This document shows, one piece after another, positions 1-64,000 of a DNA stretch of 64,000 nt. The stretch's first letter is position 1. Every line of letters starts with the position of its first letter. The stretch is taken from the NCBI GenBank assembly GCA_022828125.1, contig JAJEJD010000020.1, positions 248,001 through 312,000 of the forward strand. The letters run 5' to 3'. The position numbers and the translations under genes are program-made. Source of the DNA: a bacterium. GTDB taxonomy: Bacteria > UBA8248. The notes below the pieces were generated by a model. The model had not been told where the DNA came from. It saw nothing but the letters and a program-made list of their open reading frames with translations, and did no database searches.

Positions 1-418
1 AATCCTTGAGGGTTCCGAATGAGCGATAGACCGATGCGAATCGCACGTAGGCCACCTCATCTACTTCCCTCAACTCATCCATCAATTTTTCACCTATTGC
101 TTTTGTCGATATCTCTTTCTCGCCACTATCAAGGATATAGCGCTCTACCCGGTCGGCAATTGCTTCTTGATCCTCAGCGGATACAGGCCTTTTCTCCAAT
201 GCCTTCTTGATGCCTATGCTGATCTTGTCGCGAAGATAATTCACCCTTGTGCCATCTTTTTTGACAATGAGCGGCCAGGAGACTTCCGCCCTCTCGTAAG
301 TCGTAAAACGGTGAGCGCATTTCTCGCACTCTCGCCTTCTGCGAATCGAATTCCCTTCTTTGGTCGTCCGGCTGTCGACCACTTTGCTTTCGGAATGACT
401 ACAAATCGGACATTTCAT
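1..418 (-). CDS. nrdR: Transcriptional repressor NrdR (3' end cut by window edge)
   Basis: NrdR is a zinc-ribbon/ATP-cone repressor of ribonucleotide reductase genes. The minus strand is open from an ATG at 418 to the window edge and gives 139 residues. It starts [17 protein letters not shown], and a second Cys pair (ECEKC, about residues 31-34) completes the zinc ribbon. The ATP-cone follows ([10 protein letters not shown] onward). The family is usually about 150-160 residues, so only the C-terminal tail is missing. It lies 27 nt downstream of rpiB on the same strand, a frequent bacterial arrangement. The identification rests on the zinc ribbon plus ATP-cone order and is secure. Confidence 0.95.
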
Positions 419-445
419 AAGAATCCAGTCCGGGCAGTAGAATCA

Positions 446-904
446 TCAGGGCATCGGCTGGGGCGCTTCTTCAATTTCGGCAATCTTATCCAGACGACGG
501 GCGTGACGCCCGCCCTCAAACTCCGTTTCCAACCAAGTGGTTACAATTCTCTTTGCTTCCTCAAGGTTCACTACCCGGCCACCCAGAGCCAAGACGTTGG
601 CATTGTTGTGGAGGCGGCTCATACGAGCGGCCCATTCATTGTGGCAAGCGACAGCGCGAACACCCGGAAATTTATTCGCCACGATGACCATACCTGCGGC
701 TGACCCACAACAAAAAATTCCTCGCTCGGAGTTGCCTTCACTCACCGAACGAGCTGCGGGCCCGGCATAATCAGGATAATCACAAGATTCATCCGAGTTC
801 GCTCCGAAATCATGGTATGGAATCGCTCTATCATCAAGCAGTTGTTTCACTACTTCTTTGAGTTCATATCCTCCGTGATCAGCTGCAAGAGCGATTTGAT
901 TCAT
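446..904 (-). CDS. rpiB: Ribose-5-phosphate isomerase B
   Basis: This 152-residue RpiB/LacA-family isomerase interconverts ribose 5-phosphate and ribulose 5-phosphate in the cytoplasmic pentose phosphate pathway. The start MNQIALAADHGGYELK carries the family ADHGG motif, and GIFCCGSAAGM contains the catalytic-cysteine segment. The CHNEWAARMSRLHNNANVLALGGR region holds the conserved His/Arg/Asn phosphate-binding residues. An upstream in-frame extension to 949 exists, but the ATG at 904 has a GGAG ribosome site about 7 nt upstream and matches the family start. A likely promoter lies at 949-977. nrdR follows after 27 nt. Confidence 0.95.
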   Translation of the reverse strand: MNQIALAADHGGYELKEVVKQLLDDRAIPYHDFGANSDESCDYPDYAGPAARSVSEGNSERGIFCCGSAAGMVIVANKFPGVRAVACHNEWAARMSRLHNNANVLALGGRVVNLEEAKRIVTTWLETEFEGGRHARRLDKIAEIEEAPQPMP

Positions 905-948
905 CGGAATTCTCCGGGCGGTGCCTGTTGGAGGGGTGCAACCTCTCA

Positions 949-977
949 AAACTAGGCGGTAGTAACCCAGAAGTCAA
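949..977 (-). promoter_or_regulatory. Predicted sigma70 promoter for rpiB-nrdR
   Basis: On the minus strand a -35 TTGACT (972-977) and a -10 TAGTTT (949-954) are separated by exactly 17 nt. The rpiB start codon lies about 45 nt downstream. The -35 is 5/6 and the -10 is 3/6 to consensus. The 190-nt gap upstream of rpiB, after a tightly packed gene block, makes a promoter here plausible. Confidence 0.45.
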
Positions 978-1097
978 GCGTTCACTCATTCACACAGCTA
1001 TCCCAAAATCTGTGTAATCCCGCACTTAAATAACGACCTTTATCATCAATACCAATAACTATGCTCGTGTAAAAACATGATTTTTCAACACAAGGAT

Positions 1098-2369
1098 TCA
1101 ATACGGTTTCAACTCCGTTCCAGAAATTGCTTTCCCCAAAAGAATTCTTGATGCCTCATGCGCAGTTTTTTTGAATTCATTCTCTGCTGCCAACCTCTCT
1201 CCTTTTTCCTGCAAACATCGCGCCTCGATCAAATGCAGTGCCAGACGCACCCAAGAATCCTGCCCTTCTATCGACACGGCCATAGCAGATGCCTGTTCTA
1301 GGCTTTTATTGACTTTCTCGATTTGACCTGCTTCGAGCATCAACGCTGCGTGAAGCACGTGATGATGGATATCATTCTCTCTGCGCTTGCCCGCAGAGTG
1401 AACATTTGCGGCAGCTTTTTTTATCGCATTATGTGACTCCAAAGGCCCGACTGACAACGCTAACCGTTGCAAAAACTCCAAACCACCCAAAGCCTGATAG
1501 CCATTTTCCCAAGTACGTAGAGCTCGCCTCTCACGACCTGCCGCTAACTGCGCATCACCCAATAAAAGATATGCTTTTTTTTCTTTGGCCAGATGACGCA
1601 GAGCTTGTTCTAACAATGGAATGGCGGCCTCTGTATCTGAGTTATTGAATTTCGTCTCACCTATCGCAAGATACACGCGGCCAGCGATTTGGTTATCTTC
1701 TTGTCGATCTAAATCCGAAACACTCAATTGCGATAGTTTCTCGCAAATTTCGACAGCAGCTTCGAGACGACCATTTTCCAGATACATATCCCGGAGTTTT
1801 CGTAACACTGAGGGGCTCACACCTCTCCCTCTACTGTTTTGCGCAAGCAACTCAAGAGCTTTTTTCGCCTGACCGGAATGATCGAGAGTCTCAGACAATC
1901 GGATAATGGAATCAGGCGAGTTGTTCGTAACAGCACGAAGGCGCTCATTCCATTGAATAGCGTCATTGGGGTTGCCGGAATCTATCGCCAAATCCGCTGC
2001 CAGCCTCAGAGCAGGAGTGAAATGAGGGTCATCCTTGAGTGCACGCTTAAGTTCTCTTCGAGCGCGTCTTCTTTTTCCTTGAATACCAAGGCTTTGAGCC
2101 CTGGCGAATCGCTCCTGAGCGCGATGCAAACGTTTTTGTTTTTTTGCCATTTTCTTCCGCGAAAACCAACCGAGTGCAGCCTCGCCCCACCCTAGAACGG
2201 AAGCCAGAAACGAACCAACAAGAGCCGCTCCGATAACTACCAGAGCTAATGGAACTCGCACAGACCAAGCACCGGTGAGACGCAGGTCTATGATTTCTCG
2301 ATTGTAGTGAAGAAAATAGACAGCAGCCGCAATCGGAACTGCCAGAATGAGGAGAGTCCGAATTTTCAT
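1098..2369 (-). CDS. LapA-like membrane anchor fused to TPR protein
   Basis: This 423-residue protein starts with two transmembrane helices (about residues 4-20 and 39-63). Between them is the loop FLHYNREIIDLRL, the layout of the LapA/DUF1049 family. A basic juxtamembrane stretch (RKKMAKKQKRL) follows, then at least six TPR-like helical hairpins to the C-terminus. LapA and the TPR protein LapB act together in envelope lipid control, so a fusion-like envelope adaptor role is an inference. The rubredoxin-like metal motif typical of LapB is absent. ATG 2369 (GGTGAG 6 nt upstream) is preferred over a TTG two codons earlier. The gene begins 21 nt after the DksA-like gene ends and is probably last in that operon. 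Confidence 0.7.
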   Translation of the reverse strand: MKIRTLLILAVPIAAAVYFLHYNREIIDLRLTGAWSVRVPLALVVIGAALVGSFLASVLGWGEAALGWFSRKKMAKKQKRLHRAQERFARAQSLGIQGKRRRARRELKRALKDDPHFTPALRLAADLAIDSGNPNDAIQWNERLRAVTNNSPDSIIRLSETLDHSGQAKKALELLAQNSRGRGVSPSVLRKLRDMYLENGRLEAAVEICEKLSQLSVSDLDRQEDNQIAGRVYLAIGETKFNNSDTEAAIPLLEQALRHLAKEKKAYLLLGDAQLAAGRERRALRTWENGYQALGGLEFLQRLALSVGPLESHNAIKKAAANVHSAGKRRENDIHHHVLHAALMLEAGQIEKVNKSLEQASAMAVSIEGQDSWVRLALHLIEARCLQEKGERLAAENEFKKTAHEASRILLGKAISGTELKPY

Positions 2370-2390
2370 TCGCAACTCACCGCCCGGTAC

Positions 2391-2756
2391 CTAACTACCG
2401 CCGCGCCTTTCAATTGCATTTTGAGCCGCCACTGTATATCGCGCATAGGGGATCGCTTCCAGGCGGGAATAGGGAATCGGCTCATCCGAGTCCTCACAAA
2501 TACCATAAAGTCCATCTTCCATCCTCTGGAATGCCGCCTCCACTTCCCGCAAACGCTCCCGCTCCCTTTCTCCTAAATCCATTAATACCTGACGAGAATA
2601 CGTGTCGGCAGCCATATCTGCTATATCTTGAGTCCCATCATCACCTATTTCTTTGGTGTGTATCTTACTTTTCTCCACTTCACCGAGTATTTCACGGCGC
2701 ACTTCATTCAATCTTTCTTCTAAATCTCTCAACTGTTTTTTAGTCAAATGCTTCAC
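2391..2756 (-). CDS. DksA/TraR-family protein lacking zinc-finger cysteines
   Basis: This protein of about 121 residues is mostly an N-terminal coiled coil followed by the DksA/TraR C-terminal signature (DGLYGICEDSDEPIPYSRLEAIPYARYTVAAQ). In classical DksA this segment carries four zinc cysteines; here only one Cys remains, so it belongs to the cysteine-poor type. Such proteins bind the RNA polymerase secondary channel and alter initiation, which is known of the family and not shown here. I prefer the GTG at 2756 (GAGG 6 nt upstream) over the TTG at 2768, which has no good ribosome site. The gene sits between rsfS and the LapA/TPR gene with short gaps. Confidence 0.75.
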   Translation of the reverse strand: MKHLTKKQLRDLEERLNEVRREILGEVEKSKIHTKEIGDDGTQDIADMAADTYSRQVLMDLGERERERLREVEAAFQRMEDGLYGICEDSDEPIPYSRLEAIPYARYTVAAQNAIERRGGS

Positions 2757-2784
2757 GTTGAACCTCAACTTTCATTCTAATGAC

Positions 2785-3099
2785 CTAAGCACTTGGTGCC
2801 ATTGGCTTAATGACAGTTGCGTGCGACCATAAATCTTCCAGTCGATAAAAATCTCGACTCTTTTCATTGAATATGTGGACAACGAAATCGCCACAATCCA
2901 TCAACACCCAATTTCCCTCTGCTAAGCCTTCCGTCAAAAATACAGAATCACCAATTTTCTTTAGTTTATCCCTTGCCTCCTCACAAAGCGCTTTCACATG
3001 CCGGAGGCTCGTTCCGTGGCAAATCAAAAAAGCATCTACCTCGACAGATAGAGGCCGAAGGTCCAAGAGCACTACATCCATCGCCTTCTTCGCCTCCAA
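2785..3099 (-). CDS. rsfS: Ribosome silencing factor RsfS (uncertain start)
   Basis: RsfS binds ribosomal protein L14 and blocks subunit joining in starved cells. The core KAMDVVLLDLRPLSVEVDAFLICHGTS and WVLMDCGDFVVHIFNEKSRDFYRLEDLW are diagnostic (D-hydrophobic-F-h-I-C and DxGDxVVHIF). The start is unclear. The TTG at 3099 begins inside the usual first helix and has AGGAG only 3 nt upstream. The reading frame stays open to an ATT codon at 3141, which has GGAGG about 10 nt upstream and would give the full-length N-terminus (IKKLENRLHALQESLEAKK). nadD lies directly upstream and the DksA-like gene downstream. Confidence 0.9.
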   Translation of the reverse strand: MEAKKAMDVVLLDLRPLSVEVDAFLICHGTSLRHVKALCEEARDKLKKIGDSVFLTEGLAEGNWVLMDCGDFVVHIFNEKSRDFYRLEDLWSHATVIKPMAPSA

Positions 3100-3163
3100 T
3101 GACTCCTGTAGAGCATGAAGCCGATTCTCTAGTTTCTTAATGGGTCTGCATCCTCCTCAATCT

Positions 3164-3838
3164 TCAGTGTGCAATCCCCGAATACCTATATAATTGGCGG
3201 CGAATTATAAAGAGTTCGACCTCGCGTGGCAATAAATGCCGTATGGAGGAAGACGCCCTTATGCACTGTCTGATCCGGGTGGCCGAAATGTCGACTTCAG
3301 TAATCGGAATGAATTTTATGACCCGTTCATTGTCCGCAAATTTAATTTCACGTAAGAACTCATCGAAGCAAGAACCCGGTTCAATTTCTCGGATCACCTT
3401 GAGAATCGCTTCTATATATTCTGCCGTATTTTGATTTCCTCTCAAGGTAACAGCAAAACTGACGGCGTTTAACACCTGTTTGGGCTCGTACCATGTACTC
3501 AACTCAAGAAACGCATCCGCACCGATGATGAAAAACATTTCATCTTCATCAGAGGTCGTTCTCGCCAGTTCCTTCAAAGTATCTAGAGTATAAGTTGGCC
3601 CTCCCCGCTCTACTTCAACGGGGTCGCATACATACGAGGAATAACCCTCCAAAGCAATTCGGACCATTTCCAGCCTGTCAGCCGCTGAGGCGACTTCATC
3701 TTTTGGCTTATGAGGCGGCAAGGCAGACGGTATGAACCTGATTTCATCAAGCTTCAGCGCTTTACGCACCTCTTCGGCGGAGCGGAGGTGCCCATAGTGA
3801 ATCGGGTTAAATGTCCCGCCTAAAATCCCGATACGCAA
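3164..3838 (-). CDS. nadD: Nicotinate-nucleotide adenylyltransferase
   Basis: NadD adenylates nicotinate mononucleotide in NAD biosynthesis. The 224-residue protein starts MRIGILGGTFNPIHYGHLRSA, carrying the GGTFNPxHxGH nucleotidyltransferase motif, and ends with the ISATRIRQ (ISSTxIR) motif. Length is normal for the family. The start codon is TTG at 3838 with AAGGAG 6 nt upstream. proB ends 22 nt upstream and rsfS follows, which is a very common bacterial proB/obg/nadD/rsfS neighbourhood. Confidence 0.95.
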   Translation of the reverse strand: MRIGILGGTFNPIHYGHLRSAEEVRKALKLDEIRFIPSALPPHKPKDEVASAADRLEMVRIALEGYSSYVCDPVEVERGGPTYTLDTLKELARTTSDEDEMFFIIGADAFLELSTWYEPKQVLNAVSFAVTLRGNQNTAEYIEAILKVIREIEPGSCFDEFLREIKFADNERVIKFIPITEVDISATRIRQCIRASSSIRHLLPREVELFIIRRQLYRYSGIAH

Positions 3839-3860
3839 TCGCTCTCCTTAGGTTTTCCAG

Positions 3861-6329
<2,469 letters not shown>

Positions 6330-6341
6330 TTCCTAATCCTT

Positions 6342-6659
6342 TCATCCCGATTTGAGGATGTCTGTTACTTCTATTTGAGTATAAGGCTGCCTATGCCCTC
6401 GTTTGGTCCGGACTTTCTTGCGGCGTTTGAATCGAAAAGCAATAACTTTCTTCCCACGTCCGTGCTCACGAATCACCGCTCTTACTTTGGCATTATCCAA
6501 CGCCTCTTTTTCTACAACAACATCTTCCCCATCTACGATGAGTCGAACATCCTCAAACTCGACACTTTCTCCAACATTACCGGGCAAGCGCTCGACCAAG
6601 ATTTGATCTCCTGATTCGATGCGCATTTGTTTACCGCCGGTTTCCACTACAGCATACAT
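6342..6659 (-). CDS. rplU: 50S ribosomal protein L21
   Basis: This 105-residue L21 begins MYAVVETGGKQMRIESGD and has the C-terminal FKRRKKVRTKRGHRQPYTQIEVTDI rRNA-binding signature. An AAGGAG site lies 9 nt upstream of the ATG. It is the first gene of the minus-strand housekeeping operon, with a predicted promoter at 6741-6769 and an 80-nt leader. Confidence 0.98.
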   Translation of the reverse strand: MYAVVETGGKQMRIESGDQILVERLPGNVGESVEFEDVRLIVDGEDVVVEKEALDNAKVRAVIREHGRGKKVIAFRFKRRKKVRTKRGHRQPYTQIEVTDILKSG

Positions 6660-6740
6660 TCAAACATTCTCCTTGACGTCCAAATTATGCTTCGGCCTCA
6701 AAAATCAAATATTTCCCTAACTACCAAAAAACGTGCAGGA

Positions 6741-6769
6741 TATCTATCAATCCAGCCCCTAAAAGTCAA
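6741..6769 (-). promoter_or_regulatory. Predicted promoter of the rplU-rpmA-obg-proB-nadD-rsfS operon
   Basis: On the minus strand, -35 TTGACT (6764-6769) and -10 TAGATA (6741-6746) are spaced by 17 nt. They lie about 80 nt upstream of the rplU start codon in an AT-rich gap. The -35 is strong and the -10 is weak (3/6). Confidence 0.45.
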
Positions 6770-6805
6770 TTCAAAGTCCGAACAAAATATCTTTCTTTTT
6801 CATTA

Positions 6806-7180
6806 CTATTTCCTACTTTTCTTCTTAACCAAACTAAACGTTACTCTTTCGGTCCGATACGATAAAGTGCGTCTGACTGGCAAATATCCTTTTTTTTGTA
6901 TTGATACTGTAAAACCCTTAAATACATCTCTCATGCCCACTTTGAATTTAAGACGCAAAGGTGTTTTGCCTTGAAAAACATCATTAATGAAAACATCAGC
7001 CTGTGGTGGATTCGAGGTGATGATAAGTTGACGGTCCTTGAATCCTTTAACTGGGTTTTCAACATTTCTCTCCCACCATTTACCCACTTGCTTCCTGGTT
7101 TTGGCGCAACCTGATAAACTTGGAACAAACATGAGGAGAATACAGAAACCTAGGATTAACCTTAATGAAGTCTTACGCAT
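6806..7180 (-). CDS. PEGA-domain lipoprotein
   Basis: This protein of about 124 residues starts with a lipoprotein signal peptide (MRKTSLRLILGFCILLMF...) and a lipobox LSGC, so Cys about residue 25 is the predicted lipidated residue. After a short linker it carries one PEGA domain (LIITSNPPQADVFINDVFQGKTPL and SIQKKGYLP), a surface-layer-type beta domain of unclear function. ATG 7180 with AAGGGG just upstream is preferred to an ATG at 7207, which would put non-signal residues first. It is upstream of the rplU operon on the same strand. Confidence 0.75.
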   Translation of the reverse strand: MRKTSLRLILGFCILLMFVPSLSGCAKTRKQVGKWWERNVENPVKGFKDRQLIITSNPPQADVFINDVFQGKTPLRLKFKVGMRDVFKGFTVSIQKKGYLPVRRTLSYRTERVTFSLVKKKSRK

Positions 7181-7339
7181 ATCCCCTTGACTCCATTTTC
7201 GGAACATGATTCAAAACCTTATGCAAATCGCTTGATGTGAAAATGCCAAAAGCTATTCAATACATCAGTTTACACTGAAAGCATCATGAGAAAAAACACC
7301 TCAAAATTCAGCTGCACACGATTTTGTTGCGGCCTCCAA

Positions 7340-8263
7340 CTAAGCTGGCCCTGCGCCCACCTGCTGCCCCGACCATTCCTCAAACATTTGCAGCAATTCC
7401 GTCTGGTCTGAATCCGGCCCGTATTTTTGTAAACCAAGACCATATATCTGCCTAGCATGATTGAGATAAAACGCCGTCACACCGTTTTCGCGCGCCAAAT
7501 CGCTCCCCATCGAGAGGTCTTTGTGCATCAATCCTGTGGAAAAACCACAGGTAAAGTCCCTTGGCAAAAGAAAGCGGGGCCATTTATCTTTCGTGGCACT
7601 GTTCATACCTGAGCCGCCATTTAAAACTGTGAGCGCTTTTTCTGGATCAAGACCTAACTTCGTCGCCAAAACCATGGCTTCCATAGATGCGAGCAAGCTC
7701 GTGGCTGATAGAAAGTTATTTACGCATTTCATTGCATGCCCAGATTCTGGTGCTTCATCGATATGAACAATGGTTTTGCCCAATGTCTCGAAAATAGGCA
7801 TCGCGGCAGCAACAATCTCCTTGGAACCGCCTGGCATGATTGCCAGAGTGGCGGCTTCTGCGCCTACGACACCACCCGAAACCGGCGCGCCGATAAGGTG
7901 TAGCCCCTTATCTTTTACTCGTGACGCAAGAGTACTCGTCCTCGTGGGATAGGAGGAACTCATATCAATAATCAATTTCCCCTCATCCAGATGTGTGGAT
8001 ATGCCATCCGGTCCATCGACTACTGCATCCACGACATCGCTATCAGGTAACATTGTGATGACAACATCGACCCGCCTAGCGAGGTCGGCCAAGCTTTCGG
8101 CTCCTTGCACTCCATCATCCCTCAAGGCCGCGACATTGTCCGGCCTCGTGTCATAGGCCACGACCGCGTAGTCACCACGCCTCAGATTTTTTGACATGGG
8201 CGTTCCCATCTTCCCGATTCCGACGAAACCGATAGTAACGCTTCCTGGTTCTAAAGTTTTCAT
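7340..8263 (-). CDS. NAD(P)-dependent 3-hydroxyisobutyrate dehydrogenase-like enzyme
   Basis: This 307-residue beta-hydroxyacid dehydrogenase has an N-terminal Rossmann motif (VGIGKMGTPMSKNL) and the substrate loop GAPVSGGVVGAEAATL. The catalytic lysine motif is GHAMKCVNNFL. Members reduce or oxidise 3-hydroxyisobutyrate, tartronate semialdehyde or related C3-C4 acids; the substrate cannot be read from sequence. GAGG lies 5 nt upstream of ATG 8263. It is divergent from the DUF484 gene, with a 180-nt shared upstream region. The gene has the lower GC of the left arm. Confidence 0.85.
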   Translation of the reverse strand: MKTLEPGSVTIGFVGIGKMGTPMSKNLRRGDYAVVAYDTRPDNVAALRDDGVQGAESLADLARRVDVVITMLPDSDVVDAVVDGPDGISTHLDEGKLIIDMSSSYPTRTSTLASRVKDKGLHLIGAPVSGGVVGAEAATLAIMPGGSKEIVAAAMPIFETLGKTIVHIDEAPESGHAMKCVNNFLSATSLLASMEAMVLATKLGLDPEKALTVLNGGSGMNSATKDKWPRFLLPRDFTCGFSTGLMHKDLSMGSDLARENGVTAFYLNHARQIYGLGLQKYGPDSDQTELLQMFEEWSGQQVGAGPA

Positions 8264-8443
8264 AATTTCCTCGCTATCTGATGAAACTGGTTATATGAAG
8301 ACACCATCAATCGTTTAGATGTTTTTGATTCGCTCTCAGGTTTTTGTCAATCCCCAACGAGAGTGGTAAGCTTGCTAGGAATTTCAAGCTTTTCTCATCA
8401 ATCCGCCCTTTGTTTATCAATATGCCATGCAAGGAGAATTGTA

Positions 8444-9169
8444 ATGGCGCCGATTTCGGCGGATGATGTCATATGTTATTTAGAAAAAAATCCTGGGTTT
8501 TTCATCGAACATCCGGATTCACTTCGCCAAAGTGGCCTGCTGACACAAGACAGCGCTTCAGCTAGAGTCCTGAACTTGCGAGACAAACTTTTTGACCGCC
8601 TAAAAGGCGAAAGAGAGGATTTGATACGTCTTCTCGATGAAACGATAGAAATCGTTCGCCAAAATGAACAAATCGAAAAGGACTTCATCGCAATTGAACA
8701 ACTTCTCTTTCAGCAAGCACCTTCATTGGCTAGCCTTACGGAAATCGTAAAGAACATCGAATCGCGCTTTGGAATTGAATACGCGGGCTTTTTACTTCTA
8801 GAACCTATCGACGGCATTCCAGTTATCGCGGCAAAATCTGACGATTCATCCCGCATCCGCCCACTAGGCAAAATAGAAGAAGGACTCGTCCCTATACAAG
8901 GGGGCGTTGTGCTAAAAGGCAAATTAGAGGGAGGCGGGGGACCCTTGTTCCCAAGTACATTGAGCGAAAGCATCCAATCAACCGCTATTGTACCTTTAGA
9001 AATCCATGAAAAAAAAATCGGTTTTCTCATATTGGGATCAAAAGACCCCGAACGATATCAAGAAGGGATGGCGACCCACCTCCTCGGGCGTCTCGCAATG
9101 CGTTTGGCTTTGGGTATTTCCATCTTTCAGCGATTCAACAATGGAAAAACGGCACAATCAACTCTTTGA
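8444..9169 (+). CDS. DUF484 (GAF-like) protein
   Basis: From ATG 8444 (AAGGAG 7 nt upstream) this is a 241-residue DUF484 protein. The N-terminal helical part has the signature DVICYLEKNPGFFIEHPDSL. A coiled segment (about 45-85) follows, then a GAF-like domain (about 90-230, ending FLILGSKDPERYQEGMATHLLGRLAMRL). In Proteobacteria DUF484 genes usually sit near xerC and dapF; that context is absent here and the function is unknown. Confidence 0.8.
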   Translation: MAPISADDVICYLEKNPGFFIEHPDSLRQSGLLTQDSASARVLNLRDKLFDRLKGEREDLIRLLDETIEIVRQNEQIEKDFIAIEQLLFQQAPSLASLTEIVKNIESRFGIEYAGFLLLEPIDGIPVIAAKSDDSSRIRPLGKIEEGLVPIQGGVVLKGKLEGGGGPLFPSTLSESIQSTAIVPLEIHEKKIGFLILGSKDPERYQEGMATHLLGRLAMRLALGISIFQRFNNGKTAQSTL

Positions 9170-9216
9170 ATCAAAGCACTCAATTTGGAATGCTCTCCTT
9201 TCCCACTGATGAATCA

Positions 9217-10608
9217 TCAGACTGGAATTCCCTGCGTTTTGGACGCAAGTTCCATGACTTGGGAGATACTGCTCAGGTTTTCTAAGTTCCTGACCCGATC
9301 GATGAGCAAATCACCCGTTTCCTTTTCGAGCACAGGGGCCGTCATCACGTAGAATCGTTCGATTAACTCATCCCACGTCAACGGATTGCGTGAATCCCCC
9401 TTGGGATAATCCTGATGCGCTTCGAAAACGCCGCGATCAGTCTCGATTTCGACACGCGCTTGCCATTTGTCTGGAAATTCCTTTTCCATTTCCGCATCGC
9501 CGTAGCATTCAATTTTCTTGATAATGGAAGAATAAACCTGAGAACGAAGGAAATCGTCGGCATATTCATCTAGCCCTGCGGCACGCCTGAGAATCGCTAC
9601 GGCCACGGCGTATTGAAGGCTGAACTGCGCATCAACGATGTTTTGTGGATTCGTTTTCATATCATAGGGTTCGATGACCACCATGACACTAGTCTCTGGA
9701 ACCCGAACCTTCACTCGTTTTATTTCATCTGGATGAATATCATGTGCTCTGCAAACTTCGATTGTGGCATCAATTGAAGCATGGTTATAGCGACAACAAG
9801 CATAGGGCTTTATGGCACTCTCGCAGATTTCCCAATACTCACCAAAGTGCTCAACTACATACTCAGGGGTATAGTCATCACTATGGCCATGCAAGAATCC
9901 CGTTTTCCCGCCCAAGATATCTTCCGGTCCAGTATAACCCTCCTGGGCCAGATAGGCGGCGATGATACCGCTATGCGCCGCCCATCCCGGGTGAAATCTC
10001 TTCGTCCAGGCACCGTTATCGAGATATTGCATCGAACCGGCCGCCTGACTGCCCGAGATGCCCATCGCATTGGAAGTGGCTTCAACCGAAAGCCCCAATA
10101 GCTTCGATGCCGTGATTGCTGAGGCGAAAGTTCCGCATGTGCCCGTGGGATGAAACCCACGTTCATAGTGGCTCGTTGGATTTACGGCATTTCCTATGCG
10201 ATTGGTGACTTCATAACCTGCCACGATAGCGGCGATCACTCGCTTCGGATCGGGCTGATGCGCCTCGGCAACGGCTAACGTACTGGGCATGACGCTGACG
10301 GCAGGATGCAGGCTCGAGCGCGTAGTTACATCATCCATTTCGGTAGCGTGGCTCACACCACCGTTCACCAACGCGGCATGTGGGGCATCCGTTTTCAAAG
10401 CCGAACCTATAATAGTGCACGGCCCACCCCGGGGCGCGCGTTTTTGGGCAAAATTATGAAATACCCGCGAACTGGCTGCTTCCGTAGCTCTCAATGTAAC
10501 GCCAAGGTGATCGAGCAAGAAATACTTTGCGCGCTCTCTGGCCTCATCGGGCAGAGAATCATATGTAATGGCGTGAACGTGCTCGACAAGCATTCGGCTG
10601 ATATTCAT
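9217..10608 (-). CDS. MmgE/PrpD family protein (copy 1)
   Basis: MmgE/PrpD proteins are 2-methylcitrate dehydratase, cis-aconitate decarboxylase or unknown lyases and isomerases of small polyacids. This one is 463 residues from ATG 10608 (GGAG 8 nt upstream). It has the helical-domain features VSHATEMDD and GYEVTNRIGNAV, the core FHPTGTCGTFASA, SGSQAAGSMQYLDNGAWTKRFHPGWAA and IKPYACCRYNHASIDA. This is the only copy in the low-GC arm. No prpB or prpC neighbour is present here, so the substrate is open. It ends 44 nt from the DUF484 stop (convergent). Confidence 0.85.
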   Translation of the reverse strand: MNISRMLVEHVHAITYDSLPDEARERAKYFLLDHLGVTLRATEAASSRVFHNFAQKRAPRGGPCTIIGSALKTDAPHAALVNGGVSHATEMDDVTTRSSLHPAVSVMPSTLAVAEAHQPDPKRVIAAIVAGYEVTNRIGNAVNPTSHYERGFHPTGTCGTFASAITASKLLGLSVEATSNAMGISGSQAAGSMQYLDNGAWTKRFHPGWAAHSGIIAAYLAQEGYTGPEDILGGKTGFLHGHSDDYTPEYVVEHFGEYWEICESAIKPYACCRYNHASIDATIEVCRAHDIHPDEIKRVKVRVPETSVMVVIEPYDMKTNPQNIVDAQFSLQYAVAVAILRRAAGLDEYADDFLRSQVYSSIIKKIECYGDAEMEKEFPDKWQARVEIETDRGVFEAHQDYPKGDSRNPLTWDELIERFYVMTAPVLEKETGDLLIDRVRNLENLSSISQVMELASKTQGIPV

Positions 10609-10841
10609 TCGAACATCTCCTTCCACTAGAAGCCAGTATGTTAAATTGCGTTAAAAGCCCGCGACTGCTCAGGCATTTTTCACAATCCGGGAATCATACC
10701 AGAACTGGCAATATCCTGCCTCGACGCAAGAGCGGAAAACCTTCTTCATGCCCTCGGGATACAGACACGTTTGTCTTTGAGCATGACTTGCGGATAGAAT
10801 TTCCATCACTTGTACATTCTCACCAATTTTGGAGACATAAC

Positions 10842-11186
10842 ATGCAATCTTGCGTCTTTTGCAAAATCGTAGCCGGCGAGATCCCTTGCAATAAAGTGTA
10901 TGAAGATGACGCATTGTTTGCATTTGAAGACGCCAACCCTGTGGCGCCCACACATATTCTGATCATCCCCAAAAAACACATGGAGACGCTCCACGAAATA
11001 CAGGATGCGGACAAGGAGTTGATTGGCTCGATTTTCGTTGTTGCGAATGAAATCGCCCGTAAAAAAGGCATTGCGCAAGAGGGTTTTCGTATCGTCGCGA
11101 ATTGCGGAGAAAACGGGGGGCAAACGGTCTTTCACATCCACTTTCACCTCTTGGGCGGGCGTCGCATGGAATGGCCGCCGGGCTAG
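10842..11186 (+). CDS. HIT family protein (histidine triad hydrolase)
   Basis: This 114-residue protein starts MQSCVFCKIVAGEIPCNKVY, with a zinc-type CxxC, and ends with the histidine triad HIHFHLLGGR. It is a HinT-like purine nucleoside phosphoramidase. ATG 10842 has GGAG 7 nt upstream. A longer in-frame extension from 10638 has no family similarity. The gene is convergent with the YqgE gene and sits at the change from low to high GC. Confidence 0.92.
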   Translation: MQSCVFCKIVAGEIPCNKVYEDDALFAFEDANPVAPTHILIIPKKHMETLHEIQDADKELIGSIFVVANEIARKKGIAQEGFRIVANCGENGGQTVFHIHFHLLGGRRMEWPPG

Positions 11187-11295
11187 CAGTCGCATAGTGC
11201 GTGAAGTTGCGTAACTGAATTGCACAGCAGGTGAACTCGCCGAGTTGCAAAGCGCCTGATTCAAAATCGCCGGAATGCCAGTGCCTTCGTAGAAC

Positions 11296-11919
11296 CTACA
11301 TGACACGAAACCGCCGCTCCATGGCGCGGCTCCATTTTATGGAGTGATCCTCACCAAACAAAATGTCTTGCTCCACAGGAGCCGTATACCAGTCTCCGCG
11401 CCTCATCTCGCTCTCCAGTTGTCCGGCTCCCCAGCCGGCATAGCCGACTATGATGACAATTTTCCTGGGTCGCTTGCCTTGGGCCATTGCCCGGAGCACC
11501 GTATCCACGGGGCTTATCGCCGCATTCTTTCCTACGTCATGCATCGCTTCAAGTTCGTGTTCCCTCGTATGGAGCACGAAACCGGAATCTGGCGACACTG
11601 GACCGCCGTAGTGGATGTTCACCTGGCTCAAGTCTCTAGGCCCATTTATTCCAAAACTACTGAAAAGCGCGGAGAGCGATATTCTTTGCACCACCCGGTT
11701 CACTATCAACCCGAAAGCGCCTTTTTCACTGTGTTCCACCAGCAAAATCACGCTCTGGCGAAACCTCTCGTCCGGCATACCAGGGCGGGCGACCAGCAAC
11801 TTGCCCTCGTGATAGCCCAGCAGCGGGAGGTACGCCCCCTCCGGGTTCTTGCCCTGATCCTGGGCGGAGGCGGTTGCCGAGAAAATCAACACAATCGCAG
11901 CGAGCAGGATGCGTTTCAT
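11296..11919 (-). CDS. YqgE/AlgH family protein with signal peptide
   Basis: This 207-residue protein contains the YqgE fold: LLVARPGMPDERFRQSVILLVEH, GAFGLIVNRV, YGGPV and VGYAGWGAGQLESEM. Unusually, it starts with a predicted signal peptide (MKRILLAAIVLIFSATASA then QDQ), whereas the family normally begins directly at the fold and is cytoplasmic. The ATG lies one nucleotide after the mnmA stop codon, implying coupling. Function of the family is not settled. Confidence 0.85.
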   Translation of the reverse strand: MKRILLAAIVLIFSATASAQDQGKNPEGAYLPLLGYHEGKLLVARPGMPDERFRQSVILLVEHSEKGAFGLIVNRVVQRISLSALFSSFGINGPRDLSQVNIHYGGPVSPDSGFVLHTREHELEAMHDVGKNAAISPVDTVLRAMAQGKRPRKIVIIVGYAGWGAGQLESEMRRGDWYTAPVEQDILFGEDHSIKWSRAMERRFRVM

Positions 11920-11920
11920 C

Positions 11921-12982
11921 CTAGGCCACCCAACCACCGCCGTAGAGCACGTCGCCGGAATAGAAAACGGCCGCCTGCCCCGGCGCCACGGCTCCCAGAT
12001 ACGTGGGGTCATGGGGCCTGATTTCGACGGTTCCATCCCCTTTGGGCGTCACCGCGCAGGCGGCCGCGCGGCCCCTATGCCGTACCTGCACTTCCATCGG
12101 AGCGGAATCCGGGGGAATCGACCAGTGCACGTCTCTGGCGAGGAATACCTCGCGCGCGAGGGACTCGCGTTCGCCCACCACGACGGTGGCCGAGTCCGCT
12201 TCGAGTTCCACCACGTAGCGCGGCGGGCCGCCCCCCAAATCGAGGCCCCGTCTCTGCCCCACGGTGAAGTTGGTCACCCCCCCGTGCCTGCCGAGCACGT
12301 TTCCCTCCAAATCCACGATGTCGCCCGGCCTGTCGACCCCCGGTTTCTCTGCCTTGAGGAAAGCGCGGTAATCATCCTTCGGCACGAAGCATATCTCCTG
12401 GCTTTCGGGCTTATCCGCGGTGGGGAGGCCCAGTTTTCGTGCGTATTCCCTCGTCTGCTCCTTCGTGAACTCGCCCAGGGGGAACGCGGTGCGCGCGAGT
12501 TGTTCCTGCGTCATGCCGAAGAGGAAATAGGTCTGGTCCTTCTCCCTGTCAAGACTCCTGGCGACGCTCAGGCTCCCGTCGACCTCCACCCGTCTGGCGT
12601 AATGACCCGTGACGAGCACCTCCGCGCCTAACGCCATCGCGCGCTCGGCGAGATAATCGAACTTCACCACCTGGTTGCACTTGACGCAGGGCACGGGCGT
12701 TCTGCCGTTTTCGTACTCGGAGATGAAGTTCTCGATCACGCTTTCCTTGAAGGATTCGCGCACGTCCATCACGTAGAAGGGGATGTCGAGCTGGGCCGCC
12801 ACGGCGCGCGCATCGGCCAGGTCGCGCGGCGCACAACAGCCCCGGTGGAACGATTCCTGCGCGGGCCTGTCGGCGAGGCGTAGCCCCACGCCGACGGTCT
12901 CATGGCCCTCCTCGACCATGAGGGCCGCGGCCACCGAGCTGTCCACACCGCCGCTCATCGCCACCACCACGCGCTTCGCCAT
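11921..12982 (-). CDS. mnmA: tRNA-specific 2-thiouridylase
   Basis: MnmA inserts sulfur at U34 of Lys, Glu and Gln tRNAs. This 353-residue protein has the PP-loop SGGVDSSVAA, the first catalytic cysteine in TPVPCVKCNQVVKF and the second in ESQEICFVPKDDY. The GHYAR and TNFTVGQRRGL segments follow and a C-terminal beta-barrel closes the chain. The start is ATG 12982 (GGAGG 5 nt upstream); the preceding GTG is unlikely. A non-coding stretch of nearly 1 kb with an AT-rich island lies upstream. Confidence 0.96.
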   Translation of the reverse strand: MAKRVVVAMSGGVDSSVAAALMVEEGHETVGVGLRLADRPAQESFHRGCCAPRDLADARAVAAQLDIPFYVMDVRESFKESVIENFISEYENGRTPVPCVKCNQVVKFDYLAERAMALGAEVLVTGHYARRVEVDGSLSVARSLDREKDQTYFLFGMTQEQLARTAFPLGEFTKEQTREYARKLGLPTADKPESQEICFVPKDDYRAFLKAEKPGVDRPGDIVDLEGNVLGRHGGVTNFTVGQRRGLDLGGGPPRYVVELEADSATVVVGERESLAREVFLARDVHWSIPPDSAPMEVQVRHRGRAAACAVTPKGDGTVEIRPHDPTYLGAVAPGQAAVFYSGDVLYGGGWVA

Positions 12983-13931
12983 CACCGCCTCCAGGAAGAT
13001 GCCGTCCCATGCCAGGGCACGTTATACACCACCCGCTTCGGTCGAGGCCACATGGCCTGCCCGGCGGGCGCCGCTGCGGGCAATTGCGGGGAAATGCGCG
13101 GTTGCGAAAACTTTTTTATTTTCTGATATTTCTTAAAGTATCACTTTATGTATATCTTGCAATGAGATGATTATACGTCCATATTCCGTGAATATGATTT
13201 TCAGAAATTTATCGAAAAACCCCGTGAATTTATCGATATTTATCGAATTTTTCAGGAATTCCGGCTTAGGCATAATTTCCGCCGTCCCGTGATACGGAAC
13301 CATGGGAGCGCCTCCCCTTACGTCCGATCGATCCCGAAATACGCGCCGGGCCACTGCCTTCACCTCTCTGAAACGGCTGCGGCCGATATCATCACGCCGC
13401 CCTGCCCATCCCTGCGAAAACGGCTGTGGGAATTCCGGTCCTTGCGCCGGGTCCGCCCGCATGAAACGCCTCCTCTTTTCTCACGAGGGATTCTGGCGCA
13501 TCCCCCGGAAAACGGGACAACGGCAAATGCGGGGAGTTGCGTGGTCAAACGCGAGTGGGAAGGGTCTATTGAAAAACCCACCTCGTCGGGGGCATCGCTG
13601 TTACCCCCCTGACAAGAGGGGACAGGGGGGTCAAGCCGATGACAAGGGCGGACACATCGGTCCGCGCCTGCGATAACGGAAAACCGCAATCCCGACCGGA
13701 GCAGGTTTTTTCAACGGCCCCGATGAAGGGAGGGATTGCGCCCCGATTTGCGCGATGGCCGCATCCCGTGAAAGCGCAGAAAAAGCATCGCTCCATCGGG
13801 CATCCGGGGGCATTATCCGTCATTTTGGATGGTTATTTCGCCGAGACGTTCATGCCGGAAAACAGGCTCGACACATCAACTCCGCAATGACGATCCGGCT
13901 TTACCCGCTGACGGGTAATGATACCCCCCGC
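12983..13931. other. Long non-coding stretch with AT-rich island and degenerate repeats
   Basis: I see no convincing gene in this 950-nt gap. Open frames here have no codon-level or motif support. About 13105-13275 is strikingly AT-rich inside 65% GC surroundings and holds a dyad and three phased octamers (listed separately). From about 13560 to 13730 there are degenerate intergenic-repeat-like pieces (TTGAAAAACCC, CCCCTGACAAGAGGGG, TTTTTTCAACGGCCCC) similar in style to those at 35-36 kb. Confidence 0.5.
13180..13246. promoter_or_regulatory. Operator-like dyad and three phased TTTATCGA octamers
   Basis: A perfect inverted repeat CATATTC-CGT-GAATATG lies at 13180-13196. It is followed by TTTATCGA at 13208, 13229 and 13239, spaced 21 and 10 bp, i.e. 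on the same helical face. Such arrangements are typical of transcription-factor binding sites. The nearest downstream gene on the minus strand is mnmA (about 200 nt away). This is pattern evidence only. Confidence 0.35.
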
Positions 13932-14384
13932 TCAACCATCCTGCGGAGCGGATGTGCGGCGTATGAGTTCCTTGAGCGATTCGCTCTGGACTTTGATCGC
14001 CTCCATGTTTTCCCGGTGTCGGCTTTCTATGGCCGCCATCGTTTCCCGGTGCTGGTCGCTTTGCGCTTCTTGCTGACCTTTCAGCGTCGCCATGGCTTCT
14101 TGATGCCGGCTGTCCAGGGCCTTCATGGTCTCTTGATGCTGCGCCATGTTTTCCCGGTGCTGGGCGTCGCGCTGACGCGATGCCTGGCGCATGATGTAGA
14201 GTCCATACGCGATCAGGCTGCATTGAGCAGCCCCAACAATAGCGGAGACCCATACGGAGGCTCGCTGTACGGCAAGGGAGGCTTGCTGAAGTACCAGTGA
14301 GGCCTGTTGGAACGTGAGTGTTTCTTTTTGCAGTGCCAAGGCGGCTTGTTGCACGGTGAGGCTTGCGGTTTCGTATTCCGTCAT
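13932..14384 (-). CDS. Small membrane protein of heptad repeats plus coiled coil
   Basis: This 150-residue protein is of no recognised family. Residues 8-42 are five perfect seven-residue units of the type [STA]-L-x-[VLF]-Q-[QKR]-[AE] (for example SLTVQQA and SLVLQQA). They are followed by a transmembrane helix (about 44-65) and then a long, charged, soluble coiled coil (about 66-140). The coil repeats H[RQ]E[NT]M-type units (HRENM, HQETM, HQEAM, HRETM). The ATG at 14384 has AGGAG 7 nt upstream. It lies downstream of grdB on the same strand with a 176-nt gap. A membrane-tethered scaffold is a guess. Confidence 0.6.
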   Translation of the reverse strand: MTEYETASLTVQQAALALQKETLTFQQASLVLQQASLAVQRASVWVSAIVGAAQCSLIAYGLYIMRQASRQRDAQHRENMAQHQETMKALDSRHQEAMATLKGQQEAQSDQHRETMAAIESRHRENMEAIKVQSESLKELIRRTSAPQDG

Positions 14385-14560
14385 TCGGTTCTCTCCTGTT
14401 ATTTCTCGTGGAGATAGCAAGCCCGGTCAGTTTCACCCAAGGCGCGAGAATTGTCAAAAAAGCGGCGCGTCCGGTTTCCGTCGGTTCTGTTCACAGGAGA
14501 GTCATTCCTGGGTTCAGACGCAACGAGCCTGTGCGGTCTGCGAGGAGTGAAGATTTTTCT

Positions 14561-15877
14561 TTAGTACTCGAACACCGTGGGGCCGTCCACTTTTTCGGCG
14601 AGCGCCGAGACAGCGGCGCGGGCGGCGCCCAGGCGCCATTCGCGCTCGGCCTCGGGTGTGCGGGAGGGGTCGCCGAATGGATGGTGGAAGTGTCCGGCGC
14701 GGTTGTTGACGATGCGGTTGACCCCGATGTCGCGCGCCACGTCGGGCAGGCAGGTGACGATGACGGTGGGGATGCCCTCCCGCTCCAGGGCTCTCGCCAG
14801 CGCAGCCCCGCTGCGCGTGCCGGTGCCTCACGTGGCGGGGAGCACGACGCCCTCCACCCCGGTCTTCTTGAGCTCCGCGGCCCAGGCGCGGCCGATGCCG
14901 TCCATCTCGACGAAGGCGCCGCCGTTCCCGCAGGTGCTCAGGAAATCATCGTGGAGTTCGGCGATTTCGCCCTCGACCGCAAGCCTCCGGAAGGCGTCCA
15001 CGGCGAGCATGCGGTCCGGCTCCTCGTTCACGAACACGGTGTTGAAGCCCCCGTGGATTGAGATGAACGTGCCGCCCGGAAGCGCGTCTTTCCCCTCGAA
15101 GGAGTAGGTGGCCCAGTTTCCGTTCCTCGATCCGGAGAAGCGGTCCGGGTTGCCGGGGGGCACCATGCCGCCTTCCGATACGATGGCGATGCGCGCTTTT
15201 TTCGGATCGGCGACGGGCTCGGGGGGCGCTATCTCTTCGAGCGTCGGAACGTCGAGTTCGGTCTGGTAGGGTTCGCCCTTGATTTTCCTCAAAACCATGT
15301 CGACGGCGCGCCGCGAAGTCGGAAGCTCGGCGATTTCGTTGTAGCGGATCCCCCGCGGGAGGTGGCCCTCATCAGCGGCGCTCCCGATCTTCTCGCCCCG
15401 GGCGAGCTTGAGCCCGAGACGTGCGGCGGCTTCCAGGGCCTCTTCCATGCCGACGGCGGAATCTGCGGCGGAGACGGTGTGGACGCTCGTGCCTGCGGCG
15501 GGAAAACCCGGATTCTCGGGATGCATGGCGGTGACGACGGGAATTCCTGCTTCCTCCGCAGCACGGCAGACGGCGGCGCAGGCCAACCCGTAGCGTCCGG
15601 CGTTGAAGGCGGGTCCTGCGAGCACGAGATCGGGCGAAAAGTCCATGATTTGCGCGAGAGCTTCTGCGGCGCAAGTTTCCTCGTTTTCGGCGAAAAGGCC
15701 ATCACCCGCGAATACGGTGCCGACGACTTCGGCGTCCTCACCCAAGATTTTATCGAGCAGCACGCCCGGGCCGACGGGACCAGGCCGGGCGGATACGGGA
15801 TGATCGCTCCTCTCCTCGCCCCCGACGCCAGCGAAGAACTGGTTCAAGTAGTGAACGACCCGAAGTGTAGCGCTCAT
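14561..15877 (-). CDS. grdB: GrdB-like glycine reductase component B subunit (selenoprotein)
   Basis: GrdB is the selenocysteine-containing substrate subunit of glycine/sarcosine/betaine reductase. The start MSATLRVVHYLNQFFAGVGGEE matches the family, with AGGAGG 7 nt upstream. At 14828-14830 an in-frame TGA falls at residue 350 (GVVLPAT-U-GTGTR), the position of the GrdB selenocysteine. Reading continues 88 residues to TAA, giving the normal length of 438. Classical GrdB has cysteines after Sec (UGTCTRC) that are Gly and Ser here. A 7-bp hairpin 11 nt after the TGA fits a bacterial SECIS. Automated calling would truncate this gene. It is the last gene of the grd operon. Confidence 0.92.
14800..14816 (-). 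promoter_or_regulatory. SECIS-like hairpin downstream of the grdB TGA
   Basis: On the transcript, a 7-bp perfect stem GCGCAGC/GCTGCGC with loop GGG begins 11 nt after the UGA, placing the G-rich apical loop 18 nt downstream. Bacterial SECIS elements need a stem with a loop guanosine about 16-37 nt after UGA, so this fits. Confidence 0.7.
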
Positions 15878-15955
15878 GACCTGGCCTCCTGATATGGATT
15901 CATTCAAAAACCATTTTAGCACGCGCGGCGAACACCTGGTTGAACGATTCCCGCC

Positions 15956-17239
15956 TCAATAATCCTTGCCCACCATGTTGTTGATGTCCTTCGCCCACTC
16001 GTTGGCGTAGTAGTCGCTGTCGATCAGGGTGAAGGCCTCGCGGGTGTTGACGCGCTTGCCGTTATAGAACTCGACGACTTCGGAGCCGATGACCCGTTCC
16101 ACCGCCGGGGCGTCGATGCGCTCCCCCTGCATGCCCTTGGAGATGACGGCGTCGGCTTCCGGCACGTGAAAGACGAGCGGGAACTCGCCCGACCCCGGCC
16201 GGCCCACCTCGTAGATGATCGGTACGGCGCGCACGCCCATCTGCTCGAGCGCCTGGACGGTGAGCCAGTAGTCCACCGTGGAGTTGCCGCCGCCCTCGAA
16301 GGCGAGGACCGCGCCGTCCGCCTTGAGTAAGGTGGCGAGCTTGGCGACGTAGTGCCCCGAGCGCTCCTTGAGCGCCTGGTTGTCGTGGTGGCCGCGCGTG
16401 ATGATCACCCCTGCGAAATTGAGGTCCACCCCGTGGCGGCGGTAGAGCTCGTAGACGAGCGGCATGTTGCAGTGCAGGTAGGTCGGCGCCTTCTGCTGCG
16501 TCTTGTAGTTCGCCCCCACCACCGCGCCGTCGAGCATCTCGTTCGGGTGGATGAGCGTGGGGAGCGAATCCCCCAGGTTCTTGCCGTACATGAACGTCTG
16601 CACCATGGACGCCTGGTGCATGACCTGATCGACGAAGACGACCCGGGGGAGATCAGGATCGACGTCGCCGAGTTCGAAGGTTTCCAGGCGAATGGGTTCG
16701 AGTTCCGCCGTGCGCTCGGCCAGCCGGGACGCGATTTTAAGCGTCGCCAGACGAACGGCGTCGTCGTGCGCTTCGTTCGATGCGTCCTCCAGAGGCTCGT
16801 AGCAGGCGACGAGGTTCGCAGTCTCTGAATTCGTGCAGTGCACGGCCCCCGGACCGGACATGTCGATGATCCCTTCCCGGAAAGTCATGATGCCCGTCAT
16901 GGGGCCGAGGAAACGGGTGGAGCTGATGACGCACATACCGGCGAGCTTGTGGGTGCGGCCCTCTCCTGCGGTCTTCGCCGGGCCGAGAAACCCCGGGAAA
17001 GCGCACGAGCGCCCGCTTACCTTGTAGATGGGCTCCACGGCGTCCAGGACGTTGGTGATCCGGGCAGAGTCGCCCGGCACCGCGGCGTCAAAGCGCACGT
17101 CCTTGAGGTCGCCGCCTTCGAGCGCCAGTTCGCGGAGTTCATCGGCATCCACGGTGAGCGTTTCGTCTTTGTACCCGAAGCGCTTCCCGGTGATGATTCT
17201 TGATACGGGAAATAACCCCATTTCGAGTCGCATGGACAT
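15956..17239 (-). CDS. grdE: GrdE-like glycine reductase component B proprotein homologue
   Basis: This 427-residue protein aligns along its full length with GrdE (MRLEMGLFPVSRI, PVYKV-like core GRSCAFPGFLGP, GIIDMSGPGAVHCTNSETANLV, HPNEMLDGAVVGANY, GVIITRGHHDN). Classical GrdE is cleaved at a cysteine (NCVSACDKNPTY) to form a pyruvoyl group. The aligned segment here is NYKTQQKAPTY and has no cysteine, so this protein should not be processed that way. The nearest Cys (YLHCN) is further downstream. It starts 9 nt after grdA and is followed by grdB. The altered chemistry is an inference from the missing residue. Confidence 0.85.
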   Translation of the reverse strand: MSMRLEMGLFPVSRIITGKRFGYKDETLTVDADELRELALEGGDLKDVRFDAAVPGDSARITNVLDAVEPIYKVSGRSCAFPGFLGPAKTAGEGRTHKLAGMCVISSTRFLGPMTGIMTFREGIIDMSGPGAVHCTNSETANLVACYEPLEDASNEAHDDAVRLATLKIASRLAERTAELEPIRLETFELGDVDPDLPRVVFVDQVMHQASMVQTFMYGKNLGDSLPTLIHPNEMLDGAVVGANYKTQQKAPTYLHCNMPLVYELYRRHGVDLNFAGVIITRGHHDNQALKERSGHYVAKLATLLKADGAVLAFEGGGNSTVDYWLTVQALEQMGVRAVPIIYEVGRPGSGEFPLVFHVPEADAVISKGMQGERIDAPAVERVIGSEVVEFYNGKRVNTREAFTLIDSDYYANEWAKDINNMVGKDY

Positions 17240-17248
17240 CGTTCCCCC

Positions 17249-17701
17249 CTACCCGGCCGCGCGCATATCGGCGAGGTCGCTTTCTATTTGCGGCAAATCG
17301 AGCACCATCTCCATCATGAGGAGTTTTTCGGCGTACAGTTCCTCTGGAACCCGGGTCCGCACCTTCTCTTCCAGGATGTGAAAAACGGGGAGTCCCAACG
17401 AGACTCCCGCCAGGGGCCCGGCCCAGCTCGGGTCCCCGGTGGTCAGCGTTTCGACGGCGAGCCGAAGGCCTTCACCGGGCATTCCCAATACCACCATCAG
17501 GTTCTCCGACCCGATTTCATCGGCAATCGACTTGATGGCGGCCTGGTTTTCCAGGTCCATGGCGCCCGCGGAGGTTCAGACGAAACACTCCGTCTTCTGG
17601 AACACGACCTCCGCACCCGCCGCTTCGAGACACTCGGCGATCAGCGGGCCGGGAACGCCGTCGCGCTCGCCCAGCGCGATCACCTTCTTGCCCTTGAACA
17701 T
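17249..17701 (-). CDS. grdA: GrdA, glycine reductase selenoprotein A
   Basis: GrdA is the small selenoprotein that carries the carboxymethyl-selenoether between components B and C. Translation from ATG 17701 (GGAGG 6 nt upstream) gives [19 protein letters not shown] and later [16 protein letters not shown]. The in-frame TGA at 17576-17578 is residue 42, exactly the CxxU redox motif of GrdA. The C-terminal half ([45 protein letters not shown]) is typical. Total length is 150, normal for GrdA. Without Sec decoding, only the C-terminal 103 residues would be annotated. grdC is 36 nt upstream and grdE 9 nt downstream. Confidence 0.96.
17542..17555 (-). promoter_or_regulatory. Possible SECIS hairpin downstream of the grdA TGA
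   Basis: A stem CCTGG/CCAGG with an AAAA loop starts 20 nt after the UGA and can be extended by an outer GGCG/CGCC pairing. The loop lacks the usual guanosine, so it is weaker than the grdB and deiodinase-like cases. Confidence 0.35.
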
Positions 17702-17737
17702 GGATTTCCTCCACTTTCTTACACAAAAACGAACGAA

Positions 17738-19156
17738 TCACGCTTCCATCAGCACCGAAGCCCCGTCTGCCTGCCGGGACATCCGGCCCAGAAACAAGCT
17801 CCCTTTGGCGACGACCATTGTACTGCCAAGGCTACCCGTCCGCATCCTTTCGAGCGCATGGCCGAGAAAGGGAACGCCCGCGGGAATGTGCCCCTGCGTG
17901 GGCGCGAATCCGGGCATCCCGTGCGTTTCGATGAAGTCCGGTATCTCCTCGCGGGCGATTTCCCCGCCCATGACCGCCATGGCGGCCAGCATCCTGTAAT
18001 TCGCAGCCGCCACGTCTCCCGCCCCTGCCGGCAGCATGATCTCCGGGTTGTGCAGTTCGACGGCGTACTTATCGACGCTCGCAATCTTGCGCCCGGCGCG
18101 GGCCAGCGGGTCGCGCACCAGCGCCTCCGCCAGCCCTTGCGGCGTGGAGGGCTTTCCCGCCGGGTGGCGGCCCACGATTTCCAGATTCAGGCGGGGGCCG
18201 TCTTCCGGGTTTTTCGTGAGAAAAAACGCCACACCTCCCAGCACGTCTTCCAGGACGGGCACCCCCTTTTCCAGATGGAAATATGCCTTCATGCCGAGCT
18301 TCGCCATCGAACCGCCCCCCACGACGACGGCGTTGCCGACGACGCCCGCCTCTATCAGCGCCGCGGCGTGCACGAGCGCGTACACCGGCGCCGCGCAGAA
18401 GGACTTCACGTCCACGCCTGCCGCATTCACGCAGCCCGCCATCTCGGCGATGGTTTTGGCGAGATTGCCGCCGCCTCGGTTGTAGCGATCCCCGACCGCC
18501 TCTTCCGAGCAACTGATGACGTATTCTATCGCTTCGGGAGCGAGGTTTTCTTTCACGAGAAGATGGCTCAAGGCGTATGCGCCGCTCGCCTTGGCCGCCA
18601 GGTTTTCCAACAAGATACGGGCATCCAGGGACTCATCCGATTCATGATCGCGGCGAACGCACCCGATGAGTTCTCCATCCTGAAAAAGCGGCAGGGCTTC
18701 CCCTTTCCCGATGCGTCCTGAAACCTCTTCTTGCTTGTATTCCCCGGGAGGTTTTTCTCTTTCGAGAAGGGCGGCGGCGGATTCCGAACCCATGACGCGC
18801 GACCCACGATGCTCCTCATCGAGGATGAGCAGACCGAACTGATCCGCCGCTTCGAGAAGCGCGTAGAAAGAATCCTGCGGGAGGATTTCCCCGAATGCGC
18901 CCTCGGGCGAAGCGCCTGCGAGGGGATTCTCGTACCACGGAGACGGGATTTCGCCTAAATTCTCGGGCGGAAGATTGCCGATGAACGCCTGGTTCGGCGG
19001 GTAGCCGACCGCTTCGCCGAAAGTGCGCAGGTCGGCGAATACGTCGCCCGGAGACTGATCGTTCCTTAAAGCCTCGCGCCAGGGCTTGGAGCCGTAGCGA
19101 ACCAGATCGGGAGCGTGAACGAGGACGTTCGCCGCCGCGCGCAGATACGCCGTCAT
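17738..19156 (-). CDS. grdC: GrdC-like glycine reductase component C subunit
   Basis: Component C releases acetyl phosphate from protein A and resembles beta-ketoacyl synthases. This 472-residue protein has the GrdC hallmarks YVISCSEEAVGDRYNRGGGNLAKTIAE, a thiolase-like cysteine in VKSFCAAPVYALVHAAALIEAG, and VVVGGGSMAKLGMKAYFHLEKGVPVLEDVLGG. The final part ends HGMPGFAPTQGHIPAGVPFLGHA. Length is a little short of classical GrdC. The PlsX-like partner GrdD is not in the window. It is 54 nt downstream of an SDR gene on the same strand and 36 nt upstream of grdA. Confidence 0.93.
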   Translation of the reverse strand: MTAYLRAAANVLVHAPDLVRYGSKPWREALRNDQSPGDVFADLRTFGEAVGYPPNQAFIGNLPPENLGEIPSPWYENPLAGASPEGAFGEILPQDSFYALLEAADQFGLLILDEEHRGSRVMGSESAAALLEREKPPGEYKQEEVSGRIGKGEALPLFQDGELIGCVRRDHESDESLDARILLENLAAKASGAYALSHLLVKENLAPEAIEYVISCSEEAVGDRYNRGGGNLAKTIAEMAGCVNAAGVDVKSFCAAPVYALVHAAALIEAGVVGNAVVVGGGSMAKLGMKAYFHLEKGVPVLEDVLGGVAFFLTKNPEDGPRLNLEIVGRHPAGKPSTPQGLAEALVRDPLARAGRKIASVDKYAVELHNPEIMLPAGAGDVAAANYRMLAAMAVMGGEIAREEIPDFIETHGMPGFAPTQGHIPAGVPFLGHALERMRTGSLGSTMVVAKGSLFLGRMSRQADGASVLMEA

Positions 19157-19210
19157 ATCGCCCGCCCCAAAAGGAGGAAGGAAAGTTGACGGGCGGTCGC
19201 CGTCACCGCC

Positions 19211-19996
19211 CTATCCCGCGGTGTAACCGCCGTCGGCATAAAGAATGTGGCCGGTGTAGAAGTCGGACGCGCGCGATGCGAGGAACAGGAGGGGCCCGGC
19301 CAGGTCTTCGGGTTCGCCCAATCGGCCTTTCGGGACCCGGCTCACGATGTTCTCACGGGTCTTCACCGCCTCGGGCGCGTCGGTGAACATCCAGTCCGTG
19401 AGCACCGAGCGGAAAACGGTCGGCCCGACCGCGTTGACGGTGATCCCCGTCGGCCCCAGTTCGCAGGCGAGCGCCTTCGTGATCCCGTCGACCGCCGCTT
19501 TGGAGGCGCAATAGGCGGTGTAGCCCGCCGGGTGGCCGAGAATCCCGCGCGTGGAGGAGACGAGGACGATCTTGCCGCCGTCTCCCTGCGCCTTCATCCG
19601 CCGCGTCGCGGCGCGGGCCAGAAGCCAGGATTGCGTGACGTTGGCATCCATGACGTCTGCGAACGCATCGGGCGCCATCTCCTCGATCATCCCTACCCTG
19701 TTGATGCCCGACGCGACGACCAGTATGTCCAGGCGGCCATAGGCCTCGACGGCCTTCTCCACCATGGCATCGGCCACCGCCTCGGTTTCGGGGCGCGCGT
19801 TCACCGCCACAACCTCGGCCCCAAGTTCGCGGCACTCGCCCGCGACGGACTCTAAAGCCTCCGCATTGCCGGCGGCCAGCGTGAGGCGGCACCCGGCCCC
19901 GGCCAGCGTCCGCGCGGCGACCGCCCCGAATGCGCCCGAAGCACCTGTGATGAGCGCGGATTTTCCGCTTACGTCAAAAAGTTCCGAGGGTTTCAT
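19211..19996 (-). CDS. SDR-family oxidoreductase, first gene of the grd operon
   Basis: This 261-residue short-chain dehydrogenase starts MKPSELFDVSGKSALITGASGAFGAVAA (TGxxxGxG cofactor motif). It has the catalytic YTAYCASK (YxxxK), a Ser in VLVSSTRG and the C-terminal GHILYADGGYTAG. The ATG at 19996 is chosen because it is where SDR homology begins; the long upstream extension runs through repeats. No good ribosome site is visible. Its 54-nt gap to grdC suggests co-transcription, so it may prepare or use the substrate or product of the reductase-like complex (inference). Confidence 0.85.
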   Translation of the reverse strand: MKPSELFDVSGKSALITGASGAFGAVAARTLAGAGCRLTLAAGNAEALESVAGECRELGAEVVAVNARPETEAVADAMVEKAVEAYGRLDILVVASGINRVGMIEEMAPDAFADVMDANVTQSWLLARAATRRMKAQGDGGKIVLVSSTRGILGHPAGYTAYCASKAAVDGITKALACELGPTGITVNAVGPTVFRSVLTDWMFTDAPEAVKTRENIVSRVPKGRLGEPEDLAGPLLFLASRASDFYTGHILYADGGYTAG

Positions 19997-20145
19997 AATA
20001 TGGCGTCCGAATGGGGGATCACGACGGGCGTCCCGCAGGCGTGAGAGAAGATTCCGTATGCCCCATGCTAGGTATCGAGGGGGTGTAGTGTCAAGAATGG
20101 GGGGCTTATCCATTCCATGGGTCAGACCCGACCGATTGAGGTTTT

Positions 20146-20203
20146 GTAGGGACAGGCCCCCGTGCCTGTCCTGACGAGGGCGGGCACAGGGGCCCGCCCC
20201 TAC
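20146..20203. repeat. GTAGGG...CCCTAC dispersed inverted repeat
   Basis: The unit begins GTAGGGACAGGCCCCCGTGC and ends GGGCCCGCCCCTAC, with imperfect complementarity between the two halves. Related units occur at 20230-20257, 21893-21947, about 23411-23433 and 35669-35768, always between genes. Confidence 0.75.
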
Positions 20204-20229
20204 GCCATTTCGGTTTGTGGAGGTTTTGA

Positions 20230-20257
20230 GTAGGGGCAGGTCGCGACCTGTCCCTAC
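20230..20257. repeat. 28-nt GTAGGG palindrome
   Basis: A near-perfect 28-nt palindrome: GTAGGGGCAGGTCG followed by CGACCTGTCCCTAC, with a single G-T mismatch. It is the most compact copy of the repeat family in this window. Confidence 0.8.
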
Positions 20258-20387
20258 AGGTAATCGGCTACGCCGGACTCGCTTTCCGCGCCGGCTCCGC
20301 CGACAATGCGGTGAATTCACCCTCATCCGGCGCATTCGCCGGAATGACCCGCTTCCGTGGCGAACGCTATTGTCGTCAGCACCCCTG

Positions 20388-21704
20388 TCAGACGACCTCG
20401 ACCCAGGTCTTCATGCCCGACGCCTGGTGGGCCAGCGTGTGGCAGTGGATCAGCCACTTGCCGGGGTTGTCGAACACGCAGAGCACGTCCCGCCTCCGGC
20501 GCGGGTCTACCAGGGTGGTGTCGCGGTAATGGCCGGGCACACCGTTCTCGTCGAGTTCGTGGAAGTGGTGGCCGTGGATGTGGATGCCGTGCGGGAAGGC
20601 GGTGTCGTTTTGCATCGTGATCAGCGCCGTTTCGCCGCGCTCGAAGCGCTGCCAAGGCGCGCGCGGCAGGCCGGAGCGGCCGTTGAAGGCCCAGAAATCC
20701 CCGCCGCGCATCATGCCCATCATGCCCATCCGGCTCATCGCGCCGCCCTGCATGGCGAGCGTCAGCCGCCGCGCCCTTTTGCGATCGGGCGCCGGGGCGG
20801 CGTGCGGCGGAAGCGGCGCGACCGGGGTTTTGACGGGCGCGGGGTTCGCGCCTTCCGCCTCTATTTTGCCGAGTTCGTAGGCTCCCTCCCGAATCAACAT
20901 GTCGAAGGTGACGGGCTCCGCCACGTCGAGGATGACGTCGGTCCGCTGCGCGGGGGCGAGGACGAGTTCGCCGAGCGGCTCGGGCGACGCGAGCGGCATG
21001 CCGTCATGCGCCACGACCTTGCCCGCGCCGCCCGAGATCCGCAACGGGAAAATCCGGGCCGTCGCCGTGTTGATCAGCCGCAGGCGAACCCGGTCGCCGC
21101 GCCTTACCGTTTCGCGCGAGACGAGCGCGCGCGCGAAGTTGCCGATCCGCCCGTCATGGGAGAAGTCGTGCCGGTTGCCGAAATTCGCGCGCAATTCGCC
21201 GCCGCGCGTGAGACGCCAGTCGTCGAGAACCACCGTGATGTCGCGGTCGACTCGCGGGGGGTCGCGCTCCTCGACGATGAGGGGGCCGTAGAGCCCCTTC
21301 GCCACCTGTTCCCATGAGCGCTCGTGCGAGTGGTACCAGTAGGTGCCGGGACGGGATACGTCGAAGGCGTAGTCGAACGCTCCGCCCGGCTCAACCGCCG
21401 CCTGGGTGAGGCCCGGCACCCCGTCCATCGCGTTGTCGATGTGGATGCCGTGCCAGTGGATGGCGGAAGCGCTGTCGATCCCGTTCTCGAAGTTGACGAC
21501 GATCCGGCCGCCCTGACGAGCGCGGATTTCGGGGCCCGGCGTCGACCCGTTGAACCCGAGCATGCGCGTCACCCCTTGCCCCTCAGGCAGGAGGCGGGCG
21601 GTGACGGGCTCAGCCTTGAGACGGAAACCTGCGGGCGCCGCCCATCCGGTAGCTGGCGTCAGCGCCGTCGCCGCCAACGCTACAAGAAATTCCCTGCGTT
21701 TCAT
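20388..21704 (-). CDS. Tat-exported multicopper oxidase
   Basis: This 438-residue three-domain laccase-like oxidase starts with a Tat signal (MKRREFLVALAATALTPATGWA). Copper-site motifs are visible in order: HWHGIHID, WYHSHE, HGIHIHGHHFHEL and HCHTLAHQASGM, the last giving the type-1 Cys and an axial Met. A Met-rich loop (SRMGMMGMM, about residue 320) is like those in cuprous or copper-tolerance oxidases. It couples substrate oxidation to O2 reduction in the periplasm, so the host meets oxygen. ATG 21704 has AGGAG 7 nt upstream. Confidence 0.93.
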   Translation of the reverse strand: MKRREFLVALAATALTPATGWAAPAGFRLKAEPVTARLLPEGQGVTRMLGFNGSTPGPEIRARQGGRIVVNFENGIDSASAIHWHGIHIDNAMDGVPGLTQAAVEPGGAFDYAFDVSRPGTYWYHSHERSWEQVAKGLYGPLIVEERDPPRVDRDITVVLDDWRLTRGGELRANFGNRHDFSHDGRIGNFARALVSRETVRRGDRVRLRLINTATARIFPLRISGGAGKVVAHDGMPLASPEPLGELVLAPAQRTDVILDVAEPVTFDMLIREGAYELGKIEAEGANPAPVKTPVAPLPPHAAPAPDRKRARRLTLAMQGGAMSRMGMMGMMRGGDFWAFNGRSGLPRAPWQRFERGETALITMQNDTAFPHGIHIHGHHFHELDENGVPGHYRDTTLVDPRRRRDVLCVFDNPGKWLIHCHTLAHQASGMKTWVEVV

Positions 21705-21892
21705 GTTCGATCTCCTGGATACGAGTTTCCAGCGGCGGGACAATAATATCTCCCGCGCCGCGCGGCGGCAAGATTGTCAGTAATACCCGGAGAATGAGGC
21801 TTTGTCTCGGCCCATGCGGCAAGTGACACCGCCCCTCCGGCGCACGCCGAAATAACAGCAAGAACAAACCTGGCTATAGGGGAAATCAAGAT

Positions 21893-21947
21893 TGCAGGGA
21901 CAGGTAGCGACCTGTGGGGCAACCCCGAGGAGGGGTTTGCCCCTGCG
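21893..21947. repeat. GTAGGG-family intergenic repeat copy
   Basis: Begins GCAGGGACAGGTAGCGACCT and ends GGGGTTTGCCCCTGC, with complementary ends. It is a diverged copy of the repeats at 20146-20257, here between the multicopper oxidase and an MmgE/PrpD gene. Confidence 0.65.
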
Positions 21948-21980
21948 GGTGATCGATTACGCGGGTCCCGCCTCCTCCAC

Positions 21981-23357
21981 CTACCCCGCCAGCATGGCGG
22001 TGAGACGGGTAAGGTCGTCCGCCTCATCGAGCCCCCGCCAGGCGTCCCAGGCGGCTTCGGCCTTTCCTTCGGGAAGGTCGGCGGCGCACTCTAAAAATTT
22101 TTCCTTGAGTTCGAACTCGCTCAGGGGGTTTTCGACGTGTCCGCGTGCGCGGGCGAAAAAGCGAGAAAGTTCGCGCCCGTCGTTGAGCTTAATCCAGACT
22201 TCGGCCGCCTCGGTCTCGGGGTCCTCGCGCGCCATCTTCTCGTCGAGCTCGAACGCCACGCGCTTCTGGAGCGCAGCTACCTCGGGCCGCGCGACGCTGT
22301 CTTCCTCGAACTGGCGGATGCCCACCTTGCGGTCCACGAGGGCGGAGGCAAGACAGAACGGCATGGAGAATTTCCCCTCTAAGCCCGTCGTCGCCTCCTT
22401 GTAGCGCAGGACTTTCAGCGTCATGGTCGATGCGCGCGCGCCCAGGGCCGCCACGTCGGCGACCGCGATGTCTTCTTTGGTCACCAGGTCGAGCATGGCG
22501 TCGATCCCCGGATGCGTCATCGCGCAGCAGGGGTGAATCTTCACGCAGACGCCCTCTTCGATGTCCCAGGGCTGTCCCCATGGGGCGACCGCGCTTTCCC
22601 AGTCCGCGAATTCATGCGACGCGGGCCCGATTTCCTCCGCCGCCATGGCCGCCGTGAAGCCCGTCTCCAGCGTATCTTCGGCCGCCGTGAAGCCGTCCTC
22701 GGCGAGTTTCGCCGCCACGAGGCCCGCCCGCGCGGACTGGCCCGCGTGGAATGGCTTGGTCATCGTGCCGAAATTCGAGACCAGCCCCGCCGAGCCGCTC
22801 GCGCCCAGGCTCAGGGCGTTCCGCGTCTGTTCCTCATCCAGTCCCAGCAGGTACGCGCAGGCGCCCGCCACGCCGACGGATCCCAACGTGGCCGTGGCGT
22901 GAAAGCCCCGGCGGTAATGGCGGGGGTTCACCGCGCGGCCCAGGACATGCAGCAGCTCGAAACCGACCGTATAGGCTTCCAGGACCCGTGCGCCGCCGAT
23001 TTCCCGCTCTTCGGCCAGCGCGATGAGGGCGGGCACCAGGGTGACGCTCGGGTGGCCCAGCATCACGAAATCCACGTCGTCGTAATCAAGCGCATGGCCC
23101 GCCGTGCCGTTCACGAAGGCGGCCCAGGAGGCGCTCGTGCGCCCCGTCGTGCCGATAAGCCGCGCTATGGGCGCGCCGCCCTCGGCGACCGCCAGCCGAT
23201 GCGCCAACCGCGCGCAATCATCTCCCCGGCCCGCCAGAATCACGCCCAGGGTGTCGAGGACGGCGTTTCTCGCCCCCGCGCGGGCCGCATCGCCCACGTC
23301 GGGGGGAAGGACCGCTGCGATTCTTTTCGCCAGCTCTCTTGTGGCCGGGTATGTCAT
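21981..23357 (-). CDS. MmgE/PrpD family protein (copy 2)
   Basis: This 458-residue protein has family features GTAGHALDYDDVDF, GFELLHVLGRAVNPRHYRRGFHATATLG, SGSAGLVSNFGTMTKPFHAGQSA and the C-terminal-domain start VCVKIHPCCAMTHPGIDA. It is the most divergent of the four copies in the last motif (others have KPYxCC). AAGGAG lies 10 nt upstream of ATG 23357. It is downstream of leuA on the same strand but separated by leuA's terminator. Confidence 0.85.
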   Translation of the reverse strand: MTYPATRELAKRIAAVLPPDVGDAARAGARNAVLDTLGVILAGRGDDCARLAHRLAVAEGGAPIARLIGTTGRTSASWAAFVNGTAGHALDYDDVDFVMLGHPSVTLVPALIALAEEREIGGARVLEAYTVGFELLHVLGRAVNPRHYRRGFHATATLGSVGVAGACAYLLGLDEEQTRNALSLGASGSAGLVSNFGTMTKPFHAGQSARAGLVAAKLAEDGFTAAEDTLETGFTAAMAAEEIGPASHEFADWESAVAPWGQPWDIEEGVCVKIHPCCAMTHPGIDAMLDLVTKEDIAVADVAALGARASTMTLKVLRYKEATTGLEGKFSMPFCLASALVDRKVGIRQFEEDSVARPEVAALQKRVAFELDEKMAREDPETEAAEVWIKLNDGRELSRFFARARGHVENPLSEFELKEKFLECAADLPEGKAEAAWDAWRGLDEADDLTRLTAMLAG

Positions 23358-23463
23358 GGAGAGAATCTCCTTGGGTGCGGGTGAACTCGTGGCAGAAAAC
23401 TCAGATGGTCCGGCACGGGGGCCGGCCCCTACAGGTGCTCTTCAACCGGTTCGTAAAAATCGC

Positions 23464-23489
23464 GGGCGGCCCCCTGGAGAGGGCCGCCC
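23464..23489 (-). terminator. Rho-independent terminator of leuA
   Basis: Ten nucleotides past the leuA stop, an 8-bp perfect stem GGGCGGCC/GGCCGCCC with a 10-nt loop is followed on the minus strand by GCGATTTTTACG. Flanking AAAATCG/CGATTTT bases extend the pairing. Confidence 0.85.
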
Positions 23490-23499
23490 CGATTTTACG

Positions 23500-25143
23500 T
23501 CAAATGCCGCGCGGGCGCTCGGCGGGCGCTTTCGCCTTGCGCCCCCTGCCTGCGGGTTTACGCATATCTTCGGTAAGCTTGAACTTGTTCACCGCGTTGA
23601 CGAAGGCCTTGGCGCCCGCCTCGACCGTGTCGGGGCTCGTGGCGTGGCCCGCTATCTGCAAGTTGCCCTCGAACTCCACCATGATGTTCACCTCGGCGAG
23701 CGCGTCGCGGCCCCGCGTGACGGCGTTCACCGAGAAATCCGCCAGGCGGCATTCGATGCCCACCACACGGCAGATGGCGTTGATGGCCGCGTCCACGGGG
23801 CCGTTGCCCTGGCTCACTTCGGAGAACTCCGCCTCGCCCTGTCTGATCCGCACCGTGGCCGTGGAGGCCGGCTGCGTGCCCGTGGAGGATGTGACCTGGA
23901 GGAACTCGAGGTTGTAGTAGTTCTCCCCGCCCTCGGCGCGGTTTTGCTGCAAGAGCGCGATCAAGTCCTCGTCGTAGACCTCTTTTTTCTTGTCCGCGAG
24001 ATCGATAAAGCGCGGGTAGATGGCCGTGATGTCCTCGCGCGACATCTTGAAGCCGAGTTGCTCGTAGCGCTTCCGCAAGCCCGCGCGCCCCGAGTGCTTG
24101 CCGAGAACGAGCGTGTTCGAGGGCCTGCCCACGGACTTGGGCGTCATAATCTCATAAGTGATGGCCTTCGAGATCACCCCGTGCTGGTGGATGCCCGCCT
24201 CGTGCGCGAAGGCGTTCTTGCCCACCACCGCCTTGTTGGGCTGTACGGGCACGCCCGTCATGGAAGTCAGGAGCCTGCTCGTGGGGTAGATCTCGCGCGT
24301 CTTGATGCCGGATTTGTAGTTGAGCTCGTCGCGTCGCGTGGCGATGGCCATCACGAATTCCTCGAGCGAGGCGTTGCCCGCCCGCTCGCCGATGCCGTTG
24401 ATGGTGCACTCCACCTGCCGCACGCCGGATTCGATGGCCACGATGCTGTTCGCCACCGCGAGGCCCAGGTCGTCGTGACAGTGCGCGCTGAAGACCACCT
24501 CGTCATAGCTCGGCACCTTCTCGAAGATGTGCTCCCAGAAGCGCTTGAACTCGCTGGGGATTATGTAGCCCACCGTATCGGGGAGGTTGATGGTCGTCGC
24601 TCCCTCCTCGATGGCGATCTTCACCGTCTCTGCCAGGAAATCCCAGTCCGAGCGCGTCGCGTCCTCCGCACTCCACTCCACGTCCTTGCAGAGTTTTCGC
24701 GCATGGCGCACCGAGGCGGCGATCTCCTTCAGGAGTTGTGCGCGCGTCATCTTGAGCTTGTGCTTGAGGTGAATGTCCGACGTGGCGATGAAGGTGTGGA
24801 TCCTGGGCTTTTTCGCGTGGCGCACCGCCTCCCAGCAGCGGTCGATGTCCTCGCGCGCCGAGCGCGAAAGGCCCGCGACGCTCGTCTTCGTCACCGCCTT
24901 GGCCACGTCGCGCACCGATTCGAACTCATCGTTCGACGCGATGGGAAAGCCGGCTTCGATGATGTCCACGCCCAGTTTTTCGAGCTGGAGCGCCATCTGC
25001 ACCTTCTGGAAATGATCCATGCTGCAGCCGGGCGACTGCTCCCCGTCCCTGAGCGTGGTGTCGAAAATACGGATTCTGTTCGAGGCCCTGCTTCTGGATT
25101 GTTTCTTTCGTACTGCCGTGGCTCCTCTCGCCATGGGTTCCAT
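23500..25143 (-). CDS. leuA: 2-isopropylmalate synthase
   Basis: LeuA condenses acetyl-CoA and 2-oxoisovalerate in leucine synthesis. This 547-residue protein has the DRE-TIM start IRIFDTTLRDGEQSPGCSM, the HCHDDLGLAVANS metal motif, NGIGERAGNASLEE and NAFAHEAGIHQHGV. A C-terminal LeuA regulatory dimer domain (about 400-525, VTSSTGTQPASTATV and GNGPVDAAINAI) follows. A basic tail ends the protein. The regulatory domain suggests leucine feedback. A predicted promoter lies about 270-300 nt upstream and a terminator follows directly. Confidence 0.96.
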   Translation of the reverse strand: MEPMARGATAVRKKQSRSRASNRIRIFDTTLRDGEQSPGCSMDHFQKVQMALQLEKLGVDIIEAGFPIASNDEFESVRDVAKAVTKTSVAGLSRSAREDIDRCWEAVRHAKKPRIHTFIATSDIHLKHKLKMTRAQLLKEIAASVRHARKLCKDVEWSAEDATRSDWDFLAETVKIAIEEGATTINLPDTVGYIIPSEFKRFWEHIFEKVPSYDEVVFSAHCHDDLGLAVANSIVAIESGVRQVECTINGIGERAGNASLEEFVMAIATRRDELNYKSGIKTREIYPTSRLLTSMTGVPVQPNKAVVGKNAFAHEAGIHQHGVISKAITYEIMTPKSVGRPSNTLVLGKHSGRAGLRKRYEQLGFKMSREDITAIYPRFIDLADKKKEVYDEDLIALLQQNRAEGGENYYNLEFLQVTSSTGTQPASTATVRIRQGEAEFSEVSQGNGPVDAAINAICRVVGIECRLADFSVNAVTRGRDALAEVNIMVEFEGNLQIAGHATSPDTVEAGAKAFVNAVNKFKLTEDMRKPAGRGRKAKAPAERPRGI

Positions 25144-25519
25144 GCTCCTCAGGAATTTCTATGTTTTCGTGAATGTGCGCCTTGAGCGGAACGCCGGGTT
25201 TTCGTGTGTGATGGGGCGCTTGCGCGCAAGACGGGTGACCGTGCTGGTTTCCTAAGAAGCCAGTGGATGGCGGGGCGTCTTGAACACGCCCCAGGACCTC
25301 CTGCGATCCTGATGACTCATCGAATCAATACTCCATATCGATCCATCAGACGCGAGGCTGCGCGGCCCGATGGGCGGAGATCACGCAAGTCCTCGCAAAA
25401 GCAACACCGATCTTATGGGTCAAGCGCGCGCCGAGGTCAAGTCCCCTTTTTCGTTTTTTTTCGATTTTTCGGCCTCGACGCCCTGAACGCCAAGGCTGAA
25501 TCACACACGAAACGGGGTT
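25144..25519. other. leuA leader region and left junction of the mobile remnant
   Basis: No gene is seen. On the minus strand a predicted promoter (25412-25440) precedes a leader of about 260 nt. The leader includes a 7-bp hairpin GGGGCGT/ACGCCCC (25272-25292) with no U-run, so it is not a simple terminator. I found no leucine-rich leader peptide and no T-box consensus. The sequence from about 25440 rightward loses the high GC of the flanks. Confidence 0.45.
25412..25440 (-). promoter_or_regulatory. Predicted sigma70 promoter for leuA
   Basis: On the minus strand TTGACC (25435-25440) and CATAAG (25412-25417) are spaced 17 nt. The -35 is 5/6 and the -10 is 4/6 to consensus. It lies about 270 nt upstream of the leuA start. 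Confidence 0.4.
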
Positions 25520-25861
25520 GTACAACAAGTTCTGATTTCCTGATTCGGCGCATGGAGCCGACCAGGGAAGGGGGTCTGCTTCCAGCACTCACTCTTCGGC
25601 GAGTGCCTTCATGGCGGCGAGGCGGCATCCGCCGGCGACGACGGCGCAGCGCTCGATAGAAGCCTGCCCCGGACCCGATCCGGGGTCTTCTCCGGGGTGC
25701 TCTACCCTGACGATCAGGTTCTCCAGCAGGTCGTGGGCAGCGATGGAGGCCTTGAGCTCCGCGAAAAAAGCAGGGTCGGGCGGGGTCTTGCGGACGTTCT
25801 CCGGCGCGAGTTCCAGCCGGTCGAGCGGGATGGAACGGATAAGCGGTTCAGCCTGAGCCAT
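25520..25861 (-). pseudogene. Decayed ParB/RepB-type partition protein
   Basis: The intact part (25589-25861, 90 residues) reads MAQAEPLIRSIPLDRLELAPENVRKT, then FFAELKASIAAHDLLENLIVRV and VVAGGCRLAAMKALAEE. This is the N-terminal ParB/Srx-like domain of plasmid or integrative-element ParB proteins, with GGxRRLAA changed to GGCRLAA. A TGA then interrupts the frame, and VLEADPLP follows, matching the usual continuation of such proteins (EGVLxADHPVP). After that, similarity is lost. It is therefore a nonsense-truncated relic and not a selenoprotein. It marks the left part of a mobile remnant. Confidence 0.65.
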
Positions 25862-26283
25862 ATGAATCTCCTCCTGTGGATGTGATGGGAACGTGCCGGG
25901 AACCCTCTCGGGCTTCCCGACTCCGCCCTCGCCTCGCTCGACTTTGCCTCTTAGGGGCGCAGTGCGTGCTGAGGGGGTATCTCGAAATCGGCGTGTCGGT
26001 TAAGGGTGGATGGTTTACAAGGATTGTCGTTGGACGCGCATGGGTTTTTCCCGCGGAATTGGTCGACAAGACGCCAAAGCCTGAAGTACATTTCTTTGTT
26101 CCGTGTTTCGCAGGTACAATTTTATCCACCGTTGCAAAGTGTCCAGCCGGAAAATGGATGCTTCAGTTGTCCTTGCTACGAGAAGAGATTTGAAACTGAG
26201 GCGCAGGCGGGAAAACACCACGAATTCATCGCGTCACCTTTTCGAAGCAAGACGACAAGAACACTATAGTAGGGTGGCGAGTG
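25862..26283. other. Gap upstream of the retron effector with a possible zinc-finger micro-ORF
   Basis: This 420-nt stretch has no confident gene. A plus-strand reading frame from TTG 26132 to TAG 26269 (45 residues) contains NGCFSCPCYEKRFETEAQAGKHHEF. Its Cys pairs followed by His-His could be a small zinc finger, and it ends 12 nt before the effector start. There is no good start codon or ribosome site, so this is weak. The retron promoter probably lies here, but none is clear. Confidence 0.25.
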
Positions 26284-27543
26284 ATGGTTTTTCATGGGAC
26301 GACAATAGTTGATCTTTGGCTTAATCAGTTTGACCGAGAAGATCTCGGTGACGCCAAGCGGCTCCTATACGCGATACGAAACGTGACCGCCGATGAGTTC
26401 CATGACTCCATGACAGACCTCGTTCGAGCACGGGTCGAGGCGGATCCTGGTCCCGTAGGGCTCTTCGTCGAAAGCGAGCGACGAAATTGGAAAGGGCGAC
26501 CGCATCGTCTATTCTCAGAAAAAAGGCGAAAGCATTGGCGTGCTTTTGGGAGTGGGCCTCCTGTGATTGAACCTGCGAGGACCGTGGATCCTGAAGTAGG
26601 AAGCGAGGGAATAATTGCACAGATCGTGTCCGGAGTCTCCCGGCAGGCCAGAACACGTGCTACGATACATCCGAGACCGAAAACGATTAGAAAACGAAAG
26701 ATTAGACGATTCATTCTCGTGACCGATTTCATAGGTAGTGGCGACAGGGCTTACAGGTATCTCGACTCAGCTTGGCGAGTACGTTCTGTTAGAAGTTGGT
26801 GGTCGGCTCGACGATCAAAAGGCATGTCATTCGAGGTAATTGCGTATTCGGCTACCGAAGCTGGCCGCGTAAAGATTGAGGCGCATCCGACTAGGCCAGT
26901 AGTGAACTTTATCGAAGGTTGCCCGACTATAGAGCAGGTTTTTGATTCTCCAGATGTACGGTTGCGTATAAAGAACCTTTGCATTCGCTACGGATCCTTT
27001 AATCCCAACTTTGACCCGCTTGGCTACGGCGGTACAGGTGCGCTGATCACCTTTGCGCATGGAATGCCGAACAACGCACCAGCAATATTCCACAAGCGAA
27101 ATAAATTGAAGGCTAAGCCATGGGCCCCGCTCTATCCTGAGCGGGTCACGTCTGAGCGACGCACCGGTATTGTCGCATTGACCGAGGATTGGGAGGCAAG
27201 CCAGCTAGAACTGCACCGAATTGCGAAAGAAAAAGTGCCTCTGTCTCCAAGTTTTTTGTCAGCACCCTCGGTTATACGAGATGCGGTGCGCGTGTTGCTA
27301 TCGCTGGATCGTGCACCTCGTACAGAAACGGCAATTTCCTCGAGGACGAGTCTTTCGGTTAAGCGCGTTAAGGGTGCTCTCGCACGCAGCCGTAAATATG
27401 GCTGGATCGATGATCATTCCAGGATCACGGACAAGGGCCGTAAAGAGCTAGCACGTCTTGGCGCGTCGGTCCAAAGAGAGATTGAGTTTCAGTCTGCAAG
27501 CATTTATATTCCGCGCTCTCTGAGGGCGCCGCGAGCTGTCTAG
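26284..27543 (+). CDS. Retron-associated phosphoribosyltransferase-like/winged-helix effector
   Basis: This protein of about 419 residues has a phosphoribosyltransferase-like signature RRFILVTDFIGSGDRAYRYL (about 142-162; compare the PRPP-loop VDDxxxTG/SG). An N-terminal helical region precedes it. A C-terminal winged helix-turn-helix (about 335-395: TETAISSRTSLSVKRVKGALARSRKYGWI, then ITDKGRKELARLG) ends the domain order. PRTase-plus-wHTH proteins are known partners of one class of retrons, so a toxic effector held in check by RT-msDNA is a family-based inference. The last codons (SLRAPRAV) coincide with arm a1 of the retron RNA. GC is about 50%, below the flanks, which suggests transfer. 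The start is ATG 26284 or the preceding GTG. Confidence 0.75.
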   Translation: MVFHGTTIVDLWLNQFDREDLGDAKRLLYAIRNVTADEFHDSMTDLVRARVEADPGPVGLFVESERRNWKGRPHRLFSEKRRKHWRAFGSGPPVIEPARTVDPEVGSEGIIAQIVSGVSRQARTRATIHPRPKTIRKRKIRRFILVTDFIGSGDRAYRYLDSAWRVRSVRSWWSARRSKGMSFEVIAYSATEAGRVKIEAHPTRPVVNFIEGCPTIEQVFDSPDVRLRIKNLCIRYGSFNPNFDPLGYGGTGALITFAHGMPNNAPAIFHKRNKLKAKPWAPLYPERVTSERRTGIVALTEDWEASQLELHRIAKEKVPLSPSFLSAPSVIRDAVRVLLSLDRAPRTETAISSRTSLSVKRVKGALARSRKYGWIDDHSRITDKGRKELARLGASVQREIEFQSASIYIPRSLRAPRAV

Positions 27544-27764
27544 ATGACACCGGCCTATATGAGCCAGTGCCAACGGTGGGTGCCTTCTCGGTATCCGCTG
27601 GGGGTAACGGATTACTGTTGCCCTTTGTTGGAGCCGTTGCATGTCGGCAGTCATGCCACGCACGGCGCTGCCTTCGTCAGACGCAGCGATGTCTCGCTCG
27701 CCGCGCGCGGCATCACTTCCTTACCCTTACGGGTTCAAAGTAGATGAGCTCGTGGCGCCCTCAG
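27520..27764 (+). ncRNA. Retron msr-msd RNA (predicted)
   Basis: The 200-nt gap between effector and RT is bounded by an 18-nt inverted repeat. Arm a1 is CTGAGGGCGCCGCGAGCT (27520-27537) and arm a2 is 27747-27764; 17 positions are Watson-Crick and one is G-U. Four more pairs (TCTA/TAGA) continue inside. Two adjacent stem-loops follow a1: an 11-bp stem at 27574-27600 with loop TTCTC, and a 7-8-bp stem at 27601-27624 with loop GGATTACT. Further 3' are hairpins at 27633-27666 and 27666-27688 and a GC palindrome at 27700-27711, the likely msd. This is the expected a1-msr-msd-a2 layout. The branching G is not assigned. Confidence 0.75.
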
Positions 27765-28895
27765 CGCTACCGACGTGAGGCGCTCCAAAGTGGCGCCGAC
27801 CCTGCCATCGTGGATCGTGCCACGAGAACTGGTGCCTATACGACCGCACAGCATCAAAACCGACCGCCTGTTCTGTCGCTCCGCCATCTCGCACACTTGG
27901 CTGATGTTTCTTACAAGTTACTACGCGACGTCGTTTCGCGACGCGCATCAGACCCCTACCGCCTATTTCGGATTCACAATCGGGTGACCAGGGGAGGCAA
28001 ACGCTACCGAGTGATCTGCGTTCCGAATCCTGCCCTGTCCCGCGCACAAAGTTGGATCGCCCAGAGCATACTTCAAACTGCGACTCCACATCATGCGAGT
28101 ACAGCATTTGCACGGGGTGACGATATTGTTTCTGCGGCTCAGGTTCACCATAACGCACGCTGGCTGATCAAGCTTGACGTGGAAAATTTCTTTGAGTCTA
28201 TCTCCGAAATAAGTGTGTATCGCGTATTTTTCTCGCTAGGCTATCAACCCCTCGTGGCATTCGAATTGGCCCGACTTTGCACCCGGGTTCGCTGGCGCTC
28301 AGACATCTACAAGAAGAATCCCCGTTGGCGCAGCCGATCACAGGGGCACAAAATCAGCGCATATACGACCGAACAGCTCGGCTACCTGCCTCAAGGTGCA
28401 CCGACGAGCCCGATGCTAAGCAATCTAAGCGTTGCTGCTTTCGATGATGATGTCGATGCTATAGCTACCGAGCACGGTCTGAGGTATTCGCGATATGCCG
28501 ACGATGTCAGCCTATCGACGCCGCGCTCGTCATTCTCGCGCGTACAGGCAGTTCAGGTCATCCGAAAGGTGTATAAGGCGATGGTCCAACACGGCCTCTC
28601 TCCAAATCGCGGAAAGACACAGATTCGGCCCCCCGGATCCCGAAAAGTCGTGCTCGGTCTGCTGGTGGACGGGCCGAAGCCCCGGTTGACCCGCAAGTTC
28701 AAGTCTCGTCTCCGGATGCATTTGTACTACCTCAATCGCTCGGACATAGGTCCGGCTGGACACGCTGAGAACCGTGGGTTCGATTCGATCATTGGGCTTC
28801 TGGCCCATGTTCGGGGTCTGATCGCACATGCCCAACTTGTTGAGCCTGAATACGCGGGCGCTCGTCTTGCAGAATTCAACAAGATAGTTTGGTAG
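27744..28895 (+). CDS. Retron-type reverse transcriptase
   Basis: This 383-residue RT has all core motifs: the fingers YRLFRIHNRVTRGGKRYRVICVPNP, LIKLDVENFFESIS (first catalytic Asp, D145), LPQGAPTSPMLSNL (215-228) and YSRYADDVSLST (YADD, 251-254). Retron RTs carry NAxxH and VTG motifs; the aligned positions here are AAQVH (131-135) and VLG (about 303), so it is a variant. The N-terminal helical part (WRPQRYRREAL) is in frame with arm a2 of the RNA. No maturase or integrase domain is present, arguing against a group II intron. It lies 200 nt downstream of the effector. GC is moderate, about 52%. Confidence 0.9.
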   Translation: MSSWRPQRYRREALQSGADPAIVDRATRTGAYTTAQHQNRPPVLSLRHLAHLADVSYKLLRDVVSRRASDPYRLFRIHNRVTRGGKRYRVICVPNPALSRAQSWIAQSILQTATPHHASTAFARGDDIVSAAQVHHNARWLIKLDVENFFESISEISVYRVFFSLGYQPLVAFELARLCTRVRWRSDIYKKNPRWRSRSQGHKISAYTTEQLGYLPQGAPTSPMLSNLSVAAFDDDVDAIATEHGLRYSRYADDVSLSTPRSSFSRVQAVQVIRKVYKAMVQHGLSPNRGKTQIRPPGSRKVVLGLLVDGPKPRLTRKFKSRLRMHLYYLNRSDIGPAGHAENRGFDSIIGLLAHVRGLIAHAQLVEPEYAGARLAEFNKIVW

Positions 28896-28977
28896 ACAAC
28901 CAGTACGTCTGGCGCCTACAGGAAACTGAGGTTGTCCCGGAGTTAATCGGTCGTTTTTATCTTACTGCAGCCGTCAG

Positions 28978-29568
28978 TTATGCCGCGTTTCGCCAGGGTC
29001 TGCCGGAAGGGCGTCCTCTGAGAGGATGGCATTTGGCGTAGATCTCGGCGGCCTCGAACGCTTCGCGCGGAATCTCCGGGTAGTCCTCCGTGAGATCGTC
29101 GATGCCGTCGCCGTCCTGCAGCCGTCCGAGAATCGCGTAAACGCTCAACCGCGTTCCGGCGATGACCGGTGTGCCGCCGAGGATGTCCTCATCCGATGTG
29201 ATGTATCGATCGCGGGCTTTTCGGTATTGTTCGGCGTTGCGCAGGGAATCCGCCGCAAGGCGCTCGAGGTCGAGCATCGCGCCGGGAGTGAATTCGATCC
29301 TCTCGAGCTGCATGGGCTCGAGACGGGCCAGATTCGTCCAGATCGCCCGTTTATGGCGCAGGGGGAGGTCCGTCAGGTTGGCCGCCTTCAGGGCATGGAA
29401 ATAGGCCACGGCCCGGATGGGGAGATAGCGCATCGCGCCGCCGCGAAGACGGGCCGGACCGGCGAGGGACTGCAGGACGCGGGCTTCCAGGGCTTTCTCG
29501 ATCGTTGTCCGGGCCACTCCCGAGAGAGCGGCGGTTTCCCGGATCGTCAAATCGGCCGTGATAGGCAT
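28978..29568 (-). CDS. DUF433 antitoxin-like protein with N-terminal HTH
   Basis: This 196-residue protein has an N-terminal helix-turn-helix-like part (DLTIRETAALSGVARTTIEKALEARVL). The C-terminal DUF433 domain (SDEDILGGTPVIAGTRLSVYAILGRL...LTEDYPEIPREAFEAAEIYAK) is the type found in VapB-like antitoxins. Such genes usually precede a PIN-like toxin, but downstream here lies only the convergent RT gene, so it is an orphan. AAAGGGG lies 8 nt upstream of ATG 29568. It belongs to the mobile remnant. Confidence 0.75.
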   Translation of the reverse strand: MPITADLTIRETAALSGVARTTIEKALEARVLQSLAGPARLRGGAMRYLPIRAVAYFHALKAANLTDLPLRHKRAIWTNLARLEPMQLERIEFTPGAMLDLERLAADSLRNAEQYRKARDRYITSDEDILGGTPVIAGTRLSVYAILGRLQDGDGIDDLTEDYPEIPREAFEAAEIYAKCHPLRGRPSGRPWRNAA

Positions 29569-29676
29569 AATTCATCCCCTTTAAGGAATGAATATAAGGC
29601 AAGGCCGTATAGTTTTCAAGTCTTTCATGCTCAGGTAATCGGGGTATTGATAGTAGCCTGCGCCGGTGTCACGAGA

Positions 29677-30054
29677 TTACGAGCCGGGAGCGGGTCTTCC
29701 GCCTGAACCCAGAATGTCGGTCGCGATGCTCTGCGCTATCCGCTCCGCCGCCTCGCGCACCGATTCGCGTGACAGATGGGCGTAGCGCGCTGTGGTCTCG
29801 ACCTGGGAGTGGCCGATCAGTTTCCCGATCATGGGCAGACTCTCGCCCAGCGCCAGCGCCCTGGATGCGTACGAATGCCGCAGGTCGTGGAGCCGGACGT
29901 CGGAGAGACCCGCGCGCGACCGGACGGTCTGCCAGGCGTCGTCGAGTTCGGTCATGTGCGTTCCCGGCCTCTTGCCGTGTATGACCCACGGATTGCCCTC
30001 GATGCGCGGGAGTTCCGCGAAGAGCTTCACCGCCCGCGGCGAGAGCGAGACCTT
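29677..30054 (-). pseudogene. Truncated tyrosine-recombinase integrase (C-terminal domain)
   Basis: The frame encodes the last ~125 residues of a phage-type integrase. It has KVSLSPRAVKLFAELP, LHDLRHSYASRALALGE (HxxR), IGKLIGHSQVETTARYAHL (second His and nucleophilic Tyr) and a normal tail. Upstream of 30054 the similarity stops: the N-terminal DNA-binding domain and the first catalytic Arg box are absent, and the frame runs into sequence antisense to the SDR gene. The gene is therefore a relic and marks the right end of the mobile region between leuA and the SDR. Confidence 0.8.
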
Positions 30055-30185
30055 GACGAAAAACAAAAGGCGAAAAATAGATTCCGTAGAACCCTCTCTC
30101 CTCGGTCGGCTCCGACACCGGAATGACGGTGAACACTCTCGATTGGAGGCGGCAACAACCCATTTGGGAGACTTTTCACCCTCCC

Positions 30186-30947
30186 CTACTGCGCGTACTG
30201 CCCGCCGTCCACGACGAGGGTCGAGCCCGTCATGAAGCTCGAAGCGTCGCTCGCCAGAAAGAGGATCGCTCCCTTGAGCTCTTCGGGCCGGCCGATACGC
30301 CCCATCGGGATGTGGGCCTTGATCATCCTCTCGCCCGCATCGGAATCGAAGAACCTGCTGTTGATGTCGGTCAGGAAATATCCCGGCGCGAGGGCGTTCA
30401 CGCGCACGCCCGTCTTCGCCCATTCGAGCGCGAGCGTCTTGGTGAGCTGAATCAGGCCGCCCTTGCTCGCCGAATAGGCGGAGAGCATCTTCACCCCGAT
30501 GAAGCCCGCGACAGAAGCCACGTTCACGATCGCGCCGCCTCCGCGCTCTATCATGCCCGGCGCCACGGCCTGACTCATCAGGAACGCGCCCCTGAGGTTC
30601 GTCTCCAGCACCTGGTTCCAGCGCTCAATCGGCAGATCGGTGGCCCAGCCCTCCCCGCTCACGCCGCTGTTGTTCACCAGAACGTCGATGCGCCCCAGCG
30701 CATCTTCCGCCTCGCGCGCTGCCTCGCGGATGGAATCGGGCTCCGTCAGGTCGCAGGCGACGACGTGGGCCGCGCGGCCCAGGGCGCGAATCTCCTCCGC
30801 CGCCTCCTCGAGCTTCTCTTTTCGCCTCGCCGCCAGGGCGACGTCGGCGCCCGCTTCGGCCAGCGCGCGGGCCATCGCGCGCCCGAGTCCGGTGCCGCCT
30901 CCTGTGACCAAAGCCCTCTTTCCGCTTAAATCAAATAGTTGTGACAA
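30186..30947 (-). CDS. SDR-family oxidoreductase
   Basis: This 253-residue classical SDR starts MSQLFDLSGKRALVTGGGTGLGRAMA (TGxxxGxG). It has NNSG in VLVNNSGVSGEG, catalytic Ser in VNVASVAG, YSASKGG (YxxxK) and the end TGSTLVVDGGQYAQ. It is FabG/gluconate-5-dehydrogenase-like and the substrate is unknown. The start is TTG 30947 with GGGGAAAG upstream. It is first after the mobile remnant, preceded by an AT-rich gap with a DnaA-box-like site. Confidence 0.88.
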   Translation of the reverse strand: MSQLFDLSGKRALVTGGGTGLGRAMARALAEAGADVALAARRKEKLEEAAEEIRALGRAAHVVACDLTEPDSIREAAREAEDALGRIDVLVNNSGVSGEGWATDLPIERWNQVLETNLRGAFLMSQAVAPGMIERGGGAIVNVASVAGFIGVKMLSAYSASKGGLIQLTKTLALEWAKTGVRVNALAPGYFLTDINSRFFDSDAGERMIKAHIPMGRIGRPEELKGAILFLASDASSFMTGSTLVVDGGQYAQ

Positions 30948-31231
30948 TTCTCTTTCCCCTGAACATAAAGTTTCCGTAATTTTTGCCCACAGAATTCGTG
31001 TATAAGCTGTGGATAAGTCTGTTGAGAGGGCCTCTAAACCCCCTATTTTCCGTCACTTAAATCATATTGACACATTATTGAGCAAACCTTTTAACATCAA
31101 TGATTTCAATAACATACACTAAATTTTCGCCCTTTGAAGCCTTGCGCTTTCGTTTTAAGCCTTGTTTTTGCACAAGTTTTACCGATGAAATCCCGATTTC
31201 GCATTGCATCGCGCCATCAGAATTTCCATTT
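30948..31231. other. AT-rich intergenic island with a perfect DnaA-box match
   Basis: No gene is seen. The stretch is far more AT-rich than its flanks. It contains TGTGGATAA at 31008-31016, the reverse complement of the DnaA box TTATCCACA. A weaker TTGCCCACA lies nearby (about 30983), and there is a TTGACA at about 31068. It separates rsmD (ending at 31232) from the SDR gene starting at 30947. Confidence 0.4.
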
Positions 31232-31819
31232 TCATCCGCCGGAATCACCCGCTTTCTCCGCTGAACCCGCCTCGTAGAAGAGCAGGCAGGTATCGCCGTA
31301 GCGCCTCTCGCGCACGAGTCTCGCCTCGCCCACTCCGCTTATCGCCTCAACGCCCCGGGGCGCTTCCATCACCAGCTTCGCGCATATCGGCTCGGGCGCA
31401 AAGACGGCATCGAGAAGCTCTCGCCGCAGCGCGTCTTCCCTCCAGGGCGGATCGGCGAAGGCCAGATCGAAACTGCGGGAGCCCTGCGCCCGGATGCGCC
31501 CGATCTCGTGGGCCACGTCCGCACAGCGCACATCGAAACCTTTCGCCAGGCCGAGAGTCTCGGCGTTTTTGCGCATCGCCGCGCAAAGCCGCGGGTTTTT
31601 CTCTACGGCGAGCACACCCGCCGCGCCCCGGCTGAGCGCCTCGATCGATATCGCGCCCGAGCCCGCGCACATATCCAGCACGCGCGCGCCGACGACCGCA
31701 CCCCCCCAGATGTTGAACAGCGCCTCGCGCACCCGCTCGCCCGTGGGCCGCACCCCCTCTTCTTCGGGCGAGGGGATTCTCCGGCTCCTGGCCGCACCGC
31801 CGATGATCCTGAGCGACAC
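31232..31819 (-). CDS. rsmD: 16S rRNA (guanine966-N2)-methyltransferase RsmD
   Basis: RsmD methylates G966 of 16S rRNA in the assembled small subunit. This 195-residue protein starts MSLRIIGGAARSRRIPSPEEEGVRPTGERVREALFNIW, the family signature, with the SAM motif VLDMCAGSGAISIEALSRGA and the catalytic DPPW. The start is GTG 31819, 9 nt after the PfkB kinase stop, so the two are probably co-transcribed. Confidence 0.93.
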   Translation of the reverse strand: MSLRIIGGAARSRRIPSPEEEGVRPTGERVREALFNIWGGAVVGARVLDMCAGSGAISIEALSRGAAGVLAVEKNPRLCAAMRKNAETLGLAKGFDVRCADVAHEIGRIRAQGSRSFDLAFADPPWREDALRRELLDAVFAPEPICAKLVMEAPRGVEAISGVGEARLVRERRYGDTCLLFYEAGSAEKAGDSGG

Positions 31820-31828
31820 CGCTCGGCC

Positions 31829-32737
31829 TCAGAGGCGCTCGAAGTGGGCCAGTTCGCTGAACGCCCGGTAGCGCGCGTCGATCTCCTCTGTCGAGAGAGC
31901 GCGCATGCGATCGTAGCTGAACGACTCCACGTTGAACGACGCCATGACGCTGCCGAAGACGACCGCCCGGCGCATTCCCGACTCGCTCAGGTCACCCGTT
32001 GCGGCGAGGTGACCCATGAAGCCGCCCGCGAAGCTGTCGCCCGCCCCCGTAGGGTCGCAGACGTCTTCTATCGGCAGCCCGGGGGCGGAGAACACGCCGT
32101 CCTCGTGAAAGAGCAGCGCGCCGTATTCGCCCTGTTTCACCACCAGGGTTGTCGGACCTATCTCTCTGATGCGGCGCGCGGCGCGCGCAATGTTCGCCTC
32201 GCCCGACAGCGCGCGCGCCTCCGCATCGTTGATGACGACCAGATCGGCCATCGAGAGCGTCTTGAGCAATTCATCGCGCTTGCCCTCGATCCAGAAGTTC
32301 ATGGTGTCGCACGCCACGAGCCTGGGGGAGTTCGCCTGTCTCACGACTTCCGCCTGAAGCTCGGGGTCGATGTTCGCCAGAAAGACGAACTCGGTGTCTT
32401 TGAAATTATCCGGCAATTTGGGCGAGAAGCTCTCGAAGACGTTCAACTGCGTGTCGAGCGTGTGGGCGGTGTTCAGGTCGAACCCGTATTCCCCGCGCCA
32501 GCGGAACGTCTCCCCGTCGCTTCTCTCGATGCCTGAGATGTCGATTTTGCGCTCTTCCAGAAACGCGAGCGTGTCTTCGGGAAAATCCGCCCCCACAACG
32601 GCCACGAGCCGCACGTCCGTAAAATAACTCGCCGCTATCGAGAAATAGGTGGCCGAGCCCCCCACCGCCTCCTCGCGCGCGCCGAAGGGCGTCTTCACCG
32701 AATCTATCGCCATGGAACCGACCACCAGAAGGCTCAT
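31829..32737 (-). CDS. PfkB-family carbohydrate kinase
   Basis: This 302-residue ribokinase-superfamily protein has an N-terminal GGSATYFSIAASYF substrate region. The C-terminal DPTGAGDSFAGGFMGHLA holds the anion hole and catalytic Asp. Members phosphorylate sugars, nucleosides or related compounds; the substrate cannot be deduced. GAGGGAAAG precedes ATG 32737. It is divergent from the E1-alpha gene (258-nt gap) and upstream of rsmD. Confidence 0.88.
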   Translation of the reverse strand: MSLLVVGSMAIDSVKTPFGAREEAVGGSATYFSIAASYFTDVRLVAVVGADFPEDTLAFLEERKIDISGIERSDGETFRWRGEYGFDLNTAHTLDTQLNVFESFSPKLPDNFKDTEFVFLANIDPELQAEVVRQANSPRLVACDTMNFWIEGKRDELLKTLSMADLVVINDAEARALSGEANIARAARRIREIGPTTLVVKQGEYGALLFHEDGVFSAPGLPIEDVCDPTGAGDSFAGGFMGHLAATGDLSESGMRRAVVFGSVMASFNVESFSYDRMRALSTEEIDARYRAFSELAHFERL

Positions 32738-32995
32738 CTTTCCCTCACTTTTTCATACCGGCCGGCTTGCGCCGCCTCATGACATCGCCCACGCCCTGCC
32801 GGAAAGCTCCGGCGAAAGCGCGTCCATCCCCCCTCGTTGTTCAGGAGGCCAACTCTAACGACAAAGCGCGCGCGTTTCAAAGGGCATATCCATTCCGGGG
32901 CGAAATATGGTTTAATCGTCTAAAGAACAGGAGACGACCCAGAAGACGCATCACGACGTCTGTCGTTTTCTCCGGTTACGCGCAAGGAGAGCCGC

Positions 32996-34093
32996 ATGGA
33001 CGCGAAACACCCCCTCGTCACGCGCGAGGAGTTGGCAGACCTCGATTTTTATGCCGATCTCGCCGATCGCTACCTCGCCGTGGACGGCCTGGAAGCGCGC
33101 TGGGTGGGTTTCACCAAAAAAGAGATTCTCCCCGACCGGGAAACCGCCGAGCGGATGCACTATCTCGTCTCGCTCGCCCGGGCGGTCGAAGAGACGCTCG
33201 ATTCCGCATTTCGCGCGGGCCACATCCCCGGCACCGCTTTTTTCGGCAGGGGAAACGAGGGCGCGAGCGTCGCGAGCGCGATGTGCCTGGAAGACCACGA
33301 ATGGCTCGTGCCCATGCACCGAAACTGCGGTGCGCACCTCGCCAAGGGCCATCCGCCCAGGAGCATCATGTCGCATTTCTTCGGACGCGCGGACGGCCCC
33401 TCCGGCGGGCGCGACGGGAATTTCCACATGGGCTACCGGCCCAAGCGCATCACCCAGCTCATCAGCCACATCGGCACCATGGTGCCCATTGCCACAGGCG
33501 TCGCCTGGGCGGCCAAGGCGCGCGGCAGGGGCGAGGCCACCATCAACTACATCGGGGACGGCGGCACGAGTGCGGGCGATTTTCACGAGGCGGTGAACTT
33601 CGCCGCCGTGAGAAAGCTCCCCCTCGTCATCATCATCGACAACAACCAGTACGCCTACAAGACGCTTCTGAGCGATCAGTACGCCTGTGACGCCCTGGTG
33701 TTAAAGGCGCCCGGCTACGGGCTGCCCGGCTTTCTCATCGACGGCACGAACGCGCCACTGGTGCACCATGTGTGCTCACAAGCGCTCGCGCGCGCAAGGG
33801 CGGGCGGCGGCCCCACGCTCATCGAGAGCATCACCCTGCGCGCCGCGGGGCATTCGGTGTATGACAAGTTCTCCGACTACGTGGACATGGAACACTTCGA
33901 GAAGTGGACCAGCGAGCGCGACCCCATCAAGCGGCTCGACGAGACGCTCATCGAGTTCGGCGTCATGACGGCGGAAGAAGTCGCCGCCTCCCACGATAAG
34001 GCGAGACAAGACGCGGAAGACGCCCGCGATGAGGCCCTCAAGAGCCCGATGCCCGACCCCGCGGGCCTGACCGAAGGAGTATTCGCCGAATGA
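32996..34093 (+). CDS. Thiamine-diphosphate-dependent 2-oxoacid/acetoin dehydrogenase E1 alpha
   Basis: This 365-residue E1-alpha-type subunit has the ThDP motif GDGGTSAGDFHEAVNFAAVRKLPLVIIIDNN (GDG...NN). The FFGRGNEGASVASAMCLEDHEW region and the phosphorylation-loop-like HSVYDKFSDY are also present. It forms a tetramer with the E1-beta encoded next, with which it shares an ATGA start/stop overlap. The complex decarboxylates pyruvate, a branched 2-oxoacid or acetoin; which one is undecided. AAGGAG lies 7 nt upstream of the ATG. Confidence 0.9.
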   Translation: MDAKHPLVTREELADLDFYADLADRYLAVDGLEARWVGFTKKEILPDRETAERMHYLVSLARAVEETLDSAFRAGHIPGTAFFGRGNEGASVASAMCLEDHEWLVPMHRNCGAHLAKGHPPRSIMSHFFGRADGPSGGRDGNFHMGYRPKRITQLISHIGTMVPIATGVAWAAKARGRGEATINYIGDGGTSAGDFHEAVNFAAVRKLPLVIIIDNNQYAYKTLLSDQYACDALVLKAPGYGLPGFLIDGTNAPLVHHVCSQALARARAGGGPTLIESITLRAAGHSVYDKFSDYVDMEHFEKWTSERDPIKRLDETLIEFGVMTAEEVAASHDKARQDAEDARDEALKSPMPDPAGLTEGVFAE

Positions 34094-35082
34094 TCACCTA
34101 TCGCGAAGCGCTGAGCGAAGCCCTCTGGGAGGAGATGGAGCGCGACGAGGACGTGTTTCTCCTGGGCGAGGACATCGGCCTGGGCGGAGGGGCCTTCTAC
34201 ATCACCAAGGGGTTCATGGAGAAATTCGGGCGCGACCGCGTGGTGGACGTTCCCCTGAGCGAGGCGGGCTTCACGGGCACAGCCATCGGCGCCGCCTTAT
34301 GCGGCATGCGGCCCGTGGTGGAGTTTCAGTTCGCCGATTTCGTTACCGAATCCTACAAGATGATCGTGGATTTCGCCGCCGGGAATCATTACCGGCAGAT
34401 GGGTCCGGTGCCCATCGTCCTGCGCCTGCCCGCCGCCGCGCTCGTGAGCGCGGGGCCCTTTCACAGCCAGAACCCCGAGATCTGGTTCTTCGGAACGCCG
34501 GGCCTCAAGATCGTCGCCCCCACCACCGCCCACGACGCCAAGGGGATGCTCAAGGGAGCGATAAGAGACCCGAACCCCGTCATCTTCATGGAGTACAAAA
34601 AGTTCTATAACTACCCGGTGGACGATCTGCCCGAAGTCCTGAGGCCCGCAATCCCCGAAGACGATTACACCGTGCCATTCGGCGAGGCGAGAACCCTGCG
34701 CGAGGGGGACGACATATCGCTCATCACCTTCGGCACCACCGTGCTCGAAGCCCTGGAAGCGGCGGAAGTGCTCGAAGGAGACGGCGTATCGGTGGAGGTC
34801 ATCGATCTCAGAACCCTGGTTCCGCTCGATAAAGAGGCGATCCTGGAAAGCGTCAAGAAAACGGGAAAAATCCTCTTCCTGCACGAGGCGAGAAAACGCG
34901 GCGGCGTGGGCGGCGAGCTGGCCGCCATCGTGAGCGAGGAGGTTTTTGAATATCTCGACGCGCCCGTCCGCCGCATCGGCGCGCCGGAAGCCCACGTGCC
35001 GCTCAGCCCCCCGCTCGAGCGCGCCTACCTGCCCAGCACGGAGAAAGTCGTAGAAGAACTCCGCGATCTCGCCGCGTTCTGA
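34090..35082 (+). CDS. 2-oxoacid/acetoin dehydrogenase E1 beta
   Basis: This 330-residue transketolase-like subunit has MITYREALSEALWEEMERDEDVFLLGEDIG, the DVPLSEAGFTGTAIGAALCGMRPVVEFQFADF segment and the C-terminal HEARKRGGVGGELAAIVSEEVFEYLDAPVRR. These features are typical of AcoB/PdhB/BkdB. Its start overlaps the E1-alpha stop by four bases. The E2 gene follows only after 1.2 kb of repeats. Confidence 0.92.
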   Translation: MITYREALSEALWEEMERDEDVFLLGEDIGLGGGAFYITKGFMEKFGRDRVVDVPLSEAGFTGTAIGAALCGMRPVVEFQFADFVTESYKMIVDFAAGNHYRQMGPVPIVLRLPAAALVSAGPFHSQNPEIWFFGTPGLKIVAPTTAHDAKGMLKGAIRDPNPVIFMEYKKFYNYPVDDLPEVLRPAIPEDDYTVPFGEARTLREGDDISLITFGTTVLEALEAAEVLEGDGVSVEVIDLRTLVPLDKEAILESVKKTGKILFLHEARKRGGVGGELAAIVSEEVFEYLDAPVRRIGAPEAHVPLSPPLERAYLPSTEKVVEELRDLAAF

Positions 35083-35246
35083 CCCGCCCAAGGTTTTTCA
35101 TTCCCCCTGGGGGCTGTTGAAAAATCCCGGATTGCGTGATTCGGGGTATGGGCCGCCAAGGGAGGAAGAAGACAACATTCCCCCCCGTAGGGCACTCAAC
35201 AATTACTCCCCCCTTGAGGGGGCTGTTGAAAAAGTCCTCACATCTC

Positions 35247-35354
35247 CCTCATCCTGAGTAGCGGCGGAGCCGCGTATCGAAGGATGCCCTCTCGCACGCC
35301 GGGAGATGCCTCCCATCCTTCGATACGGCGCTTTCGCGCCTACTCAGGATGAGG
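35247..35354. repeat. Paired CATCCTTCGATACG / CTCAGGATGAG REP-like units
   Basis: Two inverted copies face each other: CTCATCCTGAGTAGCGG...CGTATCGAAGGATG (35247-35286) and CATCCTTCGATACGGCG...CTACTCAGGATGAG (about 35314-35354). Each is itself palindromic in the middle. Further copies lie at 36068-36107 and 41829-41868. Confidence 0.8.
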
Positions 35355-35449
35355 TTTTGTGGCCACCGGCGCGGCAGGAAGGAGGGGACAACCGCGTCGG
35401 CTGTTAGAGGTATTGCCGGGGGGCCGGTTTCGCCCGTCACCACGAAGCC

Positions 35450-35475
35450 GTCATTCCGGCGAAAGCCGGAATCCA
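35450..35475. repeat. GTCATTCCGGCGAAAGCCGGAATCCA repeat unit
   Basis: A 26-nt unit with a perfect ATTCCGGC/GCCGGAAT stem and GAAA loop, a very widespread intergenic element. An inverted copy occurs at 35632-35653. Confidence 0.8.
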
Positions 35476-35631
35476 TTTTGACTTTTCACCGGACGGGGCG
35501 CCACGATCTTGTTGTTGCGCGGCGTCCAGATGCGGAATTCAGAGAATTCGCCTTTCGTTTTTGTATTCGGCCCCGATGCTACCGGCCCGGAGGTACAGAC
35601 GGCCGAAGGAAATGGCGAAGGCTAAATTGGT

Positions 35632-35653
35632 TTCCGGCTTTCGCCGGAATGAC
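35632..35653. repeat. Inverted copy of the CCGGCGAAAGCCGG unit
   Basis: TTCCGGCTTTCGCCGGAATGAC is the reverse complement of the unit at 35450-35475 except at its edge. Confidence 0.75.
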
Positions 35654-35668
35654 GGTGGGGGGGTTGCG

Positions 35669-35768
35669 GTTTTCGTAGGGGCGGACCTGTGTGTCTGCCC
35701 AATCGCTCGGACGAAAATACAGAAAACGGGAGCACACACAGTCAGACATATATGTCTGACCCCTACGC
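35669..35768. repeat. GTAGGGG-family unit, long form
   Basis: The unit opens CGTAGGGGCGGACCTG and closes TGTCTGACCCCTACGCC. It includes a GTCAGACATATATGTCTGAC palindrome (about 35741-35760). It belongs to the family at 20146-20257. Confidence 0.65.
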
Positions 35769-35799
35769 CGAACCACTCCATCGGGGCTTTATCAACAGA

Positions 35800-35948
35800 C
35801 CCTTGAGGGGGAGTCGATGAAGCCGAGCGGTTTGTGCGAAAGCTGAATCGGTGGGGGGTGAATCGCGTTTTATCGCCATTCCGAATTATACCCCCCACCG
35901 AATCGCTTGCGGGCTTACGCCCGTAGCTCTTCGACTCCCCCTCAAGGG
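35800..35948. repeat. 149-nt nested inverted repeat (MITE-like)
   Basis: Perfect 18-bp ends CCCTTGAGGGGGAGTCGA (35800-35817) and their reverse complement (35931-35948) enclose a second inverted pair TCGGTGGGGGGT/ACCCCCCACCGA (35848-35859 and 35890-35901). There is no coding frame inside. It could fold as a long cruciform or hairpin and may be a miniature transposable element. Confidence 0.75.
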
Positions 35949-36067
35949 GGGAGTGATTGTTCTCTCTCGTCGGTCAGTCACGTACGACAAATCCAGTGTC
36001 CCAGACTTTTTCAACAGCCCGAATGCGGAAGCGATTGCCCCGCACCCGCCGGGGGACGTTCGTCCCT

Positions 36068-36107
36068 CCTCCTTCGATACGGCGCTGGCGCGCCTACTCA
36101 GGATGAG
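36068..36107. repeat. REP-like CCTTCGATACG...CTCAGGATGAG copy
   Basis: Same family as 35247-35354, with centre GGCGCTGGCGCGCC. Confidence 0.75.
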
Positions 36108-36271
36108 GAGGTTGGGGCGTTTGCGCGCCCATCCCGAAATCGGCTTTTCAACAACCCCTCATCGGCCGGGTTTGAGACCGGGATGACGGGCGCGCCCCGC
36201 TTTTGTAAATCCGGAACGGATTCTGGTATATACTCCCCAGGAAATTCCCCATCACGCTTGAAGGAGCCCCC

Positions 36272-37555
36272 ATGTACACCGCGCGCATCAGAATGCCCCG
36301 AATGGGAACCAGCGTGCACGAGAGCACGGTGGTGGCCTGGAAGAAGGCGGTGGGCGACACGGTGGCGAAGGGCGAGGTGCTCCTCTCCGCGGAGAGCGAC
36401 AAGGTGGAGTTCGAGGTCGAGGCCCCCGCCGACGGCGTGATAACGGAAATCCTGGCGGAAGCCGAAGAGACGGTGCCCGTCGGCGAAGTGCTCGCGACCA
36501 TGGAGACCGAAACCGAGGTCGCCGACGAGACGCCCGAGCCGGAAGAACCGGTATCGGACGCGAGCGACTGGGCGGCCCCGGTCGCTCCGCTCAAGCCCAG
36601 AGAAAAACCCGTCATCCCGGCGGCGCGGGTGGAAAAAGCGCCGCGTTCCTCAGGAGACAGGAAAACCTGGCTCTCCCCCCGTGTCCAAAGCCTCGCCGCC
36701 GCACACGGGGTCGGGCTGGACGTAATCGCAGGGATCGAAGGCACGGGAGCGGGCGGAAGGGTCAGCGCGCGCGACGTGGAGGCGTTCATCGCGGGTGGCG
36801 GCGCACCGCCAAAAATCGAGATGTCCGTGGAGCCGCTGAGCGAAAACAACGAGGAGCGCGTAGAACCCCTCAGCAGGGTCCGAAAACGAATCGCCGAGAA
36901 CTTGACCCGCTCCGTACAGGAAATTCCCCAGGTCACAAGCTGGCTGGAGGTGGGCATGGGGGGCGTCTCGGCTTTTCGCGACGCGAACAAGGAGGCGTTC
37001 CGCGAGAAACACGGCGTAAACCTCACTTACACGCCCTTTTTCATCATGGCGCTCGTCCATGCGTTAAGAAACGAAGACAACGGGCGCTTTAACGCCACTT
37101 TTCAAGACGACGCCCTCACCATCAGGCGCTACTTGAACTTAGGAGTAGCCGTGGATTCTCCGGGCGGCCTCGTGGTGCCTGTGCTCGAATCGGCGGATTC
37201 GATGAACCTGGTGGAACTCTCGGCCCGGCTCGACGATCTGGGAGCCCGCGCGCGCGAGGGCGCGCTCACGCCCGACGACGTCCGGGGCGGGACGCTCACG
37301 CTTACCAATTTCGGCGCCTCGGGCGCGCTGGGTGGAAACCCCATTATCAACCCGCCCGAGGTGGCCATCATCGGAACGGGGGCCATTGTGCCGCGCCCCG
37401 TAGCGCTCCCGACCAGCTCGGTCTCTGTGCGGCCCGTCATGATTCTGGCGATCACCTTCGACCACCGCGTAAACGACGGCATGGCGGCGGGCAGGTTCAT
37501 CTCCGACATCCGCGCCGCGCTAGAGAACATGGACTTTTCCCTTTTGGAATACTAG
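36272..37555 (+). CDS. Dihydrolipoamide acyltransferase (E2)
   Basis: This 427-residue E2 has one N-terminal lipoyl domain with the lipoyl-lysine motif ESDKVEFEVEAP (about residue 50) and an acidic/Pro linker. A peripheral-subunit-binding domain (SPRVQSLAAAHGVGLDVIAGIEGTGAGGRVSARDVEAF) and a C-terminal catalytic domain with ITFDHRVNDGMAAGRF (HxxxDG) follow. It transfers the acyl group from E1 to CoA. AAGGAG is 6 nt upstream. E3 is not nearby, so a shared dihydrolipoamide dehydrogenase elsewhere is expected. Confidence 0.93.
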   Translation: MYTARIRMPRMGTSVHESTVVAWKKAVGDTVAKGEVLLSAESDKVEFEVEAPADGVITEILAEAEETVPVGEVLATMETETEVADETPEPEEPVSDASDWAAPVAPLKPREKPVIPAARVEKAPRSSGDRKTWLSPRVQSLAAAHGVGLDVIAGIEGTGAGGRVSARDVEAFIAGGGAPPKIEMSVEPLSENNEERVEPLSRVRKRIAENLTRSVQEIPQVTSWLEVGMGGVSAFRDANKEAFREKHGVNLTYTPFFIMALVHALRNEDNGRFNATFQDDALTIRRYLNLGVAVDSPGGLVVPVLESADSMNLVELSARLDDLGARAREGALTPDDVRGGTLTLTNFGASGALGGNPIINPPEVAIIGTGAIVPRPVALPTSSVSVRPVMILAITFDHRVNDGMAAGRFISDIRAALENMDFSLLEY

Positions 37556-37625
37556 GAACCCCGCTGCCGGACTCACCGCTTTTACGTCCGGTGAACGACT
37601 ACGACAACAAGGAGCAAGAAAACAC

Positions 37626-38540
37626 ATGGCCAGACCAGACATCGACACTCCCTTGCGCTCCATGCTCTTCATCCCCGGTTCGAGCGAGAAGATGGTGGGG
37701 AAAGGTCCCACCATCGAGGCGGACGCCGCCCTGTTCGACCTGGAAGACTCCGTCGCCCCCCAGATGAAGGAAGCGGCGCGCGAACTCGTGCGCGCAGGCA
37801 TCGCGGAGACGAGCGGCGCGCCCGGCGGCCCCTCAACGATTCTCGTGCGCGTGAACGACGTGGAATCGGGCATGCTCGAAGAAGACATCGACGCCATCAT
37901 GACGGAGGGACTCGACGGCATCTTCCTCCCCAAGCCCGAGAGTGCCGCGGACGTGCGGACAGCGGATGCGCTTTTAACAAAATACGAGCGCGAGCGCGGC
38001 CTGGAAGAAGGCGGCGTCGGGGTCATCGCTCAAATCGAGAGCGCCTCGGGCGTGGTGCACTGCTACGACATCTGCAAGGCGGCGGACCGCGTGGTGGGCG
38101 TGAACCTGGGGAGTGCGGAGGATGCGGACCTGTGCCGCAGCCTGGGGGCCACCTGGACGGAAGACGGCACGACGCTCCTCTACACGCGGAGCAAGGTGCT
38201 CGTCGAGGCGCGGGCCGCGGCCCTGCCCCACCCCACAGACGGCGTCTATATGCGCTTACAGGACGACGACGGCTGCCGGGCGGACGCGGAGTTCGCCAAA
38301 AAACTCGGCTACACCGGCAAGGCGGCCATCCATCCCAGACAGGTGCCGATTTTCAACGAGGTCTACTCGCCGAGCGAAGAGGAAGTCTCTTATTACACCG
38401 AAATGGCCGAAGCCTACCGCGAGGGCGAGGCGCAAGGATTGGGCGCGGTCTCCTTCCAGGGGAAGATGATCGATATCGCCATGGTCAAGCACGCCGATAA
38501 CGTGCTCGCGCGCGCCCGCGCCATCGCCGAAAGAGCATAG
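37626..38540 (+). CDS. CitE/HpcH-family CoA-ester lyase
   Basis: This 304-residue TIM-barrel protein has the family start LRSMLFIPGSSEKMVGKG, DAALFDLEDSVAP (metal/substrate acidic residues), LVRVNDVES, GIFLPKPESAADV and IAQIESASGVVHCYDI. C-terminal GKAAIHPRQV is also conserved. Relatives cleave citramalyl-CoA, malyl-CoA or beta-methylmalyl-CoA, or hydrolyse malyl-CoA. It follows the E2 gene by 70 nt on the same strand, so the product of one may feed the other (inference). Confidence 0.88.
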   Translation: MARPDIDTPLRSMLFIPGSSEKMVGKGPTIEADAALFDLEDSVAPQMKEAARELVRAGIAETSGAPGGPSTILVRVNDVESGMLEEDIDAIMTEGLDGIFLPKPESAADVRTADALLTKYERERGLEEGGVGVIAQIESASGVVHCYDICKAADRVVGVNLGSAEDADLCRSLGATWTEDGTTLLYTRSKVLVEARAAALPHPTDGVYMRLQDDDGCRADAEFAKKLGYTGKAAIHPRQVPIFNEVYSPSEEEVSYYTEMAEAYREGEAQGLGAVSFQGKMIDIAMVKHADNVLARARAIAERA

Positions 38541-38550
38541 GCTTAAGCGA

Positions 38551-39576
38551 ATGGCGGACGCGATAGACCCGGTCGAGCATTTCTTCGCGCAGCCCTGGTC
38601 CGACGGCCTGCCCGTCGTCGTGCCGACAGAAGAGCGCCTCTCGGACATGCTGGGAGATCACGCGCCCGACGCCCTCATCGGCCACGTGCCGCCGGCGAAC
38701 CACCCCGCGACCATAGAAACAGTGGCGCTCCACGCCGTCATGGCGGGCTGCAAGCCCGAATACTTTCCGGCCCTTCTGTGCGCGCTCTCCTGCATTCTGG
38801 ACCCGAGCTTCAACATGAACGGCATTCAGGCCACGATGAACCCCGCCGGCCCCCTCATCGTCATGAACGGCCCCTATCCGCGCGAGATCGGCGTGCACGG
38901 CGGCACGGGCTGCCTGGGGCCCGGTTTCCGGGCCAACGCGACCATCGGCCGCGCGCTCAGGCTCATGCTCCTGAACCTGGGCGGCGGGATTCCCGGCGTG
39001 GTGGACATGAGCACGTTCGGAAGCCCGAGCAAGTTCGCCTACTGCCTGCGCGAGAACGAGGAAATCAGCCCCTGGCCATCGCTGGCCGAGGAGCGTGGAT
39101 TCGGGGCAGAGGAAAACGTCGTCACCGCCTGCGCGGGGGAAGGCCCGCGCGTCGCGCTCGATGATTCGAGCGATCACGCAGACGGCGTGCTCACCACGAT
39201 TGCGAGCACCATCGCCACGATGGGTTCGCGCCACGCCTATTCGCGCGTGGGCGTTACGGTGATCATGGGACCCGAACACGCGCAGCTTCTCGCCGACCAG
39301 GGATTCAGCCGGGATGACGCGAAGCAGGGACTCGCAGAGCGCGCCCGCCTGCCCGTGGGACTACTCAAGCGCGGCGGACGCTACCGGGGGAAAGAAAAGA
39401 GCGAGTGGCCCGCGTGGGTGGATCATGACGATGACGACTGCATGGCGCCCATGATCCGGAAACCCGAAGACGTCACGCTCCTGGTCGCAGGCGGCCTGCC
39501 CGGACCCTCCTCGTTCATCATCCCGGGATGGAACAACACAAGTCGGCCCGTCTCGAAGGCGTTCGCCGTGGAGTAG
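38551..39576 (+). CDS. Conserved protein of the family found beside UGSC (seleno)proteins
   Basis: This 341-residue protein is of unknown function. The start PVEHFFAQPWSDGLPVVVPTEE resembles, from memory, a conserved family (about 340 residues) that often accompanies small UGSC-motif (seleno)proteins in uncultured bacteria. The same holds for internal segments MAGCKPEYFPALLCAL, MNGIQATMNPAGPLIVMNGPYPREIG, GPGFRANATIGRALRLMLLNLGGGIPG and CLRENEEISPWP. No known catalytic motif is visible; conserved His/Gly/Asn runs suggest an enzyme. No UGSC gene itself is seen in this window. It starts 10 nt after the CitE-like gene (no clear ribosome site), so it is likely coupled. Confidence 0.6.
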   Translation: MADAIDPVEHFFAQPWSDGLPVVVPTEERLSDMLGDHAPDALIGHVPPANHPATIETVALHAVMAGCKPEYFPALLCALSCILDPSFNMNGIQATMNPAGPLIVMNGPYPREIGVHGGTGCLGPGFRANATIGRALRLMLLNLGGGIPGVVDMSTFGSPSKFAYCLRENEEISPWPSLAEERGFGAEENVVTACAGEGPRVALDDSSDHADGVLTTIASTIATMGSRHAYSRVGVTVIMGPEHAQLLADQGFSRDDAKQGLAERARLPVGLLKRGGRYRGKEKSEWPAWVDHDDDDCMAPMIRKPEDVTLLVAGGLPGPSSFIIPGWNNTSRPVSKAFAVE

Positions 39577-39609
39577 CCGCGAACTCACTTACGAACCGAA
39601 TCTAGCCCC

Positions 39610-41133
39610 TTAACACCCGTAGGCCTTGCCCTCCTGGGGCGTGAGACGCTTCCAGGCCATCGCCAGTTCCGCGAGAATCCGCACGCCCACGCCGGTACCG
39701 CCCTCGGGGCGGTAGGGTTCGGCTTTTCCGGTGTGCGAGGGCCCCGCGATGTCGAGATGCACCCAGGGCGTCTCGTCGGCGAAGTGCTGCAGGAAGGCGG
39801 CGGCGGTGTTCGCACCCCCCCAGCGGGCGCCCGAGATGTTGCACATATCGGCTATCTTGCCCTTCATCGCCTCGCCGTATTCCGGAAACAGCGGCATGTG
39901 CCAGACGCGGTCGCCGGTGTGCTCGCCCAGGTCGCGCACCCGCTCCAGCAGCTCGTCGTGCGTACCGTACATGCCGGTCACCTTCTGGCCCAGCGCCACC
40001 ATGCACGCGCCCGTCAAGGTGGCGAGATCGATCATGCACTGGGGCTTGTATTGCTCGCGCGTGTAGTGGAGCGCGTCGGCGAGTACGAGTCGGCCCTCGG
40101 CGTCGGTGTTGTGGATCTCGACGGTCGTTCCCTTCATGGAGCGCACGATGTCGCCGGGCCGCGTGGCGTCGCCGTCCACCATGTTCTCCACGAGGCCCGC
40201 CACGCCCACCACGGGCACGCGGGGCTTTGAGCGCGCGACGGCGAGCATCGCGCCCAGCACGGCGGCGGCGCCGCTCATGTCGGTCGTCATGAGCTCCAAT
40301 CCACCGCTCGGCTTGATCGATATGCCGCCGGTGTCGAACGTCACTCCCTTGCCGACGAAGGCGATGGGTTTCGTCCGCGCCCCCTGCGGCCTGTATTCGA
40401 GAATAACCATGCGCGCCGGCTCGCTGCTGCCCCGGCTTACGGAGAGAAGCGCGCCCATCTTCTGCCTCGCCATTTGCTTCTCATCCAGCACGCGGCAGCG
40501 AAGGCCCTCGCGACGCGCCATCGCGCGCGCCATCTCGGCGAGTGCGGGCGGGCGCTTCTCGTTGCTGGGCGTGTTGATGAGGTCGCGCGCGTAATTCGTG
40601 CCCTCGCACAAAGCGCGCCCGTAGCGCACGCCGCGACGCATCGCGCTCAGGTTCCTGCCGGCCCCGCCGCATAAAACGACGCGCGAGACCTCGGCTTTCT
40701 CGTCATCATTCGCACTCTTGTACTTATCCATCCGGTAGAGGCCGAGCCCCACGCCTTCCACGACCGCCTGGGCCGCCCCGCGGGAATCGAGGCCGTCTCC
40801 CGCCAGGGTAGAGGCCGAAAATGCGATGCTCTTCAGCCCCTCGGCGCGGGCGCGCCTGGCTGCCAGAGCGCCGGCGCAGCGAACCGATTCGGGCGACACC
40901 TCATCGCCTATTCCTGCGAGAATCACGAATTCAGGCGCTCCACTCCCTTCGGGCACGGGCAGAACGGAGACTTGCCCCTCCTTCCCCTCGAACACCTTGC
41001 GCTCTCGCAAGGAGACCAGGGCGCTGCCCAGAGATTTTTCGAGCCGCTCGTCTTTCTCGTCTTTCCTCATGAGGCGAACCAGGGCGTCCGTCCCCTGGTC
41101 GAACCCATCACCGCCCGCAACGGAGAACCGCAT
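39610..41133 (-). CDS. pepA: Leucyl aminopeptidase (M17)
   Basis: This 507-residue cytosol aminopeptidase removes N-terminal residues using two metal ions. The C-terminal catalytic domain has PIAFVGKGVTFDTGGISIK (metal Lys and Asp), the signature NTDAEGRLVLADAL (Asp/Glu ligands and bicarbonate-site Arg) and DLATLTGACMVALGQ. The N-terminal domain (residues 1-170) is normal. I chose ATG 41133 because GAGGAG is 6 nt upstream; the upstream extension to 41331 is not family-like. It is convergent with the preceding gene and divergent from the cupin gene. Confidence 0.95.
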   Translation of the reverse strand: MRFSVAGGDGFDQGTDALVRLMRKDEKDERLEKSLGSALVSLRERKVFEGKEGQVSVLPVPEGSGAPEFVILAGIGDEVSPESVRCAGALAARRARAEGLKSIAFSASTLAGDGLDSRGAAQAVVEGVGLGLYRMDKYKSANDDEKAEVSRVVLCGGAGRNLSAMRRGVRYGRALCEGTNYARDLINTPSNEKRPPALAEMARAMARREGLRCRVLDEKQMARQKMGALLSVSRGSSEPARMVILEYRPQGARTKPIAFVGKGVTFDTGGISIKPSGGLELMTTDMSGAAAVLGAMLAVARSKPRVPVVGVAGLVENMVDGDATRPGDIVRSMKGTTVEIHNTDAEGRLVLADALHYTREQYKPQCMIDLATLTGACMVALGQKVTGMYGTHDELLERVRDLGEHTGDRVWHMPLFPEYGEAMKGKIADMCNISGARWGGANTAAAFLQHFADETPWVHLDIAGPSHTGKAEPYRPEGGTGVGVRILAELAMAWKRLTPQEGKAYGC

Positions 41134-41389
41134 GTCCATCTCCTCTTCCGAATCAGCACGTAAAGTAGAATGCGAATAGAGAGAGTGTATCCTACAGAGG
41201 CGCACACGGCCAGACAAAGCAGGGTCTCTGCCCCTTTCACCCATGCGGCCGGGTGCGCGGATTGTCTTATTCCGTCCCCTGCCCCTAGAATGCCCGGCAT
41301 TGTCGGCATAAAACGAGCGAGTCGGGCGCACCGAAGCCCCCGATGCTCAAAAGCGATAGTTTTCTTCCTCTCACGCGAAGGAATACACC

Positions 41390-41827
41390 ATGAGTTTCTA
41401 CAACTGGGACATGCTCCCCTTGAGCCACGACCGCCCCGGCGTCGCGCACAGGCGGATTTTCGGCGACAACATCCAGATGCAGCACCTGATCACCGAGCCG
41501 GGCGGCACGCCGTCCAAGCTGCACAACCATCCCGACCACGAGGAGTTCTTCTACATCCAGGCGGGCGAGTGGGAGTTCACGCTCGAAGACGAGGTGCGGC
41601 GAATCGGGCCGGGCGACGTGGTGCACGTCAAGGCGGGTGCGATGCACACCCTGAAGCTCGTGAGCGACGAGCCGGGGATGGCGCTCGAGGTGTTCTACCC
41701 GATGTGGAACCCCGAACTCGCCGAAAACAAGGAAGATTTCACGATAGACGCCATCAAGGGCCGCATGGAGTTCGCCGAAGAACCCGACGAGATGAACCGG
41801 GGCCGTCCTCCCGGACACGGGGAGTAG
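41390..41827 (+). CDS. Cupin-domain protein
   Basis: This 145-residue single-domain cupin has metal-binding motif 1 as KLHNHPDHEEFFYIQAGEWEF (HxHx-E) and motif 2 as GPGDVVHVKAGAMHTL. Such proteins can be small dioxygenases, isomerases or ligand sensors; no more specific guess is justified. It lies between pepA (divergent) and a repeat/terminator region. Confidence 0.8.
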   Translation: MSFYNWDMLPLSHDRPGVAHRRIFGDNIQMQHLITEPGGTPSKLHNHPDHEEFFYIQAGEWEFTLEDEVRRIGPGDVVHVKAGAMHTLKLVSDEPGMALEVFYPMWNPELAENKEDFTIDAIKGRMEFAEEPDEMNRGRPPGHGE

Positions 41828-41828
41828 T

Positions 41829-41868
41829 GCCCTCCCTTCGATACGCGGCTTCGCCGCTACTCAGGGTG
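41829..41868. repeat. REP-like CCTTCGATACGCGGC...CTCAGGGTGA copy
   Basis: Same family as 35247-35354 and 36068-36107, directly after the cupin stop codon, 6 kb from the others. Confidence 0.75.
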
Positions 41869-41967
41869 AAGAAGGAAGGAGAACTTCCTCGCTACCGGGA
41901 AAGAGGGGGAGGGCTTCGACGCTGTCGGGGGAAAGAGAGTCTCCCCGCCCCTCTTCCAAAAACGCGC

Positions 41968-42008
41968 AAAAAAACAGGCGGCGCCCGTCGACGCCGCCTG
42001 CTGTTTTT
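41968..42008. terminator. Bidirectional Rho-independent terminator
   Basis: A 9-bp perfect stem CAGGCGGCG (41975-41983)/CGCCGCCTG (41992-42000) has an 8-nt loop. It is flanked by seven A residues on the left (U-run for the minus strand) and TTTTT on the right. It can end the cupin transcript (plus) and the mini-gene transcript (minus). Confidence 0.85.
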
Positions 42009-42052
42009 GAATTTCCCTCAATGTCCCGTTTCAGGTAACACCAAGGGGCAGT

Positions 42053-42148
42053 TTAGGGTTTTTTCAAAACCCTCTTCCGGTGGTGAGCCGTTTTCAGAAC
42101 CCTCCGGAGAGATGTGTTGTAGGCGGTTACTATCAAGTTTCTTACCAT
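42053..42148 (-). CDS. 31-residue basic small protein with its own promoter and terminator
   Basis: The peptide of 31 residues starts MVRNLIVTAYNTSL and ends with a strongly basic RRVLKTAHHRKRVLKKP-type tail. The ATG at 42148 is preceded by a very strong ribosome site (GAGGAGG, 6 nt spacing). A consensus-grade promoter lies at 42188-42216 and a terminator at 41968-42008. The complete promoter-RBS-ORF-terminator unit supports expression. No family is recognised. Its DNA contains two related pieces (TTTTCAAAACCCTCTTCCGG and TTTTCAGAACCCTCCGG), giving repeated [RK]RVLK in the protein. It could also be a structured sRNA. Confidence 0.55.
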   Translation of the reverse strand: MVRNLIVTAYNTSLRRVLKTAHHRKRVLKKP

Positions 42149-42187
42149 GACAGCCCTCCTCTTGCTACTTGCGATTTGTACTCCCAA

Positions 42188-42216
42188 ATCCTAGCAAAGG
42201 CCCGAAATCGTGTCAA
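42188..42216 (-). promoter_or_regulatory. Strong sigma70 promoter of the small-protein gene
   Basis: On the minus strand a perfect -35 TTGACA (42211-42216), a 17-nt spacer and -10 TAGGAT (42188-42193, 4/6) are present. The predicted start of transcription is about 30 nt upstream of the ATG at 42148. Confidence 0.75.
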
Positions 42217-42330
42217 GAATTTTTTATCCTCACAAGCGCCGGAAAATCTCAGCTCCATATATTTCAATACCTTATCATCAAAATTTTTCAGTCGTCCTTC
42301 TCCCTGACCATTCGGCCCTTCACCCCATCT

Positions 42331-43437
42331 CTACGCCTCGATGATGGCGGAAACCACGCCTCCGCCCACCGGCCCCTGGTGGAAGACGAGCCCGGCCGAG
42401 ACGTAGACCGCCGGGTCCTGCACCACCGACGCGATGACCGCGTTCGCCACCGCGCGCACGGGCCGCGTGCCCAGAACCGAATCGGTGAGCAGCGTGACGC
42501 GCTTGCCCAGAAGCCTGCCGTCCCACGGCGCGCCGGCTTTCGCGAACGCGTGCACCACCCTGTTTAAGTCCTCCGCACCCGGCAGGCCGTCGAAGGCGAG
42601 CCCTGCGTTTCTGAGCGCCTGCCTCACGGCGTCTGCGTCAATCAGGTGCTGCATCACCGCCCGGCCGATCTTGTAACGGCTCACCGATTGTGAGGAATTC
42701 GCCAACACGACGACTTCCGAGCGCATGAGCTCCACGCCCGCCGAGCAGGAGATCATTTCCGAATACAGATCGCCCCGGCTGCACACGTCGGATATCTCGA
42801 ACGAATCGCGAGGGATCTCCCCGATGCCCACCGCAGCGCCCAGTGCCGAGCAGCCGTTCGAGAGGCTCATCGAGCGCGTGGTGTCCGTGCTCACCACCTT
42901 CTTGCCGCGCGAGGCCGCGTCGTTGATGCGATCGGACGTCAGGAGCGGACACTTCACCTGCACGTAGCCCACGTCATCCAGTGAATCCACGCCCGCCTTT
43001 GCGAGCGCCTCCGTCGCCGCCTCGGCCACGAGGTCCACCTGCGCCATCGTTCCCAACTCCTCGGGCAGAAGCTCACGCGTGAAGGCGACCCCCATGGAGA
43101 GGCGCTTCTCGCCGGGGCTCTCGGCGTCGCCCACGTCCGTCTTGGAAATGGCCACCGCGTGGGGGCTCATGATCCCCTCGCATCCGCCCGACATCACCAT
43201 GGCGCACATGCCCTGCACCTCGGCGCGGGAGAGGCCCAGCTTCTCCATCATGTAATCCTCGAAGGAATGGAGCGCGTAGGGCCTCGAATAGTCGTTCACC
43301 CGGCCGTTGCCCTCCGTCTTGGCGATGATGGCCTGAATGTCCGCCGCCTGAATGCGGCCTTCCGCCACCGCTTCCGCAAGGCCCGAGACGTCCTCGGGTC
43401 CCGACATCTGAAACTTCACCACCTGGGTATCAAACAC
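42331..43437 (-). CDS. Ring-opening amidohydrolase (cyanuric acid hydrolase/barbiturase family)
   Basis: This 368-residue protein of the AtzD/TrzD/barbiturase family opens s-triazine or pyrimidine rings. The family has three structurally related repeats each giving a Ser-Lys dyad. Candidate segments here are IIAKTEGNGRVNDYSR and CAMVMSGGCEGIMSPH (unit 1), QVKCPLLTSDRI and LANSSQSVSRYK (unit 2), and the C-terminal unit with FHQGPVGGG. Length is normal. The start is GTG 43437 with AAGGAG 9 nt upstream. It follows an amidohydrolase gene by 48 nt on the same strand, suggesting sequential steps. Cyanurate versus barbiturate activity cannot be read by eye. Confidence 0.88.
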   Translation of the reverse strand: MFDTQVVKFQMSGPEDVSGLAEAVAEGRIQAADIQAIIAKTEGNGRVNDYSRPYALHSFEDYMMEKLGLSRAEVQGMCAMVMSGGCEGIMSPHAVAISKTDVGDAESPGEKRLSMGVAFTRELLPEELGTMAQVDLVAEAATEALAKAGVDSLDDVGYVQVKCPLLTSDRINDAASRGKKVVSTDTTRSMSLSNGCSALGAAVGIGEIPRDSFEISDVCSRGDLYSEMISCSAGVELMRSEVVVLANSSQSVSRYKIGRAVMQHLIDADAVRQALRNAGLAFDGLPGAEDLNRVVHAFAKAGAPWDGRLLGKRVTLLTDSVLGTRPVRAVANAVIASVVQDPAVYVSAGLVFHQGPVGGGVVSAIIEA

Positions 43438-43485
43438 GATTGAGTCTCCTTATTCGTCTAGGGCGTTCGATGGGCGAACGCCGTT

Positions 43486-44889
43486 TCATGTCCCGGGGAC
43501 AATCAGGCCCGCTCGCTCGACGATAGCCGCGGACGCCGCCTGCGCCTCCTCGCGAATCGCGCGCTCCTCATCTTCCGATATTCTGCTCAAACGCCCCGCC
43601 TCCATGAGCGGCTCGCCGTCCACCCAGACCCAGCGTACCTCCGTCCCGTGCGCCTGATAGGTGAGGATGGAAGGCAGATGGTGGTTCGGGAACATGTGGG
43701 GACCGCTCATGTCGAGTAATATCATGTCCGCCCGCTTGCCCACTTCAATGGAGCCTGTTTCCTCTTCCAGGCCGAGCGCGTGCGCCCCGTTGCGCGTAGC
43801 CATGTCGAGCACCTCCTGCGCCGTGATGGCGGCGGGGTCCTGCTGCACCCCCTTGTGGAGCAGACAGGCGAGGCGCATCTCCCAGAACATGTTGGCGAGG
43901 TCGTTGCAATTCGCGTTGTCCGTACCCAAGGCCACGGGGATGCCGTAACCCAGCATCCGGGGCACGGGCGACACGCCCGAACCCAGATACATGTTGCTCG
44001 AGGGCAGATGCACGGCCTGCGTGCCCGATTCCTTGAGGAGCCTTATATCCTCCTCGCTCAAGTGGATACAGTGGCCCGCCACCAGGCGCTCCGAGAGCAG
44101 CCCCCAGGCCGCCAGGTGCTGCACGACGGGAAGGCCGCCGACTTCCGATTCCATCGGGTCTTCCGATACGTGCGTGGAGACGCGCAGGCCGCGCGCTCCG
44201 GCCCATTCGTCCACCTCGCGGAAGGTCTCGGGCTTCACGTAGACGGGGATGTTCGGCCCCGGCCAGACGAGAACCCGGCCACCGGAGCGGCCGTGGTATT
44301 TATCCACGAGGTATGAAGTCTCCTCGAACACTTCATCCCTCGTCTTGAGACTCGGGGGAAAGGTCTTGCCCCAGGCGGCGATGTGGGAATGCGCCCGCTC
44401 GGCGAGTTTTCCCGAGGGAGAGGTTTCGTTGAAGCTCAAGGCGAAGACGCTCCGCATGCCCGAATCGTCCATGGCCTCTATCATCGCCTCGGCCAGCGGG
44501 ATGGGGACCCGCTCGTTCGTCACCACCGCCGTGGTGCCGGAGCGAATCGCCTCGCACGCGAAGAGTTTTACGGAGAGCGCCGCATCCTCGGGCGTATAGG
44601 CCACCTGGCCGGGCGCCATGACGTTCAGGCGCCAGTCCATCAGCCGCCTGTCCGCGCCCAGGCCGCCCCTGAGCAGAATGCACATGATATGGCTGTGGGC
44701 GTTCACCAGCCCCGGCATGAGCGCCATGCCCTCGCCGTCGATCACCTCTGCCGCGCCCGCGTTTATCCTGGATTCAGAGATCCCGGCGACCCGGCCATCC
44801 TCGACCAGCACGGACCCACGAGGGATGACCTCGCGCTCCTCGTTCTGGGTGAGGACGCAGGCGTTTTCGACCACGAAGCGACCCGCCAT
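43486..44889 (-). CDS. Amidohydrolase of the AtzA/TrzN/SsnA deaminase-chlorohydrolase type
   Basis: This 467-residue metallo-dependent hydrolase has the metal motif LMPGLVNAHSHIMCILLRGGLG (HxH), a third His in LRVSTHVSEDPMES, AGHCIHLSEEDIRLL and the catalytic Asp in ALGTDNANCNDL. C-terminal beta-domain GKRADMILLDMSGPHMFP follows. Relatives deaminate or dechlorinate adenosine derivatives, guanine and s-triazines. GGAGG precedes ATG 44889. With the ring-opening amidohydrolase just downstream it forms a likely two-gene operon for an N-heterocycle. Confidence 0.88.
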   Translation of the reverse strand: MAGRFVVENACVLTQNEEREVIPRGSVLVEDGRVAGISESRINAGAAEVIDGEGMALMPGLVNAHSHIMCILLRGGLGADRRLMDWRLNVMAPGQVAYTPEDAALSVKLFACEAIRSGTTAVVTNERVPIPLAEAMIEAMDDSGMRSVFALSFNETSPSGKLAERAHSHIAAWGKTFPPSLKTRDEVFEETSYLVDKYHGRSGGRVLVWPGPNIPVYVKPETFREVDEWAGARGLRVSTHVSEDPMESEVGGLPVVQHLAAWGLLSERLVAGHCIHLSEEDIRLLKESGTQAVHLPSSNMYLGSGVSPVPRMLGYGIPVALGTDNANCNDLANMFWEMRLACLLHKGVQQDPAAITAQEVLDMATRNGAHALGLEEETGSIEVGKRADMILLDMSGPHMFPNHHLPSILTYQAHGTEVRWVWVDGEPLMEAGRLSRISEDEERAIREEAQAASAAIVERAGLIVPGT

Positions 44890-45033
44890 GAGAATTCCTC
44901 CGCTTTGGTGTTTTCAGCAGGATACGACAAACGTGCGGATTTGAGTATCTCCACTGGAAGCCGCGCCTTGCCAGAGAGGGAAAAGAGCATTATTAGTGTG
45001 AGAAAGAACACGACAACCCGAGGAGAGACGCCG

Positions 45034-45429
45034 ATGTCCAAGATCAAGTTCCTGCAGCACTTCAGCCTCTATTGCCGGGATTTGCCGGCCATGCACAAGT
45101 TCTACAACGAAATCCTGGGACTGCCCGAAATGCCCCGGCCCCACTTCCCCTTCCCCGGCTATTGGTTCGAGGCGGGAGCAGACCACCAGATCCACCTCGC
45201 CAAGGTGAGCGACACGCACGTGAAGCATTCCATCAGCGATAATGAAGACAGCTACATGGACCACCACATCGGGATGGTGACCGAGGACCTGGCAGGCATG
45301 AAGGAGAGGCTCAAGGCGAACGACATCCCGTTTCACGACGAGCCTTACGGTTATCCCCAAATCTTCTTCCGGGATCCGGAAAACAACCTGATCGAGGTCG
45401 CGTCCACGGCGATGTTCGACATGGAGTAA
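45034..45429 (+). CDS. VOC/glyoxalase-family protein
   Basis: This 131-residue protein of the vicinal-oxygen-chelate superfamily starts with KIKFLQHFSLYCRDLPAMHKFYNEILGLPE and ends FFRDPENNLIEVAST. Both repeats of the fold are present, with likely metal ligands His (LQHFSL), His (QIHLA) and Glu (LIEVA). ATG 45034 has AGGAG 8 nt upstream. It is divergent from the AtzA-like gene and first of a plus-strand run with RidA, an FAD enzyme and a cyclase. A similar VOC gene lies at 58468. Confidence 0.82.
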   Translation: MSKIKFLQHFSLYCRDLPAMHKFYNEILGLPEMPRPHFPFPGYWFEAGADHQIHLAKVSDTHVKHSISDNEDSYMDHHIGMVTEDLAGMKERLKANDIPFHDEPYGYPQIFFRDPENNLIEVASTAMFDME

Positions 45430-45562
45430 CGGGCACGGACCAGGTGGTGCGCATTCCGCTTGGAGATTCCCCGTATACCCGGCCGTGAAGCTCAATCACG
45501 CGGCACAGGAGCGCCATCGCCGACACATCCACGTTCTTGCGCTGATTTCTGGAGACCAAACC

Positions 45563-45973
45563 ATGTCATTCCAAAAATTCCATACCACGCAGGTGACCGC
45601 CGGGGCGGGCAGTTACTCACAAGGCCTTCTGGCGGGCAGGACGCTCTATCTCGCGGGTCAGACCGGAGAGGGTCTCGACGGAACCCCGCCCACACTCGGC
45701 GACGCCGCGGCCCAGGCGCGTCAGGCGTGCGAGAACATCCGTCAGCTTCTCGCCGAGGCGGGCGGCGACCTCTCCCACGTCGTGAAACTCACGAACTACA
45801 TCACCGACAGGGCGTACCGAAAGCCCGTCTACGCGGTGATCGCGGAATACTTCGGCCCCCATGCGCCCGCGAGCACGGGCGTGATCGTGGACGGGCTGGC
45901 TTCCGAGGATTTTCTCGTCGAAATCGACGCCACGGCCTATATTCCCGATATCGGAGAGGTAAACGAGGATTGA
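45563..45973 (+). CDS. RidA/YjgF/UK114-family protein
   Basis: RidA-family proteins hydrolyse reactive enamine/imine intermediates, and relatives act as amidohydrolases in pyrimidine and aromatic catabolism. This 136-residue member has GAGSYSQGLLAGRTLYLAGQTGEG, ENIRQLLAEAGGDLSHVVKLTNYITD and APASTGVIVDGLASEDFLVEIDATAYI. The conserved Arg of housekeeping RidA (P-x-R-x-x-V) is replaced by the APASTGVIV segment, so it is likely a diverged catabolic subtype. GGAG lies 8 nt upstream of ATG 45563. Confidence 0.85.
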   Translation: MSFQKFHTTQVTAGAGSYSQGLLAGRTLYLAGQTGEGLDGTPPTLGDAAAQARQACENIRQLLAEAGGDLSHVVKLTNYITDRAYRKPVYAVIAEYFGPHAPASTGVIVDGLASEDFLVEIDATAYIPDIGEVNED

Positions 45974-46063
45974 GAAATACGGCGCAAAAGGGCAGAATAG
46001 GGACACATATCGACCAGTTCGCAAGCAGCCCGTGAGGCTGAGTCCTTTCAGAGGAGAGGGATC

Positions 46064-47650
46064 ATGACCGAATCTTACGATGGATTGTTCGTCGGCGGCG
46101 GACACAACAGCCTGGTATGCGCCGCCTATCTGGCGAAAGCCGGGAAAAAGGTAGCCGTTCTGGAACGCGCAGATGTCGCCGGCGGGGGCTGCTCCACGCA
46201 TGAAGTCACACTGCCGGGCTTCAAGCACAATCTGCACTCGAACTACTACGTGGGTCTGGAGAGAAGTCCCATACTGCGCGATCTGGAACTCCACGAATAC
46301 GGCTTCAGCCTCATCTTCCCGGAGTTCCAGCAAGGCTGCGTCTTCAGCGACGGCACGGCGTTCGTCATCCACCGCGACGTGGAAAAAACCATCAAGTCGA
46401 TAGAGCGTATCAACAAAAACGACGCAAGAACCTACCGGGACCTCCACGTCAAATTCACCGAGGGTATGCTCGACATCATCACCTCCTTCATGTACTGCGC
46501 CCCCCTGCCGCCGGAGGAATTGAAAGAACGATTTGCGGGGCCGCTGGGGCGTGAGTTCTTAAGCTACGCGAACCTCAGCATGTACGAGGCGGTGGACCAG
46601 CACTTCGAAGACGACAGGCTGCGTGTGCTGTTCAAACTCTTCCTCGGCTCATTCACTCTCGAGAACACGCCCACGACCGGCATCTTCTTCCCGAGAATAT
46701 TCTCGCGCATCGCGAGCTTCGCCCTGCCCGTCGGCGGTTCTGTGAACTTCACGCGCGCGCTCGAGCGCGTGGTCGAGCGAGGCGGCGGCAAGGTGTTCAC
46801 GAATGCGGAGGTCCGCGAGATCACGGTGGAAAGCGGGGACGCCACCGGCGTCATCCTGGATGACGGCACCCGCATCGAGGCCACAGAGTTCGTGGCGAGC
46901 GGAGTGAACTGGCCGCTCACGGTGCGTCTGGCCGGGGAGGATTACTTCGGCGGCAAACTCGCCAGAGCGGCTCTCGAGTACCAGTGGGCGAGCCACGGGC
47001 TGTGCACCATCCATCTGGCGCTCAAGGAAGCCCCCGACTTCGCGGCCGCGAAATACGAGCCCGACATCAACAAGACGTTCAACATCTTCTGGGGTGCGGA
47101 CTCGACCGAGGAGATCGACGCATGCTTCGAGACGATCCACGACGGTGAACTGCCCAAGCTCATGGGCAACGGCGGCAGCAACAGCCACTTCGACCCGACC
47201 TACTCACCCGAAGGAACGCACGTGGGCTACTGGTGGCCGTTTGCGCCCTTCGAACTCAAAGACGGCGGGGCCGAGGCGTGGGACGCGCGGCGCGAGGAGT
47301 ACACCCAGCACTTCATCGACTCCTGGACGCCGTATGCGCCCAACATCAACCACGACAACATCATGGGCAGCTATCTCTACACGCCGCTCGACATTGTGCG
47401 CATGAACCCGAACTTCGTCCGCGCGAGCCACCACGTGGGCGCCTATATTCCCGAGCAGTTGGGTCACAACCGGCCGCATCCGGACGTGAGCGACTTCCGC
47501 ACGCCGATCGGGAAACTCTATCTCTGCGGTTCAAGCTCGCACGTGGGCGGCGCGGTGACGGGGGCGCCCGGCTACAACTGTGCGAACGCGATTGCGGAGG
47601 ATCTCGCGATCAACCGCTTCTGGGCGCCCGTCGAAACCATGATGGCTTGA
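46064..47650 (+). CDS. Phytoene-desaturase-like FAD-dependent oxidoreductase
   Basis: This 528-residue flavoprotein has the dinucleotide motif YDGLFVGGGHNSLVCAAYLAKAGKKVAVLE at its start, AGGGCSTHEV, and the C-terminal FAD motif LYLCGSSSHVGGAVTGAPGYNCANAI. It is close to the PYROXD2/CrtI-like group rather than to carotenoid enzymes proper, since no carotenoid genes are near. The substrate is unknown. GAGGAG precedes the ATG. It lies between RidA and a cyclase-family gene on the same strand. Confidence 0.85.
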   Translation: MTESYDGLFVGGGHNSLVCAAYLAKAGKKVAVLERADVAGGGCSTHEVTLPGFKHNLHSNYYVGLERSPILRDLELHEYGFSLIFPEFQQGCVFSDGTAFVIHRDVEKTIKSIERINKNDARTYRDLHVKFTEGMLDIITSFMYCAPLPPEELKERFAGPLGREFLSYANLSMYEAVDQHFEDDRLRVLFKLFLGSFTLENTPTTGIFFPRIFSRIASFALPVGGSVNFTRALERVVERGGGKVFTNAEVREITVESGDATGVILDDGTRIEATEFVASGVNWPLTVRLAGEDYFGGKLARAALEYQWASHGLCTIHLALKEAPDFAAAKYEPDINKTFNIFWGADSTEEIDACFETIHDGELPKLMGNGGSNSHFDPTYSPEGTHVGYWWPFAPFELKDGGAEAWDARREEYTQHFIDSWTPYAPNINHDNIMGSYLYTPLDIVRMNPNFVRASHHVGAYIPEQLGHNRPHPDVSDFRTPIGKLYLCGSSSHVGGAVTGAPGYNCANAIAEDLAINRFWAPVETMMA

Positions 47651-47695
47651 AGATGAAGATTTGATTCACGCTTCACGAGGAAAGGATAAAATTTC

Positions 47696-48406
47696 ATGGA
47701 ATTGATCGACCTCTCACAAACTGTGGCGGCGGGTGGATTCGAGCGTCCGTTTCACCCCAAGGTGGCCATCGAGCCGATGATGACGCACGAGGAGTCTTCC
47801 GAAAGATTTCTCGGGAAATTCTCCTTCGCGGCCATGAAGCTCACGCTTTCGGATCACACCGGAAGCCACGTCGACGCCCTGAACCACTACGTTCCCGGAG
47901 ACGCGCCCTCCATCGACCAGTTGCCGCTGGAGCGTTTTTATTCGAGCGCGATCTGCGTGGATTTCTCGGACGTCGCGCCCAAGACCTACATCGAAACCGA
48001 ACACATCGAGCGCGAACTGGACAAACACGGGCTTTCCATCGAAGAGGGCGACGCCTTCTTGTACTACACGGGGCATTTCGAGAAGTCGTTCAAGGACCCG
48101 AACCCCGATGTATGGTGGAAAGAATTCGCAGGCCTGAGCCGGCCCGCCACCGAGTATCTCGCCGATCGGGGGGTGCGCAACATCGGCTGTGAGGCGTTCA
48201 CGATAGAAAACCCCACGCAGATGTTCCCCGAATCGGAAGAACCCTACCCCTCTCACCAGGTATGCAAGGAGCGGGGGATGCTCAACACCGAGAATCTGGT
48301 GATTCCCGAACGCCTGGTGGGCAAGCGCTTCACCTTCCTCTGCCTGCCCATCAAGCTGAAAGACGCTACCGGCTCGCCCGTGCGCGCCGTGGCGGTGCTG
48401 GACTGA
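47696..48406 (+). CDS. Cyclase-family (kynurenine formamidase-like) metal hydrolase
   Basis: This 236-residue protein has the family metal motif SDHTGSHVDALNHYVPG (HxGSHxDxxxH). It also has GDAFLYYTGHFEKSF (the catalytic-region segment, usually LLxTGW) and ends ATGSPVRAVAVLD. Relatives include kynurenine formamidase and isatin hydrolase, i.e. amide or lactam hydrolysis. It is last in the plus-strand run from 45034 and ends 1 nt before the convergent amidohydrolase. Confidence 0.85.
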   Translation: MELIDLSQTVAAGGFERPFHPKVAIEPMMTHEESSERFLGKFSFAAMKLTLSDHTGSHVDALNHYVPGDAPSIDQLPLERFYSSAICVDFSDVAPKTYIETEHIERELDKHGLSIEEGDAFLYYTGHFEKSFKDPNPDVWWKEFAGLSRPATEYLADRGVRNIGCEAFTIENPTQMFPESEEPYPSHQVCKERGMLNTENLVIPERLVGKRFTFLCLPIKLKDATGSPVRAVAVLD

Positions 48407-48407
48407 A

Positions 48408-49298
48408 CTAGAGATTAAAGCCGAAGAGCACGTTCGCGTTTCCGAAGGCGGCCTTTTCGATCTCCCCCTCGGCGATGCCGCCCCGGCGCATGGCGCGAAT
48501 CGCCCGGGGAATGCAGTAAAGATCGTTCGAGGTGTAGGGGATGAGGTCGGAGTTGAGCATCATTCGCCCTGCCCCGTGACGCCGAACCCATTCCACGACT
48601 GCTGCGGGAGGAATCGGCCGAAGCCTGCTTCCCAGGCTCGTCGCACACCAGGCGCCCGTCTGCTCGTGAACGAAATCCACTATCGTCGCATCCACATGGT
48701 CGATAACGAGCAGAGAGTGGTCGAGACCTGCGGCGTCGATGACTTCCAGATCCATCTTCAGGTAATGAAGCCTGAATTCCTCGGGCGAAATATCTCCCTG
48801 CGTATTCACGCCGCCCAGGAATTCTTGCGGGTTCTTGTAGGTGGGCGTATGAAGGATCAAAGGTTTTTTCAGTTCCGCCGCGAGGCGCGCCTGCGCTTCG
48901 AGACACTTGGCCTGTTCTTCCAAATCCCAGGAAAAACCGAAATACTGGCCCGGATCGAGACCCACTTCGCCAAGAGCGGCGACTCTTTGGCTTTCCAGAT
49001 AGCCAGGTAGCGCGTCGATGAGCCGCTCCCAGTCGTCGACCCGCGTCATCGAACTGACGCCCACGGCGCACATGGCGCGAATGTGGTGTTTGGCTTCGGC
49101 GGCCTCGGCCATCCTGAGCGGACTCTCCCAAAGCCTCCTCACGTCTTCCGGTCCGGGCGCGCGCTTCCATATCTCGCGGTGCACATGGGGGTTCCCGCAG
49201 GAGAGGACGGAACCCACCATCCCGCACATGCTCTGGAGTTCCCAGTCGTCGAAACTGAATCCATGCAGGTGGTTGTGGCAGTCGATGAACCTGTCCAT
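48408..49298 (-). CDS. Amidohydrolase-family protein (TIM-barrel, amidohydrolase 2/TatD-like)
   Basis: From ATG 49298 (GAGG 7 nt upstream) this 296-residue protein starts MDRFIDCHNHLHGFSFDD (HxH metal motif). It has ALGEVGLDPGQ, PLILHTPTYKNP (third His), LLVIDHVDAT (fourth His) and MMLNSDLIPYT (catalytic Asp). These indicate an amidohydrolase-fold metal enzyme. The substrate is unknown. Its ATG is one nucleotide after the methyltransferase stop, so the two are coupled. Confidence 0.83.
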   Translation of the reverse strand: MDRFIDCHNHLHGFSFDDWELQSMCGMVGSVLSCGNPHVHREIWKRAPGPEDVRRLWESPLRMAEAAEAKHHIRAMCAVGVSSMTRVDDWERLIDALPGYLESQRVAALGEVGLDPGQYFGFSWDLEEQAKCLEAQARLAAELKKPLILHTPTYKNPQEFLGGVNTQGDISPEEFRLHYLKMDLEVIDAAGLDHSLLVIDHVDATIVDFVHEQTGAWCATSLGSRLRPIPPAAVVEWVRRHGAGRMMLNSDLIPYTSNDLYCIPRAIRAMRRGGIAEGEIEKAAFGNANVLFGFNL

Positions 49299-49299
49299 T

Positions 49300-50091
49300 T
49301 TATGCCTCAGGTTTTCTTGCAAGAAAGGCGTAGCGGTTGAGACTGAAAAAATACTCCCCGCGCTCGCCCAGCGCCATCAAATCCTCCGCCCAGGCTTTAG
49401 CCTCTTCCTTCGCCACGCCACCCATTCGGATGACGAAGGGCACGATGACGCTCACCATGCCGTGGCTGTAGTTCTCCGCAGGATACTCCGTATTGAGAAG
49501 AGGCAAAACCCTTGAGTCGATGATCTCGAAGCCTGCGCCTTGCAGCAGGGACGACAATCTCCTCGGCAGGTGGGGGTCCGCCAGATGCGCGTCCCATGCG
49601 GTGAAAATCCGCTTCGCCCGTTCGGCGTCCTGCGCGTTCCACACGAGCGAACCCCAATCCGTGTCCATGATGAGGGCGCGGCCACCCGACCGCAGAACGC
49701 GGAAAAGCTCCGCAAGGGCGGCTTCCATGTCGGTGACGTATTCATACACCTGGGAGATGATGGCCGCATCGAAACCGCCATCCTCGAAAGGGAGGCTCAG
49801 CACATCGGCCTCGCGGAACGACACCTGCGGCTGCGATGCGCATCGCGCCTCGGCGAGGGTGAGCATGGGCGCGCTCTTGTCCACGCCGAAAACGGCGCCC
49901 CCCTCCCCCACCATGCGCCCGGCTTCCAGCGTCATGAAACCGGGGCCGGAACCCAAATCGAGCACGCGCTCGCCCGGCCGGGGAGCGACCATCTCCAGAA
50001 GGACGCCTCGCTGCGCGGCCACGTCCGCCGTCGTGTAGACGGCCTCGACGCGCCGTGCCGCTTTCTCATCAAAACCGGGTGGCTGGCTCAT
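49300..50091 (-). CDS. SAM-dependent methyltransferase (class I)
   Basis: This 263-residue UbiE-like methyltransferase has motif I VLDLGSGPGFMTLEAGRMVG, an acidic ribose-binding loop VFGVDKSAPML, the DGGFDAAIISQVYEYVTDMEAALAELFRVLRSGGRALI post-motif region and a variable C-terminus. The acceptor is unknown. It is directly upstream of, and coupled to, the amidohydrolase gene. Confidence 0.85.
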   Translation of the reverse strand: MSQPPGFDEKAARRVEAVYTTADVAAQRGVLLEMVAPRPGERVLDLGSGPGFMTLEAGRMVGEGGAVFGVDKSAPMLTLAEARCASQPQVSFREADVLSLPFEDGGFDAAIISQVYEYVTDMEAALAELFRVLRSGGRALIMDTDWGSLVWNAQDAERAKRIFTAWDAHLADPHLPRRLSSLLQGAGFEIIDSRVLPLLNTEYPAENYSHGMVSVIVPFVIRMGGVAKEEAKAWAEDLMALGERGEYFFSLNRYAFLARKPEA

Positions 50092-50294
50092 GCGGCGTAT
50101 TCCCTGCCCTTGTAATGGGTCAAAAGAAAGGTGAAGTGTCCTCGCCCGCGCAGGGGGAAGTCAAGCGTCTCACGCTCCTTCATTTGCACGAAAATCGCCT
50201 CATCGCGCAGCATTTCCCGCAAAAAATTCCCCAAACCTATAGCCGGGAACCCGGCGGATGATTTCGTCTTTTCGCGAGCATGGGCCGCCCGCCA

Positions 50295-50324
50295 TTGACG
50301 CGCGTTTTCCCCAGAACCTATAAG
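50295..50324 (+). promoter_or_regulatory. Strong predicted promoter of the MFS pair
   Basis: TTGACG (50295-50300, 5/6) and TATAAG (50319-50324, 5/6) with an 18-nt spacer lie about 45 nt upstream of the first MFS start codon, in a gap without genes. Confidence 0.65.
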
Positions 50325-50368
50325 CCTAATGAAAAGTATTTCGCGCTCCCATCATCAATGGACTTTCC

Positions 50369-51565
50369 ATGTCCCCATCGAAGATATTCAACCTTTTCGC
50401 GATTGCGGGCAGTCACGCCGTCAACGCCTTCTACACGCAGCTTCTCATACCCGTACTCCCGCTCATCGTCGCTGAATTCGAGCTCAACTACGTGCAGGCG
50501 GGCCTCATCGTAACAACCTATTCGGTGGCGAACAGCGTCTTTCAGTTCCCACTATCCTTCATATCGGACTACACCCGGCGCTGGCGGACCGTGCTGGCCC
50601 TTTCCCTGCTCACCCAGGCGCTGCCCGTTCTGCTCTACGGCTACGCGGCGAACTACTCCCTTCTGCTGTTGTTCGTCTTCATCGGCGGCATCGGAAGCGC
50701 GGCTTACCATCCGCCGGCCGTCGCGCTCATCACGCGCGAACTGCCCGAAAGGCGCGGGTTCTGCACAGGCTTGTTCAACGGCGGGGGCGAAATGGGGAAC
50801 ATCATCTCGCCCGCCATCGTCGGCTGGCTCGCCGTCTATCTGGCAAGCTGGCGCATGGCGGCGCAGTTCTACGTCATACCCGGCGTCATCTGGGCGGCGC
50901 TTATCTGGTTTCGCTTTCAGGATCAACTCGGAGAGCGCCTCCCCTTCCGCCAGGCGGCGAGGTCCACTTTCGGTGCGCTGTTCCGCAACAAGTCTCTCAT
51001 GCTCCTCATCGCCCTCTCCTCGTTCCGGATCATGGGCTTTCGCGGCTTCATGGCCTTTTTGCCGCTCCTTCTGGCGGAGCAATTCGGCTTCGACACCAAA
51101 GGAGTGGGCTGGCTGCTCAGCATCTACTTTCTCATCGGTTCGACCACGTCCATCATCATCGGAAGGTGGTCGGACAAAACGGGCAGGACCAAGCTCATCG
51201 TCGTGCTTACATTCATGTGCGCCACCGCCATGGCCTCCCTTACCTGGGTTGCCAGCGTGACGACGCTCTTGCTCGCGCTTTTAGCCGTCGCCTGCATTCT
51301 CACGCCGGTGCCCACCCTGGTGCTGGCGGTCGGTACGGAATTAGTGGACGAGCGGGTGCGCTCGAGTTCGGTGGGAATGATCTATGGCTTCAACGAGGCG
51401 GCCAGCGCGCTCTCACCGCTCGTCGGCGGCCTCGTGGCCGAAGCGATGGGGCTTCAAATGGCGTTCAGCTTCTACGCCTCGATGTTCGTTATCGGCGGGT
51501 TCATCGCCATCTTCCTGCACAGGGAAAGCGCCCTTCAGCCCCAGGCGCAGGGAGGCGAGACATGA
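50369..51565 (+). CDS. MFS transporter (first of a coupled pair)
   Basis: This 398-residue major-facilitator protein has about 12 hydrophobic segments. The loop 2-3 motif is FISDYTRRWRTV (compare GxxxDRxGRR) and its counterpart in the second half is GRWSDKTGRTKLIVV. It resembles fosmidomycin-resistance-type or small-acid exporters. No classical ribosome site precedes the ATG. Its stop overlaps the start of a second MFS gene (ATGA), so the two may form a heteromeric transporter or handle substrate and product of the neighbouring catabolic genes. Confidence 0.85.
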   Translation: MSPSKIFNLFAIAGSHAVNAFYTQLLIPVLPLIVAEFELNYVQAGLIVTTYSVANSVFQFPLSFISDYTRRWRTVLALSLLTQALPVLLYGYAANYSLLLLFVFIGGIGSAAYHPPAVALITRELPERRGFCTGLFNGGGEMGNIISPAIVGWLAVYLASWRMAAQFYVIPGVIWAALIWFRFQDQLGERLPFRQAARSTFGALFRNKSLMLLIALSSFRIMGFRGFMAFLPLLLAEQFGFDTKGVGWLLSIYFLIGSTTSIIIGRWSDKTGRTKLIVVLTFMCATAMASLTWVASVTTLLLALLAVACILTPVPTLVLAVGTELVDERVRSSSVGMIYGFNEAASALSPLVGGLVAEAMGLQMAFSFYASMFVIGGFIAIFLHRESALQPQAQGGET

Positions 51566-52764
51566 GCCGGGCACAGGAACTCGACGCGAGTTTAGGTGAA
51601 GGCGGCCCTGCGCAGGAGATTCCCTGGGGGGCGCTCGCCATCCTGTTCACCGCCCACTTCGTGGTGGACGGCACGGTGAATTTCATAGCGCCCCTCCTGC
51701 CCCTGATTCGGGAGCAATTCCAGGTCTCACTCTCAACGGGCGGCCTGCTCCTTACCTTCGTCTCGATGAGCGCGGCGCTCTCACAACCCGTGACGGCGAT
51801 TCTGGTAGACCGCTGGCCGCGCCTCCCCTGGCTCGCCGTGGGGATGGTGGGCAGCGCGCTCTTCATCACCTCCATCGGCTGGGCGCCAAATTTCACGATC
51901 CTTACCGTCATGGCCGCCGTCGGTGGCTCGATGGTCGGCCTTTGCCATCCGGACATGGCGTCGCGCGCGGGTGCTCTATCGGAAAACCGGAAGGGACTCG
52001 TGGTGAGCGTCTTCATCGCCGGAGGACGCGTGGGCCACGGGCTGGGGCCCGTCATCGCCATCGGCATCGTCTCGCTCGGGGGCATGGAATGGCTCTCTGC
52101 GTTCACCTTGGTCGCCGTCGCGATGGCCCTGGCGGTGAAATACGGGCTGCCGGAACCAGAATCGCCCCCGGGGAGCGGCGATAAGAAAGCCTCCATCTGG
52201 GATTTCGTAACAGCGCTGCGTACAGCGGGTACGCCGCTGGTTCTGCTCTCGGGCGTCACGATTTGCCGCGCCGTCGTGAACATCAATTTCATCAGCCTCA
52301 TACCCTCGCTCTATGCCGAACACGGCATGAGCATCTGGAGCGGCGGGGCGGCAAGCGCCATCATGCTCACCTCGGGCGCGCTCGGCGTCCTGGCGGGCGG
52401 TTTTTTGGGAGATCGATTCGGGAAAAAAGAGCTTATCGTCGGCGGCATCGGACTCGGCGCTCTGTGCGTCTGCGCGTTTTTGATTGCGCCGCCCGAGTGG
52501 GGCTTCGTTCTCCTGGCCTTGCTGGGCGTCGCCACCTACCTCCCGATGGGGGTGACGATGGCCTTCGCCCAGCAACTCATGCCCCACAACCGGGGGCTGG
52601 CCAGCTCCATCACACTCGGCCTCTCGTGGTTCATCGCGAGCCTTTCGGTCTATCCGATGTCCGTTCTCGGCGAGTGGTATGGCCTGGCCAACGCCTTCTG
52701 GGCGCTGCCCGGCTTTTTCATCGCCGCGTGCGCGTTCGCGCTCTTCCTGCCGAGAGTCCGCTGA
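51562..52764 (+). CDS. MFS transporter (second of a coupled pair)
   Basis: This 400-residue MFS protein, from ATG 51562 inside an ATGA overlap, has about 12 transmembrane segments. The first-half loop is AILVDRWPRLPWLAVG, the middle linker is GSGDKKASIWD and the second-half loop is GGFLGDRFGKKELIVGG. A long in-frame upstream extension is a shadow of the first MFS gene. It ends just before a hairpin shared with the convergent selenoprotein gene. Confidence 0.87.
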   Translation: MSRAQELDASLGEGGPAQEIPWGALAILFTAHFVVDGTVNFIAPLLPLIREQFQVSLSTGGLLLTFVSMSAALSQPVTAILVDRWPRLPWLAVGMVGSALFITSIGWAPNFTILTVMAAVGGSMVGLCHPDMASRAGALSENRKGLVVSVFIAGGRVGHGLGPVIAIGIVSLGGMEWLSAFTLVAVAMALAVKYGLPEPESPPGSGDKKASIWDFVTALRTAGTPLVLLSGVTICRAVVNINFISLIPSLYAEHGMSIWSGGAASAIMLTSGALGVLAGGFLGDRFGKKELIVGGIGLGALCVCAFLIAPPEWGFVLLALLGVATYLPMGVTMAFAQQLMPHNRGLASSITLGLSWFIASLSVYPMSVLGEWYGLANAFWALPGFFIAACAFALFLPRVR

Positions 52765-52775
52765 TTCGCGCTCAT

Positions 52776-52806
52776 AAAAAAAGACGGCCCCGAGGAGCCG
52801 CCTTTT
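52776..52806. terminator. Possible bidirectional terminator
   Basis: A CGGC/GCCG stem (52785-52788 and 52797-52800) with an inner CC/GG pair is flanked by A7 on the left and TTTT on the right. It lies between the convergent MFS and selenoprotein genes. The stem is short, so confidence is moderate. Confidence 0.5.
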
Positions 52807-52819
52807 CTATTCACTTCGC

Positions 52820-53458
52820 TTAAGCCGAAACAGCCTGCTCGGCGAGCAACTCATCGATCACCCGGTCGACGCGGGGCTGCTCCGTCCAGCTCGCCTTGTA
52901 AGCGATGTTCCCCTCCTTGTCGATGACGAAGACCATGTTCGGCATGCGGCCGTAGGCGTTCACCACCGCCTCGTCGATGTCGTCCACCAGCACCGGAATT
53001 TTCATGCCGAATTCGGCCACCAACTCCTTCGCATAACCCATCTTGTGCTCGAAGGTGGTGTGCTGGGTGTATTTTTTGAAATACTTGCGCTCTTGCGCGT
53101 GAGGTTCCTTGGAATATACGACGAAGAACTCGACGTCCTTGTCCTTGTAGCGCTCATGCAGTTCGTCCATGCCCGGCACCTGCCGGCGGAAGGGTGGTCA
53201 CGTGATCGCGCCGAACTCCAGAACAATGTTCTTCTTCCCGCGGAAATCGGCCAGGTTTACGGTTTCTCCCGACGTGCTCTGGAGCTTCACCGGAGGCGCG
53301 GGCTGACCGGGTTTGAGTTGGTCCTCAAACGCCTTGTGGCGGACCTTTCTGAACCCGCTCAACTCGCGCTTGATCATCAGAAACGGGTCCAGATACCACA
53401 TACTCCACAAGCCCCCCAAGGGGCCGGGCGGCCTGTCGATATAGTCTTCTTTCTGCAT
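52820..53458 (-). CDS. Deiodinase-like thioredoxin-fold selenoprotein
   Basis: From ATG 53458 (GGAGG 7 nt upstream) the frame runs to a TGA at 53198-53200 and continues without break to 52820, giving 212 residues with Sec at position 87. The site reads VLEFGAIT-U-PPFRRQVPGMDEL, matching the iodothyronine-deiodinase active site (SCTUPPF) and bacterial deiodinase-like selenoproteins. The thioredoxin-fold remainder has VEFFVVYSKEPHAQER and the C-terminal NMVFVIDKEGNIAYKASWTEQPR. A hairpin 11 nt after the TGA fits a SECIS. It is probably a redox or peroxiredoxin-like enzyme; deiodination is not implied. Ordinary gene calling would split it in two. Confidence 0.93.
53173..53186 (-). promoter_or_regulatory. 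SECIS-like hairpin of the deiodinase-like selenoprotein
   Basis: On the transcript, CCGGC-AGGU-GCCGG starts 11 nt after the UGA, so the AGGU loop is 16 nt downstream. Its G-containing loop and distance match bacterial SECIS rules and resemble the loop of the E. coli fdhF element. Confidence 0.75.
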
Positions 53459-53565
53459 CTATCAACCTCCCATGAAAGATGAATAGCGAATAAGAAAAAC
53501 TAGTCCATTTCCATAATTTTGTCGATTCTGAGAAGGAGAAACGCCTCGCGCGTGAGCAACAGGAG

Positions 53566-54339
53566 TCAGGATTCAACTTCGCGCCTTTCAAACGCGCTCC
53601 AGTAGACGTCCATCACCTTCCTGAAGCCCACGCTTTCGAACACGCGCTCTGACGCCTCGTTTCCTTCCACGATATAGCAATACACATCGCGTCCCCTGCC
53701 GAATTGCGCCTCTACCAGGGCGGATACCACCACGCGCGCAAGCCCCTGTCCCCGGAATCGATCCATCGTGTGCAGCATGCCGATTGAGCCGTTCGCATGA
53801 ACGACCATGTAGGAGGCGAGCTCGCCCTCGATGCGTATCGCCGCGGTGGGCGCGTTTCGGATTCTCGCCAGGGCGTATTCCTCCCCCTGGTCGTAGGGTG
53901 AATTCTCGGCCAGCGTCTTCGCATCTTCGGTTTTCAGGCTTTCAATCTTGTGCGTGCTGAAGACGGGCCTGAAATCTTTTTTCTCCAAAATGAACATGCC
54001 CACGGGAGAGCCCCGGATGAGCTTTCTTCGCCTCTCGAGCGCCTTTTGAACTTCTATCGGGATGGAGGAGAACTTGAGATACCCGTCGCTCTCCTCCATC
54101 TGCGCGGAGAGGCGCTCCAAGTCTCCCAGATTCGCCAGTATGGCCTCGGGCCGCCCCAGCGGCGCGATCCAGCCACGTCCGGTGTGCACCGCCAGTTGTG
54201 GCGCGGTGAGGTCATCGACCCACAGGGGGATACCCCCTCCCCCTTCCGCGATGGCTTCGGTAAAGCGCAACCGCAGCAGCCCCTGTCCGCGCAGGAATTT
54301 CTGGAAAGATTTGCTATGGGGGTTCTCCAGCCGAAACAA
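53566..54339 (-). CDS. GNAT-family N-acetyltransferase
   Basis: This 257-residue protein has a C-terminal GNAT fold (about 130-250): AIRIEGELASYMVVHANGSIGMLHTMDRFRGQGLARVVVSALV, in which RFRGQGLA is the acetyl-CoA pyrophosphate loop, and EGNEASERVFESVGFRKV. The N-terminal half is poorly conserved, as in FR47/glycine-acyltransferase-like members. The only start available is TTG 54339 directly after an in-frame stop and without a ribosome site, so the true N-terminus is uncertain. Confidence 0.75.
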   Translation of the reverse strand: MFRLENPHSKSFQKFLRGQGLLRLRFTEAIAEGGGGIPLWVDDLTAPQLAVHTGRGWIAPLGRPEAILANLGDLERLSAQMEESDGYLKFSSIPIEVQKALERRRKLIRGSPVGMFILEKKDFRPVFSTHKIESLKTEDAKTLAENSPYDQGEEYALARIRNAPTAAIRIEGELASYMVVHANGSIGMLHTMDRFRGQGLARVVVSALVEAQFGRGRDVYCYIVEGNEASERVFESVGFRKVMDVYWSAFERREVES

Positions 54340-54453
54340 TTTTCGCTACACTCCCATACTGATAAACGTCGCTCCCTTGAAGGGGTGATTATACCCGTTC
54401 ATCCTCTCGAATGAAGAGACGGGCGCCTAAAATAGACCACCGCAGGAGAGAAA

Positions 54454-55527
54454 ATGAAGGAATATCGCATCATCACCATACCGGGAGACGGGATCGGCCC
54501 CGAACTCATGGAATCCACCATCGCGGTTCTCGAAGCCGTACAGGAGGTGAACGGGGCCTTGAAACTCAACCTTGAAGAACACGAGGCGGGAGCGGGCCGC
54601 TACGCCAAGTACGGTAAGCGCATCAGCGATGAAACCCTACAGGCCTGCCACGAGGCGGACGGCATCCTCAAATCACCCGTGGGCGACCCGGCCGTCCGCA
54701 CGCCGGAGGGCACCGAAGGCGGGCTTCTGGGCGGCGTGCTCAGAACAAGCCTCGACGTCTTCGCCAACATGCGGCCCGTCAAGCTCTATCCCGGCATCCG
54801 GAGTCCGCTTGCGGACTATGAACCCGGCGGCATCGATTACGTCGTAATCCGCGAGAACACCGAAGGCCTCTACGCCTCGCGCGACAAGGGGGTCGGCGGC
54901 CCCGAAGCCGTGGCCGACACCCTGATCATCACCCGAAAAGGGGCGGAGCGCGTGGCGAGGTTCGCCTTCGAGCTCGCGCGCAAAAGAAACGGCGCGCCCG
55001 AAGACGGCGTGCGGCGCGTCACCTGCGTGGACAAGGGCAACGTCCTGCGCTCCCTGGCGTTTTTCCGCGAGATTTTCCTGGAAGTTGCCGCCGATTATCC
55101 CGACATCGAGGCGGAAACCCTGTATTCGGACGCCTGCGCCTACAATCTGGTGATCCGCCCCGAACACTACGACGTGCTGGTGATGGAGAACATGCTGGGC
55201 GACCTGCTGAGCGATTTGGGCGGCGCCACGGCCGGCGGCCTCGGCATGTGTCCATCGGGGAACATCGGGGAGAAATTCGCCTTTTTCGAGGCGGTTCACG
55301 GCTCGGCCCCCGACATCGCCGGACAGGGAATCGCCAATCCTTTAAGCCTCGTTCTCTCCGCCGCCCTCATGCTCGCCCACATCGGGGAGAGCGAGGCCGC
55401 GAAGCAGATTGAAACCAGTGTGTGGGGAGCACTCGAAGCCGGGGAAATCCGCCTCGACGACAAGGGGCGCTCCGTCGACGGCTCCAAGGCCATCACCGAG
55501 ACGGTGTGCGCCCGCGTGAGGGGATGA
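54454..55527 (+). CDS. Isocitrate/isopropylmalate-type NAD(P) dehydrogenase
   Basis: This 357-residue beta-decarboxylating dehydrogenase starts YRIITIPGDGIGPELMEST. It has VVIRENTEGLYAS (the isocitrate-dehydrogenase-like variant; LeuB has RELTGGIY), VTCVDKGNVLRS, the metal-binding DACAYNLVIRPEHYDVLVMENMLGDLLSDLGG and FEAVHGSAPDIAGQGIANP. It acts on isocitrate, tartrate, homoisocitrate or 3-isopropylmalate-like substrates, and the residue pattern favours the non-LeuB group. AGGAG precedes the ATG. It stands alone, convergent with a glycosyltransferase 1 nt away. Confidence 0.85.
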   Translation: MKEYRIITIPGDGIGPELMESTIAVLEAVQEVNGALKLNLEEHEAGAGRYAKYGKRISDETLQACHEADGILKSPVGDPAVRTPEGTEGGLLGGVLRTSLDVFANMRPVKLYPGIRSPLADYEPGGIDYVVIRENTEGLYASRDKGVGGPEAVADTLIITRKGAERVARFAFELARKRNGAPEDGVRRVTCVDKGNVLRSLAFFREIFLEVAADYPDIEAETLYSDACAYNLVIRPEHYDVLVMENMLGDLLSDLGGATAGGLGMCPSGNIGEKFAFFEAVHGSAPDIAGQGIANPLSLVLSAALMLAHIGESEAAKQIETSVWGALEAGEIRLDDKGRSVDGSKAITETVCARVRG

Positions 55528-55528
55528 T

Positions 55529-56248
55529 TCAGGAAAACCGCTCGCGCAGGAGGGTCCACACGGCGATGAAACCGTCTCGCCAGGTGATCTTCTTGCCCTC
55601 CGCGTAGGTGCGCCCGTAGTAGGAAATCGGCACCTCGTAAATGCGCCATTTCGCGGGTTTCAGGATTTTCGCGGTGAATTCCGGCTCGAAGTCGAACCCC
55701 CTCGCGCGGATTTTCATGTCCTTCACCACCTCGCGGCGGAACATCTTGTAGCAGGTTTCCATGTCGGTGAGCGTACAGTTGAAAAGCAGGTTCGCCAGCG
55801 TGGTCAGCATCCGGTTTCCCACCTTGTGCCAGAACATGTGCACGCGCTGGGGCTTTCCGCCGAAGCGCGTGCCGTAGACCACGTCGGCCGCCCCCCGACG
55901 TATCGGGTCATAGAGATCACCGTATTCGGCGGGGTCGTACTCCAGGTCCGCATCCTGCACGACGATCACGTCCCCGTTCGCCGCCACGAAGCCGTCGCAC
56001 AATGCGGCCCCTTTCCCCTCGTTTTTCTCGCGGTAGATGACGCGCGCGCCGTTTTGTTCAATCTCGGCCAGGATGTCCCTGGTGCCGTCCGTGCTGCCGT
56101 CGTCAACGATGATGAGTTCGATGTTCATCGGCACAGACTGGACGCGGGCGACGATTTCGCGAATCGTGTCGCGTTCGTTGTAGCACGGCATCACCACGCT
56201 CAGTAAATCCGTCATCTGGCCGTCATCGCTCACCGCAGTTCTCTCCAT
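55529..56248 (-). CDS. Family 2 glycosyltransferase (dolichol-phosphate mannosyltransferase-like)
   Basis: This 239-residue GT-A enzyme has LSVVMPCYNERDTIREIV, LIIVDDGSTDGTRDIL (DDGSxDxT), VVQDADLEYDPAEY (DxD-like nucleotide-sugar metal site) and a final basic YYGRTYAEGKKITWRDG, the DPM1/polyprenyl-phosphate type. There is no C-terminal membrane domain, so it is the soluble kind. The real start may be ATG 56215 (MTDLLSVVMPCYNE); neither has a clear ribosome site. Confidence 0.88.
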   Translation of the reverse strand: MERTAVSDDGQMTDLLSVVMPCYNERDTIREIVARVQSVPMNIELIIVDDGSTDGTRDILAEIEQNGARVIYREKNEGKGAALCDGFVAANGDVIVVQDADLEYDPAEYGDLYDPIRRGAADVVYGTRFGGKPQRVHMFWHKVGNRMLTTLANLLFNCTLTDMETCYKMFRREVVKDMKIRARGFDFEPEFTAKILKPAKWRIYEVPISYYGRTYAEGKKITWRDGFIAVWTLLRERFS

Positions 56249-56432
56249 CCGGGGGCCGGGCGCATCATTCGTTTACGAGGGTATCGCGCCAAAGCCTACA
56301 TCCTCACCCCTGTACGGTCAATTTGATTATTCAGCCCTCAAAGGCGCTCAGGCTTGGCAAGTGTTGCCCTCCGTGAGAGTATTGCCGCGCTCGGGATTTC
56401 ATCGGAAATGCTCACAGTTTCGGGATTATCAA

Positions 56433-57560
56433 ATGCCATCGGTCCTGCTCGATAGAATGAAGACGCTGTGCGCCCTGCCCGGCCCGCCGGGTCATGAGGG
56501 CGCCGTGCGCGACGCCATCGCGGAGATGGTGAAAGACAGCGCGAGTAAGTTGCGGCGCGACGATATCGGGAACCTCATCGCGCGCCACGAGGCGAACGAG
56601 GCGGCGCCTCACATCGTCCTTCAATGCCACATGGATGAGGTCGGCCTCATCGTCACGAAAGTCGAGGAGGGCGGCGCGATTCGCTTTGAAAAAGTGGGAC
56701 TCGTGGCGGACTCGATTTTTCCGGGACGCGAGGTCTCCCTCCTGACGCTCGACGGGAATCTCCACCGGGGCGTCGTCAACGTGCGCAGCGGACATCTCCA
56801 GTCCCTACAGGGCCAGGAACATCCCGGCGTCGATGAGATGTGGATCGATTTAGGCGCTTCGGACGATGCGCCGATCCACGCGCTCGGCATCGAGGCGGGC
56901 ACGCCGGGCGTATTCCACAGCCCCTTCATCCAGCTTCCAGGAGGAGCATGGAAGTCGAAGGCGGTGGACAACCGCTCGGGCTGCGCCCTGTGCGTGGAGG
57001 CGTTCATGAACACGGCCAATTCGCTCTCGGACAAACTTCGCCTGAGCGCCGCCTTCTGCGCGCAAGAGGAAATCGGCGGACGCGGCGCTTCTGTGCTTTC
57101 CGTGGATGAAGCGGGGAGCGACCCGCCCTCTTTCGCCATCGTGCTCGACAACGTGCCCTCGGACGGCCCGGGACGCTCCGACGCCCGTGGGTCAAAAATC
57201 GGAGCCGGGCCGGTGTTGCGCAGGTACGACCACCAGCCCATGAGCCTTTACGGCTACATCACCCCGCCCGAGCTTATCCGGTGGGTGAAGGACGTGGCGA
57301 GCGACGCCCGCGTGCCCCTGCAGGAAGACGTGTTCGTGGGCACGTTTCTCGATTCCGCCACCTTGAGTAAATCCCGGCCGGGCGGATTGCCCGTCGTGCC
57401 GATCAATATGCCCAGACGCTATTCCCACAGCCCGGTGGAAACATTCATGGAATCGGACCTCGAAGCCATGGCGGCGCTCATCGGCGCTCTATTGCGCTCC
57501 GCCGCCGAGGGAGGAGCGCCGGATTTGAGGCGGGATTATCTGTCGCCCTCTGATGCTTGA
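56433..57560 (+). CDS. M42-family metallo-aminopeptidase
   Basis: This 375-residue protein (from ATG 56433) has M42/glutamyl-aminopeptidase features: LPGPPGHEGAVRDAI, the first zinc His in LQCHMDEVGLIV, bridging Asp in KAVDNRSGCAL and catalytic Glu pair CAQEEIGGRGA. Asp (VLDNVP) and final His in PRRYSHSPVETF complete the site. It trims peptides in the cytoplasm as large oligomers. The stop overlaps an alternative TTG start of the MqnD-like gene, but a GTG 39 nt downstream is the likelier start of that gene. Confidence 0.9.
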   Translation: MPSVLLDRMKTLCALPGPPGHEGAVRDAIAEMVKDSASKLRRDDIGNLIARHEANEAAPHIVLQCHMDEVGLIVTKVEEGGAIRFEKVGLVADSIFPGREVSLLTLDGNLHRGVVNVRSGHLQSLQGQEHPGVDEMWIDLGASDDAPIHALGIEAGTPGVFHSPFIQLPGGAWKSKAVDNRSGCALCVEAFMNTANSLSDKLRLSAAFCAQEEIGGRGASVLSVDEAGSDPPSFAIVLDNVPSDGPGRSDARGSKIGAGPVLRRYDHQPMSLYGYITPPELIRWVKDVASDARVPLQEDVFVGTFLDSATLSKSRPGGLPVVPINMPRRYSHSPVETFMESDLEAMAALIGALLRSAAEGGAPDLRRDYLSPSDA

Positions 57561-57598
57561 AATCTCATAAAAACCACACGTTAGGAGAAACGAAGCCC

Positions 57599-58450
57599 GT
57601 GTCGAAAGTCATTCGCGTCGCCCACAGCCCCGATTCGGACGATGCCTTCATGTTCCACGCCCTGGCGAACGGGAAGATCGCCCAAGGAGCGTATGAATTC
57701 ATCCATGAACTCCACGACATCGAAACGCTGAACCAGGCCGCTTTCCAAGGCAAATACGAGGTGAGCGCCATCAGCTTTCACGCGTATTGCCACCTGGCGG
57801 ATCGCTACGCCATCTTGCCGCATGGGGCGAGTTTTGGGGAGAATTACGGCCCCGTCATCATCTCGCGCGAACCGATGACGCCCGATGCGCTCCGGGACGT
57901 GGAAGTCGCCATCCCCGGCCTGCTGACGACGGCCTATCTCACGCTACGCCTCTATCTGGGGGGCGAGGAACCCGAACACCGCGTGGTGCATTTCGACAAC
58001 ATCATGGACGAGGTGAAAAAGGGGAACTCCCCGGCGGGTCTTCTCATTCACGAGGGCCAGCTCACCTATGAGGAGGAGGGCTTTCATCTCGTGGAAGACC
58101 TGGGCAAATGGTGGATGCGTGAAACCGGAGGCCCCCTGCCCCTGGGCTGCAACGTCATCCGAAAGGACCTTGGCCCCGAGGTCGTGGGCGAAGTGAGCCG
58201 CCTGCTTCACCAAAGCATCGTCTATGCGCTCGAAAACCGGGACGAGGCGCTCGACCACGCCATGGCCTACGCCAGGGATTTGCCGCGTGACAAGGCGGAC
58301 GTTTTCGTCGGCATGTACGTGAACGAATGGACGCGCTCATACGGCGACGCAGGACGGGAGGCCGTCTCCACACTGTTGAACCGCGCCGCGGAGGCAGGCA
58401 TCATACCCGAAAAAATCAAGCCGGAGTTCGTATCCTCATCCACCGACTGA
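57599..58450 (+). CDS. mqnD: 1,4-dihydroxy-6-naphthoate synthase-like protein (MqnD family)
   Basis: MqnD catalyses the last ring-forming step of the futalosine pathway to menaquinone. This 283-residue protein begins VIRVAHSPDSDDAFMFHALANGKI (family HSPDxDDAFMF). It has SAISFHAYCHLADRYAILPHGASFGENYGPVI, GLLTTAYLTLRLYLG and GLLIHEGQLTYEEEGFHLVEDLGKWW (the catalytic-His region). GTG 57599 (AGGAG 11 nt upstream) fits the family start. Other mqn genes are not in the window. A periplasmic-binding-like relative cannot be excluded. Confidence 0.85.
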   Translation: MSKVIRVAHSPDSDDAFMFHALANGKIAQGAYEFIHELHDIETLNQAAFQGKYEVSAISFHAYCHLADRYAILPHGASFGENYGPVIISREPMTPDALRDVEVAIPGLLTTAYLTLRLYLGGEEPEHRVVHFDNIMDEVKKGNSPAGLLIHEGQLTYEEEGFHLVEDLGKWWMRETGGPLPLGCNVIRKDLGPEVVGEVSRLLHQSIVYALENRDEALDHAMAYARDLPRDKADVFVGMYVNEWTRSYGDAGREAVSTLLNRAAEAGIIPEKIKPEFVSSSTD

Positions 58451-58467
58451 AAAGCGGAGGCGGATTC

Positions 58468-58851
58468 ATGCTGGAGGGAATGCACCACATATCCATCAGC
58501 GTCAATGACCTGGAAGAAGCGCGCGATTTCTACGCCGGCCTGCTGGAGCTCGCGGAAATCGACCGCCCGGATCTGCCGAATCCGGGCTACTGGTTCCAGG
58601 CGGGCGCCTGCCAGCTTCATCTCACGGGACGCCGAGACCGCGCGAGCGAAACGACCATCCCGGGCACCGGGGCCGGTGAAACCCACTTCGCCTTCGCTGC
58701 GTTCGATTTGGAGCCCGTGAAGCGAAGGCTCGAAATTGCGGGCGTGGACGTGAAAGACGGAATCAACGCCGGGCTGGGACTTCGGCAACTTTTCTTCAGA
58801 GACCCCTCGGACAACCTCGTGGAGGTGTTCTGCACGCTGGAAGATTCATGA
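58468..58851 (+). CDS. VOC/glyoxalase-family protein (second)
   Basis: This 127-residue vicinal-oxygen-chelate protein has GMHHISISVNDLEEARDFYAGLLELAEIDRP, YWFQAGACQLHLTG, ETHFAFAAFDLEPVK and FFRDPSDNLVEVFC. Its metal ligands are His, His, His and Glu at the expected strands. GGAGG lies 7 nt upstream of ATG 58468. It resembles the VOC gene at 45034 in length and in its DRPDLPNPGYWFQAG / MPRPHFPFPGYWFEAG segment, so the two are probably paralogues. It follows the MqnD-like gene by 17 nt. Confidence 0.83.
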   Translation: MLEGMHHISISVNDLEEARDFYAGLLELAEIDRPDLPNPGYWFQAGACQLHLTGRRDRASETTIPGTGAGETHFAFAAFDLEPVKRRLEIAGVDVKDGINAGLGLRQLFFRDPSDNLVEVFCTLEDS

Positions 58852-58875
58852 TGGAAATCACGAGTAATTTCTTCG

Positions 58876-59958
58876 ATGCCAAAACAAGATAATCTTTTGT
58901 CCGGCTTATCCCGCCGAACCTTTCTCTTCAGTCTGGGCGCTGCAGCGGCGGCCCTGAGGTTTTCATCTCCTGGTGCCTGGAGCGCCGAAGAGAAAAAACT
59001 GAATTTCTATAACTGGGACACCTACATCGGCGAAACCACGCTGGCCGATTTCAAGGCCGCGAGCGGAATCGACGTGAAAATGGACCTGTTCGCCGACAAC
59101 GATGAATTGTTCGCCAAACTCCAGAAAGGCAACCCCGGCTATGACGTGATCGTGCCGACCAACAACTACGTCGAGCGTATGAGCGCCGCTGGCATGCTCA
59201 TGCCGCTCGATCATTCCCTGATCCCCAACAAGACGAACATCGACCCGGTGTTTCAGGACGCCGCATATGATCCGGGCCGCAAGTATTCCCAGCCCTACAT
59301 GTGGGGTACGGCCGGAATCGGCTACCGCAAATCGCGCGTCGAGGGCGTTCCCGACAGTTGGAAGTGGCTCCTCGCCTCGGATAAATACAAGGGCCGCATC
59401 GCACTCATGGGCGATAAGAGCACCGCGATTCAGATGGGCCTCAAGCTGTTGGGGCACTCCCTGAACGCCACAGACCCCGCCCTGATAAAAAAGGTGGAGG
59501 AGATGCTCATCCGCCAGAAGCCCCACGTCAAGGTATTCGCAGACGATAACGGACAGGACTTGCTGCTCAAAGGAGAAGTCGATCTGGCCATGGAATGGAA
59601 CGGCGACATTCTCCAGGTCATGAAGAAAGACGACGACATCGGCTACGTCGTGCCCAGGGAAGGGGGATTGTTGTGGCAGGATTGCTTGTGTATTCCCAAA
59701 GGCGCGCCGCACCCGGAAAACGCGCACAAGTTCATCGATTTTCTTCTAAGAGCCGACGTCGGTGCTGCGATTGCGGGTTTCATCCAGTACGCTACCCCCA
59801 ATTCTGCGGCGAAAGACAGAATGTCGGCTGCCTACCGAAACAACCCGGCCATATTTCCGCCTCCTGAAGTAACCAAAGCGTCGGAGTTTCCGTTGTATCT
59901 GGGCGAGGACCACGAACGCCTGATCGAGGAGACCTGGGCGCGGGTTCAGGCAGCTTGA
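58876..59958 (+). CDS. PotD/PotF-like polyamine-binding protein (Tat signal)
   Basis: This 360-residue extracellular solute-binding protein has a twin-arginine signal (LSRRTFLFSLGAAAAALRF, cleavage near WSAEE). The mature start KLNFYNWDTYIGETTLADFKAASGIDVKMDLFADNDELFAKL is the spermidine/putrescine-binding family signature. GYDVIVPTNNYVERM and LAMEWNGDILQVM follow. It would deliver polyamine-like ligands to an ABC importer, but no permease or ATPase gene lies beside it. The ribosome site is weak. Confidence 0.88.
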   Translation: MPKQDNLLSGLSRRTFLFSLGAAAAALRFSSPGAWSAEEKKLNFYNWDTYIGETTLADFKAASGIDVKMDLFADNDELFAKLQKGNPGYDVIVPTNNYVERMSAAGMLMPLDHSLIPNKTNIDPVFQDAAYDPGRKYSQPYMWGTAGIGYRKSRVEGVPDSWKWLLASDKYKGRIALMGDKSTAIQMGLKLLGHSLNATDPALIKKVEEMLIRQKPHVKVFADDNGQDLLLKGEVDLAMEWNGDILQVMKKDDDIGYVVPREGGLLWQDCLCIPKGAPHPENAHKFIDFLLRADVGAAIAGFIQYATPNSAAKDRMSAAYRNNPAIFPPPEVTKASEFPLYLGEDHERLIEETWARVQAA

Positions 59959-59977
59959 TTGATATAGGGACACCACC

Positions 59978-60406
59978 ATGAAACGAAACAGATTTAACCT
60001 CGCCGGGGCCGTGCCCTGGCGCAAAACCGAAGACGGGCTCGAAATTCTCCTCATTACCACGCGCGACAGGCCCCTGGACGATAAACATCCGTGGTGGATA
60101 GTGCCCCAGGGCGGCGTGGAGCCGGGGCAGACCGCCCGGGAGGCCGCCATCGTCGAAACATGGGAGGAAGGCGGTGTTCGCGGCGTGGCGTCGGAGGAGC
60201 CCATCGCGCGCTATGAATACGATATCGGCGCGGGCAGGTGCAAAGTCGACATCTTCGAAATCGAGGTCGAGGTCGTAGAGGACGACTGGCCCGAGAGTCA
60301 CGAGCGAAGGCGCGTCTGGCTCTCCCCCGAGAACGCCCTGGAAACCATTTCCGGGCATACACTCAGGGGTATCCTGGAAGAATTCCTGCGGAAAACGGGG
60401 GATTAG
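59978..60406 (+). CDS. NUDIX hydrolase (diverged box)
   Basis: This 142-residue NUDIX protein has the start FNLAGAVPWRKTEDGLEILLITTRDR and WWIVPQGGVEPGQTAREAAIVETWEEGGV. Compared with the consensus GX5EX7REUXEEXGU, the first Glu is Gln and the Arg is Val, while the EE pair is retained. This is like diphosphoinositol/diadenosine polyphosphate types. It ends in a four-base overlap with the convergent methyltransferase gene. Confidence 0.82.
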   Translation: MKRNRFNLAGAVPWRKTEDGLEILLITTRDRPLDDKHPWWIVPQGGVEPGQTAREAAIVETWEEGGVRGVASEEPIARYEYDIGAGRCKVDIFEIEVEVVEDDWPESHERRRVWLSPENALETISGHTLRGILEEFLRKTGD

Positions 60407-61098
60407 GTCTTACGCGCCGCAATGAGCGCGCGGTTGTAGTGCAGATAAAGGGGCGCTGCGGCAAAGCCTGCGGCCACCAGCCACCCGAGTTGCTCATCCA
60501 GTTTTGCGGGGTAATCGTCTTTCCCCCCATAGCGTTCTCGATACTCGTGAAAAGTCATCGGCGCATCCATTCGCCGGTTCAGACGATTCCACACGCACTC
60601 ATATTCATCGGGCATGTCGTCGAAGCGTGGCTCGATCCGATCCAGGATATAGAAAGCGCCTCCCGGACGCAGAAGCCCGTACACTTTTTCGTAGACCGCT
60701 CGTTTGCTCTTGTGAGTAATCTCATGCAGGGCCTGGCTGCTGAAAACGGCCGCATATGGCGCATGGGGAAATTCGACCGCTTCCAGATCGTTCATGTCGC
60801 CTGGAAGCGAAAGATATCTGCCCTCATGAGCGCTCAGGCGCTCTGAGGCGAGCTTCAGCATTTCCTCAGAACTATCGAGACATACTACCCTGGCATGGGG
60901 AACGCGTTCGAAAATGAGGGATTCCACCTGGCCCGAACCTGCGCCCAAATCCAGCATCCAGCCATCCTCCGGCCTCACACCATCGAGGAGGGAGATGAGC
61001 ATATCGAGTTGATTCGCCCGGTCGGGATTGTCCCGCGCGGCGTTCACCGCGTCCCAGTTTTTGGCGAACCCCTCCTCACCCCAGGCGTCTTTCGTCAT
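60403..61098 (-). CDS. SAM-dependent methyltransferase (class I)
   Basis: This 231-residue protein has motif I WMLDLGAGSGQVESLIFERVP, the acidic VVCLDSSEEMLKLASERL and the post-motif FSSQALHEITHKSKRAVYEKVYGLLRPGGAFYILD. Its ATG overlaps the stop of the upstream MmgE/PrpD gene (TGATG), so the two are coupled. The acceptor is unknown. Confidence 0.85.
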   Translation of the reverse strand: MTKDAWGEEGFAKNWDAVNAARDNPDRANQLDMLISLLDGVRPEDGWMLDLGAGSGQVESLIFERVPHARVVCLDSSEEMLKLASERLSAHEGRYLSLPGDMNDLEAVEFPHAPYAAVFSSQALHEITHKSKRAVYEKVYGLLRPGGAFYILDRIEPRFDDMPDEYECVWNRLNRRMDAPMTFHEYRERYGGKDDYPAKLDEQLGWLVAAGFAAAPLYLHYNRALIAARKT

Positions 61099-62474
61099 CA
61101 AGCGGCCTTACAAGCGCTCATCAACGCGCTCGCATCCGGCGCCGCTTCGAACCCCATGGCGGCCCCCACGGCGGAATCGACCTTGCGCTCCGGCAGGACG
61201 CGGCCCGCGTTTCCGCGGAACTTGGCCTCGACGTCCGCCCGCTCCATCGGGTTTTCGGGATTGCCCCAGTTGACGGGTTCATCGCGCTCCAGGACGCGCC
61301 CGTCTTTGAGCGCCATCCTCACGCCGCCGTGCAGGTATTTGGGGAACCTGTCCGATTCCACGCCCGTGCACCTCACCTTCCCGGCCAGTTCGAGCACCTG
61401 CGCGTCGCCCAGATGTTCTTCCTCGAAATCATCGAGCGTGGCCCGGCCCTTCACCACGTTGACGGCCAGACAATAGGGCAGGCTGAACAGGGCCGCATAC
61501 TGCGTGTTGGGCCTTCGCTTGTGCTCGATGGGTTCGCACACGATGTGGAGGATCGGCTCGGGCGTGATGCTCTCGATCTCGTCGATCTCATCAATGGAAA
61601 TGCCCGCCTCACGCACCAGATTCTTCGCCGCATCCATCGCCGCGTGATTGAAATGGCAGCAAGGATAGGGCTTGAACGAAATCCGCAGCGTCTCCCACCG
61701 CTCGCCGAGGCCACCCGCCAGAATTTCCGCGTCGTAGGCCGGATCGCTCAAGTGCGTCGCGTATAGACCGAACCTGCCCTCCAGGACTTTTCGGGGACCC
61801 ATGAACCCGTGGCCCGCCATCTGCGCGGCGGTGACACCCGCATGGGAAGCCCAACCCGGATGGAAGCGCTTCACCCAGCTTCCATCGTCGAGAAACTCCT
61901 GAATCCCCGCCGCCTGGCTCCCGCACACGCCGAATGCGTTGGCGATGGCTTCGGGCGATTGGTTCATCAGACGCCCCATGATTGCCGCCGCGCCAAAGGC
62001 GCCGCATATCGGGGTGGCGTGATAGCCCTCGGCATGAAACGCCCCCGGCACCGCGCCCCCGATTCTGGCGATGACCTCATAACCCGCCACCATGGCCGCG
62101 AGGATATCCCGCCCGCTCGCGCCGGCGGCTTCGCCCGCGGCCAGCGCCGTAGGCACCACGCAGGCGCTCATGTGGGTGATGGAATCCGTATGCGTATCGT
62201 CGAAATCGAGCCCGTGCACGTAGCTGCCGTTCACCATGGCGGCGTGAGCGACGGGCAGCCTGTCTCCGTAGCGCCATACGGTGGATTGGGGATTGCCTCC
62301 CCAATCGCGCGCCGTTTTCGTCACTGCGTCGGCGTAGGGCTCCCTCGTTGCGGCAAGGCCTATCCCCAGGGCGTCCAAAAGATGGAGCTTCGCCTTTTCG
62401 ATTACCTGCCCGGGAATGTCCTCAAAAGATAAGCCGGCGGCGAAACGCGCCAGTTTGTCGCTCATCGTTTCCAT
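61098..62474 (-). CDS. MmgE/PrpD family protein (copy 3)
   Basis: This 458-residue protein has the family features GSYVHGLDFDDTHTDSITHMSA, GYEVIARIGGAVPGAFHAEGYHATPICGAFG, CGSQAAGIQEFLDDGSWVKRFHPGWASHAG and ISFKPYPCCHFNHAAMDA. The SGSQAAG and WxKRFHPGWA segments are shared with copy 1, so these two are the closest pair. AGGAG lies 8 nt upstream. It is encoded between copy 4 (32 nt upstream) and a coupled methyltransferase. Confidence 0.87.
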   Translation of the reverse strand: METMSDKLARFAAGLSFEDIPGQVIEKAKLHLLDALGIGLAATREPYADAVTKTARDWGGNPQSTVWRYGDRLPVAHAAMVNGSYVHGLDFDDTHTDSITHMSACVVPTALAAGEAAGASGRDILAAMVAGYEVIARIGGAVPGAFHAEGYHATPICGAFGAAAIMGRLMNQSPEAIANAFGVCGSQAAGIQEFLDDGSWVKRFHPGWASHAGVTAAQMAGHGFMGPRKVLEGRFGLYATHLSDPAYDAEILAGGLGERWETLRISFKPYPCCHFNHAAMDAAKNLVREAGISIDEIDEIESITPEPILHIVCEPIEHKRRPNTQYAALFSLPYCLAVNVVKGRATLDDFEEEHLGDAQVLELAGKVRCTGVESDRFPKYLHGGVRMALKDGRVLERDEPVNWGNPENPMERADVEAKFRGNAGRVLPERKVDSAVGAAMGFEAAPDASALMSACKAA

Positions 62475-62506
62475 CTTCTTCTCCTGATCCAGAATCCGGC
62501 CCGGCC

Positions 62507-63871
62507 CTAGGCGAGATGCGCCACCAGGGCACCCATCGTTTCCATCTCATCCAGACTCGAGGCGGCCTTTACCAGTTTATCCTGTGTATCAGGCGGAATC
62601 ACGCCGCCCGTAATCTGTCTGAATTTCCCCGCCACCATGTCGAAATCCATCGGGTTCTGGGGTGAACCCTTGGGGCCGGCGACGCGGCTATTGAACTCAC
62701 GGCCATCATGGGTCCGGATCGCTACTTTCGCCGGAAAAGTTTTGGGATAGAGTTTCTCGATTTCAGGGTCCACTGTGAAGCGCGCCCGCCGCGCCAGCGC
62801 CACGAGTTCGGGGTCGGCGATGCGCTCCGTCGTGAACTGTTTCGGTCCCGCCTCCCCGTCGGTGAGCGCGACCGCGGCGCAATACTCGATGTTCATCTGC
62901 GCGCGCAGCGAACTCACCGGCTCATAACGCCACGAGCACTGCTGTTTCACCACGCTGTGGTTCATGATCTCCATCTCCTGTACATCATCGGGCGCGACGC
63001 CATGCTCCCTGCGCAAGGCGAGAACGGCGTCGATGGTCGAGTGGGTGCTGCCGCAGCAGCAATAGGGCTTGAAGGAGACACCCTCCGCCTCCCAATGATC
63101 ACCCAAGCCTCTCGTCAGCGGCTCAGGGTCTCCGCAGCCGCTGAACGCCCGAATGAACCCGCCGTCTTCGTACTCGAAAATCTCCTTGGGACCCGTATAG
63201 CCCCCATCTGCCAAAGCGGCGGCCAGGAGGCCGCTCTGGGCCGCGCGGCCCGCATGAAAGCGCTTCGTCTCGGAGCCATCGCACTGAAAGGCCCATGTGC
63301 CCGCTCCCTGGGTTCCCGCGAGACCCAATGCGTTGGCCGTCTGTTCGGGAGTCATTTCCATCAGGTGCGTAGCGGCGGCGACGGCTCCGAATGGACCACA
63401 CAGGCCCGTGAGATGAAAACCCCGCCTGCGCACCTCCAGGCAGTCTGCAGCGATGCTCGCGCGGATCATGGCTTCATAGCCCACGGCGCAAGCGGTCATG
63501 AACGTCCTACCGTCCGCGCCCATCTTCTCGGCAAGCGGATATGCGGCGGCGAAGACCACCGCTCCCGGATGGAGCTTCGCGCCGCTATGGTAATCATCGA
63601 GTTCGAACGCATGCATCCAGGTGCCCAGACAAAGCGCCACGGGCCCCACCGGCCCGCGCCAGGCGTTCTTCCAGAGAGTGGCTTCCGCGCTTCCGCCTTG
63701 TTCCCGGATGAAGCGTGACAGTATGCGTCCCGATTCGGTGGTCGTGCCGTAGAGACCGCAACCGACCGCGTCCAGGAAATACTTGCGCATGCAGGCGCGC
63801 AGGTTATCGGATAAATCACCATAGGACGTCTCGCTGATGAATCGCGCCAGTTCGCGCGTGTGGCCGTTCAT
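62507..63871 (-). CDS. MmgE/PrpD family protein (copy 4)
   Basis: This 454-residue protein has MHAFELDDYHSGAKLHPGAV, GYEAMIRASIAADCLEVRRRGFHLTGLCGPFG, LAGTQGAGTWAFQCDGSETKRFHAGRAAQSG and VSFKPYCCCGSTHSTIDA. GAGG lies 5 nt upstream of ATG 63871, which is 7 nt after the stop of a PrpB-like lyase. That link supports a role in 2-methylcitrate-like or related polyacid breakdown. Confidence 0.87.
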   Translation of the reverse strand: MNGHTRELARFISETSYGDLSDNLRACMRKYFLDAVGCGLYGTTTESGRILSRFIREQGGSAEATLWKNAWRGPVGPVALCLGTWMHAFELDDYHSGAKLHPGAVVFAAAYPLAEKMGADGRTFMTACAVGYEAMIRASIAADCLEVRRRGFHLTGLCGPFGAVAAATHLMEMTPEQTANALGLAGTQGAGTWAFQCDGSETKRFHAGRAAQSGLLAAALADGGYTGPKEIFEYEDGGFIRAFSGCGDPEPLTRGLGDHWEAEGVSFKPYCCCGSTHSTIDAVLALRREHGVAPDDVQEMEIMNHSVVKQQCSWRYEPVSSLRAQMNIEYCAAVALTDGEAGPKQFTTERIADPELVALARRARFTVDPEIEKLYPKTFPAKVAIRTHDGREFNSRVAGPKGSPQNPMDFDMVAGKFRQITGGVIPPDTQDKLVKAASSLDEMETMGALVAHLA

Positions 63872-63878
63872 TCTGACC

Positions 63879-64000
63879 TCATTCCCTAGGCAGATATTCT
63901 GCTTCTATCGCGTGATAGGCGTCATAATCCAGGAGTTCGTAAAGTTCTTTGCGCGTCATCATGTTGCCCAGATAATCCGCCATCGTGCCCTTGGCCTTTA
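63879..64000 (-). CDS. Isocitrate lyase/PEP mutase (PrpB-like) family, C-terminal end only
   Basis: Only the last ~40 residues are in the window: KGTMADYLGNMMTRKELYEL continuing to LDYDAYHAIEAEYLPRE and a TGA. The segment TRxELYExxxYxxYE matches the C-terminus of 2-methylisocitrate lyase PrpB (TRNELYESINYYQYE in E. coli, from memory). It lies 7 nt upstream of an MmgE/PrpD gene, the expected company for PrpB. The rest lies beyond the window. Confidence 0.65.
   Translation of the reverse strand, partial: KAKGTMADYLGNMMTRKELYELLDYDAYHAIEAEYLPRE

Follow-up and report, generated by a model that had tools for sequence, protein, structure and literature searches.

Do the promoter, ribosome binding site, short reading frame and terminator that lie within some 250 nt of DNA from an uncultivated bacterial lineage form a genuine small-protein gene, a regulatory RNA, or both? 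The question arises from the initial annotation of a 64,000-nt stretch (the whole of which is hereafter called the window), where a self-contained mini-gene encoding a basic peptide was proposed. The public relatives of the host, whose genomes were assembled from metagenomes, carry the labels Nitrospinota, Nitrospinae or Candidatus Tectomicrobia and, guided by PMC10839748, we infer that its GTDB lineage lies close to Tectomicrobia; judging from isolate names, some of these relatives would be associated with sponges.

Layout and surroundings of the mini-gene

The complete mini-gene occupies ~250 nt of the minus strand (42216-41968) and comprises a sigma-70-type promoter, a Shine-Dalgarno (SD) sequence, a 31-codon open reading frame (ORF) and a terminator, all four of which were found at the positions first assigned to them. 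The -35 hexamer TTGACA (42211-42216, minus strand, as for all features of the unit) is the same in six congeneric genomes and is separated by a 17-nt spacer from TAGGAT (42193-42188), which forms part of an extended -10 element, TGC-TAGGAT (42188-42196). The SD GAGGAGG (42155-42161) lies 6 nt 5' of the ATG (42148) and is identical in eight of eight homologues. The ORF (42053-42148, including the stop codon TAA) encodes MVRNLIVTAYNTSLRRVLKTAHHRKRVLKKP, in a frame kept in the homologues; the peptide had been described as rich in Arg, Lys and His, and indeed contains 5 Arg, 4 Lys and 2 His, that is, 11 basic residues among 31. The unit ends in an intrinsic terminator (41968-42002), composed of a GC-rich 13-bp stem with a 4-nt loop (42002-41973) and a T run.

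The initial annotation also held that elements this close to consensus are rare elsewhere in the window, a statement which stands only in part. In the 64 kb, 10 or more of the 12 hexamer positions match at five promoter-like sites, and so the hexamers of the mini-gene promoter alone are not unique; the extended -10 TG, however, is found in this promoter and in no other of the five. Across the 3.9-Mb genome the pattern TTGACA-N14-TGN-TANNAT has two sites, and the reversed control none. Within the window GAGGAGG occurs twice at 4-9 nt 5' of a start codon, while the 13-bp stem of the mini-gene terminator is the longest among 19 terminator-like matches in the 15 kb scanned. In our assessment, the functional status of the mini-gene is founded on conservation rather than on the match to consensus.

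Two other promoter-like sites were recorded. The best hexamer pair of the window (TTGCCA-17-TATAAT, 11 of 12 matches) is located at 3232 on the minus strand. The second genomic site with the extended pattern (G000:C7:18286-18314, minus strand, equivalent to L111 1286-1314) lies ~270 bases 5' of an ORF beginning MKELGLSRRKLLRNAALGTAALALPVS, a Tat-like signal, and its spacer contains a AGGGGAACCCT inverted repeat which could be an operator; downstream of this promoter neither a tRNA nor an Rfam RNA nor a comparable mini-gene was found.

Upstream of the mini-gene and on the same strand lies a gene for a cyanuric acid amidohydrolase of the AtzD/TrzD family (42331-43437, minus strand), which exceeds the NCBIfam equivalog cut-off. 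Downstream, a cupin gene (41390-41827, plus strand) is convergent, and directly past the terminator no co-directional gene was recognisable in the window or in g6, the second genus described below. The genome has a second AtzD/TrzD copy, 43% identical, at G000:C23:138113-139195; enzymes of this ring-opening amidohydrolase type are unexpected for this uncultivated lineage. The segment that separates the mini-gene terminator from the stop codon of the cupin gene (41840-41960) varies strongly in both length and sequence among congeneric genomes, in a manner that looks like the uptake of short insertions or repeated rearrangement. A conserved small membrane-like protein ending in WEKYLG or similar (L077 621-1070, L078 1875-2240) is encoded near the cupin in g6 and several other genera, at the place where AtzD stands in the window genus.

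Conservation in two genera

The whole unit is present at the same site in six of seven congeneric genomes. The remaining one, G004, is 79% complete, and its assembly may simply miss this region, since the neighbouring cupin and a close AtzD orthologue are absent from it too. Within the genus, identity to the window reaches 93-97% in the promoter, 94-100% in the 3' UTR and 97-100% in the terminator; for the ORF the nucleotide identity is 97.9-99% with four genomes and 87.5% with G002. Outside both ends identity decays (5' of the promoter it is as low as 68%, in G002, and past the terminator it is 20-70% over 60 nt in the genus), and thus constraint runs from near the -35 hexamer to the terminator. 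The five closest genomes differ in the ORF by synonymous changes only, the peptide being 100% identical in five genomes, and the G002 peptide (MVRRLIVTALNTNLRRVLKTAHHRKRVLKKP) retains 28 of the 31 window residues, with 3 changes. Only 1 of 14 4-fold silent sites is variable in the mini-gene ORF, against 106 of 257 in two flanking genes (Fisher p = 0.008). Such frozen silent sites fit a constraint at the RNA level; high expression could contribute to the pattern or explain it instead.

With the window peptide as the sole query, a protein search at E <= 1 missed the orthologues from g6. With a DNA profile, two further copies were located in this genus (G011 and G013; E about 1e-4), both adjoining the cupin orthologue, which is again convergent. 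The orthologous peptides have 32 aa (G011, MANGMMMAPTMKIVRKVLKAPFGRKRVLKNPE; G013, MARGMMMAPTMGSPKKVLKAPSGQKRVLKHPD) and align with the window peptide at 39% identity, with no gap inside the alignment. Across both genera the core that does not vary reads VLK-x5-KRVLK-x-P, its basic motif form being [RK]VLK-x5-KRVLK-x-P. The g6 copies are equipped with promoters of the form TTGAC(T/G)-17-TATATT/TATACT and with an SD that matches that of the window, and their GC-rich terminators sit roughly 100 nt farther on, leaving a longer 3' UTR.

Promoter, SD, frame and terminator are therefore conserved as one unit in both genera, which upholds the proposal of a self-contained mini-gene. The initial annotation had further reasoned that homologues with promoter and terminator kept and the frame broken would favour an sRNA. 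No such case was seen: the frame is intact in eight of eight homologues, and the SD at proper spacing and the transcription signals are kept along with it. Given the synonymous-only changes and the diverged, alignable orthologue with its own signals in a second genus, the mini-gene is, on this comparative evidence, a real and previously unrecognised small-protein gene under selection. Two simpler origins were also considered: a chance ORF is ruled out by the conservation of the unit, and a non-coding sRNA with an accidental ORF by the intact frame in all homologues.

How widely is the mini-gene distributed? When the 18 genomes of the phylum, which belong to one family, were all searched by profile, no further copy emerged at E <= 0.05, and cupin orthologues in other genera have no recognisable mini-gene alongside where the contig extends far enough. 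Over about 85,000 species genomes the protein-core pattern gave nine matches, six of them belonging to the mini-gene family. Judged by these searches, the mini-gene is confined to two genera, both from a single little-known lineage that would in part be associated with sponges. Three matches were rejected as false, L104 for its long and unrelated frame, L107 and L109 because theirs are very short; weak DNA matches in other genera (L011, L012, L016, L017, L019) were unrelated sequence from which the unit is absent; and a viral origin was rejected, as neither profile nor pattern found the gene in viral contigs. Pfam holds no family for any of the three mini-gene peptides scanned, and NCBIfam, PHROGs and PDB sequence searches with the mini-gene peptide gave nothing significant, the best PDB resemblance being a non-significant one (E 0.2) to a short part of the eukaryotic ribosomal protein L34.

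Structure of the transcript and the peptide

Two hairpins, in addition to the terminator, can be drawn in the transcript. In the first (42126-42155), the stretch from the end of the SD to the A of the AUG (42155-42148) pairs with codons 5-8 (42135-42126). On an ungapped, ATG-anchored alignment, 97.5% of the cells of its 8 pairs are paired, and two neighbouring pairs differ between genera by compensatory changes, one from C-G to U-A and the other from U-A to C-G. The helix, the best among the 630 possible 7-bp helices of the region, is lost when its partner is shifted by one or two columns. When genomes are folded singly, their minimum free energy (MFE) structures have most of the SD within the outer portion of the stem. 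Single-sequence folds of the start region are of unremarkable stability (z about -0.1 to -2.5), and in G003 the short start segment, folded alone, has an MFE structure other than this hairpin. We conclude that the SD and the start codon can be sequestered in a hairpin in both genera, on few independent changes, the compensatory ones coming from two lineages only.

The second hairpin, found by folding (CCCUUGGUGUU...GACAUUGAGGG; 42015-42047), begins a few bases past the stop codon in all lineages, has the same position in G011 and G013, and reaches z of about -3 in genus g1 folds. Within the 3' UTR, whose other parts differ too much in length between genera, covariation was scored for this hairpin; the 6-pair core is 100% paired and contains 1 compensatory pair, with covariation not above the shuffle control.

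As for the protein, AlphaFold predicts one helix for the window peptide (pLDDT 75) and a weak beta hairpin for that of G011 (pLDDT 62). The APFG/APSG turn favours a beta hairpin in the g6 peptides.

Possible functions and relation to known systems

With a probability of roughly 0.45, we favour a monocistronic gene for a basic, RNA-binding, lineage-specific accessory mini-protein, with the start hairpin as the gate to its translation. The strong autonomous promoter would produce a short transcript (about 220 nt) at a high rate, so the transcript is presumably abundant. The start hairpin would gate ribosome entry, and the protein would thus be made upon its opening, whether by a trans-acting factor, by temperature or by its own product. 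The basic core, with two VLK segments around a turn (APFG/APSG in g6), probably binds RNA, as suggested by its charge, by the repeated basic-hydrophobic pattern and by the autonomy of the gene; the target would most simply be rRNA or the peptide's own mRNA. The small nucleic-acid-binding protein suggested in the initial annotation is thus a plausible product.

Might the transcript also act as an RNA? As a dual-function RNA comparable to SR1/SR1P and VcdRP, it would encode the peptide and serve as a base-pairing or protein-binding sRNA through the 3' hairpin and terminator. An sRNA-like length with its own promoter and terminator, the nearly frozen silent sites of the ORF, the near-identity of the 3' UTR in the genus and a post-stop hairpin placed alike in both genera all agree with such a role. 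Yet the 3' UTR differs between genera in sequence and length, the hairpin excepted, and because it is not conserved outside the hairpin no persisting seed sequence is seen. The covariation result for the post-stop hairpin argues in the same direction, as does the Rfam scan of the window, in which no family attained threshold and weak matches fell mostly on the mini-gene terminator; moreover, the RNA-level constraint is explicable by translation control and transcript stability. We hold this dual role to be possible, on balance doubtful.

The product could otherwise be a small constitutive ribosome-associated or nucleoid protein, the RNA structure then serving stability and initiation without a regulatory role. 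Its basic composition, the strong extended promoter and SD, the lack of a co-transcribed partner and the non-significant L34 resemblance would suit such a protein. Nevertheless, an occurrence in two genera of an 18-genome phylum is unlike that of core ribosomal proteins, and an SD and AUG enclosed in a conserved stem are odd for a purely constitutive gene, which makes this explanation unlikely. A more elaborate scenario, rather improbable in our view, is a new phylum-specific family in which the basic peptide binds its own start hairpin, closing an autoregulatory loop, while the same RNA acts in trans.

A secreted or membrane-active cationic peptide (leaderless bacteriocin-like) or a small toxin would likewise be short, cationic and, as in the window genus, possibly helical. 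However, no obvious immunity or export gene adjoins the mini-gene in the window or at the two g6 loci, the g6 peptides contain proline and glycine, there is no long hydrophobic stretch, and a stable single copy is conserved at one site, so that we consider this very unlikely. Finally, a short ORF followed by hairpin and terminator is leader-like, but a leader peptide or attenuator that regulates an adjacent gene is scarcely credible, being contradicted by the convergent orientation of the next downstream gene, the cupin, in both genera.

Whichever function applies to this gene, for which a hairpin-gated, RNA-binding accessory protein is our preferred reading, the case illustrates that a genuine small gene which had escaped recognition in an uncultivated lineage can be found by reading raw sequence. 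What it contributes is an orphan family of small proteins whose genes carry RNA structure of their own, in a 250-nt unit readily moved to a laboratory strain for testing; the general view of gene regulation stays unchanged.

How does the mini-gene compare with known systems? The dual-function RNAs SR1/SR1P of Bacillus and VcdRP of Vibrio (PMC8501984, PMC8672173) are alike in having a short transcript with its own promoter and terminator and a very small encoded protein, but share no sequence homology with it; the SR1 covariance model (RF02376) scored 23.4 bits on the mini-gene against a gathering threshold of 45 bits, and on the terminator part only. RNA binding has been reported for CcaF1, a small arginine-rich DUF1127 protein (PMC10253847); DUF1127 proteins and the mini-gene peptide are both very small and basic, whereas the motif differs and Pfam gives no match. 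Similarly, bL34, bL36 and bTHX resemble the peptide in small size and positive charge, but it has no Pfam, NCBIfam or significant PDB match to them and is itself confined to one lineage. In RNA thermometers and autoregulated ribosomal-protein leaders, as in the mini-gene, the SD and AUG lie in a hairpin with compensatory pairs; here, in contrast, the pairing partner is inside the coding sequence, and no Rfam thermometer or leader reaches threshold. While no named family is supported, the mini-gene, as read from its sequence, resembles a dual-function RNA or a structured small-protein mRNA.
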